Source: Sphingobacteriales bacterium 16-39-50
GTDB taxonomy: Bacteria; Bacteroidota; Bacteroidia; Sphingobacteriales; Sphingobacteriaceae
Length of the DNA stretch: 64,000 nt
Assembly: GCA_002257025.1 (NCBI GenBank)
Contig: NCHA01000001.1
Coordinates: 372,001 to 436,000, forward strand
Reading direction: 5' to 3'
Part shown: positions 1-64,000 of the stretch, in pieces
Position numbering within the stretch: the first letter of the stretch is position 1
How the letters are laid out: every line of letters starts with the position of its first letter
Notes under the pieces: generated by a model
Told to the model about the DNA's origin: nothing
Seen by the model: only the letters and a program-made list of their open reading frames with translations
Database searches by the model: none
Made by a program: the position numbers and the translations under genes

Positions 1-669
1 CATAAAGGATTTTATCTGAACAATATCCTTTTTCTCTAATCCTAATGAAACAAGAGTAGCCTGAAGCTGCTCCAGGGTTCCGCGAGTTGCTTCTGCCAGT
101 TCACCTTTAACCGCCTGACCTGAAACATAAACTACCGGTCCCGCAGGTAAAATTGCAGCCCGGGCGACACCTGGAACTGATGATAAATTCCCGGGGGTCA
201 AATAATTAACACCCTTCGAATTGATTTTAGCTGAAACTGCAATTGCGTCCATTGAAATCAAGGCATCGGTATTAGAAAGATCCCCGGCAACGAAACTCAA
301 GGCAGGACACTTCCCTGATTTAAACCGCTTATATATCTGTTCCCGAACTGCAGAGATCTGGCTTGAGTTTCTGATATAGATATTAAGTTTAACGATCTGA
401 TCTGGTTTTGACCCCGCCTGCTTCAAAGCAGAAGTAATATTCAAAAAAACCTGGTTTGTCTGTGCATTGATATCACCGGATCCAACAATGCTGCCGGATT
501 TATCCAAAGGCAGAAATTGAGTGGTATGAACTAGTGGAACATCATCAACAAGCACTGCATCCGAAGCTCCCGGAAAATTCGAAGATCCTGAATATTGAAT
601 GTGTTGCCTTTTCTGAGCAAAACCGGAATAACCCAGAGATAAGAAAAAAATGCAGATCAGAGCTTTCAT
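1..669 (-). CDS. Exported two-domain RidA/YjgF-family protein (partial, runs off left edge)
   Basis: The reading frame opens with ATG at 667-669 and stays open to base 1, giving 223 visible residues without a stop. Residues 1-18 form a signal peptide ending SGFAQ, so the protein is exported. Two YjgF/RidA-like modules follow, about residues 25-145 and from 150 onward; the second contains VVYVSGQAVKGE, typical of the family core strand. RidA proteins deaminate reactive enamine/imine intermediates, but the arginine expected in the first module's P-x-R-S stretch is replaced (CPALSFV), so that copy is probably not a deaminase. The 5' leader is a run of 7-bp repeats directly abutting the start codon. 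The C-terminus is outside the window. Family call is firm; activity is unknown. Confidence 0.85.
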   Translation of the reverse strand, partial: MKALICIFFLSLGYSGFAQKRQHIQYSGSSNFPGASDAVLVDDVPLVHTTQFLPLDKSGSIVGSGDINAQTNQVFLNITSALKQAGSKPDQIVKLNIYIRNSSQISAVREQIYKRFKSGKCPALSFVAGDLSNTDALISMDAIAVSAKINSKGVNYLTPGNLSSVPGVARAAILPAGPVVYVSGQAVKGELAEATRGTLEQLQATLVSLGLEKKDIVQIKSFM

Positions 670-710
670 GTTTAGTTGTCTGTTGATGGTTGTCTGATGT
701 CTGATGTCAG
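669..710. repeat. Heptamer repeat array next to the RidA-like start codon
   Basis: Five 7-bp words lie in strict register from 676 to 710: TTGTCTG, TTGATGG, TTGTCTG, ATGTCTG, ATGTCAG. They fill the 5' leader of the minus-strand RidA-like gene right up to its ATG. Seen directly; function unknown. Confidence 0.75.
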
Positions 711-793
711 AAATATCCTGCTAAACAGGTAATAGTCATTATTCTTAGTTCATTATTTCATGGTACCATTTTTCAATGAACCAAAATTTAGTC

Positions 794-835
794 TTGATAC
801 CTGATACTTGATACCTGATACTTGATACTTGATAA
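794..835. repeat. Heptamer repeat array (YTGATAC)6
   Basis: Six consecutive 7-mers: TTGATAC, CTGATAC, TTGATAC, CTGATAC, TTGATAC, TTGATAA. The array ends four bases before the stop codon of the HiPIP gene and lies between that gene and the RidA-like gene, both on the minus strand. Confidence 0.85.
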
Positions 836-838
836 TTC

Positions 839-1222
839 TTAATTATTAATCGGTGCCCAATACGCACAATACCCTTCAGCTCGAACCGGCCCTTTAAACA
901 ACATACAACCACCGCAAGGCTTATCCTTAGCCGGTGGAAGATATAGTGCACAATTACTGCAATGACTATCCGGAATTGGTGTTTTGTTTACATATGCAAG
1001 CTTTTTACGTTTTGCAACTTCTTCGGCACTTACTCCTGTTAAGTCATCACAAGGATTTTTTTGTGCTGGTTGTGGAGTTTTTGGCTGCTGATTAGAATCC
1101 CCTTCTTTAGCCATGCTGCTTACTGAACTGCCGGCAATCAATAATCCTGTTCCTATTGCAACTGAACCAGCAAGTATATACTTACTAATAAACCTTCTTC
1201 TTGAATACTTTTGTTCTTCCAT
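839..1222 (-). CDS. Tat-exported high-potential iron-sulfur protein (HiPIP)
   Basis: 127 residues. The N-terminus carries a twin-arginine motif (SRRRFISK, residues 7-14) followed by a hydrophobic stretch, pointing to export of a folded, cofactor-loaded protein by Tat. The C-terminal domain has cysteines 88, 91, 106 and 119 in the HiPIP arrangement (CSNC, then GCMLF, then GYCAYW), which in this family ligate one 4Fe-4S cluster used as a periplasmic one-electron carrier. Two further cysteines (58 and 103) are not part of the usual ligand set. The gene sits 41 bases downstream of the dehydrogenase-like gene (stop at 1264) on the same strand, so the two may be co-transcribed and the HiPIP could accept its electrons; that partnership is inference. 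Confidence 0.88.
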   Translation of the reverse strand: MEEQKYSRRRFISKYILAGSVAIGTGLLIAGSSVSSMAKEGDSNQQPKTPQPAQKNPCDDLTGVSAEEVAKRKKLAYVNKTPIPDSHCSNCALYLPPAKDKPCGGCMLFKGPVRAEGYCAYWAPINN

Positions 1223-1263
1223 CTTTCTATTATTTACCGGTCAATTTTTATATCAGGATCTTT

Positions 1264-3366
1264 CTATTTTTTTCTTAGCAATTGAAATCCAGCGCTCACA
1301 TCCTGCATTGAACCTGCGTTTAATTGCCCAGCAAGCTCTTTTGTCGACTCGTTTTTATTTAATCCCGCTTTAAGCCCCTTTAATGCAGCTTGCTGCACAT
1401 TTGCTGCAGATAATGCTTCGGATGACAGCGTACTCAAATACGCTGAAAACTGTTCCTTATTATATCTGGCACCAATAATATTTGACAAATCCTGAATAAA
1501 GCTAAGTTTCCAGCTTTCTTCATTGCTGAAGAATGTATTATCCTCTAACAGTGAATTTAAAATTTCAACTGAAGAACCGGCTTCAGAGCTTATAACTGCA
1601 CTCCTGAACCAATCATTCTGTCCATATTTTCTGATCACCTCAGCCAAAGCTTCAATCACCTTCTTTCCTTTAAACTGTCCCAGACTAAGTGCAGCCTGCA
1701 TAGCAACGCGTTTAGATGGGTCATTAACCATTGGGATTAACAGTTTAATGGTTTTTGGATATCTTTCTGCAAGTATAATGCCATTTTCACGAACACCATG
1801 TTCAGAATCCAGCAAGGACTTTTTAACGATCTTTTCAGTAAGTGCATCCAAACCTTCCAGCACGTAAAGTGCATGTAGTCTTGTTCTTGCATCCGGACTA
1901 TTAGAAAACAATGAAATCACAGCAGGAATAACAGTTTTATCCTGACGTTCTAGCAGCAAACGATGGGCATTACTGCGATACCAGCCATTCTTGTGCGACA
2001 GATAATCGACCAACTGAAGTCCGGTAGCATTCTTCAGATCTACTTTTACTCCCTGATAGGTACCATTTTCAGGCAAAAGGCGATAAATCCTGCCCATATC
2101 ACTGCCAGCCATAAAATCCATTTCAGCTTTAAGATCATCGGGAATTGAAACCGGTGTTTCGATATGCTGTCTGTAATAATCCAGAATATATAAGTATCCG
2201 TCAGGGCCAACAGAAAATGTTACCGGTCGAAACCAGGTATCGGTTGAGTAGATAAATTCTCTGTTCTTTTCGGATTCAGCACGTTTTGCAACCAAAACCG
2301 GACTTGTTTCACTTGGACTTAAAATATCTCTGTGGATCAGACTACCGGAAACATCTGTTGTAAAAATATTTCCATAAAATTCCTGTGGCAGGGCATCACC
2401 ATTATAAATAGTACCTCCGGATGCACCAGTAAAGTGATCTTCTGCCCATTCTATCCGATTAAGATTAGCTTCTTTGAACATCCTGTTTCTACGGGCGCTT
2501 CTTTCAGATCTCCAGTAAGCCGGCGGGATTTCCTGAAACATGATCTCTTCATGATCTGTTATAGTCACATTAAATTTACTGCTAGGCATGAAGGCATGTC
2601 TGTGAGTATATCTCCAGGGAATTACTGCCTGTTGTAAGTGTATTGAGTTTTCTGTAAAGAAACGATGCCCCCAGTCGTCAATAGTTTGTCCAAATTGTCC
2701 CGGACCAGTCTCAAGTTCAAAAACATCACGGTCTAGTCTGAAACGAAAATCTGCTCCTCTAACCTCAACAGGCGTCGCACCAGGAGACTTACTGTAAATC
2801 ACTTTACCACTCTGACCACGATTATTTGCATAAATCCAGTTATCGATTCCCAATTTCAAACTGGTAACCTGAGCCTCGGAGTTATTCTGAAAAAATCCTG
2901 AGAACAAAATTTCCCTGGTATCTGATTTTCCATCCCCATTGGTATCCTTCAGGTAAAGAATATTGGGAGCAGCAGTCACGATAAGTCCACCTTTCCATGG
3001 CAGCATACTGGTTGCTTCAGTTACATTTTCAGCAAATATGATCGACTGATCAATTTTACCATCACCATCAGTATCTTTCAGTATACGGATACGGCCATGG
3101 CCCTTACCGGGTTCAACCTCATAAGGATAATCAGGCATTTCAATCACATAGGCATTTCCCTGTTCGTCAAATTCAAGCGATACCGGGTCAAAAACATGAG
3201 GTTCTGATGCAAATAAGGAAACTTTATAGCCTTTAGCCACATTAAGTTTCTTCATTGACTCCTCCGGACTTAATGGCCCGGGATAACGCTGAGCCATGCT
3301 GTTTCCTGCTAATAAAATAAATGGTAATAATAATATGGCTGAGCGGCCACTGAAATTAGTCTTCAT
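1264..3366 (-). CDS. Secreted beta-propeller dehydrogenase-like protein with HEAT repeats
   Basis: 700 residues with a signal peptide (about 1-25, ending SMAQ). Residues 35-430 resemble the PQQ-sugar-dehydrogenase-like/NHL propeller family annotated as putative membrane-bound dehydrogenase. Two calcium-loop-like motifs, DTDGDGKID (98-106) and DTNGDGKSD (141-149), lie in the early blades. The C-terminal third (about 440-700) is alpha-helical with HEAT-like repeats. No CxxCH haem motif is present, unlike many relatives that end in a cytochrome domain; the HiPIP encoded just downstream could replace it. Substrate is unknown, but the adjoining secreted polysaccharide lyase suggests a role in sugar or polysaccharide oxidation. 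Family placement is reasonable, reaction uncertain. Confidence 0.75.
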   Translation of the reverse strand: MKTNFSGRSAILLLPFILLAGNSMAQRYPGPLSPEESMKKLNVAKGYKVSLFASEPHVFDPVSLEFDEQGNAYVIEMPDYPYEVEPGKGHGRIRILKDTDGDGKIDQSIIFAENVTEATSMLPWKGGLIVTAAPNILYLKDTNGDGKSDTREILFSGFFQNNSEAQVTSLKLGIDNWIYANNRGQSGKVIYSKSPGATPVEVRGADFRFRLDRDVFELETGPGQFGQTIDDWGHRFFTENSIHLQQAVIPWRYTHRHAFMPSSKFNVTITDHEEIMFQEIPPAYWRSERSARRNRMFKEANLNRIEWAEDHFTGASGGTIYNGDALPQEFYGNIFTTDVSGSLIHRDILSPSETSPVLVAKRAESEKNREFIYSTDTWFRPVTFSVGPDGYLYILDYYRQHIETPVSIPDDLKAEMDFMAGSDMGRIYRLLPENGTYQGVKVDLKNATGLQLVDYLSHKNGWYRSNAHRLLLERQDKTVIPAVISLFSNSPDARTRLHALYVLEGLDALTEKIVKKSLLDSEHGVRENGIILAERYPKTIKLLIPMVNDPSKRVAMQAALSLGQFKGKKVIEALAEVIRKYGQNDWFRSAVISSEAGSSVEILNSLLEDNTFFSNEESWKLSFIQDLSNIIGARYNKEQFSAYLSTLSSEALSAANVQQAALKGLKAGLNKNESTKELAGQLNAGSMQDVSAGFQLLRKK

Positions 3367-3671
3367 TCTCTGCTTGATTATGTATGATCTGGTAATTTTT
3401 CACATCCTCTTTCCTGATCAGATTGAAGAAGCTTGTTATTAAAATAATATTTGGTTTAATATTCTGATTTAAGCACAGAATAATTCTTTCCATTTACAAG
3501 AGTACGTATTAATTAAAAAAATCTCTTCGGGTACCGATAAATTTACATAACGGTAACGTACCCGAAAATTAGATATAAAATCTTAATATCCAAATTTTAT
3601 TTATTCCCATCATGTGGAAACTGATATATTTTTCATTTGAAAATGAATAAAAAGGCTTAATTTCAGAGAAA
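3367..3671. promoter_or_regulatory. Intergenic region with operator-like inverted repeats
   Basis: A 305-bp spacer between two minus-strand genes, with no coding sequence that I can support. Its main structure is the inverted pair TTCGGGTAC (3526-3534) and GTACCCGAA (3558-3566). The right arm is part of CGGTAACGTACCCG (3551-3564), an imperfect palindrome with a central CG as in LacI-family operators. A closely similar sequence lies before the upstream lyase gene at 6204-6220. Confidence 0.5.
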
Positions 3672-6167
3672 TCATTTACTGGATTTACTGAACACAGTAT
3701 AACGCACAGGTTCTGAATATTCATTATGTGGAAAGGTATAGAAACGAATCTTTCCATCATTATCCATAGAAAAACCCGGATCATTATCCAGCTGAATAAT
3801 ATTTCCCGAAATATTTCTGGCTGGAAAGTACAAACTTGATCCATCAGGAAAATCCAGACGAATATGGGAGACATCAGGTTGAGCAGAATCCAATTCAAGA
3901 TTATGCTTTCCTCCTGAGTTTTCGGTTCCTTTTAATATTCCCGACTTTGCCATTCCCTTCGCATATTTCCAGCCGGCACTCGAAATAAGACTAATTTCAT
4001 TCCCACTCAGACTTATCCTGTCCTGCATATTTTTACCATTCAATTCATAATCTATAATATAGCTATCACCATCCGCACGCACTGACTTTATCCATGTTTT
4101 ACTTTGAAAAGGTTCGTGAATGGCTACAAAACTAGATTTGCTACCGGTATGTCTTTGCATAATTCCAAGGCGCATGAAATTATCGAGTTTATTGTCATCT
4201 TCAGCCGCTAGCCTGACAGATGGGGCACGAAAACTGAATATCTCAGCATCTTTTTGGGGTATATGATGAGTGCGCAGCCCCGAATTTTGGTAATTCCAGG
4301 TTACCGTCCAAGGCTTGCTTGTTATGCCGGCCTTAATATCTTTCATATAGGAATATGCATGGATTTTCTTTCCGATAATATCTGAATCATACTGGTTCAT
4401 GGGTATGGCAGTTCCCCCCCACTCTGGCACCAGTGTTTTAACCGGCCGATCCATTGAAATACTGGTTTCCAGCTTTCCTTCTTCTTCACACATGCCATGC
4501 AGAAACCAGTCGTGTGTCTCCCCACCCTCAACATCAAAACGGTCAATTACATAATCCTTACCTTCAGCTACATGTACAAATATCAGCCTTCTCCTGTATT
4601 GGGTGGCCGTAGAATAAGCTGGAGACGCATCAAGATCAATAACCTTAACCTTAGGATTCTGATCATCATAATACATGAGCCGGCCTGTTACAGGTTTTGA
4701 TAAAGTTCCCTGATCCTGGGCTTTCTGATCTATCACGACCGTATTGTGCGATGCTGTATGTAATGTCCATCCACGATACTTGGAATGTGTATAACCGATA
4801 TCTGAAAGCAGCTCAGAACCATTGGCAAATAAGATAATGGATGCATTGTCATAATGCGAATGTCCGTAATTACCACTCCAGTTTACATTAAGCATGGTTT
4901 GATCCTTTCCGTTACCGGCAGCTAAAGCTGCATTCCCGAGCGATGACCATAAGCGCGAAACAGCAAAACCATCAGTTTTTACGGGTTTAGCTCTGTTAGC
5001 CCAGGTATCATTGAGAGGCAGTTTATGACCATTTGGAAATATTGCCTGCTGGCTTACATTTAAAGCGCTCTTATAAAAAGGCATCGCATTAGTCAGGTCA
5101 AGATTTTCAAAACGCTCCCCCTTCCAGTCAGCAGGATCTGTATAACCTTTTGCTGCCTTCGCCACGCTCTCCAGACCCCCAATCGTCTGATCATGATAAG
5201 AAACAGTCCCCTCTTTCCACCAGCCATCCGCAAAAAACCCGAGTTTTAAAAATTCCCTGAAGCGATTCACTCCGTCGTGTACAATATCCGGTCTGTTAAG
5301 TATCCGGCCAACTCTCACCATATCCCTGTACATACCGGGCGACATATTGGTATAAATTTCAGGGTTAGCCGCAGTAAATTCATAGCCCGAAATCAAAAGA
5401 TCTTGTACGATTCTTTGATCTGTATCCTTGCCTATATGCGAATCCATTCTGCTCCAGTTATAAGCTCCTTCCTTCAAGTTTTCATAAGCAATAGCAATCT
5501 GAACCGGTATATCCCCATAAGCCCACCAATTCCATTTGGCTCCGCGATAAGGAACCAGCCCTTCATAAGGCCATTTCTGATTTGCAGGAAAAAACTTCTT
5601 GGGAGCACTTGGATAATCGTATCGTATTGCATAATCAGGGAATAACTGCGCAAAACGACCCGCAATTATTGCCGCCCTGTCGCCATAAGCAGGATCTTTT
5701 GTCTGGGACCATACCTGGGACAACTGAACAGCCATTTGCTGAATCCATTTCCAGCGATCAAACCAGGCATGTGCCTCATAGAAATATTGGGTACCCTTAT
5801 CGTCCTGAAAATAACGGTAAACCTGTTTTACGCCACTTGGCGCTATAATTACCTTTTCACCATTATGAGGGTATTTTTCATTTGGGAAAGTCATACTGCA
5901 GAACTTACATTTTACCTGATCCCCCATTCCAGGCTCCCAGTTTAATATACCCATCTCCTGGGCGCCTCCCTTACAATTCGGGCAACCGATGAAGAAAATA
6001 CCCGATCCGGGTGGTACCAGATTCTTTACATCCGTCAGAGACATTTTCATCAAAGGTTCTACAGATGCATTAAGAGCTGCTAAGTTTTCAGCTTTCTGTT
6101 GTGCATTAACTACTGTAGGCATAACCAACGCCAGAAATAAAAATGCTTTGAATAATCTGTTTATCAT
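3672..6167 (-). CDS. Secreted heparinase II/III-type polysaccharide lyase
   Basis: 831 residues with a signal peptide (1-22). An N-terminal alpha-helical toroid (about 110-420) is followed by a heparinase II/III-like beta-sandwich containing the family hallmark around NYGHSHYDNAS and HTASHNTVVID. Such enzymes cleave uronic-acid-containing polysaccharides by beta-elimination, outside the cytoplasm. Before the toroid there are two CxxC pairs (C62/C65 and C87/C90) that look like a small zinc-ribbon, unusual in a secreted lyase. The exact substrate (heparin-like, alginate, oligoalginate or other) cannot be read from sequence. The gene heads a minus-strand group with the dehydrogenase-like and HiPIP genes, and an operator-like motif precedes it at 6204-6220. 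Confidence 0.8.
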   Translation of the reverse strand: MINRLFKAFLFLALVMPTVVNAQQKAENLAALNASVEPLMKMSLTDVKNLVPPGSGIFFIGCPNCKGGAQEMGILNWEPGMGDQVKCKFCSMTFPNEKYPHNGEKVIIAPSGVKQVYRYFQDDKGTQYFYEAHAWFDRWKWIQQMAVQLSQVWSQTKDPAYGDRAAIIAGRFAQLFPDYAIRYDYPSAPKKFFPANQKWPYEGLVPYRGAKWNWWAYGDIPVQIAIAYENLKEGAYNWSRMDSHIGKDTDQRIVQDLLISGYEFTAANPEIYTNMSPGMYRDMVRVGRILNRPDIVHDGVNRFREFLKLGFFADGWWKEGTVSYHDQTIGGLESVAKAAKGYTDPADWKGERFENLDLTNAMPFYKSALNVSQQAIFPNGHKLPLNDTWANRAKPVKTDGFAVSRLWSSLGNAALAAGNGKDQTMLNVNWSGNYGHSHYDNASIILFANGSELLSDIGYTHSKYRGWTLHTASHNTVVIDQKAQDQGTLSKPVTGRLMYYDDQNPKVKVIDLDASPAYSTATQYRRRLIFVHVAEGKDYVIDRFDVEGGETHDWFLHGMCEEEGKLETSISMDRPVKTLVPEWGGTAIPMNQYDSDIIGKKIHAYSYMKDIKAGITSKPWTVTWNYQNSGLRTHHIPQKDAEIFSFRAPSVRLAAEDDNKLDNFMRLGIMQRHTGSKSSFVAIHEPFQSKTWIKSVRADGDSYIIDYELNGKNMQDRISLSGNEISLISSAGWKYAKGMAKSGILKGTENSGGKHNLELDSAQPDVSHIRLDFPDGSSLYFPARNISGNIIQLDNDPGFSMDNDGKIRFYTFPHNEYSEPVRYTVFSKSSK

Positions 6168-6203
6168 GGTCTGCCCTTTAAGTTGGGATTAATAAAAATC
6201 GTG

Positions 6204-6220
6204 TACGTACCCGAAATTAA
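6204..6220. promoter_or_regulatory. Operator-like motif upstream of the lyase
   Basis: The sequence TACGTACCCGAAATTAA lies about 37 bases before the lyase start codon. It nearly repeats AACGTACCCGAAAATTA at 3555-3571 in front of the next gene. Its core GTACGTAC is a perfect palindrome centred on CG, as in LacI-family operators. No regulator gene is in the window. Confidence 0.45.
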
Positions 6221-6404
6221 CAATAATATTGTGGATTTTGAAAATTGCTTAATACAATTTGGAATTAATTTGAAAGTCAGGGTTCAATCTCAAAAATAAA
6301 TACGCTCAAATAGGTGTTTAAACAATGAATTTAATAAAAATAAAAATAATTGAAAACCATCCATTACTACACTTCGTAATTCAGGCCAAATAACAAAAAG
6401 ACAA

Positions 6405-6956
6405 ATGAAAAAAATAATAATACTGGCTGTTGCATTAGTAGCTTCTGCAATCAGCACAACTGGTTTTGCACAAGGAACCAAAATGGTAGGTGGTGCTGAG
6501 ATGTACCCAAGTAAAGACATTGTAGACAATGCGGTAAATTCAAAAGACCATACCACATTAGTGGCAGCGGTAAAGGCCGCCGGACTTGTGGAAACATTGA
6601 AAAGTGACGGTCCGTTTACGGTATTTGCCCCAACAAATGATGCCTTCAACAAACTGCCGGAAGGAACAGTTGGTACACTTGTTAAGCCTGAAAACAAGGC
6701 TATGCTTACAAAAATTCTTACCTATCACGTTGTTTCAGGCAAATTTTCTGCAGGCGATGTTGTAAATGCAATAAAAGCAGGCAAAGGAACAGCGGTATTT
6801 ACAACTGTTAGCGGTGGAAAATTATCTGCCATGATGAATGGTAAAAATGTAGTGTTAAAAGATGAGAATGGTGGCACTGCTACTGTAACCATTGCTGATG
6901 TTAATCAAAAGAATGGAGTTATTCATGTTATTGACTCTGTTGTTTTACCTAAGTAA
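6405..6956 (+). CDS. Fasciclin (FAS1) domain secreted protein
   Basis: 183 residues. Residues 1-22 are a signal peptide ending GFAQ. A single FAS1 domain fills residues 36-181, with the H1 box ([14 protein letters not shown]), the YH element (ILTYHVVSG) and the H2 box ([11 protein letters not shown]). FAS1 domains mediate adhesion or ligand binding at the cell surface; the bacterial role is poorly defined. A strong terminator follows at once, so the gene is transcribed separately from the ECF sigma/anti-sigma pair just downstream. A fasciclin gene beside such a pair is a common Bacteroidota arrangement and makes it a plausible target of that sigma factor (inference). Confidence 0.93.
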
Positions 6957-6975
6957 ATAATCAGCTAAATGTCAA

Positions 6976-7010
6976 AATATCCCCGGAACATATCCGGGGA
7001 TATTGTTTTT
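6976..7010 (+). terminator. Intrinsic terminator after the fasciclin gene
   Basis: Perfect 11-bp stem AATATCCCCGG (6976-6986) / CCGGGGATATT (6994-7004) with a 7-base loop, then GTTTTT. Confidence 0.9.
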
Positions 7011-7011
7011 A

Positions 7012-7019
7012 TATATTTG
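7012..7019 (+). promoter_or_regulatory. -7 promoter box TATATTTG for the sigma/anti-sigma pair
   Basis: Exact match to the Bacteroidota TAnnTTTG -7 element, 39 bases before the sigma-factor start and right after the fasciclin terminator. Confidence 0.6.
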
Positions 7020-7057
7020 TCATACAGGTTTAAATCTGTTATGAACATATCTGAACA

Positions 7058-7609
7058 TTGAGCCCGAGAACAAAAATATCCTTATCTGAAGATGAACTGG
7101 TGAAGGCACTCCGTAACAAGGAAAAAGCCGGAGCTGAAGCCTTGTACGATATGTACTCCTCTTCTCTTTACGGTATAATTTTTAGAATTGTTCAGCACGA
7201 AGAAATCGCGGAAGATTTGCTGCAGGATACCTTCGTCAGAATCTGGAATTCATTTTCTTCATATGATGCCTCAAAGGGAAGATTATTTACCTGGATGGTT
7301 AATATTGCACGAAATATTTCAATAGACAAAACCCGATCAAAAGATTTTCGTAACAGTTCGAAAACCGAAGACATAGAAAATAACGTATTATCATTAGAAA
7401 TGCAATCAGGTAATGCTTTAAATCCTGAAATATTGGGATTAAAAGAACTTGTTGCTAAATTGAAGCCCGAACAGAAAATAGTTCTTGACATGGTTTATTT
7501 CCGGGGATTTACTCATGCAGAGGTCTCGGAGGAACTAGAAATTCCATTAGGAACAGTCAAAACCAGATTAAGAAACGGGATAATCAGTTTAAGAAAGGTA
7601 TTTAATTAA
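7058..7609 (+). CDS. ECF-type RNA polymerase sigma factor
   Basis: 183 residues with sigma-70 region 2 (about 25-95; EEIAEDLLQDTFVRIW is the classic region 2.2/2.3 core) and region 4 (about 132-180; GFTHAEVSEELEIPLGTVKT is the helix-turn-helix that reads the -35 element). There is no region 3, so it belongs to the extracytoplasmic-function class. The start is a TTG at 7058: an in-frame TGA lies at 7052-7054, and the ATG at 7041 is in another frame with an early stop. The only other early option is an in-frame GTG about 14 codons later. The stop codon directly abuts the GTG start of the anti-sigma gene, so the pair is translationally coupled. Confidence 0.92.
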   Translation: MSPRTKISLSEDELVKALRNKEKAGAEALYDMYSSSLYGIIFRIVQHEEIAEDLLQDTFVRIWNSFSSYDASKGRLFTWMVNIARNISIDKTRSKDFRNSSKTEDIENNVLSLEMQSGNALNPEILGLKELVAKLKPEQKIVLDMVYFRGFTHAEVSEELEIPLGTVKTRLRNGIISLRKVFN

Positions 7610-8419
7610 GTGAAAAACCTCAAATCATATTTAGAAAGCGGTATCCTTGAGCAATATGTTCTTGGTGATTTAAGCATTGAAGAGAGGCTTGAAGTAGAAA
7701 AAAACGCAGTAAAATATCCTGAGATCAAAGCAGAACTAATTGAAATTGAATCCGCTCTTTTAAGTTATGCGATGTCAAACGCTATTGAGCCTGCAGAATC
7801 ATTACGAAATAAAGTATTGAATTCCCTTGAAAAAGCTGAAGCTGATGTACGTCCTTTATATGCTGCATCACCAAAACCGGGGCAATTTTATAAATATGCA
7901 TTCGCTGCATCTCTCGCCCTTTTTTTCATTAGTGTTATTCTACTCATTAATCTAAATAGTAAACTTAACGATTCCTATACCCAGATTGCTGTGCTTCAAT
8001 CAGGAAATCAGCGCTTTTCGAACCAAGTCAATTTTATTGATGAAGAATTAAGGGATACCCGTAATGCTTTACACTTTTATCAGAACCAGGCTGCCTATAA
8101 ACTTGTGACACTCAAAGGCTCAGATAAAGCTCCGGCAGCAAGTATGCTGGTTGCCTTCAATCCGGATGAAGAAGAAGTAATGATTGATCTTTCTACCCTT
8201 AAAATGCCTTCTAATGATAAAGAACACCAATATCAATTATGGGCAATGGTAGATGGCAAACCGGTAGATCTTGGAGTATTTGACTCAGAGGTCGACAGTA
8301 CCGGTATGAAGAAAATGAAGTCTGTTAAAAATGCACAGGCCTTTGCAGTCACCCTCGAACTCCGTGGTGGCAGTGCCAATCCAACTATGGATCAGATGAT
8401 GGCTATCGGAAGTATCTGA
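7610..8419 (+). CDS. Membrane anti-sigma factor, RskA-like
   Basis: 269 residues from a GTG that follows the sigma-factor stop codon without a gap. The cytoplasmic N-terminal part (1-90) includes an anti-sigma zinc-finger-like region without the metal ligands (LEQYVLGDLSIEERLEVEK). One membrane helix is at about 95-115, then a periplasmic coiled-coil stretch (119-160) and an RskA-type C-terminal domain (about 165-269; HQYQLWAMVDGKPVDLGVF). Proteins of this type hold their sigma factor inactive until an envelope signal triggers release. Partnership with the upstream sigma factor is well supported by abutting coding regions. The signal is unknown. Confidence 0.9.
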   Translation: MKNLKSYLESGILEQYVLGDLSIEERLEVEKNAVKYPEIKAELIEIESALLSYAMSNAIEPAESLRNKVLNSLEKAEADVRPLYAASPKPGQFYKYAFAASLALFFISVILLINLNSKLNDSYTQIAVLQSGNQRFSNQVNFIDEELRDTRNALHFYQNQAAYKLVTLKGSDKAPAASMLVAFNPDEEEVMIDLSTLKMPSNDKEHQYQLWAMVDGKPVDLGVFDSEVDSTGMKKMKSVKNAQAFAVTLELRGGSANPTMDQMMAIGSI

Positions 8420-8422
8420 TTA

Positions 8423-8457
8423 GGTGTGAGGTATCAGGCATTAGGTATTAGGTAAAA
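8423..8457. repeat. Heptamer repeat array (GGTATTA-like)5
   Basis: Five 7-mers in register: GGTGTGA, GGTATCA, GGCATTA, GGTATTA, GGTAAAA. It starts four bases after the anti-sigma stop codon. Its reverse complement (TGATACC, TAATACC) resembles the array at 794-835. Confidence 0.75.
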
Positions 8458-9045
8458 GTGCCATTATTTCTTTTACAATTTCAGAGAATTACCTGGGGTT
8501 TTAGGAAGAATTTAAGACGACCATTTATTCCCTTATTCTTATCATTTTGTTTTTTTTAGAGTAAATGTTTATATTTTCTTAAAAGAAAATCCTCCCTCCA
8601 AACTTACATTCCCAATACAAGATTTCTCCATATTCTGTTCGAATCCTGGCTATACTTTGTAGCTATATGGTTCGTAAAAGAACAGGGATGTACCCTAGAA
8701 GGATCCGGGATGCCTTTGATGTTTTCCCGAAGCCTTCCCGGAACTGTCTCGGAACTGTCCCGGAACTGGTACGAAGAAAATACTAAGGACTCCCCTAGCG
8801 TTCCCGGGGAAAACCAGGTTGTGGTAAGTTCTGAAATTCTTGAAGGGATAATATTTCTTTAAAGTTAAATAGCTTTAAGAAATTTTAAGAATCAGGAGAA
8901 AAACCTTAGGTATTTATCCCTGTACTTTGATTAGCAAAACCTATATGAAAGTATGATTTTTGGGGCAGATTTACAAATGAATTATGTTTACCCGGATTTT
9001 TTCTGATCCTCCGTTCCATTGATCAGAGCTAAAACTTGAGATAGT
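8458..9045. other. Gene-poor accessory stretch with an 11-bp triple repeat
   Basis: About 590 bases without a gene I can defend. Within it, three 11-bp units run head to tail at 8737-8769 (CCCGGAACTGT, CTCGGAACTGT, CCCGGAACTGG) in a segment richer in GC than its surroundings. A 39-codon ATG frame (8667-8786) crosses these units, with a basic start (MVRKRTGMYPRRIRDAF). It has no recognisable family and may be only an accident of the repeat. Confidence 0.4.
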
Positions 9046-9079
9046 AAAAAAAAGGGCCGAATAACTAGTATTCGACCCT
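9046..9079 (-). terminator. Intrinsic terminator of the candidate small RNA
   Basis: Read on the minus strand, AGGGTCGAATA pairs with TATTCGGCCCT (one G-U pair) around a 5-base loop and runs into eight T residues. Confidence 0.75.
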
Positions 9080-9122
9080 ACATCTACCTATGAAAAACAT
9101 GCCCTTTGGGGGGCAACTTCAT
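9046..9122 (-). ncRNA. Candidate small RNA with intrinsic terminator
   Basis: On the minus strand, a promoter-like pair (TTTG at 9159-9156 and TATAAATTG at 9135-9127, 20 bases apart) is followed about 80 bases later by a strong terminator (9079-9046). The stretch between has no good reading frame but forms a short GCCC/GGGC hairpin at 9102-9115. The expected product is about 75 nt. Seen: promoter-like and terminator elements. Inferred: that a stable RNA is made. Confidence 0.45.
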
Positions 9123-9140
9123 AAGACAATTTATATGCCA

Positions 9141-9159
9141 TTTGGCAAACAATGCCAAA
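9141..9159. promoter_or_regulatory. Inverted repeat TTTGGCA-N5-TGCCAAA
   Basis: Perfect 7-bp arms around AACAA. It overlaps the upstream promoter element of the candidate small RNA, so it would be well placed as an operator. The binding protein is unknown. Confidence 0.5.
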
Positions 9160-9307
9160 CGCTTAAAATCAATGAATTAGCGGGAATGGGATTCCCAGAT
9201 TGAAGAGAATATACCCCAATATGTAGATATATTTCCCCGCTATGATCATTTTTTTATTAAATTAAGGGCTATTAGCATTTGAGATTTTCTTAATATTATA
9301 AGATGGA

Positions 9308-9322
9308 CAGGTTCTGAACCTG
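9308..9322. repeat. Perfect inverted repeat CAGGTTC-T-GAACCTG
   Basis: Fifteen-base palindrome about 20 bases past the stop of the minus-strand reductase gene. No T-run follows, so it is a weak terminator candidate at best and could instead be a protein site. Confidence 0.45.
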
Positions 9323-9343
9323 ATCTGCTCTAAAACCAAACAT

Positions 9344-9877
9344 TTAATTATCAATACTGTATCGAAGAGATATCAAACCGGTCTCGTAAGTTTTGGATTC
9401 AAGCAGAGTAATTTTAGTACGACTTTCCTTTTCCCGGAAAAGAGCTTTGCCACTTCCAAGTAGGATGGGATGTACTGATAACCACAATTCGTCAATCAAT
9501 CCTTCTTTAAAAAGTACATCAGTGAGTGATGCACCCCCGTAAAGCCAGATATCTTTACCGGGCTGCTCTTTTATCCTTCGCGCCTCTGCCATACTATCTT
9601 CGGATACAAGCACAGCGCCTTCTTTTACTGAAGTAAGTGTTCTGGAGAACACGTACTCAGTCATTGCAGGCATGCCAGGAATCGTTTCCCCATTATTGCT
9701 ATCTGCGTGCTTCTGCGCTATTTCGTAGCTTTTACGGCCAATGAAGATGGTATCCACACGGGTAAAGAATTCATTTAAACCATAGTCCTGATCTGTAAAA
9801 CACCAGTCGTATTCACCATTTGGGCCTTCGATGTATCCATCTAAAGTTATGGCCAGTCCCAATATTACTTTTCGCAT
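9344..9877 (-). CDS. RibD C-terminal/dihydrofolate-reductase-like protein
   Basis: 177 residues from the ATG at 9877 (MRKVILGLAITLDGYI), which matches how this family usually begins; an in-frame ATG eight codons upstream would only add a short unconserved tail. The fold is that of RibD_C/DHFR reductases: the N-terminal NADPH-binding strand with LDGYI, a FIGRKSYE segment, and DIWLYGGASLTDVLFKEGLIDELWLSVHPILLGSG near the C-terminus (residue run split by strands). Such stand-alone proteins are thought to be NADPH-dependent reductases of unknown substrate and are not the main folate enzyme. It lies next to a broken AraC regulator that may once have controlled it. Confidence 0.88.
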   Translation of the reverse strand: MRKVILGLAITLDGYIEGPNGEYDWCFTDQDYGLNEFFTRVDTIFIGRKSYEIAQKHADSNNGETIPGMPAMTEYVFSRTLTSVKEGAVLVSEDSMAEARRIKEQPGKDIWLYGGASLTDVLFKEGLIDELWLSVHPILLGSGKALFREKESRTKITLLESKTYETGLISLRYSIDN

Positions 9878-9943
9878 ATCATTTGTGTTTTTGTCTTGCA
9901 AAATTGAGAAGATCCAATCATTCCAAATTGTACAAATCGGACA

Positions 9944-10721
9944 TCAATATAAAATATGTGTCGAAAGAGCGACCTCACCTGGTGTATGTCCTGTAAAGGA
10001 CTTGTAATCCCGGTTAAAATGTGCCTGATCGTAATACTTTTATAAGCCAGCTCGGTTAAAGAGAGTAAAGGGTACTTTTTCAGGTGATCAAGTGACCTGA
10101 TAAACCTGCAGACACGCAGGTATTCTTTTGGCGACAAGCCGATAATCTGCTGAAACTTTCGTGAAAGATGGCGCTGGCTAAGGCCGGTATCAGTACTGAG
10201 CTGCTAACTTGTATATTGCCAGCTGATCTCCGGATCTTCTCCAAACATTGGGCTATCTGCTGATCCCGTTCATTTCGCATCAATTGTTGTAAGAGATATT
10301 TCTGAATAATAGCTGAACGTTCATTATGACTAAAGGCATCAGCCAGCTTGCTCTCTATCTTTCCTGCCATACTATTCCATAAATCAGACAATGATATAGT
10401 TCTGTCGGCCAGCAGATGCATCGGTAAATTAAAAAATCTACAGGCTGCTCCGGGATAAAAGCAAATGGCTATGCAACCAGCGCCTTTACGCATCTGCACA
10501 TCCGAATAACGGCTCAACCGGGATGTAACAATGCTCCGATCGTATAACTCATTTCCAATAATGGCAAGAGGTGTACTGGTGTAGTTCACAAATAACTCAA
10601 CACAAGTATCAGGTAAAACACGAATATGGTTAGTATCAGTGCCATCTTCGCAGTCCATTGTGCATATCAGCTTTATGTAGGACTGCAGCTCCGGAAAGAC
10701 TTCAAACTGCTGAATTAACAT
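9944..10721 (-). pseudogene. AraC-family regulator disrupted by two frameshifts
   Basis: Residues 1-213 from the ATG at 10721 give the DUF6597-like N-terminal domain (VLPDTCVELFVNY; GCIAICFYPGAACRFF) and the beginning of the AraC domain. At about 10196-10205 the frame must shift to continue as LSTDTGLSQRHLSRKF and GLSPKEYLRVCRFIRSL. A second shift at about 10042 is needed to reach YYDQAHFNRDYKSFTGHTPGE before a TGA at 9944-9946. Both fit single-base deletions. With both repaired, the frame encodes a complete two-helix-turn-helix AraC domain. Either the gene is dead or the assembly has two errors; the surrounding genes show no such errors, which favours a real pseudogene. Confidence 0.8.
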
Positions 10722-10913
10722 ATATATAAATATAACTTATGTCAACAAATTGCGGGCAAATTTTGATTAATTGAATCGAACAAAGATTCTGTAGATAATG
10801 AATTGAGAAAATTTTGTTCCAGGGATGCATAAATGAACCACAAACCTCCAGATAACAATCGGAAACTCTAAGCATCCCTATTACCTTCGGGGAGCAATAC
10901 CCTACCAAAAACT

Positions 10914-10948
10914 AAAAAAAAAGGCCTCAGCTTTTAACTAAGACCTTT
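10914..10948 (-). terminator. Terminator after tRNA-His
   Basis: On the minus strand AGGTCTTAG pairs with CTGAGGCCT (two G-U pairs), followed by a run of nine T residues, just past the tRNA 3' end. Confidence 0.85.
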
Positions 10949-10956
10949 CTATAACG

Positions 10957-11031
10957 GGTGGCTGATGGGGCTCGAACCCACGACCCTCGGCACCACAAAC
11001 CAATACTCTAACCAACTGAGCTACAGCCACC
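10957..11031 (-). tRNA. tRNA-His (GTG)
   Basis: Read on the minus strand, the acceptor GTGGCTG (11030-11024) pairs with CAGCCAC. The D arm is GCTC/GAGT, the anticodon loop is TTGTGGT with anticodon GTG (reads CAC/CAT), and the T loop is TTCGAGC. An extra 5' G at 11031 opposite discriminator C at 10957 is the histidine-specific G-1:C73 pair and confirms the identity. CCA is not encoded. A terminator follows. Confidence 0.95.
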
Positions 11032-11222
11032 GTTTTATTTCTGCAAAACTAAGCATTTCGGGAGATATTGCAAATTTTTTGTATTAAATTTCAATACTGA
11101 TAATCAGCATGATGGCGTTCCAGAATAGCTTTAAGATCATTTAATCCCTAATCTTAACGTGATGTTCCTGTCATATTTAGAACATTATATTCTGAGCTTA
11201 TACATTTAGCCTTCTTAAGTAT

Positions 11223-11230
11223 TAAATTTG
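11223..11230 (+). promoter_or_regulatory. -7 promoter box TAAATTTG for copA
   Basis: Exact TAnnTTTG match, 25 bases before the copper-ATPase start codon. Confidence 0.6.
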
Positions 11231-11254
11231 CACAGAGCCTCATAAAAGACATAT

Positions 11255-13354
11255 ATGGAAAAAGAAGAATTGATTGAACTTCAGGTGAGCGGTATGCATT
11301 GCAATAACTGTGCGTTATCAGTCCATAAATTACTTGAAAAAAAAGGGTTGCAGGATATCTATGTTGATTTTGCGAACGATGAGGTAAAATTCAAAACCAG
11401 TAAGCCTTCAGAAACTCCACTAATTATCAAGGATATTGAAGGTTTAGGATATAAGGTAAGTGAGGAAAGTATCCCTATTCAGGAAAAATTCTTTGAAAAA
11501 GTAGAGAACAAATTCTATTTCAGCCTCATTTTTACTATTCCCCTCTTCTCACATATGTTTTTGCCTTTCCATTGGCTGCACAACCCTTTGGTTCAGTTAG
11601 GCTTATGTATTCCGGTTTATATTTTAGGATGTATCCATTTTGGCAAAAGTGCTTTCAATTCATTAAAGAATGGAATCCCAAATATGGATGTTCTTATTTT
11701 TATCGGCTCCAGTGCTGCCTTTATTTATAGTTTATATGGAACTATACAGAATTTGGGACCCGACTTTTTGTTTTATGAAACTGCAGCCACCATCATCACC
11801 CTGGTACTGTTAGGAAATGTTTTAGAAAAGAGGTCTGTAACACAAACCACATCAGCTGTCAGAGATCTGATGAAATTTCAGGAAGCAAAAGCAAATAAAC
11901 TGCTAAATGGGGAAATCTTGATAGTAAATTCACAGGAAGTAGTTCCGGGGGATACACTAGTCATCAATTCAGGTGATAAAATTCCTGTTGATGGGGAAAT
12001 CATTTGGGGTGAAGCCTCTGTCAATGAGTCGATGCTTACAGGCGAGAGTCTGCCTGTAGAGAAATCCAAATATGATCAGGTAATCGGTGGCACTTTGATT
12101 GAAAAGGGCAGCATACATATTCTGGTAACTAAAACCGGAAAACATACTATTTTATCACAGATCATTGATCTGATGAAAAAAGCACAGTCGGCAAAACCGC
12201 CCATTCAAAAATTGGGAGATCAGGTGGCCGCTATATTTGTGCCGGTAGTGGTTGGTATTGCCGTTCTAACTTTTGTTTTGGCCTATTATTCCTTTGATCT
12301 CAGCTTTCAAAAATCTATGCTGAATGCAATTGCTGTGCTGGTCATTTCCTGCCCCTGTGCTATGGGTTTAGCCACACCTACCGCAGTGATGGTTGGTTTG
12401 GGCAGAGCGGCTAAAAATGGCATTCTGATCAAGGGTGGAAATACACTTGAAGAGATAGCCAAGCTAAAATATATGGTCTTTGATAAAACTGGAACACTCA
12501 CTACCGGAAAATTCAAAATCAAAAAGATCGACAGCATAAGTATTTCGCAGAAGAAAGCTGAATCAATCATTTATGGTATAGAAGCCTATTCAAATCATCC
12601 CATTGCACGATCCCTGGTTTCTGAGCTTAGTGCAGGAAATCCTGAAAAAATAATATTCACGAAAGTATCAGAGGAAAAAGGCCTCGGAATGAACGGAACT
12701 GATTCAGAGGGAAATACCTATCAGTTTGGATCGAAACAAATCTTAGATCAGGATGAAGAACAGGGAGATTTTAGCCTTTTCCTTAAAATGAATGGAACCC
12801 TTTTGGCTCGGATTGAAATTGAAGACGAGATCAAAGCAGATGCTTCCCGACTGATCACAACTCTAAAAAATATGGGGATTAAGCCGGTTTTACTGAGTGG
12901 TGATCTGAAAAAGAAATGTGAAGATCTGGCTGCTATTTTAGGTATTGAGGAGGTATATGCCGAAACCCAGCCTCATCAGAAGCTTGAGATCATTGAAAGT
13001 ATTAAAAAAAGGGGTAAAACAGCGATGGTAGGTGATGGAATAAATGATGCCCCTGCCCTAACTACCTCAGATGTTGGAATTTCAATGAGTGATTCAAGTC
13101 AGATCGCAATCCAGTCTGCCGAAGTGGTCCTGTTAAAGAATGAACTGGGAGTTATAGATCAGATGTTACGAATCGGGAAGCATACACTTTTGACGATTAA
13201 ACAGAATCTCTTCTGGGCATTTTTCTACAATGTTGTGGCTATACCTGTAGCGGCATTTGGTTTTCTTAACCCAATGGTTGGAGCCTTAACAATGGCTTTT
13301 TCAGATGTCATTGTAATCGGCAATTCTATCCGCTTAAAAACTAAATCACTATAA
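11255..13354 (+). CDS. copA: Copper-transporting P1B-type ATPase
   Basis: 699 residues. One N-terminal heavy-metal-associated domain (GMHCNNC, C16/C19) precedes the membrane region. The ATPase hallmarks are all present: TGES in the actuator domain (about 262), the CPC metal site in a membrane helix (about 366-368), the DKTGT phosphorylation site (about 410), the SNHP motif of the nucleotide-binding domain, and GDGINDAP (about 593). The CPC site and the YN pair in the next-to-last helix (WAFFYNV) fit Cu+ export. The last helix has SDVIVIGNS rather than the textbook M-x-x-S-S, a variant I believe is usual in Bacteroidota. Expected to pump Cu+ out of the cytoplasm. No copper regulator or chaperone is adjacent. 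Confidence 0.92.
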   Translation: MEKEELIELQVSGMHCNNCALSVHKLLEKKGLQDIYVDFANDEVKFKTSKPSETPLIIKDIEGLGYKVSEESIPIQEKFFEKVENKFYFSLIFTIPLFSHMFLPFHWLHNPLVQLGLCIPVYILGCIHFGKSAFNSLKNGIPNMDVLIFIGSSAAFIYSLYGTIQNLGPDFLFYETAATIITLVLLGNVLEKRSVTQTTSAVRDLMKFQEAKANKLLNGEILIVNSQEVVPGDTLVINSGDKIPVDGEIIWGEASVNESMLTGESLPVEKSKYDQVIGGTLIEKGSIHILVTKTGKHTILSQIIDLMKKAQSAKPPIQKLGDQVAAIFVPVVVGIAVLTFVLAYYSFDLSFQKSMLNAIAVLVISCPCAMGLATPTAVMVGLGRAAKNGILIKGGNTLEEIAKLKYMVFDKTGTLTTGKFKIKKIDSISISQKKAESIIYGIEAYSNHPIARSLVSELSAGNPEKIIFTKVSEEKGLGMNGTDSEGNTYQFGSKQILDQDEEQGDFSLFLKMNGTLLARIEIEDEIKADASRLITTLKNMGIKPVLLSGDLKKKCEDLAAILGIEEVYAETQPHQKLEIIESIKKRGKTAMVGDGINDAPALTTSDVGISMSDSSQIAIQSAEVVLLKNELGVIDQMLRIGKHTLLTIKQNLFWAFFYNVVAIPVAAFGFLNPMVGALTMAFSDVIVIGNSIRLKTKSL

Positions 13355-13376
13355 TTGCGCATTAAAAGCATTTTTA

Positions 13377-13844
13377 ATGATCAATATCTATACTGACGGT
13401 GCATCGAGCGGGAATCCTGGTCCCGGAGGATTTGGGGTAATACTGCATTCAGGTAAGCATTATAAAGAAATTTCTGAGGGATATCGAAAAACAACCAATA
13501 ACCGCATGGAATTGCTCGCCGTAATCACCGGACTGGAAAGTATCAAAAATCCTGGGCAGGAGATTATGATCTATTCAGATTCTAAATATATTATCGACTC
13601 GGTTGAGAAAAAATGGGTGTTTAATTGGGTCAGGACTAACTTTAAGGATAAGAAAAACAAGGACCTATGGCTTAGATTTCTGGAGGTCTACAAACAACAT
13701 AAAATTCGTTTTACCTGGGTAAAAGGGCATAATGGTCACCCGGAGAATGAACGATGTGATGAACTGGCAGTTCAGGCTTCGAAACAAAAAAACCTTCTCA
13801 TTGATACTTATTTTGAGAAAGAGGAACTTAAATTAAATCTTTAA
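13377..13844 (+). CDS. rnhA: Ribonuclease HI
   Basis: 155 residues, the usual length. The four catalytic carboxylates are D7 ([15 protein letters not shown]), E45 (NNRMELLAV), D68 (IYSDSKYI) and D128 (NERCDELA), with the flexible-loop histidine in KGHNGH. The enzyme cleaves RNA in RNA-DNA hybrids, using two metal ions. It starts 22 bases after copA and is probably read through from it. Its stop codon overlaps the convergent fbp stop by four bases. Confidence 0.95.
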
Positions 13845-14911
13845 TCTAACCCTCCTACTATTCCCAATTTCTCCATTGTTGCCTCTGCTTTCTCATCTGG
13901 GGTTTTTGATGAATATGTATGCATCATTTCTTCAATCTTCAGGACCATGTTCTTTGATCCAATGAATATTGCAGATCGCTGATGCAGGGAGGTGACATCC
14001 TTATCGAGTATTCTGTTAAAACCGTCAGTCGCCCGGCCACCGGCCTGTTCAATAATAAAGGCCATTGGATTACATTCATAAACCAGACGAAGCTTACCAT
14101 TGGGCGCTCCTGATGTGGTAGGATAAATAAATATTCCTCCCTTAATCATGTTACGATGCACATCTGCAACCATGGAACCGATATATCGTGAAGTATAAGG
14201 CCGTGAAGTTTGTTGGTCCTCAACCTGACAATATTTTAAATATTTCTTCACCCCTTCAGGAAAATGAACATAATTTCCTTCATTAATTGAATAAATAACA
14301 CCATCCTCCGGTATTTTCATTTTGGGATGTGAAAGACAAAATTCTCCAATAGAAGGGTCTAGTGTAAATCCATTTACTCCTTTACCTGTCGTATAAACCA
14401 GCATGGTTGAGGATCCATATATTATATAGCCTGCAGCAACCTGCTCAGTACCTTTTTGAAGTACATCTTCAATAGTAGCTTTACCGTCTGTTGATACTCT
14501 TCTGTAAATGGAAAAAATAGTCCCTACTGCTACATTGACATCAATATTAGAAGATCCGTCCAAAGGATCCATAGCTACAATGTATTTCGCGTTCTTGGAG
14601 ACTTCGCCATCTATATGTACAAACTCATCGTTTTCTTCTGAAGCAACTATACAACACTCACCTCCACTCTTCAATGCAGCAATAAATTGTTCATTGGCAA
14701 AGACATCCAACTTTTTTTGTGATTCGCCCTGTATATTGATCGTACCAACATCTCCAAGTATGTCCATCAGGCCCGCCTTATTTACTTCACGGTTAACAAT
14801 TTTAGCGGCAATTCCTATATCTCTCAACAATCGTGACAACTCCCCTTTTGCATATGGAAAATCGCTTTGCTTTTCAATAATAAACTGTCCTAATGTTAAA
14901 ATGCCTTTCAT
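13841..14911 (-). CDS. fbp: Fructose-1,6-bisphosphatase, class I
   Basis: 356 residues. The metal-binding core is intact ([19 protein letters not shown] upstream), as is the sugar-phosphate-binding region ([21 protein letters not shown]). Class I FBPase removes the 1-phosphate of fructose 1,6-bisphosphate in gluconeogenesis. It is the last gene of a tight minus-strand set: VOC protein, trmN6, phosphoesterase, fbp, with gaps of -1, 10 and 21 bases. It overlaps rnhA tail to tail by four bases. Confidence 0.95.
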
Positions 14912-14932
14912 ATACTTAGTGTACTTTTTACG

Positions 14933-15430
14933 CTATCTGTTTGCTAATTCTATGACGTCTAAGTTATGAATTTTTTCTCCTGAAATGCAAAACCGAAGCA
15001 ATGTGCGAACTTTATGCCAGCCTTGCTTTCCTGCAGCCCCGGGATTTAAGTGTAAACAACTTATTTTTTTATCATAAATAACCTTGAGAATATGGGAATG
15101 ACCAGTGATGAAAAGTCCCGGAGGATTTTGGTATATTTTTTCCCGGATACCGGGGGAGTATCTTCCGGGATAACCACCGATATGGGTTATCCATACTTTT
15201 AAGTCTTCGCAATCAAATCTTAAATGCTCAGGATACTGCAATCTGACATCCTGTCCATCAATATTTCCATAAACTCCCCTGAGTGGTTTAAATGCATTCA
15301 ATTGATCCGCAATTTCAATGGTACCGAAATCACCGGCATGCCAGATCTCATCACAGTTTTCAAAATGCCTGAAAACAGAATCATCCAGGTATCCATGCGT
15401 ATCTGAAATTAGGCCGATTGTTTTCATCAC
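14933..15430 (-). CDS. YfcE/MJ0936-type metallophosphoesterase
   Basis: 165 residues. All metal-ligand blocks of calcineurin-like phosphoesterases are visible: D10-x-H12 (SDTHG), GD (HAGDFG), GN-x-D (YGNIDG), a histidine in WITHIGG, and GHSH. Small single-domain members hydrolyse phosphodiesters in vitro, and their cellular substrate is not settled. It begins 10 bases after the trmN6 stop and ends 21 bases before fbp, so it belongs to that operon. A second ATG three bases in is an equally good start. Confidence 0.9.
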   Translation of the reverse strand: MMKTIGLISDTHGYLDDSVFRHFENCDEIWHAGDFGTIEIADQLNAFKPLRGVYGNIDGQDVRLQYPEHLRFDCEDLKVWITHIGGYPGRYSPGIREKIYQNPPGLFITGHSHILKVIYDKKISCLHLNPGAAGKQGWHKVRTLLRFCISGEKIHNLDVIELANR

Positions 15431-15440
15431 TGAATATGCA

Positions 15441-16145
15441 TTAAAAAATTGTAAGATAATCCTTTAAAAGATTTCTATAAGCGGCTGAGTAGACGCCTTT
15501 ACTCTCATAGATAACCAGGCCCTGCTCTACCGGAACAAGGGTTTCAAACCCCATGATCATAATTGTACGATGTGGTTTTGACTCTGGAAATGAATAAATT
15601 AATATCTCCTTCTGAACTTTTAAGCCGGAAACCATTCTTTTTACCATTTCAGCAGTTTCCAGAGGAAGAATAATACAGAGATGTCCTGATTGATCCAAAT
15701 GTTTTGATGATTCTGTCAGTAATACCTCAAAAAAAGAGAGATCTGTATGCCGGGCGACACTTTTTTCCGCGCTTTTAGAACTTAGTGAATTAATAAAAAA
15801 AGGCGGATTAGAAATAATCAGGTCGTACTGTTTATTATTATCTGTAAAATACTCTTTGATTGAACTGTGGAATAATATTATTCTATTCGAAAATGGAGAA
15901 TTTAAAAAATTCAATTTAGCTGTATCAGCAGCATTCTGATCTATCTCAACAGCATGAACTATTGCCGAAATATATTTCTGAGCAAGCATTAAAGCAATCA
16001 ATCCGGTCCCTGTTCCAACATCCAGTATTTTTGCAGGATTATTGAAATCAGCCAGTGCAGCAAGCAATACTCCATCGGTATTTACTTTCATTGCACAGTT
16101 TGCCTGATCAATTCTAAACTGCTTGAAATGAAAAATAGACGACAT
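15441..16145 (-). CDS. trmN6: tRNA1(Val) A37 N6-methyltransferase
   Basis: 234 residues. SAM-binding motif I is DVGTGTG (42-48), an acidic residue ends strand 2 (AVEIDQ, about 65-70), and the catalytic NPPF motif of N6-adenine methyltransferases is at 113-116. The overall pattern (FHFKQFRIDQANCAMKV at the start) matches YfiC/TrmN6, which methylates A37 of tRNA1(Val). The start codon overlaps the VOC stop as TGATG, so translation is coupled. Confidence 0.9.
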   Translation of the reverse strand: MSSIFHFKQFRIDQANCAMKVNTDGVLLAALADFNNPAKILDVGTGTGLIALMLAQKYISAIVHAVEIDQNAADTAKLNFLNSPFSNRIILFHSSIKEYFTDNNKQYDLIISNPPFFINSLSSKSAEKSVARHTDLSFFEVLLTESSKHLDQSGHLCIILPLETAEMVKRMVSGLKVQKEILIYSFPESKPHRTIMIMGFETLVPVEQGLVIYESKGVYSAAYRNLLKDYLTIF

Positions 16146-16534
16146 CAGCTCTCGTATAGTTCAATAGGCAATCCATCAGGGTCAGAAAAAAATACAAATT
16201 TCTTACCGGTAAACTCATCAACTCTTATTTCCTCTGTAATCACTCCCCTTCTGTTCAATTCACTTACAGATTGCGTCAAATCGTCTATTTCAAAAGCAAT
16301 ATGCCGCAAGCCTCTGGCTTCTGGACCCGAAACCCGTTCGGGTGGATTAGGAAAAGAGAATAATTCGATCTGATATCTGCCATTTACTGAAAGATCCAGT
16401 TTATGAGAATTTCGATCAGCTCTGTAAACTTCATTCAATATTTTAAGACCTAATATTTCAGTGTAAAAGTGTTTAGAGACCTCATAATCGGAACATATTA
16501 TTGCCAGATGATGTATGAAATTTAATTTAAGCAT
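16145..16534 (-). CDS. VOC (glyoxalase/bleomycin-resistance) superfamily protein
   Basis: 129 residues with two betaalphabetabetabeta modules. Likely metal ligands are the N-terminal histidine pair (IHHLAI, 8-9), the mid-protein HIAFEIDD, and a glutamate near the end (GLPIELYES). It resembles the small GloA2/YaeR branch, often called lactoylglutathione lyase-like, but its substrate is unproven. It is the first gene of the VOC-trmN6-phosphoesterase-fbp set. Confidence 0.85.
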   Translation of the reverse strand: MLKLNFIHHLAIICSDYEVSKHFYTEILGLKILNEVYRADRNSHKLDLSVNGRYQIELFSFPNPPERVSGPEARGLRHIAFEIDDLTQSVSELNRRGVITEEIRVDEFTGKKFVFFSDPDGLPIELYES

Positions 16535-17194
16535 ATTTATTCTCCATAAAATAACGTGAACTCGACATTATATTTAAAAAACCGCATACCTGCCAGCAGG
16601 CAGTAAAACATAGTACTTTACAACTTCTAACCTACATTTTAGACGCAGATAGCCTTGAAGCTTCGCTTCAATCTATCTTGTTTAAAATCTATGTTTCCTT
16701 TAAAGCATAATAAATTCAATCTATGTGGTTAAATCTTAATCATTAGATAGTTTAATTTCTTACTGACGTTAAAATAAGATAAAAGCATTCTATTAGCAGA
16801 AAGCAAGCTCTTTTCTCCAGAATTTCTGATTCTAAAATATGCACAGATTAAGCAGTCCATGCTTAAACATCCCTGAAAATTCAAAATTAGAAAAAAGCTT
16901 TGCTTTCTATTGATGATTATGAAACAGGATTCCTTTCAGGATATATTAAAGTAAGATTTCAAAATTTCATATGACAGGTAATGCCTAAAATTTAATACAA
17001 AGCACATTCTACCATCCCGCAAATAAAAACCTATGTTTTCAAGAGATATGGAAGCCAAAAATCGATTTTTTCAGTAATTTTTTAATTTTTGTTCAATTTT
17101 TATGATTTTTTTATGATTTTTTTGACATTTTTTATGTTTTTACGCATCAAAACATTTATTTTTATCAAAATTTTAATCAAACCCAAGCAAAACG
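16535..17194. other. 660-bp non-coding region upstream of glnN
   Basis: No gene is supported here. From left to right it holds a short palindrome CTGCC-AGC-AGGCAG-like element (16589-16603), the dispersed repeat copy A (16645-16760), the 14-bp palindrome AAAAATCGATTTTT (17057-17070), and a very T-rich tract (about 17070-17140) with tandem TTTTTATGAT words, ending 50 bases before glnN. Confidence 0.6.
16645..16760 (+). repeat. Dispersed repeat, copy A
   Basis: A segment of roughly 100 bases that recurs inverted at 63908-64000. Its left end is an imperfect hairpin, GATAG-C-CTTGAAGC / GCTTCAA-T-CTATC (16648-16676). Relative to copy B it carries a 16-base insertion after the hairpin (about 16677-16692). 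The similarity continues through TTTAAAGCATAATAAATTCA to about 16759. Confidence 0.8.
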
Positions 17195-19369
17195 ATGTCA
17201 TCTTTAAGATTCCAAGCATTAAATGCGGTACTTTCCAGGACAATTCCTGAAGGAAAATCTCTATCCTCAAAACTTTCTGAATTATATGGTGTAAATGTCT
17301 TCGACCAGAAAAAAATGAAAGACACTTTATCCAAGGAAGCTTACAACGGTATTATTGAGTCTGTTAACTCGGGCACTCCGATTGACAGAAGTATTTCAGA
17401 GCAGGTGGCTTCAGCAATGAAATCATGGGCTATGACAAAAGGTGCAACACACTATACACACTGGTTCCAGCCACTAACAGGTAGCACTGCTGAAAAGCAT
17501 GATTCTTTTTTTGAGCCAGGATCAGACGGTCATGGGATTGAAAAATTCTCAGGTGAGGCTTTAGCACAACAGGAGCCAGATGCTTCAAGTTTCCCTAATG
17601 GTGGTATCAGAAGCACTTTTGAAGCCCGCGGATATACTGCATGGGATCCATCATCACCTGCTTTTATTATAGGATCTACTTTATGTATACCTACTGTATT
17701 TATTTCCTATACCGGCGAGGCGCTTGATTACAAGGCTCCACTTCTTAAGGCAATCAGCCTGATGGATAAGGCAGCAGTTGCTGTGGCTCAGTATTTTGAC
17801 AAAGGAATTGAAAAGGTTAACAGTTCACTTGGAATTGAACAGGAATATTTCCTTGTTGACATTGCTTTATTTAATGCCAGACCAGATATGTATCTGACAG
17901 GCAGGACCTTATTCGGTCACATGTCAGCTAAAAATCAGCAATTAGACGATCATTATTTCGGATCAATTCCGGAACGTGTTCTTGCCTATATGGAAGATCT
18001 GGAAATTGAGGCGATAAAACTTGGTATACCTTTAAAAACCCGTCACAATGAGGTAGCACCTTCACAATTTGAATGTGCTCCGTTATATGAGGAGATGAAC
18101 CTTGCTATCGACCATAATTCGTTACTAATGGATTTAATGGATAAAGTAGCGAGAAGACATAACTTCAAGGTTTTATTACATGAAAAGCCATATGCTGGCA
18201 TCAATGGTTCGGGTAAACACAATAACTGGTCGCTGATTACTAATACAGGCAAGAATCTTCTTTCTCCGGGAAAAACTCCAAAAAACAATCTGATGTTCCT
18301 TACATTCTTTGTGAATACAATAAGGGCTGTATATGAATATTCAGATTTGTTAAGAGCATCTATTGCTTCAGTTAACAACGATCACCGTTTGGGAGCCAAT
18401 GAAGCCCCTCCGGCTATTATTTCAACCTTCCTTGGAAGTCAGTTAAATGATTTACTGGATGAGATCGAAACATCGAGAGTAACTTCAAAAATGAAGCAGG
18501 ATTCAGCATTGTGGACTAATATTCCAAAAATACCTTCTATCCTTCTTGACAATACCGACCGTAACCGTACATCGCCAATGGCATTTACCGGTAATAAGTT
18601 CGAACTTCGTGCTGTTGGATCATCAGCAAACTCAGCAAATCCGATGACAATATTAAACGTTATCGTTGCTGATCAGTTGAATAAATTTAAAGCAGAAGCA
18701 GATAAACTGATCAAAAAAGGCGAAAAGAAAGATGTGGCGATCATGACCATTATCAAACGCTACATAAAAGAATCCAAAAACATCCGCTTTGAAGGCAATG
18801 GATACAGCGATGAATGGGCTAAGGAAGCAGCAAAAAGAGGTTTATCAAATATTAAAACCACTCCGAAAGCACTGGATGTCTTACTAGACCCTAAAACTGA
18901 TAAGTTGTTTGAAGATACCGGTGTATTCAGCAAACGTGAGTCACATGCACGTCATGAAATCTTACTGGAAAGCTATTTCAAAAAGCTTCAGATAGAAGCC
19001 CGTGTTATGGGTGATTTGATCGATAACATGATTATACCTACTGCAATCAATTATCAAACAACACTGATCGAAAACGTAAAGGGTTTGAAAGAAATCGGGC
19101 TTAGTGAAGATACCTACAATGCTCAGCTTGAGATTATCAAGAAAATTTCAACGCATGTAAACTTTATCAGAACTGCAAATCTGGAAATGGTTAATGAGCG
19201 TAAAAAAGCAAATAACATTGAAGATATCAGAGATAAGTCTATCGCTTATGATGAAAAAGTAAAATCATACTTTGAACCAATCCGTTATCATGTTGATAAA
19301 TTAGAACAACTGGTTGATGATACAAAATGGCCTCTTCCAAAGTTTAGAGAGTTGTTGTTTATCAAGTAG
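17195..19369 (+). CDS. glnN: Glutamine synthetase type III
   Basis: 724 residues, the length of the GlnN (GSIII) family rather than the 450-470 of GSI. Family blocks include the N-terminal GSIII domain (LNAVLSRTIPEGKSL), PDASSFPNGGIRSTFEARGY, the ATP/glutamate region (NGSGKHNNWSL) and the C-terminal GSIII-specific helices. It makes glutamine from glutamate, ammonia and ATP and is the common glutamine synthetase of Bacteroidota. The gene stands alone, with a long T-rich upstream region and its own terminator, consistent with separate nitrogen-dependent control (inference). Confidence 0.96.
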   Translation: MSSLRFQALNAVLSRTIPEGKSLSSKLSELYGVNVFDQKKMKDTLSKEAYNGIIESVNSGTPIDRSISEQVASAMKSWAMTKGATHYTHWFQPLTGSTAEKHDSFFEPGSDGHGIEKFSGEALAQQEPDASSFPNGGIRSTFEARGYTAWDPSSPAFIIGSTLCIPTVFISYTGEALDYKAPLLKAISLMDKAAVAVAQYFDKGIEKVNSSLGIEQEYFLVDIALFNARPDMYLTGRTLFGHMSAKNQQLDDHYFGSIPERVLAYMEDLEIEAIKLGIPLKTRHNEVAPSQFECAPLYEEMNLAIDHNSLLMDLMDKVARRHNFKVLLHEKPYAGINGSGKHNNWSLITNTGKNLLSPGKTPKNNLMFLTFFVNTIRAVYEYSDLLRASIASVNNDHRLGANEAPPAIISTFLGSQLNDLLDEIETSRVTSKMKQDSALWTNIPKIPSILLDNTDRNRTSPMAFTGNKFELRAVGSSANSANPMTILNVIVADQLNKFKAEADKLIKKGEKKDVAIMTIIKRYIKESKNIRFEGNGYSDEWAKEAAKRGLSNIKTTPKALDVLLDPKTDKLFEDTGVFSKRESHARHEILLESYFKKLQIEARVMGDLIDNMIIPTAINYQTTLIENVKGLKEIGLSEDTYNAQLEIIKKISTHVNFIRTANLEMVNERKKANNIEDIRDKSIAYDEKVKSYFEPIRYHVDKLEQLVDDTKWPLPKFRELLFIK

Positions 19370-19418
19370 TATTGAGATTTGAGTACAGAGTATTGAGATT
19401 TGAAAATTCTGTACTAAG
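19370..19418. repeat. Heptamer repeat array after glnN
   Basis: It begins immediately after the glnN stop codon: TATTGAG, ATTTGAG, TACAGAG, TATTGAG, ATTTGAA, AATTCTG, TACTAAG. It shares words with the array at 19540-19595, and the glnN terminator lies between the two. Confidence 0.8.
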
Positions 19419-19421
19419 TTC

Positions 19422-19453
19422 AAAAAGAGTCCTCCTTCTGGGGGACTCTTTTT
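19422..19453 (+). terminator. Terminator of glnN
   Basis: AAAAAGAGTCCTCC pairs with GGGGGACTCTTTTT around a short loop; the second arm ends in a T-run. The flanking A-run would also let it work on the other strand. Confidence 0.88.
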
Positions 19454-19539
19454 ATTTATGATACATTAATATAATCCTGAATTAGCAGATTGATTTCGAT
19501 TACAAGTTTTTAACTAATAGTCAAAAACAAAATTTCTTG

Positions 19540-19595
19540 TATTGAGTACTAAATACTCAATACTCAATACTAAATACTCACTACTAAGTACTATT
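19540..19595. repeat. Heptamer repeat array (TACTMAA-like)8 in the purM promoter
   Basis: Eight 7-mers in exact register: TATTGAG, TACTAAA, TACTCAA, TACTCAA, TACTAAA, TACTCAC, TACTAAG, TACTATT. The last word runs into the purM -7 box. Confidence 0.9.
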
Positions 19596-19599
19596 TTTG
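19592..19599 (+). promoter_or_regulatory. -7 promoter box TATTTTTG for purM
   Basis: Exact TAnnTTTG match only six bases before the purM ATG, implying a leaderless or nearly leaderless mRNA. The upstream promoter element would have to lie inside the heptamer array. Confidence 0.6.
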
Positions 19600-19604
19600 C
19601 ATCA

Positions 19605-20798
19605 ATGTCAGATCTAAAATATAACCAGCGGGGCGTTTCTGCCGATAAAGAAGATGTGCATAATGCCATCAAAAATATAGATAAAGGTATTTTTCCAAAG
19701 GCTTTTTGCAAAATTATTCCTGATATTCTGGGATCTGATGATGATTACTGCAATATCATGCATGCAGATGGTGCCGGTACAAAATCATCTCTTGCCTATG
19801 TTTATTGGAAAGAGACCGGTGATATTTCCGTTTGGAGAGGAATTGCTCAGGATGCAATTATTATGAATCTTGACGACCTGCTTTGTGTTGGGGCCACAGA
19901 TAGTATTTTATTGTCGTCAACCATTGGCAGGAATAAAAATCTTGTTCCCGGCGAAGTCATTGCAGAACTGATTAACGGTACTGAAGATATCCTGACTGAA
20001 TTACGCAAATTAGGAATAGGAATTTATTCAACCGGAGGTGAAACCGCTGATGTTGGGGATATCGTCAGAACAATCATTGTTGATTCTACAGTAACCTGCA
20101 GAATGAAAAGATCGGATATCATCTCGAATGATAAGATCCGGAAAGGCGATGTAATAGTTGGACTATCTTCGTATGGCAAAGCCAGTTATGAAACAGAATA
20201 TAATGGAGGAATGGGATCCAATGGTTTGACCTCGGCAAGACATGATGTTTTTCAGAAATACATTGCAGAGAAATATCCTGAAAGTTATGATCCTGCGGTT
20301 CCATATGAACTGCTTTTCTCAGGGAATAAAAAACTGACGGACGTTATTAAAATACCCGCGACTGAATTTAATGAAAGTTTAAGCCTCAGTGCGGGCAAAC
20401 TGGTTCTTTCCCCAACCCGAACCTATGCTCCTATCATAAAAAAGATTCTTGATCAATACCGTTCTCAGATTCATGGTATGGTACATTGCAGTGGCGGTGC
20501 TCAGACCAAGATTCTTCACTTCATTGATAATCTTCATATCATAAAAGATAACATGATGGCTGTTCCACCACTATTTAATTTAATTCAGGAGCAATCAGGA
20601 ACAGATTGGAAAGAGATGTATAAGGTTTTCAATATGGGTCATCGGATGGAATTCTATGTACCTTCAGAAATCGCTGATGATATAATAAGAATATCAAAAG
20701 AATTCAATGTAGATGCACAAATTATTGGCCGTGTTGAGGATTCTATTAAGAAACAGGTGACTATTCGTTCGGATTATGGGGAATTTACCTATAACTGA
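19605..20798 (+). CDS. purM: Phosphoribosylformylglycinamidine cyclo-ligase (AIR synthase)
   Basis: 397 residues from the ATG at 19605 (MSDLKYNQRG). An in-frame ATG 21 codons upstream lies inside the heptamer repeats, and translating it would only read repeat sequence (KYSILNTKYSLL), so it is rejected. Family blocks: GAGTKSSLAY, DDLLCVGA, STGGETADVGD and the C-terminal ATP-binding half. The enzyme closes FGAM to AIR in de novo purine synthesis. It is similar to the longer PurM form I associate with Bacteroidota. A hairpin repeat separates it from the convergent S46 peptidase. Confidence 0.93.
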   Translation: MSDLKYNQRGVSADKEDVHNAIKNIDKGIFPKAFCKIIPDILGSDDDYCNIMHADGAGTKSSLAYVYWKETGDISVWRGIAQDAIIMNLDDLLCVGATDSILLSSTIGRNKNLVPGEVIAELINGTEDILTELRKLGIGIYSTGGETADVGDIVRTIIVDSTVTCRMKRSDIISNDKIRKGDVIVGLSSYGKASYETEYNGGMGSNGLTSARHDVFQKYIAEKYPESYDPAVPYELLFSGNKKLTDVIKIPATEFNESLSLSAGKLVLSPTRTYAPIIKKILDQYRSQIHGMVHCSGGAQTKILHFIDNLHIIKDNMMAVPPLFNLIQEQSGTDWKEMYKVFNMGHRMEFYVPSEIADDIIRISKEFNVDAQIIGRVEDSIKKQVTIRSDYGEFTYN

Positions 20799-20800
20799 AT

Positions 20801-20830
20801 AGGATTGTAGGATTAAAGGATTGTAGGATT
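20801..20830. repeat. Octamer repeat (AGGATTNN)4
   Basis: AGGATTGT, AGGATTAA, AGGATTGT, AGGATTAT, starting three bases after the purM stop. It is the only array of this kind here with an 8-bp rather than a 7-bp period. Confidence 0.75.
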
Positions 20831-20835
20831 ATAAG

Positions 20836-20888
20836 AAGGCTGACAGGGTTTGGAACCCTGTCAGCCTTTTCAAAACCCTGTCAGCCTT
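20836..20888. terminator. Dispersed 15-bp-arm hairpin, copy 1 (bidirectional terminator candidate)
   Basis: AAGGCTGACAGGGTT (20836-20850), loop TGG, AACCCTGTCAGCCTT (20854-20868): perfect arms. A second copy of the right arm follows at 20874-20888. It sits between convergent purM and the S46 peptidase gene. The same hairpin is at 29428-29460. Confidence 0.8.
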
Positions 20889-20899
20889 CTTTATTACTA

Positions 20900-23104
20900 T
20901 TACTTTAAGATTAGTTTTTCTTTAGGAACAGGTAATTTATTAGTTCTGATATCCATCTCATTGATGATATTCTTTGCTCCTCCCAGAACATCGATACACC
21001 AGAGAACAAAGCGAATATCTACAGATATTGTACGCTTATACTGCTTATCAAAGGCAATATCTCCGCTCATTGCTTCCCAGTTACCATCAAAGGCAATACC
21101 AATCAGCTCTCCGCTCCCATTCAGTACCGGAGATCCGGAATTACCTCCAGTAATATCATTATTGCTAATGAAACCAACATTGAGCGTTCCATTCTCTGCA
21201 TATTGCCTGAAATCGCGTTTGGCATAAGCATCAATTAAAGATTGAGGAAGATCAAATTCATCATCACCAGGCTGATATTTAGCCATCATCCCATCAATGG
21301 TGGTGGTGATATTATAGGTAATTCCGTCCTTCGGACTATAGTTCTGAATTTGTCCGTAGCTGATACGCATTGTTGAATTCGCATCAGGATAGATTAAAGC
21401 ACCTTTATTTTTTGCCAATAAAGCCTTAAGGTACAGATTATCCAGTCGATTTTTCTCTGCCTGAAACTGACTGTATACTGTACCAAAGTTATTCTTCACA
21501 TAGTCCTGAGGAACTAAATTAAGGGCATACTTATAAGCCGGATCATTTTGAAGTTCTTCTATTGATGGATTACTTAGAAATTTCCTCAGGCTTTCAGGCT
21601 CAATCAGCTTGCTATTTTTCCATAAATTGTCAGCATAGTTCTGGAAGGTAGCCTCTGCTGAACCTTTCCAAAAATCTTCGACAATTAGCGCAATGAACTT
21701 CGGATGTTGTGATTTGGGAACATCGTTGTAAAAGGAACTTAATACCTGGGCAAAAATTTTCTTATCAGCAGTCTCATTATAAGTCTTCTGATAAGTACTT
21801 ACCATAGTATTTAAATTCTGATTTAGCTGTGAAATATATGCTGAATCATCCTTACGGGCGTTCATAGACTTGATTGTACTTCCAAGCTGGGATACATTTC
21901 TGACCCACGGTGAGGCAAGAAGCCCTTCATTGAGATATGTAAAATGAACAGCATATGGCTCGAATGCTGAATAGGCATTTTTATATTGAGCCATTAAATT
22001 TGCATTTTCAGGTGATGATAAAGCCCATTGACTGAAATCATTTTCCTGCTTTTGCTTTTCTTCATATATTTTTAATCTCTTTAATTGCTCTGTCTGGCCA
22101 ATAAAATACTTCCAGTAATTTGCAATATTAGCATAGATTGATGATAGGGCAAGCCGTGTATCATCACTTTTATCCATCTCTTCTTTCCATGCTTTTAAGC
22201 GAATATCCCTCAATTTAACAATTGTAGGGTTTGTCTTTTCAATAGCCATTTGAACCCCATAAGAGGTAAGATATCGGTCTGTACGTCCAGGAAAACCATA
22301 AACCATTGAAAAATCACCATTCTTTACCCCTTTGATAGAAATAGGAAGTGATTTTTTAGGAGTATATGGCTTGTTAGTGGCAGAATAAGTTGCAGATTTA
22401 TTATTCTGATCTGCATAAACACGAAAAACAGAGAAATCACCGGTTTGGCGTGGCCATTCCCAGTTATCGGTATCTCCACCGAATTTACCTATTGATTGTG
22501 GTGGGGTACCTACCAAACGGATATCATTAAAACGTTCATATATAAAAAGCAGGTATTGATTGGCTTTATACACATCTCTGACATCTGCTTCCCAGGTTTT
22601 ACCAGCAGTGGCATCAGCACTGATTGTTTTACTGATTTCTGCAATTTTTGCAGCTTTATCCTTTTCCTCAACATTATTTAAAGCAGCCATTACTTTAGGA
22701 GTAACATCTTCCATACGTACAAGAAAACGTACAAAAAGCCCCTGAATCGGTTTCTCTTCCTGATAAGACTTTGCATAAAATCCATTATCCAGGATATTAT
22801 TTTCAACGGTTGAATTTGAAGCAACGGCATCATACCCGCAATGATGATTTGTTAAAATCAAACCATTTTTTGACACAATTTCACCGGTACAGAAACCACC
22901 GAATGATACGATAGCATCTTTAATACTTGCCTTATTTACACTATACAAATCTTCAGGGGTTAATTTGAAGCCCTGTTTTTTCATTTGATTGTAGTTCTTG
23001 CCTATTAGCATAGGCAGCCACATTCCTTCGTCGGCTTTAACCGGATTTCCAAAACCCAGCACAAATGCCAGCAGCAGCGCCACGGCATAATTCACTTTTT
23101 TCAT
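20900..23104 (-). CDS. S46-family dipeptidyl-peptidase (DPP7-like)
   Basis: 734 residues with a signal peptide (1-24, ending PVKA), so periplasmic or surface-exposed. The chymotrypsin-fold halves carry the catalytic histidine (LTNHHCGYD, about 87-88) and serine (TGGNSGSPV, about 655); the aspartate should lie in the stretch after DNWEWPRQTGDFSVFR. Eighteen residues after the serine is glycine (AFDGNWE), the position where DPP11 enzymes have arginine for acidic P1 residues, so a DPP7-type preference for hydrophobic P1 is expected. The enzyme would trim dipeptides from extracellular peptides as nutrients. It has its own promoter box after the receptor-gene terminator. Confidence 0.92.
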   Translation of the reverse strand: MKKVNYAVALLLAFVLGFGNPVKADEGMWLPMLIGKNYNQMKKQGFKLTPEDLYSVNKASIKDAIVSFGGFCTGEIVSKNGLILTNHHCGYDAVASNSTVENNILDNGFYAKSYQEEKPIQGLFVRFLVRMEDVTPKVMAALNNVEEKDKAAKIAEISKTISADATAGKTWEADVRDVYKANQYLLFIYERFNDIRLVGTPPQSIGKFGGDTDNWEWPRQTGDFSVFRVYADQNNKSATYSATNKPYTPKKSLPISIKGVKNGDFSMVYGFPGRTDRYLTSYGVQMAIEKTNPTIVKLRDIRLKAWKEEMDKSDDTRLALSSIYANIANYWKYFIGQTEQLKRLKIYEEKQKQENDFSQWALSSPENANLMAQYKNAYSAFEPYAVHFTYLNEGLLASPWVRNVSQLGSTIKSMNARKDDSAYISQLNQNLNTMVSTYQKTYNETADKKIFAQVLSSFYNDVPKSQHPKFIALIVEDFWKGSAEATFQNYADNLWKNSKLIEPESLRKFLSNPSIEELQNDPAYKYALNLVPQDYVKNNFGTVYSQFQAEKNRLDNLYLKALLAKNKGALIYPDANSTMRISYGQIQNYSPKDGITYNITTTIDGMMAKYQPGDDEFDLPQSLIDAYAKRDFRQYAENGTLNVGFISNNDITGGNSGSPVLNGSGELIGIAFDGNWEAMSGDIAFDKQYKRTISVDIRFVLWCIDVLGGAKNIINEMDIRTNKLPVPKEKLILK

Positions 23105-23133
23105 AAAATGGAATTTTAATTAATTGGTTAAGG

Positions 23134-23141
23134 CAAATATA
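23134..23141 (-). promoter_or_regulatory. -7 promoter box TATATTTG for the S46 peptidase
   Basis: Exact TAnnTTTG on the minus strand, about 30 bases before the start codon and downstream of the receptor-gene terminator. Confidence 0.55.
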
Positions 23142-23183
23142 CAGCCAAAAGCAATAAAACCTGATACTTGATTTTCTTTCTTC

Positions 23184-23220
23184 AAAAAAAAAGCCCCGGA
23201 TAAAATCCGGAGCTTTTTTA
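23184..23220 (-). terminator. Terminator of the TonB-dependent receptor gene
   Basis: On the minus strand GCTCCGGAT pairs with ATCCGGGGC (one mismatch or G-U) around TTT, flanked by A and T runs; nine T residues follow. It lies 16 bases past the receptor stop codon. Confidence 0.92.
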
Positions 23221-23235
23221 AAAATATACAGTCTA

Positions 23236-26200
23236 CTATTGGAAATTGTAACGGAATCCAAATTGCATGTAATATGTTGAAGCAAAAGTCTGAGTAGTTC
23301 CAAAAGTTGAACTAACAGGCTTGTTATTAAAGGTATTTAACCAGAATGTAGGTTTGGTTGATCCACCAGGAGTTAATGCTGTAACATTTCTAGGAACAAG
23401 AACTCCTGCAGTTTGTACAAAATTCACATTACCCCAGCTACTGTTTAACATATTACCGAAATTCATAATATCCATTGTGAACTGGAAATTGTTTCTGCTT
23501 TTACCAAAGTTCTTGAAAATTTCCTGAGTTAATCTGATGTCCACCTGATTTCTCCATGGCAATTTTCCTCCGCTACGTTCAGCATATTTACCTTTATTCT
23601 TCTTCAGATAATCATCCTGCTCAATATAAGCAAAGAATAAATCACTTTGCTGCTGTGCAGTATAAGCTACGTTACTTGTTGCAGACGAAGCAGGGCGATC
23701 TGCGAATGTTATTTCGCTTGCATCCCTAGGTATGTAAATTAAATCATTGGTCTGCCCGTCACGGTTAAAGTCAGTAGAATAGGTATAAGAGAACCTGCCT
23801 TGATGTGAAGCCTCGAAGAACATAGATACGGAAGTTGCGAGGTTTTTGATGTACTCTTTACGGTATGATAGACCTGCAATTACACGATGAGGTCTATTAA
23901 AATTTGAATAACTCAAACCAGGATTATTTCCGGTATTTGATGTTTGAGTTAATGACCATGTATTAAATAATTGGTCACCATTACCATCATAAAGAACTCT
24001 TTGCTCGCTTCTGGTATAAGATACCTGAGCTGATAAGCCTCTGCTGAATGATTTATTTAAAGATGCAGTAAGGAACCATGAATGTCCATCCTGTACATTA
24101 TCTAATACTACAGGGTTTAATGCACCTGTTCCGGTTGCACTTGCCTGACCATTGGTTAGTTTATTAATAAACTTGCTAACATTTGCTGCAGGATACATTG
24201 GACGATTATCCGGATATCCACTAACATTCAAAGGAGTTGGATTAACAAGATTGACATTGAATCCCTTAGCTATGTTTATGTCTTTGTTATAAATACCTTC
24301 TAAAGTACCTACAATTCCCCACGGTAATTTCGCATCTAAAGCTAAACTGCTTTTCCATGTTTGTGGAAACTTGAAATCGGGATCAATGGCACTGATTGTT
24401 GCAGGAATAGAAGTTCCAGCTGCCGGAGGTGTTGCTGGAAGATATTTGCGGATATCCTGACTGAATGGTCCGGGAGTATTTGCAGTACCATTCCAGTTTT
24501 GGGTAAACTGAATCAGACCGGCATCACCTGATTGTGCTACAATCCATACAAAAGGCACTTTGGTAGTAAAAATACCGGTACCACCTCTCAACTGTAAAGA
24601 ACGATCACCTTTTACATCATAATTGAAGCCAATTCTCGGAGAAAGCATAATCCTTTCCTTTGGTAATACTCCAGTATCTAATTTTCTGCCTTCAGAAAAA
24701 GTTAACGGAGCGATTAAAGGGTGGGTTTTGATTTCGGGCACATCCGGATAAGTAGGCAACTCAAAGCGTAAACCTGCTGTGATGTTCAGTTTCTCTCCTA
24801 TACGGAAGTTATCCTGAAAATAGGCTGAATACTGCTGGAATTTAAATGTTGGGAAAGCCTGAGCATAGCCTGGTGATAGGGAATAAGTAATTGCATAATC
24901 ATTTGGTTTTACCCCATTAACGAAATCATCCCAGGAATTGAAACGGTATGCACCGGTTCCAAAACGCTGGAAGCCATTTTTTGTGGTACTGAAGTCCATT
25001 TGCAAACCAAGTGTTAGTTCATGATTTCCTAAACTCATAGTCAGGTTATCTGTGAAACTGTAGGTTTGAACATCTCTTAAGTTTCCGTAAGTGAAAGGCT
25101 CATATCCGAAAGTTGTAAAAGCCGTACCGTCTTTCATGATATCAACCAAAGGAAAAACATCACTTTCTGACCCTCTTGGATCATTCTGGTGCGTAAAACT
25201 TCCTCTCAATGTATTTGAAAGTTTTGAACCTAGCGTCGAGTTTAATTCAGCCGCCAAAGAGTACTGATTAGCTTCCTGAGTATAGTTTGAATTACTGAAA
25301 TGAAGGTGACCAGGACTATTCCTTCCACCATTATTCGGAAAATTAAATCCTAATCCGCTAGTTGAACCACTGATAAAAGAAGGTGTAGCACTTTCAACCT
25401 GATTATAACGAATATTAAAACGGTGATCTTTATTGATATTCCAGTCCAGTCTGGCTAAAATTTTATTATTATAACTTTCATTGGCATATCCCTGATAGAT
25501 TCCCGGATCATAATTGTAGGTTCTCATCAAGTAACTGCGAATATTGTCCAATTCAGTCATCGTTGGACGTGCAATATTAGGATTTGAACCAAATGGTGCA
25601 GATGGAGAAGCTGCCATTCTGCTCTGACCTGGTCTAACCTGGCTGGTTCGGTCAATATTTGCAAAGAAAAAGAGCTTATTTTTAATAATTGGGCCTCCTA
25701 AACTAAGAGCAAATTGGGTTTCATCAAGAGGTTGTAATACAATGTTATTTCCACCTACTTTATTACCCTGATTGCTTTCATTTCTAAATCCAAAAAAGGC
25801 ATTTCCGAAAAAATCATTTCTTCCTGAACGTGTAACGGCATTAATAGCACTACCCACAAAACCAGACATTCTAACGTCATAAGGTGTTACATTCACAGAA
25901 ACTTCTTCGATCGCATCGATAGAGATTGGTGAACCTCCAGCAGGTAAATTACTGCCAATTCCAAATTGGTTGTTAAAATCAGAACCATCCACTGTAAAGT
26001 TGTTCTGACGATAATTTCCGCCACCAATGGATGCACCATTTGCCTGTGGGGTAAATTTGGTAAGGTCATTTACACTCCTGCTTACAGTTGGCACATTCTG
26101 TATCTGAGCACGACCAAGGTTGGTTGTTGAGCCGGTGCGGTTTGCATTCAATACTGAATTTGGATCCTGAGCAGTAATTACAACCTCCTGCAGCTCCCTT

Positions 26201-26529
26201 CCCGATGCGGTCAATAATACATTTAAAACAAATGGCTCACCCAGTTTCAAAATCACTTCACTGAATGACTCAGATTGGTAACCTACATAGGATACCACGA
26301 TTAGATATGGCCCCCCTACACGCATGTTAGGGATATTGAATCTTCCGTCTATACCGGAAGAGGAACCGTAAACGGTACCTGTAGGCTGATGTGTAGCCTT
26401 TATCGTAGCACCAATAAGCGATTCCTTTGAATCGCGGATAGTACCCGACAAACTACTGGTTGTAACCTGCGCACTAATATTAAATGCAACAAATACCACA
26501 ACTAGCGTTGAGAGTAAAAACTTCTTCAT
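23236..26529 (-). CDS. TonB-dependent receptor, Oar-like
   Basis: 1097 residues. A signal peptide (1-20) is followed by a carboxypeptidase-regulatory-like beta domain (about 22-108; SLSGTIRDSKESLIGATI), then a plug domain (about 115-235; FTVDGSDFNNQFG) and a large outer-membrane beta-barrel ending in an aromatic-rich strand (FGFRYNFQ). It matches the Oar/TonB-dependent receptor group of Bacteroidota. No SusD partner is adjacent, so it is not a standard polysaccharide-uptake pair, and the ligand is unknown. It is followed by the S46 peptidase gene as a separate unit, and a role in peptide uptake is possible but only suggested by location. Confidence 0.9.
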   Translation of the reverse strand: MKKFLLSTLVVVFVAFNISAQVTTSSLSGTIRDSKESLIGATIKATHQPTGTVYGSSSGIDGRFNIPNMRVGGPYLIVVSYVGYQSESFSEVILKLGEPFVLNVLLTASGRELQEVVITAQDPNSVLNANRTGSTTNLGRAQIQNVPTVSRSVNDLTKFTPQANGASIGGGNYRQNNFTVDGSDFNNQFGIGSNLPAGGSPISIDAIEEVSVNVTPYDVRMSGFVGSAINAVTRSGRNDFFGNAFFGFRNESNQGNKVGGNNIVLQPLDETQFALSLGGPIIKNKLFFFANIDRTSQVRPGQSRMAASPSAPFGSNPNIARPTMTELDNIRSYLMRTYNYDPGIYQGYANESYNNKILARLDWNINKDHRFNIRYNQVESATPSFISGSTSGLGFNFPNNGGRNSPGHLHFSNSNYTQEANQYSLAAELNSTLGSKLSNTLRGSFTHQNDPRGSESDVFPLVDIMKDGTAFTTFGYEPFTYGNLRDVQTYSFTDNLTMSLGNHELTLGLQMDFSTTKNGFQRFGTGAYRFNSWDDFVNGVKPNDYAITYSLSPGYAQAFPTFKFQQYSAYFQDNFRIGEKLNITAGLRFELPTYPDVPEIKTHPLIAPLTFSEGRKLDTGVLPKERIMLSPRIGFNYDVKGDRSLQLRGGTGIFTTKVPFVWIVAQSGDAGLIQFTQNWNGTANTPGPFSQDIRKYLPATPPAAGTSIPATISAIDPDFKFPQTWKSSLALDAKLPWGIVGTLEGIYNKDINIAKGFNVNLVNPTPLNVSGYPDNRPMYPAANVSKFINKLTNGQASATGTGALNPVVLDNVQDGHSWFLTASLNKSFSRGLSAQVSYTRSEQRVLYDGNGDQLFNTWSLTQTSNTGNNPGLSYSNFNRPHRVIAGLSYRKEYIKNLATSVSMFFEASHQGRFSYTYSTDFNRDGQTNDLIYIPRDASEITFADRPASSATSNVAYTAQQQSDLFFAYIEQDDYLKKNKGKYAERSGGKLPWRNQVDIRLTQEIFKNFGKSRNNFQFTMDIMNFGNMLNSSWGNVNFVQTAGVLVPRNVTALTPGGSTKPTFWLNTFNNKPVSSTFGTTQTFASTYYMQFGFRYNFQ

Positions 26530-26577
26530 AAATTGTACTTTAAGTGAGACTGATTAATTGGTTTGTTATAATCTGCG

Positions 26578-26585
26578 CAAAGATA
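26578..26585 (-). promoter_or_regulatory. -7 promoter box TATCTTTG for the TonB-dependent receptor
   Basis: Exact TAnnTTTG on the minus strand, about 49 bases before the receptor start. Confidence 0.55.
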
Positions 26586-26733
26586 TGTACACAATCTGAA
26601 TATTAGGCAGTTCCAGTATTAACTTAATGTTAATTTTCAGAGATTTTTTTGACAATTAACACTTTTCAACATGTTGAAATTGAATCTGTGCTGATACTCA
26701 AATCAAATATTTTCAACCCGATAAGTATTTTGT

Positions 26734-26741
26734 TAGATTTG
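26734..26741 (+). promoter_or_regulatory. -7 promoter box TAGATTTG for lpdA
   Basis: Exact TAnnTTTG, 34 bases before the start codon. Confidence 0.6.
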
Positions 26742-26774
26742 CGCTGAATCTCTATTGTATTATTTATATAAAAT

Positions 26775-28163
26775 ATGAACTACGACATCATAGTTATAGG
26801 AAGCGGACCAGGCGGTTATGTGGCAGCTATTCGCGCATCTCAGTTAGGCTTAAAAGTTGCCGTTGTTGAACGGGAATCTCTGGGTGGTATTTGTTTAAAT
26901 TGGGGTTGTATTCCCACAAAAGCCCTTCTGAAAAGTGCTAATGTGTTTGAATACATAAACCATGCTGCGGATTATGGAATAAGTGTTAAGGATGCTGCAG
27001 CTGATTTTGGTGCCATAATAAAACGTAGCCGTGGTGTTGCAGATGGAATGAGCAAAGGAGTTCAGTTTCTGATGAAGAAGAACAAGATCGATGTGATCAC
27101 AGGAACCGGCAAGATGAAAAAAGGCGGAAAGGTTGAGGTTAAAGGCCCGGATGGTACAGATAAAGAATTTACAGCAAAACATATAATTCTTGCTACAGGA
27201 GGAAGATCAAGGGAACTGCCAAACCTGAAACAGGATGGGAAAAAGGTGATTGGATACCGTCAGGCAATGGTTTTACCTCAACAACCTAAATCTATGGTTA
27301 TTGTTGGTTCAGGAGCAATAGGAGTTGAATTTGCATATTTCTATAATGCTTTGGGAACTAAAGTTACGATTGTTGAATATCTCGACAATATAGTACCTGT
27401 AGAGGATGAAGACATTTCAAAACAATTACTTAGAAGCTTTAAAAAAGCAGGTATTAACGTCATGACCGGTACAAATGTTGAATCAGTAGATACTTCCGGC
27501 AGCGGGTGTAAAGTACTGGTAAAGACAGCAGTGGGTACTGAGACCATTGAGTGTGATATTGTTCTTTCAGCGATTGGGGTAAGTCCTAATATTGAAAATA
27601 TCGGAATTGAAGAAGTTGGTGTTGTTATCGATAAAGGACGTGTTAAGGTAGATGATTTTTACAAAACCAATATAGACGGTGTTTATGCAATCGGTGATAT
27701 TGTAAAAGGACAGGCTCTGGCACATGTTGCATCTGCCGAAGGCATTATTTGTGTAGAAAAGATTGCAGGTCATCATCCTGAGCCCTTAAATTATAATAAT
27801 ATACCAGGATGTACATACTGCTCTCCGGAGATTGCATCAGTTGGCTATACTGAAAAAGCTGCAAAAGAAGCCGGATACGAGATAAAAGTCGGAAAATTTC
27901 CATTTTCTGCTTCAGGAAAGGCAAGTGCTGCCGGTGCTAAAGACGGCTTCGTTAAAGTAATATTCGATGCCAAATACGGAGAGTTCTTAGGAGCTCATAT
28001 GATCGGCGCAAATGTTACTGAAATGATTGCAGAGGTTGTGGTAGCAAGAAAGCTTGAGACCACCGGTATGGATATTGTAAAAACAGTACACCCACACCCT
28101 ACTATGAGTGAAGCAATCATGGAAGCGGCTGCTGATGCATACGGTGAAGTTATACACCTTTAA
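26775..28163 (+). CDS. lpdA: Dihydrolipoyl dehydrogenase
   Basis: 462 residues. FAD-binding GSGPGGYVAA at the N-terminus, the redox-active disulfide C40/C45 (GGICLNWGCIPTKA), the NAD-binding GSGAIGVEFA, and the C-terminal interface with the catalytic HPHPTMSE histidine. It is the E3 component that reoxidises dihydrolipoamide in pyruvate, 2-oxoglutarate or branched-chain 2-oxoacid dehydrogenase complexes. No E1 or E2 genes are adjacent, so the complex it serves cannot be told. It has its own promoter box and is followed by a mirrored heptamer array. Confidence 0.95.
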   Translation: MNYDIIVIGSGPGGYVAAIRASQLGLKVAVVERESLGGICLNWGCIPTKALLKSANVFEYINHAADYGISVKDAAADFGAIIKRSRGVADGMSKGVQFLMKKNKIDVITGTGKMKKGGKVEVKGPDGTDKEFTAKHIILATGGRSRELPNLKQDGKKVIGYRQAMVLPQQPKSMVIVGSGAIGVEFAYFYNALGTKVTIVEYLDNIVPVEDEDISKQLLRSFKKAGINVMTGTNVESVDTSGSGCKVLVKTAVGTETIECDIVLSAIGVSPNIENIGIEEVGVVIDKGRVKVDDFYKTNIDGVYAIGDIVKGQALAHVASAEGIICVEKIAGHHPEPLNYNNIPGCTYCSPEIASVGYTEKAAKEAGYEIKVGKFPFSASGKASAAGAKDGFVKVIFDAKYGEFLGAHMIGANVTEMIAEVVVARKLETTGMDIVKTVHPHPTMSEAIMEAAADAYGEVIHL

Positions 28164-28166
28164 TAA

Positions 28167-28236
28167 TTGACAATTGATAGTGGACAATTGACAATTACCG
28201 GATATCAGTTGTCAACTGTCAATTGTCAACTATCAA
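28167..28236. repeat. Mirror-inverted heptamer array between lpdA and the SMR gene
   Basis: Ten 7-mers in register: TTGACAA, TTGATAG, TGGACAA, TTGACAA, TTACCGG, ATATCAG, TTGTCAA, CTGTCAA, TTGTCAA, CTATCAA. The last four are reverse complements of words in the first four, so the array can fold into a long hairpin of about 28-bp arms and could act as a terminator. Confidence 0.88.
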
Positions 28237-28246
28237 TTAAATGACC

Positions 28247-28576
28247 ATGGCCTGGATCTATCTCATAATTGGTGGCTTATTTGAAGTAGCCTTTACAAGC
28301 TGTCTGGCTAAAGCGAAGGAAGCTACAGGTATTGAGTTTGTTTTGTGGATAACGGGCTTTCTGATCAGTGTATCTATCAGTATGTATCTCTTATTCCTTG
28401 CATCCAAAACATTACCGATGGGTACCTCCTATGCTGTTTGGGCCGGAATTGGAGCTGCGGGATCAGTTATTGCAGGAATACTTCTGTTTAAAGATCCAAC
28501 CGACTTCTGGCGGATGTTTTTCCTGTTTCTTTTAATATCTTCAATCATTGGATTAAAACTTTCAAGCAAAGTCTGA
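28247..28576 (+). CDS. Small multidrug resistance (SMR) family exporter, SugE/Gdx-like
   Basis: 109 residues from the second of two in-frame ATGs (28241 and 28247); this start gives the usual MAWIYLIIGG opening. Four membrane helices are evident, and the essential glutamate of helix 1 is present (GGLFEVAF). The sequence leans toward the SugE/Gdx branch, which exports guanidinium or some quaternary ammonium compounds, rather than EmrE, but the branch call is not certain. SMR proteins work as dimers, and no second SMR gene is adjacent. Its stop is one base before the start of the metallo-hydrolase gene. Confidence 0.9.
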   Translation: MAWIYLIIGGLFEVAFTSCLAKAKEATGIEFVLWITGFLISVSISMYLLFLASKTLPMGTSYAVWAGIGAAGSVIAGILLFKDPTDFWRMFFLFLLISSIIGLKLSSKV

Positions 28577-28577
28577 A

Positions 28578-29423
28578 ATGAAATTATTTACCATAAACGC
28601 AGGATTTTTTAAGCTGGACGGTGGTGCTATGTTTGGGGTAGTACCTAAATCAATCTGGCAGAAAACCAATCCGGCAGATGAGAACAACCTTTGTAATTGG
28701 GCTATGCGCTGCCTTCTGATCGTAGACGGAGATCGTAAAATATTGATTGACAACGGAATAGGCTACAAGCAGGATGAGCGCTTTTTAAAACACTATTATC
28801 TGCATGGCGATGATACTCTTGAAAAATCCCTTGAAAATCACGGTTTTACCAAAGATGATATCACTGATGTTTTTTTAACCCATCTTCATTTCGATCACTG
28901 TGGTGGCTCAATAGAAAAACTTGAAGATGGAAGTCTTGTGCCAGCATTTAAAAACGCCATTTATTGGAGTAATAAGGCACATTGGGAATGGGCTGTTCAT
29001 CCAAATGATCGTGAAAAAGCATCTTTTCTAAAAGAAAACATTCTCCCTATTCAGGAAAGTGGCAAACTTAAATTCATTGAAAACACAGATGGCGTAGCCT
29101 TCACTGATCATATCAAAATACGATTTGCTTTCGGACATACTGATGCTATGATGCTGCCGCAAATCAGCTATAAAGGCAAGACTATACTTTACATGGCTGA
29201 TATGCTGCCTTCGATCGGACATATTCCAATGCCCTATGTAATGTCCTATGATATGTTTCCGCTCAAAACCCTGAATGAGAAGAAAAAATTTCTCACTGAG
29301 GCCCTGGAGAACGATTACATCCTCTATCTGGAACACGATCCGGTAAACGAATGTTGTACCCTTCAGGAAACAGAAAAAGGCATCCGTGTAAAGGATACCT
29401 TTAAATTAGCCGATATTTTGTAA
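28578..29423 (+). CDS. Metallo-beta-lactamase-fold hydrolase
   Basis: 281 residues, cytoplasmic (no signal). The zinc-binding motif is H102-x-H104-x-D106-H107 (THLHFDHCGG), with further ligands in FGHTDAM and LEHDP. This resembles the lactonase/hydrolase branch (AHL-lactonase- or RNase-unrelated MBL), but the substrate cannot be read. It follows the SMR exporter with a one-base gap, so the two are co-transcribed and possibly handle the same compound. The convergent aldo/keto reductase is separated by a hairpin repeat. Confidence 0.85.
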   Translation: MKLFTINAGFFKLDGGAMFGVVPKSIWQKTNPADENNLCNWAMRCLLIVDGDRKILIDNGIGYKQDERFLKHYYLHGDDTLEKSLENHGFTKDDITDVFLTHLHFDHCGGSIEKLEDGSLVPAFKNAIYWSNKAHWEWAVHPNDREKASFLKENILPIQESGKLKFIENTDGVAFTDHIKIRFAFGHTDAMMLPQISYKGKTILYMADMLPSIGHIPMPYVMSYDMFPLKTLNEKKKFLTEALENDYILYLEHDPVNECCTLQETEKGIRVKDTFKLADIL

Positions 29424-29427
29424 GGGG

Positions 29428-29460
29428 AAGGCTGACAGGGTTTTGAACCCTGTCAGCCTT
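29428..29460. terminator. Dispersed 15-bp-arm hairpin, copy 2 (bidirectional terminator candidate)
   Basis: AAGGCTGACAGGGTT (29428-29442), loop TTG, AACCCTGTCAGCCTT (29446-29460). The arms are identical to copy 1 at 20836. It fills the gap between two convergent genes. Confidence 0.82.
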
Positions 29461-29463
29461 ATA

Positions 29464-30447
29464 TTAAGGAATTATAACCTGAGGTTTAGTTCCTGTAATC
29501 TCATCAATTTCCTGCATAATTTCATTTGTCAGCAAAGGAACTACTTCCAGTGAAGTAAGGTTCTCTTTTAGCTGTGCAGCCTTGGAAGCGCCTAAAATTA
29601 CGGTACTGACGTGTGGATTTTTTAAACACCATGCAATAGCAAGTTTAGCTAATGAGGTATTCAGTCTCTCGGCAACTCCCTGCAATAATTTAACTTTATG
29701 TATGTTTGATTCTACCAGTAGTCTGTTTCTTAACCACTCAAGATTATCCATACTGAAACGCGCATCCTTGGGATCGGCATTATTGTATTTTCCGGAAAGT
29801 AATCCGGAGGCCATTGGGCTCCAGATTGTGGTTCCCATTCCAAAATCCCTGAACAATAACAAAAATTCCATTTCCATTTTATCACGCCAAAGCATATTGT
29901 ACTGAGGCTGTTCCATCACAGGTGGAACCAAATGGTTTTTTTCAGCAAAATAATGAGCCTGCATTATTTCCAGGGCGCTCCATTCAGATGTTCCCCAATA
30001 CAATGCTTTTCCCTGTTGAATCAATTGATGCATCGCCCAAACCGTTTCTTCTATCGGGGTTTCCTTATCAGGTCTGTGACAGTAGATCAGATCCACATAA
30101 TCAAGCTGCAAGCGTTTAAGGGCATTATGAGTCCCCTCAAACAAGTGCTTTTTAGAAAGTCCGATCATATTCGGTTTCTTTTCTTCGGCTCCAAAAAAGA
30201 TCTTGCTGGAAACAATGTAGGAACTACGGTCCCATTTTTTCTTCTTTAAAATGTTCCCCATAACAATTTCCGACTTCCCTCCTGCGTAACCCTCAGCATT
30301 ATCAAAGAAATTAACGCCACCTTCGTAGGCGATGTCCATTAATTCTTCAGCAACCTTATCCTCTATCTGCTGTCCAAAAGTTAACCAGCTTCCTAATGAA
30401 AGGGCACTTACTTTTAAACCGGATTTACCTAAACGTCTGTATTCCAT
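29464..30447 (-). CDS. Aldo/keto reductase, KvBeta/YghZ-like
   Basis: 327 residues forming a TIM barrel. Catalytic-site motifs are visible: the aspartate/tyrosine region FFDNAEGYAGGKSE, a lysine in VSSKIFFG, and the histidine in DLIYCHRPDKETP; NADPH binding is expected at VILGASKAAQLKENL. The sequence resembles the voltage-gated potassium channel beta-subunit/YghZ group, which reduces aldehydes such as methylglyoxal. A perfect 10-bp-arm palindrome at 30502-30523 lies upstream and may be its operator. Confidence 0.9.
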   Translation of the reverse strand: MEYRRLGKSGLKVSALSLGSWLTFGQQIEDKVAEELMDIAYEGGVNFFDNAEGYAGGKSEIVMGNILKKKKWDRSSYIVSSKIFFGAEEKKPNMIGLSKKHLFEGTHNALKRLQLDYVDLIYCHRPDKETPIEETVWAMHQLIQQGKALYWGTSEWSALEIMQAHYFAEKNHLVPPVMEQPQYNMLWRDKMEMEFLLLFRDFGMGTTIWSPMASGLLSGKYNNADPKDARFSMDNLEWLRNRLLVESNIHKVKLLQGVAERLNTSLAKLAIAWCLKNPHVSTVILGASKAAQLKENLTSLEVVPLLTNEIMQEIDEITGTKPQVIIP

Positions 30448-30501
30448 AGTTTTATATAATTAAATTTCAATGTTCATTTCTTAGGTAAAAATACAATTTG
30501 T

Positions 30502-30523
30502 AATCGTAAAAAATTTTACGATT
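30502..30523. promoter_or_regulatory. Palindrome AATCGTAAAA-AA-TTTTACGATT
   Basis: Perfect 10-bp arms with two central bases, in the divergent gap between the aldo/keto reductase (minus) and smc (plus), about 55 bases before the reductase start. It is a strong operator candidate; the regulator is not in the window. Confidence 0.6.
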
Positions 30524-30612
30524 TCATTGTTTATATTATTAATAGATATAGAGAATTTTATAAATTGAACCCTTAAAACTAATCATGATCCGCCCCGAGC
30601 GGAAAGAAGAAA

Positions 30613-33600
30613 ATGCAGCTTACACAACTGGAAATCAAAGGTTTTAAAAGCTTTGGCGATAAGATCACAATCAATTTCAATGATGGTGTAACTGCTATTG
30701 TGGGTCCAAATGGCTGTGGGAAATCGAATGTTGTAGATGCAATACGCTGGGTACTTGGAGAACAAAGTACCCGTATGCTGCGCTCTGAGAAAATGGAAAA
30801 TATCATTTTCAATGGAACAAAAACACGTAAACCTTCTAATCTTGCCGAAGTATCCCTGACATTCGATAATACCAAAAACATACTTCCTACTGATTTTACA
30901 AAGGTTACGATCACCCGTAAGCTATATCGTTCAGGAGAAAGTGAATACCGGTTAAATGATGTGCAATGCCGTCTGAAAGACATTACTGATCTGTTTCTTG
31001 ATACCGGGATAGGATCAGACTCCTACTCTATTATCGAGTTGAAAATGATCGATGAGATCATCGCCAATAAAGACAATTCAAGAAGGGCTCTATTTGAGGA
31101 GGCTTCTGGAATATCTAAATATAAGCTTAGGAAAAAACAAACCTTCAATAAATTAAAAGATACAGAGGCAGACCTTAGCCGTGTAGAGGATCTTTTATTC
31201 GAGATTGAAAAAAATCTGAAAACTCTTGAAAACCAGGCTAAAAAAGCGGAGAGGTATTACCGGCTTAAGGAACAATACAAAACATTAAGTCTGAGCCTGG
31301 CCTCCTATCGGATCATTGGATTTAGAGAATCTCTGACTAAACTTGAAGACAAGGAGCAGCTGCATTCACTGGAGAGCAGCGGGATAAACACAGAAATCAG
31401 CAATCTGGAGGCATTTTTGCAGAAATTAAAACTTGAAAACCTGAATCTGGAAAAGAATCTTTCCATTCAACAAAAAGCTACCAATGAATTTATTGCTAAG
31501 ATTCGAACTTATGAAAGTGATAAGAAATTAAAGAACGAGCAGTTACGCTTTCTTGAAGATAAAAAAACAAGACTAAGCGATGAACTTGAAAAAGATCAGA
31601 ATCAGCTTAACCATGTTTTTTACAATCAGAAGCGCTTAAATGAGGAACATTTACAGGAAAGTGAGATTCTTGAGAAGCTTCGTATTTCTACAGAAAATCA
31701 GCACCAGGGGATCATTGAACTAAGATTAGAACAGCAAAAATCAAAAGCAGCACTCGATACCATCAGCCTTGAAAATAATGAACTCCAAAATCAGGTCTAT
31801 AAACTTGAAAAGGAGATTGCAATTTTGAATATTCAGAAAGAAGCACTTTATCAGGAAAGCAGCCGGAATATGGCTGATACAGAATCTAAAGAAACTGAAC
31901 TCAATGAATTTAACAAGGTTATTACTGAGTTAAAGGGCAAACTGGAAAGTAAACAAAAGGAGTATATTCAGAATAAAGAGCTCGAAGATGAACTCGAGCG
32001 ACAAATCCGGCGCAGTACTGAGCATCTGAAGGAGCAAAAAGAAATTCTCAATCAGGAAAGCCGAAAACTCGATTCCAAACAGAATGAGTATAACCTCACC
32101 AAATCGATGGTTGATAACCTTGAAGGATTTCCGGAATCGATCCGTTTTCTGAAAAAAAATGCAGGCTGGACAAAACAGGCACCTCTTTTCTCTGACATAC
32201 TTTTTTGCCGGGAAGAATACCGGATAGCCATTGAGAACTATCTCGAGCCGGTTATGAATCATTATGTCGTAGAAACACAGGCAGAGGCAGTACAGGCAAT
32301 TCAATTGCTGAGTGATTCGTCAAGAGGACGGGCTAATTTTTTCATCCTTGATGCTTTAAATGTAGCAGGACAACGACCTTCAGTAAATACTGAACGTAAA
32401 GACCTGATTCCTGCTTTAGAAATAATCGATACAGATGCCAAATATCGGCCGCTTTGTGAAATGCTGCTCTATAATGTTTATCTGCTTCAATCAGGAGAAG
32501 AAAATGAATTACGCTCGGCTTTGCCATCAGAGCAGGTTGTTATCCTGAGTAAGACCGGGATGTTTACAAAAACCAGAACAGGAATGTCGGGTGGTTCTGT
32601 CGGACTTTTTGAAGGAAAACGAATCGGGAGAGCTAAAAATCTTGAAAAACTTTCAAAAGAAATTAATAGCGGAGAAACATTAATTGTAAAATTAAAGAAC
32701 TCCATTGCAGAAGAAGAGATCAAATTAAAAGATCTGATAGATTCCTCACAAAAAGATCTCCTACAGGAATCTCAACTGGAAATCAACAGATTGAGCAATG
32801 AGTATACTTCTGTGAAAACCAAACAGGAACAATACCTTGCTTTCATTGAAAATAGTCTCAATAGAAAACAGGATATCGAGCAAAAAATAGCGAGTATAGG
32901 AAATGAATTACTTGCATCAGAACCCCTTCTTATTGAATTAAAAGTCAGCAAACAGATTAAACAGGAGCAGGTCTTAAACGACCAGCAAAGCTATAATGAG
33001 CTTGCAGAAAGCTTAAATTCAAAATCGGCACTTTATAACCAGGAGAATATCCGCTTCCACCAACAGCAAAACAAGGTTTCGGGTATAGAAAAAGACCTTG
33101 AATACCGGGAAAGTCAGCAAAAAAACCTGGAAACGCGTATCGGTTTAAATCAAGCTGAACTTGAAAAAACACAGGCTGGAATTAAAGAAACACTTCAGCA
33201 TGCAGATCATTCTGATGAAGATCTGATTGCGATGTACGTTCAAAAAGAGGAATTTGAAGCGGCTGTTAATGAAGCTGAACAGAGCTATTATGCTTCCAGA
33301 GTGCAGATTACTGAGATGGAGGAAAAAATAAGCTTATTACGCAGAAATAAAGAACAGGCCGAGCTGATTTCCAACGAATTAAAAGATCAGAAAACAGCAA
33401 TCAAACTGGAGTTAAATGCCTTAAAGGAAAGACTGTCTGTTGAATTCGATGTTGATATTTCAGTATTGCTGGATGAAGAATCCTACGAGCAACAGACTGA
33501 TAGTGAGCAGAATATTCGTGAAAAGACCGAGCGGATAAAAAGACAACTAGATGAATTTGGCGCAATTAACCCAATGGCAATGGAAGCCTACCAGGAAATG

Positions 33601-34161
33601 AATGAACGTTATAACTTTATTCAATCTCAGAAAAAAGATTTGGCTGAAGCTAAATCATCTTTATTACAAACTATTAAAGAAATTGATGATACGGCAAAGG
33701 AGAAGTTTATGGCAGCCTTCAGTGATGTTAGGACTCATTTTATACAGGTTTTCCGTTCTCTTTTTAATGAAGAAGACAGCTGTGATCTGGTATTGGCAGA
33801 TCCTTCCAACCCGCTTGAATCTGACATTGATATTATTGCCCGCCCTAAAGGTAAGCGACCACTATCCATCAACCAATTATCCGGAGGTGAAAAGACACTG
33901 ACGGCTACGGCGCTGCTCTTCTCATTATATCTCTTAAAACCAGCCCCGTTCTGTATCTTCGATGAGGTTGATGCACCATTGGATGATACAAACATTGATA
34001 AATTCAATAATATCATAAGGGAATTTTCAGATCAGTCACAGTTTATTATTGTTTCTCATAATAAACGAACGATCGCCAGTACAGATATAATATATGGTGT
34101 GACTATGGCAGAACAGGGTGTTTCAAGGGTGGTAGCTGTTGATATTCGTGAAGTAGCATAA
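30613..34161 (+). CDS. smc: Chromosome-segregation SMC ATPase
   Basis: 1182 residues, full length for bacterial SMC. Walker A (GPNGCGKSNV, about 32-41) opens the N-terminal head. Two long coiled-coil arms (about 170-500 and 670-1010) flank a hinge (about 515-665; GFPESIRFLKKN onward). The C-terminal head has the ABC signature LSGGEKTLTATALL and Walker B FCIFDEVDAPLDD. It forms the ring-shaped condensin with ScpA and ScpB that organises and separates chromosomes; neither partner gene is in the window. Confidence 0.97.
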   Translation: MQLTQLEIKGFKSFGDKITINFNDGVTAIVGPNGCGKSNVVDAIRWVLGEQSTRMLRSEKMENIIFNGTKTRKPSNLAEVSLTFDNTKNILPTDFTKVTITRKLYRSGESEYRLNDVQCRLKDITDLFLDTGIGSDSYSIIELKMIDEIIANKDNSRRALFEEASGISKYKLRKKQTFNKLKDTEADLSRVEDLLFEIEKNLKTLENQAKKAERYYRLKEQYKTLSLSLASYRIIGFRESLTKLEDKEQLHSLESSGINTEISNLEAFLQKLKLENLNLEKNLSIQQKATNEFIAKIRTYESDKKLKNEQLRFLEDKKTRLSDELEKDQNQLNHVFYNQKRLNEEHLQESEILEKLRISTENQHQGIIELRLEQQKSKAALDTISLENNELQNQVYKLEKEIAILNIQKEALYQESSRNMADTESKETELNEFNKVITELKGKLESKQKEYIQNKELEDELERQIRRSTEHLKEQKEILNQESRKLDSKQNEYNLTKSMVDNLEGFPESIRFLKKNAGWTKQAPLFSDILFCREEYRIAIENYLEPVMNHYVVETQAEAVQAIQLLSDSSRGRANFFILDALNVAGQRPSVNTERKDLIPALEIIDTDAKYRPLCEMLLYNVYLLQSGEENELRSALPSEQVVILSKTGMFTKTRTGMSGGSVGLFEGKRIGRAKNLEKLSKEINSGETLIVKLKNSIAEEEIKLKDLIDSSQKDLLQESQLEINRLSNEYTSVKTKQEQYLAFIENSLNRKQDIEQKIASIGNELLASEPLLIELKVSKQIKQEQVLNDQQSYNELAESLNSKSALYNQENIRFHQQQNKVSGIEKDLEYRESQQKNLETRIGLNQAELEKTQAGIKETLQHADHSDEDLIAMYVQKEEFEAAVNEAEQSYYASRVQITEMEEKISLLRRNKEQAELISNELKDQKTAIKLELNALKERLSVEFDVDISVLLDEESYEQQTDSEQNIREKTERIKRQLDEFGAINPMAMEAYQEMNERYNFIQSQKKDLAEAKSSLLQTIKEIDDTAKEKFMAAFSDVRTHFIQVFRSLFNEEDSCDLVLADPSNPLESDIDIIARPKGKRPLSINQLSGGEKTLTATALLFSLYLLKPAPFCIFDEVDAPLDDTNIDKFNNIIREFSDQSQFIIVSHNKRTIASTDIIYGVTMAEQGVSRVVAVDIREVA

Positions 34162-34226
34162 TATTCCTTGGCAAATTTAAACGGGTCCGATCTAACAGAT
34201 TCGGAGCTTAACATTACAATTTTAAC

Positions 34227-35126
34227 ATGAAGAAGCTGTTTATAATCCTTGTCTTAATATCCATTCTTGATGCAAATGCACAAAATATCGACCGGAAAGT
34301 ATTACTTTATGATATAGAAACACTTTCATCCGACAAGTATGAGGGCAGGAAAACAGGCAGCCGGGGTAATTTCATGGCTGCTGAATATATCATTAACAGA
34401 TTCAAAGAAATTGGGCTTGATGCTTACAATAAGGACTTTAAGCATCCCTTTACATTCAAAAACAGAAGGAACGAAGAAATCAATGGTGTCAACCTGATTG
34501 GATATATTAAAGGCAAATCGGATCAGGTAATCGTTATTTCAGCACATTATGACCATGTTGGAATTAACAATTCTGAAATATTTAATGGAGCTGATGATAA
34601 TGCTTCAGGAGTAGCTGCAATATTATCCTTTGCAAAATATTTCAAGGAACATAAGCCTAAAAACACGCTTCTGTTCATAGCATTTGACGCCGAAGAAATG
34701 GGTTTACAGGGTGCATATTCCTTTTTAAAGGCTCCTATCCCATCGAGGAAACATATAAAATTGAATATTAATCTGGATATGGTTTCGCATAATGACAAGT
34801 CTGAGCTTTATGCTGCAGGCGCCTATAAAACCCCGGTTCTAAGAGATATTCTTCAACATGCTGATAAGAATACTGGTATTACTCTAAGATTCGGGCATGA
34901 TGAACCTGAATCAGGGAAAGATGACTGGACGATGCAAAGCGATCATGGGCCATTTGCGAAGGAGAATATTCCTTTTGTTTATTTTGGTGTTGAAGACCAT
35001 GATGACTATCACAAGCCAAGTGACGATTTTGCGAATATAAATCAGGATTTCTTCCACTCAGCGAGTAATGCAATCCTGAAAAGCATCATCAGTCTTGACA
35101 AAAATCTTGTCCGCATAAACCCTTGA
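34227..35126 (+). CDS. Exported M28-family zinc aminopeptidase-like protein
   Basis: 299 residues with a signal peptide (1-18). The co-catalytic zinc ligands of family M28 are in place: a histidine in VISAHYDHVG, an aspartate in NGADDNASGVAA, the EE pair in FDAEEMGLQG, an aspartate in INLDMVS, and a histidine in the late DHDDYHKPSDDF segment. Expected to remove N-terminal amino acids from peptides in the periplasm or outside. It starts 66 bases after smc. Its last codons overlap the promoter region of the RNase P RNA gene. Confidence 0.9.
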   Translation: MKKLFIILVLISILDANAQNIDRKVLLYDIETLSSDKYEGRKTGSRGNFMAAEYIINRFKEIGLDAYNKDFKHPFTFKNRRNEEINGVNLIGYIKGKSDQVIVISAHYDHVGINNSEIFNGADDNASGVAAILSFAKYFKEHKPKNTLLFIAFDAEEMGLQGAYSFLKAPIPSRKHIKLNINLDMVSHNDKSELYAAGAYKTPVLRDILQHADKNTGITLRFGHDEPESGKDDWTMQSDHGPFAKENIPFVYFGVEDHDDYHKPSDDFANINQDFFHSASNAILKSIISLDKNLVRINP

Positions 35127-35138
35127 TAACAAATCACT

Positions 35139-35146
35139 ATCTTTGT
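35139..35146 (+). promoter_or_regulatory. -7 promoter box TATCTTTG for rnpB
   Basis: Exact TAnnTTTG ending four bases before the expected 5' end of RNase P RNA. This spacing calibrates the other boxes in the window. Confidence 0.7.
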
Positions 35147-35149
35147 AAA

Positions 35150-35533
35150 GCAAGCCGTTCTATCGCTGTCCCGCATTTGCTGGAGAGAGGAAAGTCCGGG
35201 CAACACAGAGCATCCTGCTTCTTAACGGGAAGGCTTCACGTAAGTGGAGACGGAAAGTGCCACAGAAAATATACTACCCCTTAACTTAGGTTTTGGGGAA
35301 AAGGTGAAAACGTGAGGTAAGAGCTCACGGTATTGTATGGTGACATACAGTGCGGTAAACCCCAGGAGTTGAAAGACCAAATAGGTTCCGGACGTGAAGC
35401 TGCTCGCTTCCTTATCCCGTACGTGCGGGATTATACGGAATGGGTAGGTCGTTAGATCTCGCAAGCAATTGCGCGACCAGATAAATGATAGATACCGCCC
35501 TAGGCGGATACAGAACCCGGCTTACAGGCTTGC
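35150..35533 (+). ncRNA. rnpB: RNase P RNA (class A)
   Basis: The universal 5' core GAGGAAAGTCCGGGCA (35187-35202) and the matching 3' core CAGAACCCGGCTTACA (35511-35526) form helix P4. The ends GCAAGCC (35150) and GGCTTGC (to 35533) pair as P1, giving about 384 nt. A T-run directly follows P1 and would end transcription. This is the catalytic RNA that matures tRNA 5' ends. An antisense reading frame of 80 codons inside it is spurious. Confidence 0.96.
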
Positions 35534-35653
35534 ATTTTTTTTATTTTTCAAAACCCATGAATTATAGGGTTTTCGGCATCTTGTTTGTAATAAAAAACAT
35601 GATTATTATATTCGGCATTAAACCGATCTATATTAAAAATCTACATTAAGCTT

Positions 35654-37033
35654 ATGGCAAAAATATTAATCATTGATGATGAGAGGGCAATCCGAAATAC
35701 TTTAAGAGAAATACTTGAATATGAAGAGTACCAGGTTGAAGATGTAGATAATGGAATCGATGCATTAGCACTGATCAGGAAAAATGAGTATGATCTGGTT
35801 CTTTGCGATATAAAAATGAATAAAATGGACGGTCTGGAGGTTCTTACTGAAGGACTTAAAATCCAGCCTGATCTGCCATTTATTATGATTTCTGGTCATG
35901 GGACAATTGAAACAGCAGTAGAAGCCAGTAAAAAGGGTGCCTATGACTTTATTTCTAAACCACCTGATCTTAATCGCTTACTGATAACGGTAAGGAATGC
36001 TTTAGAACGTAAAACTCTGGTAACAGAAACAAAAGTTTTAAAGCGTAAGGTAAGCAAGACACGTGAGATGCTGGGCAATTCAGCAGCTATTGAACGAATC
36101 AAAGCTACTATTGAAAGGGTTGCCCCTACTGATGCAAGGGTACTTATTACAGGAGCAAATGGAAGCGGAAAAGAGCTTGTGGCCCGCTGGCTACATGAAA
36201 AGTCAAATCGTGCCAACTCTGTACTTGTTGAGGTGAATTGTGCCGCAATACCATCAGAACTAATTGAAAGTGAGCTTTTTGGGCATGAGAAGGGATCTTT
36301 TACTTCAGCCATCAAACAAAGAATAGGAAAATTTGAACAGGCAAGCGGCGGCACTTTGTTTCTAGATGAAATCGGTGACATGAGTCTTTCAGCACAGGCA
36401 AAAGTTTTGCGTGCTCTTCAGGAAAATAAAGTAACGCGGGTTGGTGGCGAAAAAGAGATTGATGTAGATGTCAGGGTAATTGCTGCAACAAATAAGGACC
36501 TTCAAAAGGAAATTGAAGCAGGAAATTTCAGAATGGATTTATACCATCGCTTAAGTGTAATACTGATCCATGTACCCCATTTAACTGAAAGAAGGGAAGA
36601 TATACCACTTATTGCACAAAATTTCTGTGAAGAAATATGTAATGATTACGGAATGCCTGTTAAAAAAATAAGCGATTCGGCAATGATAGCATTACAGGAT
36701 ATGAACTGGACTGGTAATATCCGGGAGCTTCGCAATATGATTGAAAGACTAATCATTTTGAGTGATAAATTAATTACTGAAGCTGATGTTACCAATTATG
36801 CAAATCCATCTTCTTTTTCACCTGGATCTGAAAGTCCATCAGCAGCACCTCAACAAAATTTTGACCAATTCACAAACTTTCAAGAGTACAAAGATTTTGC
36901 AGAAAAGGACTATATCAAATACAAGCTGGAAAAAAATAACTGGAATGTGTCCAAAACAGCAGATGACATAGATATACAAAGAAGTCATCTATACAGTAAA
37001 ATTGAGAAATATGGCCTGAAAAGAGCAGATTAA
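35654..37033 (+). CDS. NtrC-family response regulator with AAA+ domain
   Basis: 459 residues. Receiver domain 1-120 with phospho-acceptor D52 (LCDIKM). AAA+ domain about 140-375 with Walker A GANGSGKE (about 166-174) and Walker B GGTLFLDEIGD. The C-terminal Fis-type helix-turn-helix is at about 425-459 (NWNVSKTADDIDIQRSHLYS). The loop that contacts sigma-54, normally GAFTGA, reads GSFTSA (about 214-219). Phosphorylation should trigger ATP-driven remodelling of a sigma-54 promoter complex, unless the altered loop has changed that role. No histidine kinase is adjacent. Confidence 0.92.
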   Translation: MAKILIIDDERAIRNTLREILEYEEYQVEDVDNGIDALALIRKNEYDLVLCDIKMNKMDGLEVLTEGLKIQPDLPFIMISGHGTIETAVEASKKGAYDFISKPPDLNRLLITVRNALERKTLVTETKVLKRKVSKTREMLGNSAAIERIKATIERVAPTDARVLITGANGSGKELVARWLHEKSNRANSVLVEVNCAAIPSELIESELFGHEKGSFTSAIKQRIGKFEQASGGTLFLDEIGDMSLSAQAKVLRALQENKVTRVGGEKEIDVDVRVIAATNKDLQKEIEAGNFRMDLYHRLSVILIHVPHLTERREDIPLIAQNFCEEICNDYGMPVKKISDSAMIALQDMNWTGNIRELRNMIERLIILSDKLITEADVTNYANPSSFSPGSESPSAAPQQNFDQFTNFQEYKDFAEKDYIKYKLEKNNWNVSKTADDIDIQRSHLYSKIEKYGLKRAD

Positions 37034-37088
37034 GCAGAAAGCTTAAAGCGAATCCAGCTTTATCCTTTCAGCTTTAAACTTTTAGCTT
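37033..37088. repeat. Mirror-inverted heptamer array between convergent genes
   Basis: Eight 7-mers from 37034: GCAGAAA, GCTTAAA, GCGAATC, CAGCTTT, ATCCTTT, CAGCTTT, AAACTTT, TAGCTTA. The right part is the reverse complement of an AAAGCTN-type word found in the left part. It starts at the regulator stop codon and ends two bases before the pntB stop. Confidence 0.82.
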
Positions 37089-37090
37089 AG

Positions 37091-38497
37091 CTAGAGTGTT
37101 TTTATTTCTGTTACAAGCTGCTGAAGCACCGATTTAGCATCTCCGAAAAGCATAGAAGATTTAGGCTGAAAGAAAAGTTCATTTTCGATTCCGGCATATC
37201 CGGGGTTCATGCTTCGCTTATTAATAATCGCCAGCTTAGCAAGTTCTACATCCAAGACAGGCATACCATAAATTGGAGATCCCGGATCTGTTTTTGCTGC
37301 GGGGTTGACCACATCATTGGCCCCCAAAATTAAGACAACATCAGTCATAGGAAATTCCTCATTTGCCTGTTCCATTTCAAGTAACCTTGCATAATCAACA
37401 TCCGCTTCGGCAAGTAGAACGTTCATATGACCTGGCATACGCCCTGCAACAGGATGAATAGCATAATTAACCTCCACTCCTTTATCACTCAGTAATTTTT
37501 CCAGCTCATGGCATACATGCTGAGCCTGAGCAACCGCAAGACCATAACCCGGCACTATCATTACCCGTTTAGCATAACTCATGACTACAGCAGAGTCGCT
37601 GATGCTGATTTCTTTATAAGCCCCCTGCTCCTTTCCTGAAGATCCGGCAGAAGAACCACCGAATGAACCTATCAATACATTGCTCAGCGGACGGTTCATT
37701 GCTTTACACATCAGAATTGTCAGAATAGTACCCGCAGAACCAACCAGAATACCACCTGTTAACATTACAGGATTATCATAGAGAAAACCTCCAAATGCAG
37801 CGGCGACCCCGGTAAATGAGTTTAATAATGAAATAACAACGGGCATATCGGCACCTCCAATTGGAAAAACGAAAAAGAGTCCGTAAACGATCGACAAGGC
37901 AAATATGACATAGAATAACGTACTGGCTGCTGTATCAAGGGAAATGATCAGATAAGCAGAAAGCGCAATTATTACACCGAAAATGACCAGATTTACGATA
38001 TGTTGCCCATTGAATGAAAAGTCTTTGATTTTTCCGTTCAATTTACCCCAGGCCACCATACTACCTGAAAATGAAACTGTTCCGATAATCAATCCAGCAA
38101 AAATAATCAGCAATATTCCACGATCAGCTGTAGCTCCTGACTGAACCTGATGAGAAAGATGGTCAAATTCTACAATGGAAATGAGTGCAGCACAGGCCCC
38201 TCCCATTCCGTTAAACAAACTCACCATTTCGGGCATAGCTGTCATTTTTACTCTCTTGGCAGCCATAGTACCCAAAATTGTACCAATAATTAATGCTGAA
38301 AAAATCCAGGCATAATTTCCAAGCTTAAGACCCTCTTCCTCATAAAGAAAGATTGTACCCAAAATAGAAACAGCCATACCAGCAGCAGCAATAAGATTAC
38401 CTTTTCTTGCACTCTCGGGATGACTTAACATCTTTAAACCAATAATGAAGGTTACGGAACCGATCAGGTAACAAATAATCAAGATATTTAATTCCAT
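37091..38497 (-). CDS. pntB: NAD(P) transhydrogenase subunit beta
   Basis: 468 residues. The N-terminal part (about 1-270) is a bundle of membrane helices forming half of the proton channel (domain II). The C-terminal part (about 290-468) is the NADP(H)-binding domain III, with GYGLAVAQAQHVCHELE and VLILGANDVVNPAA. The enzyme drives NADPH formation from NADH using the proton gradient. It is the last gene of a three-gene pnt set, 63 bases after the small alpha subunit. Confidence 0.96.
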   Translation of the reverse strand: MELNILIICYLIGSVTFIIGLKMLSHPESARKGNLIAAAGMAVSILGTIFLYEEEGLKLGNYAWIFSALIIGTILGTMAAKRVKMTAMPEMVSLFNGMGGACAALISIVEFDHLSHQVQSGATADRGILLIIFAGLIIGTVSFSGSMVAWGKLNGKIKDFSFNGQHIVNLVIFGVIIALSAYLIISLDTAASTLFYVIFALSIVYGLFFVFPIGGADMPVVISLLNSFTGVAAAFGGFLYDNPVMLTGGILVGSAGTILTILMCKAMNRPLSNVLIGSFGGSSAGSSGKEQGAYKEISISDSAVVMSYAKRVMIVPGYGLAVAQAQHVCHELEKLLSDKGVEVNYAIHPVAGRMPGHMNVLLAEADVDYARLLEMEQANEEFPMTDVVLILGANDVVNPAAKTDPGSPIYGMPVLDVELAKLAIINKRSMNPGYAGIENELFFQPKSSMLFGDAKSVLQQLVTEIKTL

Positions 38498-38560
38498 TGT
38501 ATTCTATTTCTGAATTTTATAAGGGTTGGATTAAAACTGATCTGACATAAATCAGGTTTA

Positions 38561-38869
38561 TTATTTCTTCTTTTTAAACATTTCAAGCATACGATCCGTC
38601 ACCACAAAACCACCCACAACATTTAAGGTACCCAGAATCACCGCAAGGAATCCCAGAATAAGGGCAAGCAAATTATCACTTTCGGCCTTTCCCATCACAA
38701 TAATAGCCCCTATTATAACCACTCCGTGAATTGCATTAGCACCACTCATCAATGGTGTATGTAAAACGCTCGGAACCCTGCCAATGACCTCAATTCCAAG
38801 AAATACACTCAGAATAACTATGTAAATCATTTGCTGATGCTGGCTAAGCCAGTTAAATATCTCATTCAT
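38561..38869 (-). CDS. pntAB: NAD(P) transhydrogenase subunit alpha, membrane part
   Basis: 102 residues with three hydrophobic segments, matching the separate membrane piece of the alpha subunit in the three-subunit transhydrogenases. It contributes helices to the proton channel together with PntB. The split from the NAD-binding part is a normal arrangement and not a frameshift: each part has its own start and stop, and they are 107 bases apart. Confidence 0.94.
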   Translation of the reverse strand: MNEIFNWLSQHQQMIYIVILSVFLGIEVIGRVPSVLHTPLMSGANAIHGVVIIGAIIVMGKAESDNLLALILGFLAVILGTLNVVGGFVVTDRMLEMFKKKK

Positions 38870-38922
38870 ATAATATATTGTCTAACAAATTTTGTGTTTA
38901 AGTGGTTTGAAGTAGTTTTAAA

Positions 38923-38985
38923 ACTTATTACCTACTACTTACAACTTACTACTTATTACTTATTACTTACAACTTACTACTTATT
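38923..38985. repeat. Heptamer repeat array (ACTTAYT-like)9 overlapping the pntAA 3' end
   Basis: Nine 7-mers in exact register: ACTTATT, ACCTACT, ACTTACA, ACTTACT, ACTTATT, ACTTATT, ACTTACA, ACTTACT, ACTTATT. The last two words contain the final codons and the TAG stop (38977-38979) of pntAA on the other strand. Confidence 0.92.
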
Positions 38986-40107
38986 ACCCGTCAATTCCTT
39001 CACCCTGTCATTACACACTTCACCATTATTACTTATGCATGTACCTTTCACAAGATCATCTTCAAAATTTAAATTGAGTTGTCCCTCTTTACCGATGATG
39101 AGCTGCAGAAAGTTTAAAATATTCTTTCCATATAATTTACTTGCATCAGATGGCATTGTGCCCTGCAGGTTTGAATTGCCAATGATGGTTACATTTTTAT
39201 ACACGACGGTTTCACGGTCTTTGGTTCTGGTTGTATTACCTCCAGTGATCGATGCCAGATCGATAATAAGAGAACCAGGCTTCATATTATCCAAAATACT
39301 GTCGGGTATTAGAATTGGAGCCTTTTTGCCCGGAATCTGTGCGGTTGTTATGATTACATCAGCCTTTGATGCAACCTCGGCGATCCTTGCCTGTTGTTTT
39401 TGTTTATATTCTTCGGTTTGATCAACTGCATAACCACCGGCCTTTGAAGCATCGAGGGCGCCTTCAACTTCTATAAACTTAGCACCCAGACTCATCACTT
39501 CTTCTTTAACAGCCGGGCGGGTATCAAAAACTTCAACTACAGCACCTAAACGTTTTGCTGTCGCGATTGCCTGGAGTCCGGCAACTCCTGCTCCCAGTAT
39601 CATCACTTTTGCAGGTGCTATACTTCCTGCAGCGGTCATAAACATCGGGAAATACTTGGGAAGTTGCATTGCAGCCAGAATCACAGCTTTATAGCCTGCA
39701 ATATTAGCCTGAGAACTAAGTATATCCATACTTTGCGCTCTAGTTGTACGGGGCAGCATATCCATACTAAAAGTGGTGAATCCTTGCTCCGCCCATTTCT
39801 TAATTAATTCGAAATTGGCCAGCGGATTAAAAACACCCAATATTACAGCTGATTTTTTGGCTTTGTTAAGATCATCCTCAGTTAGGGGATGGATACTTAA
39901 TAAAATATCTGAATTTTTTAAAACATTCTCTCTTGAACTGATCTCCGCACCCTGTTCAGAATAGAGTGTGTCAGGAGCAAATGCATTTGCGCCGCAATTG
40001 CTTTCGGCTAATACATTTATATTTTGTTTCTTCAGGACTGAAATGTGTTCGGGAATTAATGATACCCGTGTTTCCGGGGAGGGCTCAAGCAAAATACCAA
40101 TAGTCAT
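38977..40107 (-). CDS. pntAA: NAD(P) transhydrogenase subunit alpha, NAD-binding part
   Basis: 376 residues. Alanine-dehydrogenase/PNT N- and C-terminal domains with the nucleotide-binding loop MILGAGVAGLQAIATAKRLGA (residue run at about 170-190), and the mobile RQD-type loop region near SMDMLPRTTRAQSMD. This soluble domain I binds NAD(H) on the cytoplasmic side of the transhydrogenase. It is the first gene of the pnt set. Its last codons (N-K-stop) are read from the heptamer array. Confidence 0.95.
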   Translation of the reverse strand: MTIGILLEPSPETRVSLIPEHISVLKKQNINVLAESNCGANAFAPDTLYSEQGAEISSRENVLKNSDILLSIHPLTEDDLNKAKKSAVILGVFNPLANFELIKKWAEQGFTTFSMDMLPRTTRAQSMDILSSQANIAGYKAVILAAMQLPKYFPMFMTAAGSIAPAKVMILGAGVAGLQAIATAKRLGAVVEVFDTRPAVKEEVMSLGAKFIEVEGALDASKAGGYAVDQTEEYKQKQQARIAEVASKADVIITTAQIPGKKAPILIPDSILDNMKPGSLIIDLASITGGNTTRTKDRETVVYKNVTIIGNSNLQGTMPSDASKLYGKNILNFLQLIIGKEGQLNLNFEDDLVKGTCISNNGEVCNDRVKELTGNK

Positions 40108-40283
40108 GAATTCTTGTAATAATTATAAAGTGATTATTTCCCAAAATAGAAAAAAAAATTAGCTATAAAGAAAGCTGCATTAAAAAAATTACAAATATTT
40201 TAAGCTGAGGATCAGGCACATGCTATCAGACTAATCAGGATGATGAAATCATTTATGTCGAATAAAATTTGAGCTTAATAAAC

Positions 40284-40291
40284 TATATTTG
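40284..40291 (+). promoter_or_regulatory. -7 promoter box TATATTTG for lepA
   Basis: Exact TAnnTTTG nine bases before the ATG; the mRNA leader should be about five bases. Confidence 0.62.
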
Positions 40292-40299
40292 CGCCTCAA

Positions 40300-42087
40300 A
40301 TGAAGTATATACGTAACTTTTGCATAATTGCTCATATTGATCACGGTAAAAGCACTTTAGCTGACCGTCTTCTGGAGTATACTAATACAATCACCCAGCG
40401 TGAATCCCAGGCTCAACTGCTTGATGATATGGATTTGGAACGTGAGCGCGGGATTACCATTAAGAGTCATGCAATCCAAATGGATTACATTCAGGATGGT
40501 CAGCCCTATGTTCTTAATCTGATTGACACACCGGGTCATGTGGATTTTTCCTATGAAGTTTCCCGCTCGATTGCTGCCTGTGAAGGTGCATTATTAATTG
40601 TGGATGCATCACAGGGAATACAAGCGCAGACCATATCCAATTTATATCTGGCACTTGAGCACGATCTGGAAATTATTCCAATCCTGAACAAGATGGACCT
40701 TCCTGGAGCTATGCCCGAGGAAGTGAAAGACCAGATCATTGAGCTGATTGGTTGTAAACGTGAAGAAATTATTCCGGCTTCAGGCAAAACCGGCTTAGGT
40801 GTAGATAACATCTTAAAAGCTATAGTTGAACGTATTCCTGCTCCAAAAGGTAATCCGGACGGAGAACTGCAGGCCCTGATATTCGACTCTGTTTTCAATT
40901 CATTCAGGGGTATCATTGCATATTATAAGGTACTTAATGGAGAGATCCGTAAGGGCGATAAGGTGAAATTTGTAGCAACCGATAAGGATTATATCGCAGA
41001 AGAAGTAGGCACCTTAAAGTTAACTCAAAAACCAAAGGATGTCATTAAAACCGGGGATGTAGGTTATATCATTTCGGGAATAAAAGAAGCACGTGAGGTT
41101 AAGGTCGGAGATACGATTACTCATAAAGATAAGCCAAGTTCAGAACCAATTAAAGGTTTTGAAGAAGTAAAACCAATGGTATTTGCCGGTATCTATCCGG
41201 TTGATACAGATGAGTACGAAGAACTTCGTGAAAGCATGCACAAACTGCAGCTTAATGATGCTTCTATCGTTTTCGAACCTGAGTCATCAGCGGCTTTAGG
41301 ATTTGGTTTCCGTTGCGGTTTCCTGGGTATGCTCCACATGGAGATTATTCAGGAGCGACTTGAAAGAGAGTTCGACATGACAGTGATTACCACTGTTCCG
41401 AACGTATCCTATAAGGCATTTACTTCTAAAGGTCTGGAGATTGATGTACATAACCCATCCGACCTGCCCGATCCAAGTAAACTGGATCATGTTGAAGAAC
41501 CATATATTAAGGCCAATATTATCACTAAATCTGAATTTGTAGGGCCAATTATGTCGCTCTGTATTCAGAAACGTGGCACAATAATCAATCAATCCTATTT
41601 AACATCCGACCGGGTTGAGCTGATCTTTGAAATGCCAATGGGCGAAATTGTATTTGATTTTTATGATCGCCTGAAAACAATCTCCAAAGGATACGCTTCA
41701 TTTGATTATCATCAGATTGGTTACCGGCAGTCTGACCTGGTTCGTTTGGATATACTCTTAAACAGTGAACCTGTTGATGCTCTTTCCTCATTGATTCATA
41801 GAACGAACTCCTATAATTTCGGAAAAAAGATTTGTGAAAAGCTTCGGGAATTGATTCCGCGCCAGCAGTTTGAGATTATTATTCAGGCATCCATCGGAGC
41901 GAAAATTATTGCCCGTGAAACCGTAAAAGCCTTACGTAAAGATGTAACTGCGAAATGTTATGGTGGTGATATTTCAAGGAAACGTAAGCTTCTTGAAAAG
42001 CAGAAAAAAGGTAAAAAGCGAATGAGACAGGTAGGTAATGTCGAAATACCTCAAACAGCCTTCATGGCAGTGCTGAAATTAGATTAA
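40300..42087 (+). CDS. lepA: Elongation factor 4 (LepA)
   Basis: 595 residues, full length. The P-loop is AHIDHGKST (11-19), with DTPGH and NKMD (G3, G4) following. EF-G-like domains II, III and V come next, and the LepA-specific C-terminal domain ends in a lysine/arginine-rich tail ([16 protein letters not shown]). This ribosomal GTPase back-translocates or remodels stalled ribosomes. Its promoter box is almost at the start codon. Confidence 0.97.
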
Positions 42088-42171
42088 TTTAACTATTTCG
42101 CATTACGCGAATTGCAAAATTTATATGTTAATAAGCCACTAATTGTTAATAAAAACCATATTTTAATAAAA

Positions 42172-43050
42172 ATGCAGTTACTCGACGGAAAATTTGTTTC
42201 AGAGAAACTAAAAGAAAGAATCGCAATTGAGGCGGCCGAAATTTTGAAGAATACAGGGCGTAAGCCCCATCTGGTAGCCATCCTTGTCGGGCATGATGGA
42301 GGTTCAGAAACCTATGTTGCAAGTAAAATAAAAAACTGCGAAAAGGTAGGTTTTAATTCAACTTTATATCGCTTTGAGAATACAATCACCGAAGAAGAAC
42401 TACTTCATAAAATTGATGAGGTAAATAAAGATCCTGAAACAGATGGTATCCTTGTTCAGCTTCCTCTTCCAAAACATATCTCTGCAGATAAAGTCACCGA
42501 AAAAATATCTCCTGAAAAAGATGTGGACGGCTTCCATCCGGTTAATCTCGGCAGGATGCAGCGTAACCTTCCCTCCTTTTTACCGGCAACTCCATACGGT
42601 ATTTTACTAATGCTTCAGGAATATGGAATCGATACAGCCGGCAAACATTGTGTGGTTGTTGGCAGAAGTAATATTGTAGGTTCACCGATGAGCATTTTAA
42701 TGGCAAGGAATACAAATCCTGGAAATTGCACTGTTACAATCTGTCACAGTAAAACCCCGGATATTAAAAAATATAGTCTGGATGCGGATATACTAATTGT
42801 TGCAATCGGTAAAAAGAATTTCATTACCGCCGACATGGTTAAAGAAGGTGCTATTGTGATTGATGTTGGTATGAATCGCGAGACTTCCTCAGAGACCAAA
42901 TCAGGTTTCAAACTTTACGGTGATGTAGATTTTGAACATGTAGCACCCAAAAGCTCCTGGATCACTCCCGTTCCTGGCGGTGTGGGTTTGATGACCATCG
43001 TAGGCTTACTGAAAAACACCCTTGCTTCTGCAAAAAAAGAAATTTATTAA
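42172..43050 (+). CDS. folD: Bifunctional methylene-THF dehydrogenase/cyclohydrolase
   Basis: 292 residues from the ATG at 42172 ([13 protein letters not shown]). The in-frame ATG 20 codons upstream gives an extension unlike the family and is not used here. Catalytic features: [14 protein letters not shown] with the key lysine, and the NADP-binding [10 protein letters not shown]. It interconverts 5,10-methylene- and 10-formyl-tetrahydrofolate for purine and methionine-initiator synthesis. It begins 84 bases after lepA. Confidence 0.95.
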
Positions 43051-43083
43051 TTACACGTAATATAATTATAAATTATACGTAAT
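43050..43083. promoter_or_regulatory. Paired operator-like repeats before the toxin-antitoxin genes
   Basis: ATTACACGTAAT (43050-43061) and ATTATACGTAAT (43072-43083) are near-identical half-palindromic elements spaced 22 bases, two helical turns, just upstream of the -7 box. This fits autoregulation by the antitoxin (inference). Confidence 0.55.
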
Positions 43084-43089
43084 AAATAT

Positions 43090-43097
43090 TATTTTTG
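43090..43097 (+). promoter_or_regulatory. -7 promoter box TATTTTTG for the toxin-antitoxin pair
   Basis: Exact TAnnTTTG, 25 bases before the antitoxin start and seven bases after the paired operator-like repeats. Confidence 0.55.
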
Positions 43098-43121
43098 TGT
43101 AAAAACAGAGAGGGGTTTATT

Positions 43122-43376
43122 ATGAATGCTAAATTAACGCTTAGCTTTAATGAAGAAGTCATCAATAAAGCAAAAAAGTATGCAGAAGAAAACGACATTA
43201 GTCTATCAAGGCTCATAGAATTTCTTTTAACAAAAGTTACCTCAACTGATTACCAATCCCTCGAAGAATACCCTATAGCTGATTGGGTAAATCTGATTGC
43301 CGAAGGTAAAGCTGAATATCAGACTAAAAGAAGTAGAAAATCAGCTAAAAAGGAATTTTTCGATTCAAAAAAATGA
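43122..43376 (+). CDS. Antitoxin of a type II toxin-antitoxin system (DUF6364-like)
   Basis: 84 residues from the ATG at 43122 (MNAKLTLSF). The N-terminal strand-helix-helix (about 1-45; NEEVINKAKKYAEENDISLSRL split across helices) is a ribbon-helix-helix DNA-binding fold as in DUF6364 antitoxins. The C-terminal tail is charged and probably wraps the toxin. The stop overlaps the toxin start as ATGA. Paired repeats at 43050-43083 look like its own operator. Family name is from pattern recognition; role is supported by context. Confidence 0.82.
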   Translation: MNAKLTLSFNEEVINKAKKYAEENDISLSRLIEFLLTKVTSTDYQSLEEYPIADWVNLIAEGKAEYQTKRSRKSAKKEFFDSKK

Positions 43377-43792
43377 ATATTTTCCTGGATGCTAATATTC
43401 TGGTTTCTGTATTGAACAAGGAATATCCCACTTTTACAAATTCAGCGAGAATATTAAGTCTGGCCGGAAACAAAAAATTCTGTTTACTGACTTCCCCTCT
43501 ATGCCTTGCTATCGCCTATTATTTTGCAGAAAAAAAGCATAAGAGCATTTTGGCAAAGTCCAAAATAAAAATACTTTCAGAGCACATAAGCTTTGCAGCA
43601 AATTCATCTGAAGCTGTTTTGAAATGTATAGCTAATCCTTCAATTCATGATTTTGAGGATGGGCTAGAGTATTATGCTGCCCTTGAAAGTAAGTGTGACT
43701 GCATCATTACTGAAGATAAAACAGACTTCTATTTTTCTGAAATTGAAGTACTGAACAGTGAAGAATTCTGTAAAAAATACCTTTTCAAATAA
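43373..43792 (+). CDS. PIN-domain toxin (VapC-like)
   Basis: 139 residues. PIN-nuclease features: an N-terminal aspartate in IFLDANILVSV (D6), a mid-protein acidic residue in IHDFEDGLEYYAA, and aspartates in CDCIITEDKTDF near the end. Together they would bind Mg2+/Mn2+ for RNA cleavage. It overlaps the antitoxin gene by four bases. VapC-type toxins often cut tRNA or rRNA; the target here is unknown. Confidence 0.87.
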   Translation: MNIFLDANILVSVLNKEYPTFTNSARILSLAGNKKFCLLTSPLCLAIAYYFAEKKHKSILAKSKIKILSEHISFAANSSEAVLKCIANPSIHDFEDGLEYYAALESKCDCIITEDKTDFYFSEIEVLNSEEFCKKYLFK

Positions 43793-43802
43793 GATTAGAA
43801 AT

Positions 43803-44132
43803 TTACCAAAACTTCCACCAGGGTTTTGAAATTCCGATATATAGTCCGTCCTCTCTCAGTTCAACAGGATAGGTATCAATATAATTACCTTGTCCTTCGG
43901 CACCACGACCAGTTTTAAGATCAAATTCATGCCGGTGGTAAGGACATACCAGCTTACCTGAAACACACCAGCCATTACTAAGTTCAGCACCAGCATGGGG
44001 GCATTTACTTTGCACAGCATAAAATTCATTTCCTGTCTTCACTATACATAGTTTTCTTCCCGATACCTGCACAGTTCTGATAAAATCTTCAGAAGTTGTG
44101 ATGCTTTTGGGAAGTATATTGATCCAGTTCAT
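43803..44132 (-). CDS. Stand-alone Rieske [2Fe-2S] ferredoxin-like protein
   Basis: 109 residues, no signal peptide. The Rieske cluster ligands are C44-x-H46 (SKCPHAGAEL) and C63-x-x-H66 (LVCPYHRHEF). It resembles the small NirD/ferredoxin-type Rieske proteins that pass electrons to oxygenases or reductases, but no partner gene is adjacent. It lies tail to tail with the toxin gene. Confidence 0.92.
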   Translation of the reverse strand: MNWINILPKSITTSEDFIRTVQVSGRKLCIVKTGNEFYAVQSKCPHAGAELSNGWCVSGKLVCPYHRHEFDLKTGRGAEGQGNYIDTYPVELREDGLYIGISKPWWKFW

Positions 44133-44199
44133 ATTAAAATTGAATTGTCAGGATTATGTCTCTATCTGTTTTGCACAAGGCTGATCTCTTAAACTTAAG

Positions 44200-44207
44200 T
44201 ATATTTG
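44200..44207 (+). promoter_or_regulatory. -7 promoter box TATATTTG for queE
   Basis: Exact TAnnTTTG, 17 bases before the queE ATG. Confidence 0.6.
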
Positions 44208-44223
44208 CGCTCTAAATTACAAA

Positions 44224-44847
44224 ATGGCACATCAAATTCCATCCGACGGCACCTTATTACCATTAATGGAAGAGTTCTATACCATACAGGGTGAAGGATT
44301 TCATTCCGGAAAAGCAGCCTATTTTATTCGTTTGGGTGGTTGTGATGTGGGTTGTCACTGGTGTGATGTGAAGGAAAGCTGGGATGCAGAATTGCACCCT
44401 TTAACTTATACGGATCAAATTGTAAAAAATGCCGAAAAATACCCCGGCAAAGCAGTAGTAGTGACAGGTGGTGAACCTCTTATCTATAATCTGGACTATC
44501 TTACATCAGAATTACAGAAAAGAGGAATCAAAACATTTATTGAAACCTCTGGGGCCTATCCCCTTTCGGGCACCTGGGACTGGATTTGTCTTTCACCAAA
44601 GAAATTCAAAGCCCCGCGTCCGGATATCGCTCCACTGGCCGGTGAATTAAAAGTAATCGTGTTTAATAAAAGTGATTTCAAATGGGCAGAGGATTATGCG
44701 GCTACAGTATCCGAAGGATGTAAACTATACCTGCAGCCTGAATGGTCAAAATCATCAGAGGTAATCCCACTAATCATCGATTATGTTATGGAGAACCCAA
44801 AATGGGAAATCTCTCTTCAGACTCATAAATATCTTAACATTCCCTGA
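44224..44847 (+). CDS. queE: 7-carboxy-7-deazaguanine synthase
   Basis: 207 residues. The radical-SAM 4Fe-4S ligands are C40-x3-C44-x2-C47 (GGCDVGCHWCD), preceded by EFYTIQGEGFHSGK, typical of QueE; VVTGGEP is the SAM-binding glycine motif. QueE turns 6-carboxytetrahydropterin into 7-carboxy-7-deazaguanine on the way to preQ0 and queuosine. No other que gene is in the window. Confidence 0.95.
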   Translation: MAHQIPSDGTLLPLMEEFYTIQGEGFHSGKAAYFIRLGGCDVGCHWCDVKESWDAELHPLTYTDQIVKNAEKYPGKAVVVTGGEPLIYNLDYLTSELQKRGIKTFIETSGAYPLSGTWDWICLSPKKFKAPRPDIAPLAGELKVIVFNKSDFKWAEDYAATVSEGCKLYLQPEWSKSSEVIPLIIDYVMENPKWEISLQTHKYLNIP

Positions 44848-44978
44848 TTCTTCTTTAATTCAGATTAATGGCGGTTATTTGACATAATTATAGACCGATT
44901 TTTTTATTGATGCTTAATAAACAATAGGCTTAATACAGAATATTTTCTACCTTCATACAAAGGGAAAGTCTGATAAGA

Positions 44979-46886
44979 ATGAAAATATTACTGCTGTTAT
45001 TGTGTCTTTTACCTTGTATTTGTTTAGCACAAAAACAAATTTCCTCCCCGGTTAAGCAGGCACAAAAATCATACAATCTGGCAAATCAATATTTAAGCTA
45101 CAGATTATATGATAAGGCAATTGCTGAACTGAGTCAGGCGGTTATTCTGGATAAAAATTTTACTGCTGCCTATCAGCAGCTAGGTGATATTTATCGTAAG
45201 ACCGGAAATTTCAGTAAAGCCCTCATCAGTTATAAAAGGGTTATTGAAATAGATCCTGAATTCTTTCCATTAACATATTTTGGACTTGCCGAAAGCGAAT
45301 TAAATACAGGCAATTATGCCAATGCGTTTGATCATTTCAATAAATACCTCTCGTATCCCGGCCTTAGTGCTGAAAGTAAACAAAAAACAACAAAATATAT
45401 TGCCGATTGCAGTTTTAGTCTTGATGCAATAAAGAATCCGGTAAGCTTTAAACCTGTCAACCTGGGTCCCGGAATTAATTCAAAAGAAGAAGAATATCTG
45501 CCTGTAATTACTGCCGATGAGAAAATGATAATATTCACTCGGCAGACTAATAGAAACGAAGATTTTTTCAAAAGTGTCAAGCGCGACAGTCTCTGGGCTT
45601 CAGCTGAGTATCTGAGCAAAGAAATTAATACGTTTAATTATAACGAAGGAGCTCAATGCATTTCGCCAGATGGGAATTATTTGTTTTTCACTGGCTGTAA
45701 CCGTCCGGATGGTTTGGGAAGATGCGATATCTATATTTCAAGATGGGAAGGAAATGGCTGGAGTAAACCCTTTAATATAGGTGGGCCGGTTAATACTCCC
45801 GGCTGGGAATCTCAGCCATCCATAAGTGCCGATGGCAGAAAATTATACTTTGTAAGTACCCGAAGCGGAGGATTCGGTGGCTATGACATCTGGAAATCAG
45901 AACTTAATACTGATGGATCCTGGGGTGTTCCCTTAAATCTCGGGCCAGAGATAAATACCCCTTACGATGAACAATCGCCATTTATTCACCCTGATGATGA
46001 AAGCCTCTATTTCTCTTCAAACGGTTGGCCCGGACTGGGAAACAAGGATCTTTTCATGAGCCGGAAACTTTTTAAGGATGAAGTTCAAACAGGCTGGAAA
46101 AAACCTCATAATCTGGGGTATCCAATCAATACCTTTGGAGAAGAAAGTGGGTTAAGTATCAGCAGCAATGGCAAACTTGCTTTCTTTTCTACAAACCAGA
46201 AAGGCGGGTTTGGCGGACTTGATATCTACTCTTTTGAATTGCCGGAAGCCATGAGACCCAATACTGTAACCTATGTTAAGGGAATGGTTTTTGACAAAAT
46301 CACAAAGGAAATTCTCGACGCGAAAGTCGAAATTATTAATCTCAAAGACGGGAAAGCAATTTTTGACGATATTACCGATCCCGAAACCGGTGAGTTTCTG
46401 GCTACCATGATGGCCGGTAAGTCATTTGGATTGAATGTTTCTAAAGATGGTTACCTTTTCTATTCCCAGAACTTCACACCTGATCTGAATCTAATCAATA
46501 AGCCATTTATTTTGGAAATTCCATTAAAGAAAATAGAGGTTGGGGGACTGGTAATACTTAATAATATCTTTTTTGAGAGCGGCAAATATAATCTCCTTCC
46601 TGAATCGAAAACCGAATTGCAGCATTTGATTGGTTTTATGAAGGAGAATCCATCAGTCTCTATTGAAATTGGTGGGCATACAGATGATGTCGGTGATGAG
46701 AAGTCAAATCTGGAGCTTTCGGAAAACCGGGCCCGTACTGTTTATGATTATCTCGTAAGCAACCTTATCTCTGCAAATAAGATAAGTTACAAGGGTTATG
46801 GCGAAGAGCTTCCGCTCAATGATAATTCATCTGAAGAAAACAGAAAAAATAACAGGAGAACAGAATTTAAAATCACAACCAAATAA
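44979..46886 (+). CDS. PorE-like outer-membrane protein: TPR, PD40 propeller, CRD and OmpA domains
   Basis: 635 residues with a signal peptide (1-18). Domain order: TPR helices (about 28-135), a PD40/WD40-like propeller (about 150-430, repeated NGxxLYF and GGFGGYDIW-type blades), a carboxypeptidase-regulatory-like domain (about 437-510), and an OmpA C-terminal peptidoglycan-binding domain (about 525-632, with GGHTDDVG and LSENRARTVYDYL). This order matches PorE of the type IX secretion system, which anchors the machine to peptidoglycan. Bacteroidota carry several paralogues of this build, so the PorE name is tentative. No other secretion-system gene is nearby. Confidence 0.82.
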   Translation: MKILLLLLCLLPCICLAQKQISSPVKQAQKSYNLANQYLSYRLYDKAIAELSQAVILDKNFTAAYQQLGDIYRKTGNFSKALISYKRVIEIDPEFFPLTYFGLAESELNTGNYANAFDHFNKYLSYPGLSAESKQKTTKYIADCSFSLDAIKNPVSFKPVNLGPGINSKEEEYLPVITADEKMIIFTRQTNRNEDFFKSVKRDSLWASAEYLSKEINTFNYNEGAQCISPDGNYLFFTGCNRPDGLGRCDIYISRWEGNGWSKPFNIGGPVNTPGWESQPSISADGRKLYFVSTRSGGFGGYDIWKSELNTDGSWGVPLNLGPEINTPYDEQSPFIHPDDESLYFSSNGWPGLGNKDLFMSRKLFKDEVQTGWKKPHNLGYPINTFGEESGLSISSNGKLAFFSTNQKGGFGGLDIYSFELPEAMRPNTVTYVKGMVFDKITKEILDAKVEIINLKDGKAIFDDITDPETGEFLATMMAGKSFGLNVSKDGYLFYSQNFTPDLNLINKPFILEIPLKKIEVGGLVILNNIFFESGKYNLLPESKTELQHLIGFMKENPSVSIEIGGHTDDVGDEKSNLELSENRARTVYDYLVSNLISANKISYKGYGEELPLNDNSSEENRKNNRRTEFKITTK

Positions 46887-46887
46887 A

Positions 46888-47316
46888 ATGGAACAAAATT
46901 TCAAGAATCACACACGCTTTATCACAAGTTATCACAGAATACTTGCTTTATTTTTAATATCAGGATTAATTGGAGCATCTGTCAACCTTGTTGAATCCTT
47001 TGGGACTGATAATTTATATGCTGCAAGTCTGCTGATGCTCTTATTTGTATGCTGTATTATGCTATTCTGGTTTGTTCGGGTTTTTCCACTCAAAGCTCAG
47101 GACAGAGCCATCCGCGCAGAAGAAAATTTCAGACATTTCATTCTGAGCGGCAAACCTCTTCCGTCTGGATTACGCATTAGTCAGATTGTGGCACTTCGTT
47201 TTGCATCTGATGAGGAGTTTTTGGAACTTGTACAAAAAGCACTGGCAGAGAATATGACAAATAAAGCCATTAAATTGACGATCAAAAATTGGAAACCTGA
47301 TTATCACAGAGTTTAA
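46888..47316 (+). CDS. DUF6526-like two-helix membrane protein
   Basis: 142 residues from the ATG at 46888, one base after the stop of the PorE-like gene; an in-frame ATG 30 codons upstream would lie inside that gene and is rejected. Two membrane helices (about 20-40 and 47-68) are followed by a charged cytoplasmic part (AQDRAIRAEENFRHFILSG). It matches my recollection of the DUF6526 family; function is unknown. Translational spacing suggests co-expression with the PorE-like protein. Confidence 0.75.
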   Translation: MEQNFKNHTRFITSYHRILALFLISGLIGASVNLVESFGTDNLYAASLLMLLFVCCIMLFWFVRVFPLKAQDRAIRAEENFRHFILSGKPLPSGLRISQIVALRFASDEEFLELVQKALAENMTNKAIKLTIKNWKPDYHRV

Positions 47317-47410
47317 ACAGTGTATTTTATATTAATGATGTAAAAAAATAATTATCTTTTGGCAAGCTTTAAATAGTTTAACGAGCATAATATTCAATCA
47401 GTTTTTTTAT

Positions 47411-48775
47411 ATGAACACAAAAAAAGACCAAAATATGTTTGACCGTCGGGAAGCATTAAAAATGCTCGGCATAGGTTCCACCGCAGGAATCATGGGTATG
47501 TTTGGCTCATCATCTTCTGCCAGTGCTTCTGAAAAGGAAGCACCATCCTACGCACGAGGAATGGCTCCTGTTAAGATTACAGGTGTCAGAGCCATTGCCT
47601 GCGCTCCGGCAGGCTCTAACCTGATTGTAGTAAGAGTTGATACCTCTGAACCTGGCTTATACGGTTTGGGCTGTGCTACATTCACTCAAAGAGCTATGGC
47701 TGTAGTTACTGCGATCAACAGTTACCTGAATGATTTCTGTGTAGGAAAAGACGTTGACAATATTGAGGATATGTGGCATGGAGTCTATGTCAGCTCATAC
47801 TGGCGCAATGGGCCTGTGTTGAATAATGCGCTTAGCGGTTTAGATCAGGCTTTGTGGGATATTAAGGGAAAACGTGCGAATATGCCTGTATATCAACTTC
47901 TTGGTGGTAAGGTAAGATTTGCGGTACCCTGTTATGCCCATGCAAGTGGTAGTACCCCTGAGGAAGTGGCAGATAATGTCCAGAAATTTATGGATGAAGG
48001 ATATAAATACGTCAGGATACAGCAGGGAGGCTATGGCGCCGTTGGAGTAACTCAGAAAAAACCGGATTTTAAAGAAGCTGGATTTGGTGGAGCCAATGAC
48101 GCCTATATGGATGAAAGGACTTATTTGAGATCTGTTCCAAAGATTTTTGAAGCCGTCAGAAAAAAGTGCGGCGATGATGTGGAGCTATTGCACGATATTC
48201 ATGAGCGTGTACAACCAATGGATGCCATCAATATGATCAAACAGTTGGAGCCATATCGCCCTTATTTTATAGAGGATCCTTTCTCACCTGAAAATATGGA
48301 GTGGTTCAAGCAACTCAGAACAAGCACTTCTGTTCCTATTGCGATGGGCGAACTATTTAACAATATCAACGAATTTAAACTCCCAATGGTTAACCAATGG
48401 TTTGATTATATCCGGATTCATATCTCCCAAATCGGGGGTATTACTCCTGCGATGAAGGTAGCGAGGCTTGGGGAATGGTTCAACATAAAAACTGCCTGGC
48501 ATGGACCTGGTGATGTTTCACCTGTAGGTCATGCAGCAAATGCACACATCGACCTGGCAGTCTGGAATTTCGGAATACAGGAGTCGATTCGTTTTTCGGA
48601 TAAAATGAAGGAGGTATTTTCAGGATGCCCTAGAATGAAAAATGGCTACATGTATGTGAATGAGGTACCAGGATTGGGTGTGGATATCAATGAAAAAGAA
48701 GCTGCAAAATATCCGATAGGTACAAAATCAAACTGGCAGGTGCGTAAAGCAGATGGTACACTGATCAGGCCATAA
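47411..48775 (+). CDS. Tat-exported mandelate-racemase/enolase-superfamily dehydratase (RspA/ManD-like)
   Basis: 454 residues. A Tat signal (FDRREALKMLGIG, then a hydrophobic run ending SASA) occupies about 1-38, unusual because this family is mostly cytoplasmic. The enolase-superfamily barrel shows the metal ligands in LLHDIHERV, YFIEDPFSPE and MGELFNN, and a downstream HGPGDVSP. These resemble RspA/mannonate-dehydratase-type sugar-acid dehydratases. It starts a plus-strand group with a mutarotase-like protein and a TIM-barrel isomerase, both exported as well, suggesting periplasmic handling of sugar acids. Confidence 0.85.
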   Translation: MNTKKDQNMFDRREALKMLGIGSTAGIMGMFGSSSSASASEKEAPSYARGMAPVKITGVRAIACAPAGSNLIVVRVDTSEPGLYGLGCATFTQRAMAVVTAINSYLNDFCVGKDVDNIEDMWHGVYVSSYWRNGPVLNNALSGLDQALWDIKGKRANMPVYQLLGGKVRFAVPCYAHASGSTPEEVADNVQKFMDEGYKYVRIQQGGYGAVGVTQKKPDFKEAGFGGANDAYMDERTYLRSVPKIFEAVRKKCGDDVELLHDIHERVQPMDAINMIKQLEPYRPYFIEDPFSPENMEWFKQLRTSTSVPIAMGELFNNINEFKLPMVNQWFDYIRIHISQIGGITPAMKVARLGEWFNIKTAWHGPGDVSPVGHAANAHIDLAVWNFGIQESIRFSDKMKEVFSGCPRMKNGYMYVNEVPGLGVDINEKEAAKYPIGTKSNWQVRKADGTLIRP

Positions 48776-48812
48776 ACCTGATTTTTAAAATAAACTATAA
48801 ATATTAATCATA

Positions 48813-49775
48813 ATGCTAAAACAGATTTTAACTGTATGTCTTCTACTTTCCTGCCTGCAGGTCGTTGCTCAATATCCTGAAGCCAGAATTTCAAATGGAG
48901 AAATTGAAGCCAGATTATACTTACCTGATGCAAAAGAAGGATTTTATCGGGGTACCAGGTTTGACTGGGCTGGAGTAATTCCAAGCCTAAAATATAAGGG
49001 TCATGAATATTTCGGAGAGTGGTATGCAAAGCATGACCCTAAAAGACACGATGCAATTACCGGCCCTGTAGAGGCTTTTGATCCGATTGAATATGACTCA
49101 GCAGCTCCTGGTGAAACCTTCATTAAAATTGGCATAGGAACAGTTAAAAAGATAAATAATAATCCTTACCGCTTCAATGCTCCTTTTGAACTGGTCAATA
49201 CCGGGACATGGAAAGTCCGTAAGAAAGCTGACAGGATTATCTTTATCCATAAACTGAATGATGGTAAAGGTTATTCATATACCTATACTAAAACGGTAAG
49301 ACTGTTAAAAGGCAAACCAGAGCTGGTATTGGAACATAATTTAAAGAACACCGGTCAGAAATCAATTAATACGAGTGTTTTTAATCATAATTTCTTCGTG
49401 ATCGACAGTCAGACCACTGGATCCGATTTTACGGTTACCCTTCCCTTTAAAATTGAAAATAAACCGACAGGTAAGAAACTGATGGATTTCAGTGAAAACA
49501 AAATGACTTATTTAAGGGATCTCAAAAAAGGTGAAAGTACAATGGAATACCCAACAGGGTATTCAGGTGATAAAGTTGAAGATTATGATTTCAGAATCGA
49601 AAACAAAAAAACAGGTGCCGGTGTCAGAATAACTGCCGACAGGGCCTTGTCAAAATTTATGTACTGGTCAGTTCCTACCACTCTGAGCCCTGAGCCGTTT
49701 ATTAAGGTTGATGCTGATCCGGGTAAGGAATTTAACTGGGCAATTAAATATCAGTTCTACAACACAGAAAAATAG
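48813..49775 (+). CDS. Exported aldose-epimerase-like beta-sandwich protein of unknown function
   Basis: 320 residues with a signal peptide (1-20, ending VVAQ). The all-beta pattern, with RLYLPDAKEGFYRGTRFDW early and VFNHNFFVID in the middle, suggests the galactose-mutarotase/glycoside-hydrolase-type supersandwich fold. I cannot place it in a named family with confidence. It begins 37 bases after the dehydratase gene and ends 20 bases before the sugar isomerase, so it likely acts on the same sugar. The histidine/asparagine pair in HNFF could be a sugar-binding site (inference). Confidence 0.7.
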   Translation: MLKQILTVCLLLSCLQVVAQYPEARISNGEIEARLYLPDAKEGFYRGTRFDWAGVIPSLKYKGHEYFGEWYAKHDPKRHDAITGPVEAFDPIEYDSAAPGETFIKIGIGTVKKINNNPYRFNAPFELVNTGTWKVRKKADRIIFIHKLNDGKGYSYTYTKTVRLLKGKPELVLEHNLKNTGQKSINTSVFNHNFFVIDSQTTGSDFTVTLPFKIENKPTGKKLMDFSENKMTYLRDLKKGESTMEYPTGYSGDKVEDYDFRIENKKTGAGVRITADRALSKFMYWSVPTTLSPEPFIKVDADPGKEFNWAIKYQFYNTEK

Positions 49776-49795
49776 TCATCAAATAAAATATTATT

Positions 49796-50695
49796 ATGAT
49801 CAACAGAAGATCTTTCCTTAAAACCTCAGGGATTATTGCATTAAGCAGTGCTTTACCTGTATGGGCTAATACAATAAATGGATATCCTGCACTTAAATAT
49901 CCGCCATTCGGTTTACAGGTTTACACATTAAACAGCATAATTAATGCTCCCGGTGCGGATACTAAAACTGTTCTTAAACAAATCGCGGACCTTGGAATCA
50001 GGGAGCTTGAAACGGCAACAGGCTCTGGTGGCTTATATTACAGACATTCTGCGAGGGATTTTGCGGCAATTGTGAATGATCTGGGTTTAAAATGGATTGG
50101 AAATCATGTAGGCGGATTACCCCGTACTGCACAAGTAGCAGCAGGATCACGAAATCTGAGAGATAATTTGCAGCAAATCGTCGATGAGGCTGCTGAAGGT
50201 GGATGTGGCTGGGTAATATGTTCAAGTTCATCAATCAATAATCTTGATGAGATTAAAAAAACTACTGAGATCTTTATTAAAGCAGGTGATGCCGCCGCGA
50301 AAAATAAAATGAAATTTGCATACCATAACCATCAGTCGGAGTTTACTGTTATTGAAGGTACATCTGCTTTCGACTATGTTTTGGGCAATACCGATAAAAA
50401 TAAAGTGTTCATGGAACTGGACCTTGCATGGGCTACAGCTGCGGGTATGGATCCGGTGGCATTGTTTAAAAAATACCCAAACCGATTCCCCTTATGGCAT
50501 GTTAAAGACCTTGACAAAGCTACTGGTAAGCCTTGCCCGGTAGGAAAAGGCAAGGTTGATTTCAAACATATTTTTGAAAATTCACGGCTTTCGGGTGTTA
50601 AACACGCCTTTATTGAACAGGATGGTGCAAAGATTATTGATGATCCGGCATCAAGTGTGGAATGGCTAAAAGCCAATATTTACAACAAATCTTAA
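49796..50695 (+). CDS. Tat-exported sugar phosphate isomerase/epimerase-like TIM barrel
   Basis: 299 residues. A clear Tat signal opens the protein (NRRSFLKTSGIIALSS, cleavage near VWAN at about 24). The rest is a xylose-isomerase-like TIM barrel with metal-binding candidates in YHNHQSEF, MELDLAWA, LWHVKDLD and HAFIEQDG. Such proteins isomerise or epimerise sugars, or cleave keto-sugars; the exported form here probably acts on a free sugar rather than a phosphate. It is the last gene of the three-gene exported sugar group. Confidence 0.88.
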   Translation: MINRRSFLKTSGIIALSSALPVWANTINGYPALKYPPFGLQVYTLNSIINAPGADTKTVLKQIADLGIRELETATGSGGLYYRHSARDFAAIVNDLGLKWIGNHVGGLPRTAQVAAGSRNLRDNLQQIVDEAAEGGCGWVICSSSSINNLDEIKKTTEIFIKAGDAAAKNKMKFAYHNHQSEFTVIEGTSAFDYVLGNTDKNKVFMELDLAWATAAGMDPVALFKKYPNRFPLWHVKDLDKATGKPCPVGKGKVDFKHIFENSRLSGVKHAFIEQDGAKIIDDPASSVEWLKANIYNKS

Positions 50696-50711
50696 GTTTT
50701 ATATTTAATGT

Positions 50712-50753
50712 CTGATCCTGCAGTATAATATCCTGCCCTTTACTCAGGATCAG
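50712..50753. terminator. Inverted repeat between convergent genes
   Basis: CTGATCCTG (50712-50720) and CAGGATCAG (50745-50753) are perfect 9-bp arms with a 24-base spacer. The right arm overlaps the last codons of kdsA. There is no T-run; a weak terminator at best. Confidence 0.4.
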
Positions 50754-51562
50754 GCAATTGCCTGTCTTATCCTAATCAATTTGATCAGCAGGTCTTCCAG
50801 ATTATCCAGGTGAAGCATATTTGCCCCATCTGATTTGGCATTGGCCGGGTCAGGATGGGTTTCTATAAATAATCCATCAGAACCAACTGCAATCGCAGCT
50901 TTCGCGATAGTTTCGATCAGTGCAGGCTTACCTCCTGTTACTCCGCTGGCCTGATTGGGTTGCTGCAATGAGTGGGTACAATCCATCACTACCGGCACTC
51001 CAAAGGATCTCATTTCTGGTATGCCTCTGAAATCAACTATCATATCCTGATAACCGAAAGTGTTACCCCGATCGGTTAGGATCACATTCGGATTACCCGA
51101 ATCCTGAACCTTATCTACTGCAAAGCGCATTGCTGATGCAGACAGAAACTGGCCTTTTTTTACATTAATTGTTTTTCCGGTCTTAGCAGCAGCAATCAAA
51201 AGATCTGTTTGACGGCATAAAAAAGCAGGAATTTGCAATACGTCGACATACTCAGCAGCCATTGCAGCTTCATGACTTTCATGAATATCTGTCACAGTAG
51301 GAACAGCAAATTCCCTACTGACCCGGGATAATATTTTAAGCGCTTTTTCATCTCCAATTCCTGTAAAAGAATCAAGGCGTGAACGGTTTGCCTTTCGGTA
51401 TGAGCCCTTGAATATCAATGGGATAGCTAATCTTTCTGTTATGTTTACAATTTGATCGGCTATTCTGAGAGCCATTTCTTCACTTTCTATTGCACACGGA
51501 CCAGCCATGAGAAAAAAATTGCCTGAGCCGGTATGTTTTATTTGTGGGATATTATTGATCAT
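50750..51562 (-). CDS. kdsA: 3-deoxy-8-phosphooctulonate synthase
   Basis: 270 residues. Family blocks: FLMAGPCAIESEEMA, FKGSYRKANRSR, VTDIHES, VDVLQIPAFLCRQTDLL, and FIETHPDPANAKSDG at the end. It condenses phosphoenolpyruvate with arabinose 5-phosphate to make Kdo 8-phosphate for lipopolysaccharide. Its ATG overlaps the recQ stop as TAATG, so the two are translationally coupled. The preceding Kdo-pathway enzyme, kdsD, is divergently transcribed 2.3 kb away. Confidence 0.96.
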   Translation of the reverse strand: MINNIPQIKHTGSGNFFLMAGPCAIESEEMALRIADQIVNITERLAIPLIFKGSYRKANRSRLDSFTGIGDEKALKILSRVSREFAVPTVTDIHESHEAAMAAEYVDVLQIPAFLCRQTDLLIAAAKTGKTINVKKGQFLSASAMRFAVDKVQDSGNPNVILTDRGNTFGYQDMIVDFRGIPEMRSFGVPVVMDCTHSLQQPNQASGVTGGKPALIETIAKAAIAVGSDGLFIETHPDPANAKSDGANMLHLDNLEDLLIKLIRIRQAIA

Positions 51563-53748
51563 TAATTTCCTAATTCTGATATAAATTTGATACGCATCAG
51601 TTGTACCTCTTCGCGTGTATAATCATCTGTTCCAAGTTCAGCCATTGCAGTATCTATAGAATCTGTTTCTGTCGATCTGAAATAATCATAAACCTCCTCC
51701 TGCCTGTCCTCCTCAATCAATTCATCAATGTAATAATTGAGGTTGAGCTTGGTCCCGGAGTTAACAATGGTTTCCAGCTCCTTCAGAATATCATCGTAGG
51801 TAATTCCCTTGGCCGATGCAATATCTTCCAAAGCAATTTGTCTGTCGATATTTTGTATTATTGACACTTTGAGAGCAGATTTATTGGCAGCACTCTTAAT
51901 CACCAGATCGACAGGGCGGTCGATATCATTATCTTCAACATATTTTTTAATGAGTTCAATAAATGGCAGACCAAACTTCAAAGCTTTTCCCGAGCCGACA
52001 CCATGAATCTGTTTAAGTTCTTCTATGGAAACCGGGTAGTGGATACACATTTCATCCAATGATGGATCCTGAAATACTACAAATGGCGGTAAATTTTTCT
52101 GCTTTGCGATCTTTTTTCGCAGATCTTTAAGCATCTGTAAAAGTTGGGTATCAAGCGCTCCACTTTGCTGCTGGGATTCTTCAACCTCATCTTCAGCCTC
52201 ATCCATCAGATAGTTGAGTATAAACTTTAATGAATGCGGATTTTCAATAAATGAATTACCGGATTTAGTGAGTTTTAATAAGCCATAATTATCAATATCC
52301 TTTTGAACATAATTATTAAGAACTGCCTGACGCAATAAGGATTTCCACAATATTTCACCCTGCTCCTTCCCTGAGCCAAAAAGAGGATGTTTACTATGGC
52401 CATAAGAAGCAACCTGGGCATTTTCAATTCCCATCATAATATTGATGAAATACTGATCATCAAATTTTTCTCCAAGCTCTCTTATTAATTTCAATAAGCT
52501 ATGTAATGGAGCTTCCGCATCAAAATATTTTTTAGTGTGACGGCAATTATCGCACATATTATTGCAACCAGTCTCATTAAAGTTCTCACCAAAATAGTGC
52601 AATATCTGTTTACGCCTGCATACAGAAGATTCGGCATAATCAATCACTTCCTTAAGTATCTGAGTTCCTATTTCTCTTTCAGAAACAGGCTTATCTTTCA
52701 TAAACTTGGTGAGCTTATCAATATCCTTCTGTGAGTAAAAAGCTACACAAATACCTTCACCCCCATCCCGGCCAGATCGGCCGGTTTCCTGATAATACCC
52801 CTCCATGCTCTTTGGAATATCATGGTGGATAACATAACGGACATCCGGCTTGTCGATTCCCATACCAAAAGCAATGGTAGCAACAATCACATCAACTTCT
52901 TCCATCAGAAAATTATCCTGAGTTTCAGCCCTTGTCTTTGGATCAAGTCCGGCATGATATGGAAGAGCCTTAATTCCATTCAGCTTTAACGCTTCTGCTA
53001 CCTCTTCTACTTTCTTACGGCTCAGACAATAAACAATTCCTGATTTCCCGGAATTCATTTTAGCATACCTGACAATTTCCTTAATGACATTCCGCTTGGC
53101 ACGCACTTCATAGAATAAATTAGGCCTGTTAAAGGATGATTTAAAAAGAGCTGCATTATTCATCTGCAGGTTCTTCTGAATATCCTGCTGAACCTTTGGA
53201 GTTGCAGTGGCCGTAAGTGCAATAATTGGAATATTGTCTCCAATATTGTCAATTACCTGACGGATTCTGCGATACTCCGGCCTGAAATCATGACCCCATT
53301 CAGAAATACAATGAGCTTCATCAACTGCCACGAATGAAATGGATATCCCCCGCAAAAAATCGACATTCTCAGGTTTGGTAAGTGATTCAGGGGCTACATA
53401 AAGCAATTTGGTCTCCCCATTACTTACATCCTCCTTAACCTTGGTAATCTCAGATTTATTTAAGGAAGAATTTAAAAAATGGGCTATGCTATCAGTACCC
53501 CCAAAAGCCCGTAACTGATCCACCTGATTTTTCATCAGCGCAATCAGCGGCGAAATGACAATTGCTGTACCTTCGCTCATCAGGGCCGGTAACTGGTAAC
53601 AAATTGATTTGCCACCACCAGTTGGCATTATTACAAAAGTATCCTTCTTCTGAAGTATACTGGTTATTATAGCTTCCTGATCACCTTTAAAGTTATCAAA
53701 GCCGAAAAAATTCTGTAAATTATCAAACAGGGATTTGTTTATTTCCAT
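51562..53748 (-). CDS. recQ: ATP-dependent DNA helicase RecQ
   Basis: 728 residues, the long RecQ form. Helicase core with Walker A MPTGGGKS and the DEAH box (VDEAHCISEWGHDFRP), conserved motif VI (QETGRSGRDG), a zinc-binding RQC region (cysteines in SVCRRKQ, GCNNMCDNC), a winged helix, and an HRDC domain (about 575-640; IHGVGSGKALKFG). The extra C-terminal segment is common in this phylum. Unwinds DNA during recombination repair. It shares a transcript with kdsA. Confidence 0.96.
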   Translation of the reverse strand: MEINKSLFDNLQNFFGFDNFKGDQEAIITSILQKKDTFVIMPTGGGKSICYQLPALMSEGTAIVISPLIALMKNQVDQLRAFGGTDSIAHFLNSSLNKSEITKVKEDVSNGETKLLYVAPESLTKPENVDFLRGISISFVAVDEAHCISEWGHDFRPEYRRIRQVIDNIGDNIPIIALTATATPKVQQDIQKNLQMNNAALFKSSFNRPNLFYEVRAKRNVIKEIVRYAKMNSGKSGIVYCLSRKKVEEVAEALKLNGIKALPYHAGLDPKTRAETQDNFLMEEVDVIVATIAFGMGIDKPDVRYVIHHDIPKSMEGYYQETGRSGRDGGEGICVAFYSQKDIDKLTKFMKDKPVSEREIGTQILKEVIDYAESSVCRRKQILHYFGENFNETGCNNMCDNCRHTKKYFDAEAPLHSLLKLIRELGEKFDDQYFINIMMGIENAQVASYGHSKHPLFGSGKEQGEILWKSLLRQAVLNNYVQKDIDNYGLLKLTKSGNSFIENPHSLKFILNYLMDEAEDEVEESQQQSGALDTQLLQMLKDLRKKIAKQKNLPPFVVFQDPSLDEMCIHYPVSIEELKQIHGVGSGKALKFGLPFIELIKKYVEDNDIDRPVDLVIKSAANKSALKVSIIQNIDRQIALEDIASAKGITYDDILKELETIVNSGTKLNLNYYIDELIEEDRQEEVYDYFRSTETDSIDTAMAELGTDDYTREEVQLMRIKFISELGN

Positions 53749-53799
53749 TGCCTGGTTGGAAAAAATTGAAAATGGGTCATAATAATATTCAAAATAACA

Positions 53800-53807
53800 T
53801 ATTTTTG
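53800..53807 (+). promoter_or_regulatory. -7 promoter box TATTTTTG for kdsD
   Basis: Exact TAnnTTTG, 35 bases before the TTG start, in the divergent gap with recQ. Confidence 0.55.
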
Positions 53808-53841
53808 CGATTAATTATCTATTTATTAAAAAAATATCTCA

Positions 53842-54807
53842 TTGAAAAGCAATGCTGAAATATTAGAAATCGCAAGAAAAACGCTTCAAATTGAAGCTGA
53901 AAGCGTAAAACGACTTGCAACTCAATTAAATGATAATTTTTCAGAATTGGTACATCAAATTCTGTACCTAAATGCCAGAGTCATAGTAACTGGCATTGGA
54001 AAAAGTGCAATAATCGCTCAAAAAATTGTAGCAACTTTCAATTCCACCGGAACACCCTCTATTTTCATGCATGCAGCAGATGCCATTCATGGCGATTTGG
54101 GAATGATTCAAAAAGATGATCTGGTAATTTGCATCTCAAAAAGTGGAAATACACCTGAAATTAAAGTTTTAATCCCCTTATTGAAACAGGGAGGTAATAA
54201 ACTGGTTGGAATGGTGGGTGATAAAGACTCTTTTCTGGCCAGACAATCAGACTGGGTTCTTGATACCTCTGTTGAACAAGAAGCTTGCCCGCATAATCTG
54301 GCACCAACAAGCAGTACGACTGCCCAATTGGCTATGGGTGACGCCTTGGCAGTTAGTTTGCTTGAATGTCGTGAATTCAGCAGTGCTGATTTCGCAAAAT
54401 ATCATCCTGGAGGTTCACTAGGGAAACGGCTTTATCTGAAAGTAGCTGATCTGGCTGTACAAAACGAAAAACCCTTAGTACCTTCAAATGCCAGTGTTAA
54501 AGAAGTGATCATCGAAATCACAAAGAACCGTTTAGGTGCAGTTGCTGTTGTTGATCATGGAATCTTAAAAGGTATTATAACCGATGGTGATATACGCCGG
54601 ATGTTAAATAAAAACAGTACCATTGATGGACTTTGTGCAGCAGACATAATGACAAGCTCCCCAAAATACATTGATAAGAACGAACTTGCTGTTAATGCAC
54701 TTGAAATACTCCGCGAAAATAATATTACTCAGATACTTGTAGGAACAGGCACAAAATTTGAAGGCTTTATCCATCTTCATGACCTTTTGAAAGAAGGTAT
54801 CATTTAA
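53842..54807 (+). CDS. kdsD: Arabinose-5-phosphate isomerase
   Basis: 321 residues from a TTG at 53842; the ATG ten bases later is out of frame and no in-frame ATG gives a complete SIS domain. A sugar-isomerase (SIS) domain (about 30-175; TGIGKSAIIAQKIVATFNST is split over the first strand and helix) is followed by two CBS domains (about 205-320), the KpsF/KdsD layout. It converts ribulose 5-phosphate to arabinose 5-phosphate, the substrate of kdsA across the divergent promoter region. manC follows 14 bases later. Confidence 0.93.
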   Translation: MKSNAEILEIARKTLQIEAESVKRLATQLNDNFSELVHQILYLNARVIVTGIGKSAIIAQKIVATFNSTGTPSIFMHAADAIHGDLGMIQKDDLVICISKSGNTPEIKVLIPLLKQGGNKLVGMVGDKDSFLARQSDWVLDTSVEQEACPHNLAPTSSTTAQLAMGDALAVSLLECREFSSADFAKYHPGGSLGKRLYLKVADLAVQNEKPLVPSNASVKEVIIEITKNRLGAVAVVDHGILKGIITDGDIRRMLNKNSTIDGLCAADIMTSSPKYIDKNELAVNALEILRENNITQILVGTGTKFEGFIHLHDLLKEGII

Positions 54808-54821
54808 AAGCATAAATCAAT

Positions 54822-55904
54822 ATGAAAAATTATTATGCCCTGATAATGGCAGGAGGAATTGGCAGCAGATTTTGGCCAATAAGTCGGACTGCTCATCCAA
54901 AGCAATTTATCGATATACTGGGTACAGGGAAAACTCTCATACAACAAACCTATGATCGATTTTTAAAGATCGTACCCAAAGAAAATATCTTTATTCTGAC
55001 CAATGAATCCTATATTCAACTGGTACGAGAGCAGTTACCAGATCTGAATGATTCGCAGATACTTGCAGAACCAATAATGCGAAATACTGCTCCTTGCATC
55101 GCATATGGAAGTCATAAGATTCTTAAACTTAACCCTGAAGCCTCTATTGTTGTTGCTCCTTCCGACCATCTTATCATGGATTCAGAAGAATTTACCCGCT
55201 GTATAAAAAAATCCCTGGAAACTGCTGCAACCCATGATTGCCTGATCTCATTGGGTATTAAACCTTCCCGACCTGATACAGGATATGGTTATATACAATA
55301 CAATACAAAAAAAATAGGCGATGATTTCTTTATGGTCAAAACGTTTACTGAAAAACCCAATAAAGAATTAGCCAAAACCTTCGTTCAAAGCGGAGATTTT
55401 TTATGGAATGCCGGAATATTTGTATGGTCAGTAAAAAGTATCCTCAATGCCTTTAAAAAATATCTGCCAGAGATGAATGATATATTCAGGGAAGGTGAAG
55501 CAATATATAATACCCCGGAGGAGCAGGAGTTCGTTCATACCGCATTTTCCCAGTGTACCAATCTTTCTATTGATTACGGAATCATGGAAAAAGCTGAAAA
55601 TGTCTATGTACTCCCTTCAGAATTTGGCTGGTCAGACCTGGGAACCTGGGCATCTGTTTATGATTTATCAGAAAAGGATTACGTCGGAAATGCTGTAATC
55701 CCTTCCGAAATGGTTATTATGTACGATTCATCCAATTGTATGGTTAATGTACCAAAAGGAAAACTGGTGATAATGCAGGGGCTGCATGATTTCATTGTTG
55801 TCGAAGACAATAATACTCTACTTATTTGTCCGAGAAGTGAAGAACAGGAGATTAAACAAATTGTAGGTGATGTAAAACAACGATTTGGACCGGAGTTTAT
55901 TTAA
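54822..55904 (+). CDS. manC: Mannose-1-phosphate guanylyltransferase
   Basis: 360 residues; nucleotidyltransferase domain only, without the C-terminal isomerase found in longer ManC proteins. Signature MAGGIGSRFWPISR (about 7-20), then PSDHLIMD and FTEKPNKELA. It makes GDP-mannose for surface polysaccharides and glycoproteins. It begins 14 bases after kdsD, so Kdo and mannose precursor genes are co-transcribed. Its last eight bases overlap the convergent rlmB gene. Confidence 0.93.
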   Translation: MKNYYALIMAGGIGSRFWPISRTAHPKQFIDILGTGKTLIQQTYDRFLKIVPKENIFILTNESYIQLVREQLPDLNDSQILAEPIMRNTAPCIAYGSHKILKLNPEASIVVAPSDHLIMDSEEFTRCIKKSLETAATHDCLISLGIKPSRPDTGYGYIQYNTKKIGDDFFMVKTFTEKPNKELAKTFVQSGDFLWNAGIFVWSVKSILNAFKKYLPEMNDIFREGEAIYNTPEEQEFVHTAFSQCTNLSIDYGIMEKAENVYVLPSEFGWSDLGTWASVYDLSEKDYVGNAVIPSEMVIMYDSSNCMVNVPKGKLVIMQGLHDFIVVEDNNTLLICPRSEEQEIKQIVGDVKQRFGPEFI

Positions 55905-56682
55905 GGGCAATCTTTTGCCTGACAGCTTCATAAAGCAAAATTCCTGCAGAAACCGAAACGTTTAATGACTCTATCTCTCCAAACATTGGTATTTTTGCGA
56001 GATGATCAGCTATCCGGATAAGTTCTGTGGAAATACCATTTTCTTCAGAGCCCATTACAATTGCGGTGGGTGCAGTATAATCAGGCTGATAAAGGTAATC
56101 ATTTGTTTTTTCGGTACATGCAACAAGCTGTAATCCAGACTCCTGCAAAAATTTGGCAGTTTTAAACAAACTATCATGACGGCATACCGGGATCTTGTAT
56201 AATGCGCCTGCAGAAGTTTTTATCGCATCAGGATTAATTTGTGCTGAACCTTTTGACGGAACAATCAGGGCATGTACTCCGGCACATTCAGCAGTGCGGG
56301 CAATAGCACCAAAATTTCTCACATCTGTAATACCATCCAGTATTAATACTAATGGCACTTCTCCTTTCTCATAAATAGCTGGAATTATATTCTCAATCTT
56401 GTCATAGCTGATAGGAGAAATGAATGCAACTGCCCCCTGATGATTCTTGGGGGTTAAACGGTTTAGCTTTTCTACAGGTACCAACTGAAATCCGATCTCC
56501 TGCTCATTTATCAAGGAACGAAGTTCTAATATAATACCGCCGGTAAGCCCACGCTGCAGATATAGATTCTCAATTTCTTTTCCACTCTTTATTGCCTCAA
56601 TAATCGCCCGGATTCCGAATACCATTTGGTTAGACTCATGGCTTTCATTGTCCCTTCTTCTTTTAAAAGAGTTAGTGTTCAT
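55897..56682 (-). CDS. rlmB: 23S rRNA (G2251-2'-O)-methyltransferase, SpoU family
   Basis: 261 residues. An N-terminal RNA-binding L30e-like domain (about 18-95; MVFGIRAIIEAIKSGKEI) precedes the knotted SPOUT domain, with DGITDVRNFGAIARTAE, VMGSEENGIS and IPMFGEIESLNVSVSAGILL (motifs 1-3). It methylates the ribose of G2251 in the peptidyl-transferase P loop. It ends tail to tail with manC, overlapping by eight bases. Confidence 0.92.
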   Translation of the reverse strand: MNTNSFKRRRDNESHESNQMVFGIRAIIEAIKSGKEIENLYLQRGLTGGIILELRSLINEQEIGFQLVPVEKLNRLTPKNHQGAVAFISPISYDKIENIIPAIYEKGEVPLVLILDGITDVRNFGAIARTAECAGVHALIVPSKGSAQINPDAIKTSAGALYKIPVCRHDSLFKTAKFLQESGLQLVACTEKTNDYLYQPDYTAPTAIVMGSEENGISTELIRIADHLAKIPMFGEIESLNVSVSAGILLYEAVRQKIALK

Positions 56683-56767
56683 TTCTATAGATTATAGTAA
56701 GCAGCGAAGTTAGATATTATTTCCATTTTCGTATAAATGACATATTTTTTTCGAATCAAATCGAAGT

Positions 56768-56776
56768 TTATCCACA
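56768..56776 (+). promoter_or_regulatory. Perfect DnaA box upstream of dnaB
   Basis: TTATCCACA, an exact match to the bacterial DnaA consensus, in the 287-bp AT-rich gap between rlmB and dnaB, 194 bases before dnaB. Only one perfect box was seen there. Confidence 0.5.
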
Positions 56777-56956
56777 TCCCAAAAAGTTATTAACAATTGT
56801 CATTTATAGATTTGAGAGATGATTTATCAAAAAATCAATAATTTTTAAACATTTTATGTTAATAAAAAAGTGATCTGGACAGCTTAAAGCAAATAGTGTT
56901 CATTGCTAAAAAAAATCGGTGTGAAAAACTAAAAAATTTCCGCTTCATTTTTTGTA

Positions 56957-56964
56957 TACTTTTG
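56957..56964 (+). promoter_or_regulatory. -7 promoter box TACTTTTG for dnaB
   Basis: Exact TAnnTTTG six bases before the dnaB ATG, implying a leaderless mRNA. Confidence 0.6.
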
Positions 56965-56969
56965 TTCTT

Positions 56970-58535
56970 ATGAGTTTAGAAAAGGATCAGGAATTTAATA
57001 AAAGTAACAAAAATACATTTTCATCTGAGCGTCGTAACAGATTGAGTACGATTGCAAGTGGATTGGGGAAATTACCTCCTCAGGCGCTGGATTTGGAAGA
57101 GGCCGTTTTAGGTGCTCTGATGCTTGAAAAGGATGCTTTATCTGCTGTTATTGACATATTAAAACCTGATGTTTTTTACAAGGATAGTCATCAGAAAATT
57201 TTTGAGGCTATACAGGCACTTTTTCAAAAATCCTCTCCGGTCGACATATTGACTGTCACAGCTCAGTTGCGTCAGCAGGGCGACCTTGAAATGATTGGAG
57301 GGGCATACTATATCACTGAACTCACCAATCGCGTTGCATCAGCTGCAAACATCGAATATCATGCAAGAATTATCTCACAAAAATTTATTCAGCGTGAGTT
57401 GATCAGGATTTCGACTGAAATCATTAGTAATGCATATGAGGATACTACAGATATTTTCGATCTTCTGGATCATGCTGAAAAGAACCTGTTTGATATTGCC
57501 CAGAACAATCTGAGGAGAGATTCCAGAAAGATGGATGACATCATCAGAGAATCACTTGAGAATCTTGAAAAAATCAAAGATAAAGTAGACGGTTTAACAG
57601 GCGTACCATCAGGATTCACTGCTCTTGATCGCATTACCTCAGGATGGCAGCCTTCTGATCTGGTAATTATTGCGGCGAGGCCTGCAATGGGTAAAACCGC
57701 CTTTGTATTAAGTTGTGCCCGTAATGCTGCAGTACAATTCAATAAACCTGTGGTCTTTTTCTCACTGGAAATGTCTTCAGTTCAATTAGTAAACCGTTTG
57801 ATATCAGGAGAAACGGAAATTGAACAGGAAAAAATTAGAAAAGGTCATTTAGCAGAATGGGAATGGCAGAAACTTCATTCCAAAATCGGAACTCTAACCG
57901 AAGCTCCATTATTTATTGACGATACACCGGCATTGAATATTTTCGAATTCAGGGCAAAATGCAGACGCTTAAAAGCCCAATACGATATTCAAATGATAAT
58001 CATTGACTACCTGCAGCTGATGCATGGTAAAAATGATGGTAAAGGCGGCAACCGTGAGCAGGAGATTGGCAGCATTTCGAGAGCTTTAAAGTCAGTAGCA
58101 AAAGAACTAAACGTACCTGTTATCGCTTTGTCGCAGTTGAGCAGAGCAGTAGAAACCCGGCCAGGAGCAGCTAAAAAGCCTATGCTTTCAGATCTTCGTG
58201 AATCGGGATCTATTGAACAGGATGCTGATATGGTTCTCTTCCTGTACCGCCCGGAGTATTACGGGTTAACCGAAGATGAACAAGGACGTTCAACCATTGG
58301 TATAGGTGAGGTGATTGTAGCTAAACATAGAAACGGTGAAACAGGAACGGTTCCATTACGATTTGTTGGTAAATATGTAAAATTCGTTGATCTGGAAGAG
58401 GACTTCAGCAATGCTTCTTCTAGTAATCCTAATCCATTTGCCGGTATCAGTCCTTCTCAGGATTTTGAGAAACCGAACAATTTCATTATCCGTCCTTCCA
58501 GAATGGATGATATGGATGATGAACAACCTTTTTAA
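56970..58535 (+). CDS. dnaB: Replicative DNA helicase DnaB
   Basis: 521 residues from the ATG at 56970 (MSLEKDQ), chosen over an upstream in-frame ATG at 56952 because that one lies before the promoter box. N-terminal DnaB domain (about 40-140; PPQALDLEEAVLGALMLE), then the RecA-like motor with Walker A ARPAMGKTAF, Walker B IIIDYLQLM, and SDLRESGSIEQDADMV. No intein interrupts it. This hexameric helicase opens the replication fork. A perfect DnaA box lies 194 bases upstream. Confidence 0.96.
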   Translation: MSLEKDQEFNKSNKNTFSSERRNRLSTIASGLGKLPPQALDLEEAVLGALMLEKDALSAVIDILKPDVFYKDSHQKIFEAIQALFQKSSPVDILTVTAQLRQQGDLEMIGGAYYITELTNRVASAANIEYHARIISQKFIQRELIRISTEIISNAYEDTTDIFDLLDHAEKNLFDIAQNNLRRDSRKMDDIIRESLENLEKIKDKVDGLTGVPSGFTALDRITSGWQPSDLVIIAARPAMGKTAFVLSCARNAAVQFNKPVVFFSLEMSSVQLVNRLISGETEIEQEKIRKGHLAEWEWQKLHSKIGTLTEAPLFIDDTPALNIFEFRAKCRRLKAQYDIQMIIIDYLQLMHGKNDGKGGNREQEIGSISRALKSVAKELNVPVIALSQLSRAVETRPGAAKKPMLSDLRESGSIEQDADMVLFLYRPEYYGLTEDEQGRSTIGIGEVIVAKHRNGETGTVPLRFVGKYVKFVDLEEDFSNASSSNPNPFAGISPSQDFEKPNNFIIRPSRMDDMDDEQPF

Positions 58536-58558
58536 ATAAGGGCCTAAATGGAATTTTA

Positions 58559-59761
58559 TTAAAGAAACAAACCTAATAGCACCGTTGCAAGAATGATCAC
58601 CGGGGTTCTGATTTTCGTGAAGGCCAGTAAAATAAAAGTACTTATAATCAGACCTACTGAGAGGTAATTTATACCGACAGGATGTATCAGTAGTAGAAAT
58701 GCCGCACCCATAAATCCAACCGAAACGGCATTTATTCCCGATAAGGAATTCTTAATTCTGGTTATTTTCTTCAGATCATTCCAGAAAGGGACGATAAATA
58801 AGATAAGTATCAAACCAGGAAGGTTTATTCCAAGGACCGCAATTATACTACCCATAATCTGACCATAAATACTCGCACCTGAATTTTTCATGGTCATACC
58901 GCCTACGAAGGAAGTAAATGAAAAAGTTGGCCCTGGCAAAGCTTGCTGAAAAGCATATCCTGAAAGGAATTGGTCTGAGCTAAGGTAACTTTTCATCTCC
59001 ACGAATTCGGTATACATAAATGGCACCAGAACCTGTCCTCCTCCAAAAATCATAATCCCGTTACGGTAGAAATTCTCAAACAAACGAATCGGCAAACTGA
59101 AAGGTGAAGTACGGTTAATGAGCGCACCCAATCCTGCAAACAAAAGCAAAACACCTATGAAATAAGCAATCTTTTTAGGATTTATGTTCGAGAAAAGCCT
59201 GACTCTCAGATTATTCTCCTCAACTTCTTTGTTGATGCTGGATGAGACTATCCCCCCAATCAAAATCAGGATTGGAAATGCATATGCATTTCGCAATAGC
59301 AAAGTGGCGAATAATGAACCTGCAGCAAGCCAGAATGATGTTTTTGACTTCAAAACCTTTTCTCCGAAAGAATAAGCTGCATAGGCTACAATTCCAACAG
59401 CTACAGGCTGCACGTAATGAAGTACCTGAGTAAATTTTTCCTTTTGCCCAAGTAAGGTATAACTTAGTACCGCAAGGCACATCAATACCGCTGAAGGTAA
59501 TATCCAGATAATGAAAGCGCTGATTGCGATTGGAAGACCGCCAACCTTATAGGCAATTCCAATCAGTGTTTGTGTAGAGGAAGGCCCCGGAAGGATTTGA
59601 GTCAGAGCATTTAACTCTAACAATTCATTTTCAGAAATATACTGACGTTTTTTGACGAAATTTTTGAGCATCATACCAATATGAGCCTGTGCACCGCCAA
59701 AGGCTGTCAGTGTAAACCATATTACATCAGTAAGAAAAATAAGCTGACGTTTTCTGAGCAT
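58559..59761 (-). CDS. chrA: Chromate transporter (CHR family, two-domain)
   Basis: 400 residues with two homologous CHR halves, each opening with a conserved glycine-rich block (FGGAQAHIGMM at about 18-28 and FGGGQVLVPFMY at about 240) and each with several membrane helices. It matches the long-chain CHR type that exports chromate by proton or sulfate exchange. It follows a small TPR protein gene with a five-base gap. True substrate in this organism is not shown; transporters of this family are often present without chromate stress. Confidence 0.9.
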   Translation of the reverse strand: MLRKRQLIFLTDVIWFTLTAFGGAQAHIGMMLKNFVKKRQYISENELLELNALTQILPGPSSTQTLIGIAYKVGGLPIAISAFIIWILPSAVLMCLAVLSYTLLGQKEKFTQVLHYVQPVAVGIVAYAAYSFGEKVLKSKTSFWLAAGSLFATLLLRNAYAFPILILIGGIVSSSINKEVEENNLRVRLFSNINPKKIAYFIGVLLLFAGLGALINRTSPFSLPIRLFENFYRNGIMIFGGGQVLVPFMYTEFVEMKSYLSSDQFLSGYAFQQALPGPTFSFTSFVGGMTMKNSGASIYGQIMGSIIAVLGINLPGLILILFIVPFWNDLKKITRIKNSLSGINAVSVGFMGAAFLLLIHPVGINYLSVGLIISTFILLAFTKIRTPVIILATVLLGLFL

Positions 59762-59766
59762 AAAAT

Positions 59767-60102
59767 TTAGTCGTCTTCGTAATCTAAACCATTTGCGGAA
59801 TTAAATACCGTCTGTAACTCCGAAAATGCGTGCGAATCCCCTTTTTTCCTCGCAACCTCCATCCCTCTTCTGTAAATATCTATTGCATCCGGCTTTCTGT
59901 CAATGATTTCATACAATTTACCCAAATGATAATAAGTTCCAACATAATCAGGATGATTGGCGATCAGATCTTCAAAATAAAACAAAGCTTTTTCATGGTC
60001 GTTGACATTAAAATACTCTGTAGCAAGTGCATATTTTAAAAAAGGATCTTCAGGTTCATTTTTAAGAAAATCCAAAAGCTTTTGTAAACGGATATGATGC
60101 AT
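59767..60102 (-). CDS. Small tetratricopeptide-repeat protein
   Basis: 111 residues, no signal peptide. Nearly all of it is TPR: repeats at about 18-51 (DPFLKYALATEYFNVND) and 52-85 (HPDYVGTYYHLGKLYEI), with a third partial repeat after them. It is a likely protein-binding adaptor with unknown partner. It is transcribed with chrA (five-base gap) and divergently from etfB, with start codons 45 bases apart. Confidence 0.85.
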   Translation of the reverse strand: MHHIRLQKLLDFLKNEPEDPFLKYALATEYFNVNDHEKALFYFEDLIANHPDYVGTYYHLGKLYEIIDRKPDAIDIYRRGMEVARKKGDSHAFSELQTVFNSANGLDYEDD

Positions 60103-60122
60103 TTTAATTTGGCTTTTTTGAG

Positions 60123-60130
60123 TAGATTTG
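60123..60130 (+). promoter_or_regulatory. -7 promoter box TAGATTTG for etfBA
   Basis: Exact TAnnTTTG, 18 bases before the etfB ATG. Confidence 0.58.
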
Positions 60131-60147
60131 CAAAAACAGAAATATAT

Positions 60148-60885
60148 ATGAAAGTATTAGTTTGTGTCAGTAATGTTCCAGATACTACAACAAAAGTAAC
60201 TTTTAACGGCGATAATACCCAATTCAATACTGCAGGTGTTCAATATATTTTGAATCCTTACGATGAAATTGCGCTAGCCCGTGCCATTGAGTTAACTGAA
60301 GGTGGAAAAGGGACTGTGACCATCATACATGTCGGGGAAATTAGTTCTGAACCAACCATAAGAAAAGCTCTTGCAATTGGTGCTGACGACGCTGTACGTA
60401 TCAATGCAGCTCCAAGGGACGCTTATTTTGTAGCAGCTCAGATTGCTGATTATGCAAAAGACAAAGGCTTTGAAATGATATTAACTGGCAGGGAATCAAT
60501 TGATTACAATGGATCTCAGCTTGCTTCAATGATTGCTGAGTTTATGGATATCCCATCCATTTCGATCATCAAAAAATTAGATATTGATGGCAATCAAGCC
60601 AATCTTATTCGTGAAATTGAAGGCGGTAAGGAAATGTTAACAGTATCATTCCCATTTGTTGCCAGTTGTGCAGAGGGTGTGGCTGAGCCTAAGATTCCCA
60701 ATATGCGTGGAATCATGTCTGCAAGAACCAAACCATTGGAAGTTATTGAAGCTTCGTCAGTCGAAAAACTGCTGGATTTCAAATCCTATTCGATACCAGC
60801 ACCCCGTGGCTCAGTGACAATGCTCAGTGCAGATGAAACAGAGAAACTGGTTGATCTGTTACATACGAAGTCCAAAGTTATTTAA
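60148..60885 (+). CDS. etfB: Electron transfer flavoprotein subunit beta
   Basis: 245 residues from the ATG at 60148 (MKVLVCVSNVPDTTTK); an in-frame ATG 18 codons upstream is not conserved and precedes the promoter box. Family features: NPYDEIALARAIELTE and the AMP-binding region near GRESIDYNGSQLA. With EtfA it carries electrons from acyl-CoA and other dehydrogenases to the quinone pool. The etfA gene follows 47 bases later. Confidence 0.95.
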   Translation: MKVLVCVSNVPDTTTKVTFNGDNTQFNTAGVQYILNPYDEIALARAIELTEGGKGTVTIIHVGEISSEPTIRKALAIGADDAVRINAAPRDAYFVAAQIADYAKDKGFEMILTGRESIDYNGSQLASMIAEFMDIPSISIIKKLDIDGNQANLIREIEGGKEMLTVSFPFVASCAEGVAEPKIPNMRGIMSARTKPLEVIEASSVEKLLDFKSYSIPAPRGSVTMLSADETEKLVDLLHTKSKVI

Positions 60886-60932
60886 AGCTATAATAAATTC
60901 ATTAAGCCGATCAAGGCTATAAAGGAGAGAAT

Positions 60933-61910
60933 ATGTCAGTTTTAGTATATGTAGAGAATGCAGAGGGGAAATTCAAGAAATCTATCTTTGAGGTGGTTTC
61001 ATACTCCGCTGCTATTGCAGAACAGTTAAAAACAGATTTGATTGCAATTTCGATAGGTAATGTAAGTCAGGCTGATCTGAGCAGTCTTGGAAAATACGGT
61101 GCTGCAAAAGTGCTAAATGTATCAAATGATAAATTAAAGTCCTTTGTTAATCAGGCCTATGCATCAATCATCGCTGAAGCCGCCAAAAAAGAAGGTTCGA
61201 CACTTGTTGTATTCTCAAATACGTTTAGTGCTAAGGGCCTTGCCCCTCGCGTAGCTGTAAAGCTTAAGGCCGGACTTGCCGATTCAGCTGTTGAATTACC
61301 TGAAATTGACAATGATAAGTTTTTGATAAAAAAAACAGCATTTTCAGGAAAAGCATTCGCAACTGTTGAACTGGTCTCTCCTGTTAAGGTTATCACTTTA
61401 AATCCAAATTCATATCAGCTTAAAGAAAGTGGATCAGCCGGAAAAGTAGAAGATTTTACTCCTGAATTCAAGGAATCTGACTTTCGCGCAATGATTACCG
61501 AGATTGTAAGAGCAAGTGATAAAATTGCACTACCCGATGCTGAACTTGTGGTTTCGGCAGGTCGCGGTATGAAAGGGCCTGAAAACTGGGGTATGATTGA
61601 GGAACTGGCTTCTGTACTGGGAGCAGCAACAGCCTGTTCTAAACCTGTTTCTGATGCCGGATGGCGTCCTCATGAAGAACATGTGGGCCAGACCGGAATC
61701 GCAGTCAGTCCTAACCTTTACATTGCAATTGGTATTTCTGGTGCAATACAACATCTTGCAGGAGTTAGTTCATCTAAAACTATTGTAGTAATCAACAAAG
61801 ATCCTGAAGCTCCATTTTTTAAGGTTGCAGATTACGGAATTGTTGGAGATGCATTTGAAGTGGTTCCAAAATTAATTGAGGCGATCAAGGCTTATAAATC
61901 AAATTCCTAA
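60933..61910 (+). CDS. etfA: Electron transfer flavoprotein subunit alpha
   Basis: 325 residues. The C-terminal FAD domain is intact: VSAGRGMKGPENWGMIEELA, then SRPVSDAGWRP-like SKPVSDAGWRPHEEHVGQTG and AIGISGAIQHLAG. Partner of EtfB. Its mRNA has an AGGAGA run about nine bases before the ATG (60924-60929), one of the few good Shine-Dalgarno sequences in the window. Confidence 0.95.
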   Translation: MSVLVYVENAEGKFKKSIFEVVSYSAAIAEQLKTDLIAISIGNVSQADLSSLGKYGAAKVLNVSNDKLKSFVNQAYASIIAEAAKKEGSTLVVFSNTFSAKGLAPRVAVKLKAGLADSAVELPEIDNDKFLIKKTAFSGKAFATVELVSPVKVITLNPNSYQLKESGSAGKVEDFTPEFKESDFRAMITEIVRASDKIALPDAELVVSAGRGMKGPENWGMIEELASVLGAATACSKPVSDAGWRPHEEHVGQTGIAVSPNLYIAIGISGAIQHLAGVSSSKTIVVINKDPEAPFFKVADYGIVGDAFEVVPKLIEAIKAYKSNS

Positions 61911-61955
61911 TCTCCGGTGCGCTTATTTGAGCTCCTTTGATTTTTAGCTAATTTA

Positions 61956-62552
61956 ATGAAGAAGATAAAATTAGACATTGTAGGCCTTTCTTACAGCCAA
62001 ACTCAATCGGGGGCTTATGCACTCGTATTGGGTGAAATAAATGGGCGAAGAAGACTTCCAATCATTATTGGGGCTTTTGAAGCTCAGGCTATTGCAATCG
62101 AGATTGAGAAGATGACGCCAAGCCGTCCTCTAACCCACGATCTATTCAAATCGCTCGCAGGTTCATACAACATTAACATACAAGAGATTATAATTTATAA
62201 TCTGGTTGACGGAATATTTTTTGCCAAACTGATTTGTTCTGACGGTAAAAAGACTTCCGAGATTGATGCCAGAACTTCTGATGCCATTGCATTGGCGGTA
62301 CGTTTTGATTGTCCGATATATACCTATGAATTTATCTTGGCTACTGCAGGAATAGTGATTGAAGGTAATGAATTTGTATTTCTTGAGAATATCGAAGCTC
62401 CCGCAGAAGAAAAGGCAGTTTCCGCAACTATCAATTTCAGCTCACTTACAGAAGATGAGCTAAAGGAAAAACTTAAAGACGCCCTGGCTGATGAAGCCTA
62501 TGAAAAAGCTGCAAAAATACGTGATGAACTTTCGAGAAGAAAATCTTCATAA
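61956..62552 (+). CDS. Bifunctional nuclease-family protein with UVR motif
   Basis: 198 residues. Residues 1-135 are the BFN/DUF151 domain (IIGAFEAQAIAIEIEKM and ARTSDAIALAVRFDCPIYTYE), whose plant and bacterial members have shown DNase and RNase activity. The last 35 residues form a UvrB/UvrC-type helical hairpin (EDELKEKLKDALADEAYEKA), usually a protein-interaction motif. This fusion is common in Bacteroidota and its biological role is not settled. It begins 45 bases after etfA. Confidence 0.9.
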   Translation: MKKIKLDIVGLSYSQTQSGAYALVLGEINGRRRLPIIIGAFEAQAIAIEIEKMTPSRPLTHDLFKSLAGSYNINIQEIIIYNLVDGIFFAKLICSDGKKTSEIDARTSDAIALAVRFDCPIYTYEFILATAGIVIEGNEFVFLENIEAPAEEKAVSATINFSSLTEDELKEKLKDALADEAYEKAAKIRDELSRRKSS

Positions 62553-62623
62553 TTTTCTTTAAAAAGTATTAATTCTAATTCTTATTTCTAAATTTCACGT
62601 TTAAATCAGAATTTAATATTCTT

Positions 62624-63898
62624 ATGGAGAGATTTACCGGACTGATTGGGGTTGTATTGATTTTTGCAATTGCCTTTCTGATGTCCAATAATAGAAAGGC
62701 AATCAATTACAAATTGGTGTTTTCCGGTTTGGCGATACAAATCTCTCTAGCAGTATTCATACTTAAAATCCCGATAGGCAAAAGTATTTTCGCCTGGCTT
62801 GGTGATGCGGTTACAAAAATTCTGAACTTTTCACAGGCTGGAGCAGCATTCGTATTCGGTCCATTGGTCAATACAGCCAATATGAGCAAGGCTTTTGGAA
62901 ATGGCAACGAATTTATCTTCTTCTTTAATATTATTCCGACGATCATTTTTGTTGCTGTATTAGTTAGTGTTGCCTATTATCTTGGGATTATGCAGCGCAT
63001 CGTAAAATTTATAGCCTATATCGTTTATAAATTAATGGGAGTCTCGGGTTCAGAGGCACTTTCTAATGTAGCCAGTGCATTTGTTGGACAGGTTGAAGCA
63101 CAGATTATGATCAAACCTTATTTAAAAGGCATGACCATGTCAGAATTATTAGCCTCTATGACGGGTAGTATGGCTTGTATAGCCGGTGGGGTCATGGCAG
63201 TATATATTGCTCTGGGTGTGCCTGCAGAATATCTCATAGCAGCAAGTTTAATGGCTGCTCCTGCTGCATTAGTAATTTCCAAGATCGTATGGCCTGAAAC
63301 AGAAATCTCAGAAACGAAAGGAAGAGTTTCTCTGGAAATTAAGAAAACAAATGCGAATCTTGTCGATGCAATTTCCCATGGTGCAAGCGATGGATTAAAA
63401 GTAGGTTTAAATGTTGTGGCCATGCTGATAGGGTTTATTGCTATCATTGCACTGGTTGATTTTGTATTAGGGAAAATTGGATTCGGACTTCATAGTCTGG
63501 GATTAAGCCTTTCTTTCATTGGTATCAATTTACAGACACTCAGTCTAAACCAAATCCTGGGTTCGCTTTTCTCAATATTCGCCTACGCGATGGGTGTTCC
63601 GGGCAAAGACATTCAAATAGCAGGGTCCTTAATGGGAACTAAAATGGTTATCAATGAATTTGTTGCTTATCTCGACCTCGCAAAGATCAAAGAAACCCTG
63701 GATCCAAAAACTATTCTGATAACCAGTTTTGCTTTGTGCGGGTTTGCCAATTTCAGCTCGATTGCTATTCAGGTTGGTGGAATTGGTGAGCTATCTCCTG
63801 AGAGAAGAACCGACCTTGCCAAGCTTGGAATGAGGGCACTGATCTGTGGTACCCTTGCCTCCTATCTTTCTGCAACTATCGCAGGAATATTGATGTAG
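62624..63898 (+). CDS. nupC: Concentrative nucleoside transporter, NupC type
   Basis: 424 residues, membrane-bound with about eight to ten hydrophobic segments. CNT-family signatures: FVFGPLVN near the start, GGVMAVYIALGVPAEYLIAASLMAAPAA in the substrate region (split here across helices), GLNVVAMLIGFIAIIALVD, and the C-terminal ALCGFANFSSIAIQVGGIGELSPERR. It imports nucleosides with protons or sodium ions. The gene starts 71 bases after the BFN-type gene, possibly in the same transcript. Confidence 0.94.
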   Translation: MERFTGLIGVVLIFAIAFLMSNNRKAINYKLVFSGLAIQISLAVFILKIPIGKSIFAWLGDAVTKILNFSQAGAAFVFGPLVNTANMSKAFGNGNEFIFFFNIIPTIIFVAVLVSVAYYLGIMQRIVKFIAYIVYKLMGVSGSEALSNVASAFVGQVEAQIMIKPYLKGMTMSELLASMTGSMACIAGGVMAVYIALGVPAEYLIAASLMAAPAALVISKIVWPETEISETKGRVSLEIKKTNANLVDAISHGASDGLKVGLNVVAMLIGFIAIIALVDFVLGKIGFGLHSLGLSLSFIGINLQTLSLNQILGSLFSIFAYAMGVPGKDIQIAGSLMGTKMVINEFVAYLDLAKIKETLDPKTILITSFALCGFANFSSIAIQVGGIGELSPERRTDLAKLGMRALICGTLASYLSATIAGILM

Positions 63899-63907
63899 CG
63901 TAAATTC

Positions 63908-64000
63908 GATATTAAACTATCTAAAGATTAATATTTAACCTTATTGATTGAATTTATTATGCTTTAAAGGAAACATAGATTGAAGCTAAGCTTCAAGGCT
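63908..64000 (-). repeat. Dispersed repeat, copy B (cut by window edge)
   Basis: Read on the minus strand it matches copy A (16645-16760) from the TTGAAGC/GCTTCAA hairpin through TTTAAAGCATAATAAATTCA to TTTAGATAGTTTAAT, without the 16-base insertion of copy A. The end at 64000 is artificial, so the hairpin's outer arm is missing. Confidence 0.8.

Follow-up and report, generated by a model that had tools for sequence, protein, structure and literature searches.

The spacer between a glutamine synthetase III gene and an AIR-synthase-related gene of Sphingobacteriales bacterium 16-39-50 carries two tracts of degenerate 7-bp words, and this raises the question of what such arrays are and which process keeps a step of seven while the words themselves drift. 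The window, by which we mean the whole stretch of 64,000 nucleotides that was analysed, covers G000:C1:372001-436000 of a 4.10 Mb genome in 74 contigs; protein relatives of the product of 19605-20798 come from the Sphingobacteriaceae (Pedobacter, Mucilaginibacter, Sphingobacterium). A first-pass annotation of the window had listed eight heptamer arrays between genes, several of them with a TAC(T/C)-type core, and had proposed that they result from slippage copying or are read by a protein with a fixed period. Here, self-similarity at period p was scored along the sequence and compared with dinucleotide shuffles, and for single arrays we recorded how many of 300 dinucleotide shuffles, including 60 bp of flank, reached the period-7 score. 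Gene borders were taken from simple ORF-based calls rather than curated annotation. The own genome was sampled as stretches, namely the window and 800 kb more of the same contig, and was accompanied by genomes of the same genus at a range of distances (the protein encoded at 30613-34161 being 98% to 41% identical), around 1 Mb of named Bacteroidota loci and around 40 more stretches from relatives, with E. coli K-12 and cyanobacterial plasmids as comparison sets. All eight arrays are real, two of them being weak, and they are given below with two neighbouring features; none has an assigned strand.

675-711 (listed first as 669-710): left (G-type) arm with TGTCTGA/GATGTCT words; period-7 score 12, reached in 0/300 shuffles
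795-850 (listed as 794-835): right (C-type) arm in one region with 675-711, TGATACC/TGATACT; score 33, 0/300
8422-8454 (listed as 8423-8457): left (G-type) arm, AGGTATT/AGGTATC; score 14.75, 0/300
19370-19418: weak left (G-type) arm with a TTGAGTA-like word; 6/300, the weakest of the eight
19421-19452: ordinary intrinsic-terminator-like hairpin with a T run, recognised from its sequence
19539-19593 (listed as 19540-19595): right (C-type) arm, TACTCAA/TACTAAA; score 27.75, 0/300
20800-20836: G-type array with a period of 8 bp, TAGGATTG; period-8 score 15.5, 0/300
28160-28239 (listed as 28167-28236): complete two-arm element; score 21.25, 0/300, hairpin z of -6.6, with compensatory changes
37033-37088 (better limits 37055-37088): weak two-arm element, AAAGCTT/AGCTTTA; 2/300 at period 7, 0/300 at period 14
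38918-38987 (listed as 38923-38985): right (C-type) arm, TTACTAC/ACTTACA; score 36, 0/300

At the locus from which the question arises, the weak left arm sits at the stop of the glutamine synthetase III gene, with matching sequence in two same-genus genomes, G019 and G007. The right arm directly precedes the AIR-synthase-related gene (ATG near 19605) and has six units in all three genomes, with unit-level replacements. Between the two arms and separate from them lies the hairpin at 19421-19452, which is found in orthologues with and without arrays. The right arm terminates in a TATTTTTG box (19590-19605), which has the Bacteroidota -7 promoter form TAnnTTTG and is kept in relatives in which the array differs or is absent. 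A T-rich array with a period of 11 bp, TTTTTATGATT, occupies 17081-17141 upstream of the glutamine synthetase III gene, and the 8-bp array begins right past the stop at 20798. Elsewhere in the window, the array at 795-850, which is paired with that at 675-711, runs into the 3' end of the ORF at 839-1222 (-), and the one at 8422-8454 starts 2 bp past the stop of the ORF at 7610-8419 (+). No such array is found at the orthologous site of the latter in G019 and G007, where the spacer is around 535 bp shorter. The insert that these two genomes lack (window positions ~8455-9046) contains the 11-bp repeat TTCCCGGAACTG, which is also present in an insert at a purM-like locus of G003 and looks like a dispersed MITE-like element. 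The element at 28160-28239 fills its spacer from stop (28163) to start (28241), with the G-type arm at 28164-28198 and the C-type arm at ~28205-28239. The weak element at 37033-37088 lies between convergent genes, and its orthologues have other words in mirror order. The array at 38918-38987, whose word is identical in G019 and G007, is located at the 3' end of an AlaDh/PNT-type gene (38977-40107, -) within a pnt gene row.

Shuffled intergenic sequence yields no arrays, which favours the original observation. In the intergenic DNA of the window (6.8 kb) there are four strong period-7 arrays versus 0.0 in shuffles, and 43 kb of own intergenic DNA yielded 15 at the main cut-off and 10 at a stricter cut, again versus 0.0; the other periods give 0-4 arrays each in these 43 kb, the harmonics 14 and 21 excepted. 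Coding sequence of the own genome holds no period-7 array at the main cut-off. At a laxer cut-off, 56 of 60 arrays in 864 kb of own sequence are intergenic, a number that extrapolates to around 270 intergenic arrays genome-wide. The location between genes, often at a stop codon, is borne out as well: 44 of 57 arrays lie at most 10 bp from a gene border versus 16.9 under random placement in the same 864 kb. The neighbouring genes are ordinary metabolic or regulatory genes. Over all sampled Bacteroidota, the intergenic arrays number 116 at period 7, 14 at period 8 and 15 at period 11 (these counts pool related genomes and are thus non-independent), and the remaining non-harmonic periods are few, except for the double of 8. 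Fresh genomes gave 34 arrays at period 7 and at most 2 at any other non-harmonic period, and 100 kb of E. coli gave none at period 7. No period other than 7 is strongly enriched in intergenic DNA. The words do include the TAC(T/C) core, but this is just one of several families.

Apart from the 8-bp array, two properties go beyond the first-pass annotation, namely a mirror polarity and a complementarity of the arms. Arrays on the left side of an intergenic region have more G than C and those on the right side more C than G, whatever the strand of the genes (40:5 on the left and 56:3 on the right; 12:0 and 17:3 in fresh stretches). Read outward from the gene, the strand is C-poor and G-bearing both at stop borders (A 0.38, C 0.08, G 0.27, T 0.27) and at start borders (A 0.32, C 0.09, G 0.26, T 0.33), so that the 5' arm, on whichever strand, has little C and ~26% G, and the 3' arm is its mirror. 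Of the 43 pairs of arrays in a shared region, 36 have the G-type arm on the left and the C-type arm on the right, and none has the opposite order, the other seven having a neutral arm or two arms alike in type. As eight G/C pairs have both arms nearest to one gene, the order of G and then C is a property of the pair and not of the border alone; single arrays near a gene also obey it. Period-8 arrays follow the polarity in 10 of 11 cases, with words elsewhere that include GATTTGNN and AATCCTAT. Period-11 arrays have no polarity and, because they do not share it, seem to be of a different kind. A codon-based cause of the polarity, with stops supplied past genes and starts avoided before genes, was rejected: the incidence of these codons in the words equals that in shuffled words, and stop and start codons therefore fail to explain it.

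The two arms within a region are more complementary to each other (0.358) than to shuffled partners (0.261 +/- 0.025). At least 70% Watson-Crick pairing is found in 27 of 58 pairs, and 31 of 58 are not complementary. The clearest case is the spacer at 28163-28241, which separates a pyridine-nucleotide-disulphide oxidoreductase gene from a small SMR-family gene and forms a single hairpin from the stop codon to the start codon. Despite words that differ (TTGACAG, TTGAGAG, GTGGAGA, AAACTGA and others), each of the eight orthologues examined folds into this hairpin (z -3.8 to -9.7), and across them double compensatory changes are seen at 7 of 20 consensus pairs; arm covariation was followed in detail at this spacer only, and the wider complementarity is statistical. 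In paired arms, 183 pairs have G in the 5' arm and C in the 3' arm versus 42 in the opposite orientation. In co-directional regions, G.U and A.C mismatches occur about equally often on the sense strand (12 versus 14, small numbers), which favours pairing at the DNA level over pairing at the RNA level.

A hairpin that persists in eight genomes with compensatory changes could also reflect selection on RNA. According to this explanation, the arrays are bidirectional terminators or 3'-end/processing stems, in which the pairing is kept while the sequence drifts, and the conserved loci and the arms that follow stop codons fit with it. However, selection for RNA wobble pairs was rejected because sense strands show no preference for G.U over A.C, roughly half of the pairs have arms that do not match, a separate ordinary terminator stands between the arms at 19370-19595, and pairs are also found in divergent regions, in which a terminator is not needed. 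We consider selected RNA hairpins unlikely.

The same architecture is found outside the Bacteroidota. When window positions 28150-28250 were compared by BLAST with 72,556 plasmid records, seven records matched, all of them cyanobacterial. A plasmid of Annamia dubia, pANN4383.04, contains at the junction of two annotated genes (L253 1504-1588) a double-arm element that is 81% identical to window positions 28158-28239. The cyanobacterial plasmids examined share the period of 7 and the polarity (13:1) with the own genome. A vocabulary common to Cyanobacteria and Bacteroidota was considered, with 7 of 16 words shared versus 2.2 for shuffled words, and is not claimed because reversed words also give 7. 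Pure arrays gave no BLAST matches among plasmids and phages, which is probably an effect of the low-complexity filter. These plasmids also bear on the proposal that the arrays are transcription insulators, which stop untranslated read-through into the next gene by means of Rho-loading-like RNA. The strand that enters a gene is G-poor, with ~26% C and 8% G in both directions, as the mirror of the outward strand, and, as an insulator needs, the polarity does not depend on the direction of the genes. On the other hand, several words have no YC step (ACTTACA, ACTAACA), and the polarity recurs in a cyanobacterium, a group usually regarded as lacking Rho. The proposal also leaves the 7-bp period and the covariation of the arms unaccounted for, and we regard it as distinctly improbable.

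In addition, the positions of the arrays are more stable than their words, which are replaced in place out of a small vocabulary used at many loci. Where a region of the own genome has arrays, a relative has them too in 21 of 34 comparisons, versus 10 of 191 for regions without, and 11 of 20 orthologous arms share a word versus 5.2 for shuffled loci, although the sample is small. In favour of the original observation, array length and word vary among orthologous loci, as compared between species. The right arm at 793144 consists of CAACTGT in the own genome, an AATTCTC-like word in G019 and CTTACAA in G007, and the left arm at 786795 of GGAATAG in the own genome and AAAGCTG in G019, with the polarity kept at both places. 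Within a genome, 103 locus pairs have an identical consensus word versus 4.3 expected, and the dominant words differ by genome: G002 has many occurrences of the TACT(N3) pattern and none of the GTCAANT pattern. Nearly perfect CAACTGT arrays are present in G019 (C22:48077-48245, L194; 17+ units) and in the own genome (C1:702992-703091; ~14 units), and such very long arrays suggest recent expansion. A MITE-like insert with the ends CACTGTTGTCCGG...CCGGACACTAGTG adjoins heptamer arrays at L124 ~13333-13515 (own C1:793333-793515) and at L209 ~1623-1960; the own insert is flanked by two near-identical copies of an array-bearing spacer, and a related copy lies beside an array elsewhere in G019.

Words that recur at many loci, mirror arms that resemble terminal inverted repeats and the fact that a MITE-like insert adjoins arrays in two genomes would all be compatible with non-autonomous transposable elements that spread words by transposition. 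We nevertheless find such mobile elements quite unlikely as an explanation, since array sites are conserved over the genus while the words change, which is the reverse of transposition, and since the polarity recurs in another phylum. Y1/RAYT-type transposase genes do not track the arrays (none is found in the array-bearing G002 and G018), and a RAYT transposase was rejected as the driver on this lack of correlation. Loss of the hairpin nuclease SbcCD was likewise rejected as a cause. The gene sbcD is missing in 18 of the 20 same-genus genomes G000-G019, including that of the window, yet G037 and G035 are rich in the TACT pattern and have SbcD, and many pattern-poor genomes are without it; this comparison was judged by the TACT pattern only.

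Local slippage that acts independently at each locus, with arms and loci unrelated, would explain what is seen within arrays. The locus at 635545 has ~7, 17+, 4 and 2 units in four genomes, that is, it changes its length in whole units; polymorphism is even over the seven columns, which also led us to reject a unit designed as a fixed core plus spacer; and transitions exceed transversions (234 versus 154). To this extent the slippage proposed at first stands. It fails for the mirror polarity, for the way in which the two arms covary and for the words common to many loci, none of which is expected from local events, and as a complete explanation purely local slippage is very improbable. The other initial proposal, a protein that binds heptamers at a fixed period, could draw on the strict register and on arrays at promoters or 5' ends such as that abutting the TATTTTTG box at 19593, but it is highly improbable given that no column of the unit stands out as conserved, each genome has many unrelated words and words are replaced at conserved orthologous loci.

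We propose that a combination of slippage, hairpin template switching and exchange between arrays best explains the pattern, and assign to it a probability of roughly 45%. According to this combined mechanism, the arrays are arms of small intergenic inverted-repeat elements that are capable of forming hairpins, each arm being built of tandem heptamers. Slipped-strand mispairing in 7-nt steps would make, lengthen and shorten the arms. In complementary pairs, the replicating strand may fold back and copy one arm onto the other by template switching, a quasipalindrome correction that would place a new word in both arms and hence change the words in concert. Recombination over short homology between similar arrays could then spread words among loci, swap arms and produce mixed pairs. 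No sequence-specific function would be required. The 5'G-3'C excess has the same direction as an asymmetry that has been linked to template switching (PMC8794818). Several observations speak against the mechanism. It does not account for the polarity, including that of unpaired arms, or for the size of the 5'G-3'C excess: symmetric template switching alone creates no order of G at the 5' and C at the 3' side, and the published explanation of the asymmetry uses G.U intermediates (PMC8794818), of which no excess is seen here. Furthermore, more than half of the pairs (31/58) are non-complementary, many arrays with no detectable partner still follow the polarity, word replacement is seen between species and not as single events, and covariation is detailed at one locus.

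Looking beyond the mechanism, we think it quite possible, if short of probable, that the arrays represent a previously undescribed cross-phylum class of inverted-repeat elements with heptamer-array arms, genus-stable sites and concerted rewriting, whose general polarity, with a C-poor 5' and a G-poor 3' arm, implies an unrecognised process at gene borders that is linked to replication or transcription. The heptamer repeats thereby become a rule with testable parts, namely the 7-bp step, the mirror polarity that does not depend on gene orientation and the replacement of words at fixed places. As a sharp regularity, the polarity would have to be reproduced by any account of how gene borders, replication or the termination of transcription work in these phyla. 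If the combined mechanism is true, slippage and hairpin template switching in wild bacteria are naturally recorded at these loci, and the arrays rank among the main sources from which Bacteroidota and Cyanobacteria gain new intergenic sequence.

How do these elements compare with known systems? REP/BIME and ERIC are palindromic intergenic elements that occur near gene ends in many copies, and the present elements are like them in all of these respects. Unlike REP/BIME, they have no conserved element sequence, their arms are built of tandem heptamers, their words differ between loci and orthologues, and the Y1 (RAYT) transposase genes are absent in G002 and G018, which nonetheless bear arrays. 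No description of the mirror architecture, of how general it is or of the concerted replacement of words was found in the searchable literature, which covers few subscription journals. Intergenic heptamer repeats as such are already published, Bacteroidetes included. Contrary to the first-pass annotation, which knew of no described counterpart in Bacteroidota, TAACTGA heptamer direct repeats are reported from Beggiatoaceae, Cyanobacteria and five Bacteroidetes, often adjoining start codons and with other heptamer repeats mentioned alongside (MacGregor 2015, PMC4679880). The present arrays share with these the 7-bp direct repeat, the intergenic location and the occurrence in Cyanobacteria and Bacteroidetes. 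In Flexibacter litoralis, 12 of the 14 sets precede a start in forward orientation and one follows directly on a stop in reverse, an arrangement that fits the polarity described here. TAACTGA units make up one own array (C1:447231-447289) and other words dominate; as only this one listed array has TAACTGA, the arrays are of the heptamer-repeat kind and are not TAACTGA repeats. Relative to what the accessible text of PMC4679880 describes, they add many words per genome, a mirror polarity independent of gene orientation, hairpin covariation and word replacement at conserved sites. According to a statement in that text, long repeats in most genomes are most often made of heptanucleotides (Mrazek 2007, cited in PMC4679880). 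Heptanucleotide units also dominate among cyanobacterial STRR repeats and long simple sequence repeats (Mrazek 2007, cited in PMC4679880) and among heptamer satellites (PMC6749651), with slippage proposed as the source; these works treat single tandem tracts and, in the accessible text, do not deal with arms, polarity or covariation as found in the present arrays. Finally, template switching has been described to make and keep hairpins in RNA genes, with a 5'G-3'C stem excess that was explained by G.U intermediates (PMC8794818). In both systems the two arms change together and the 5'G-3'C excess is found, but there the arms are unique sequences of RNA genes, whereas here they are tandem heptamers across intergenic DNA.
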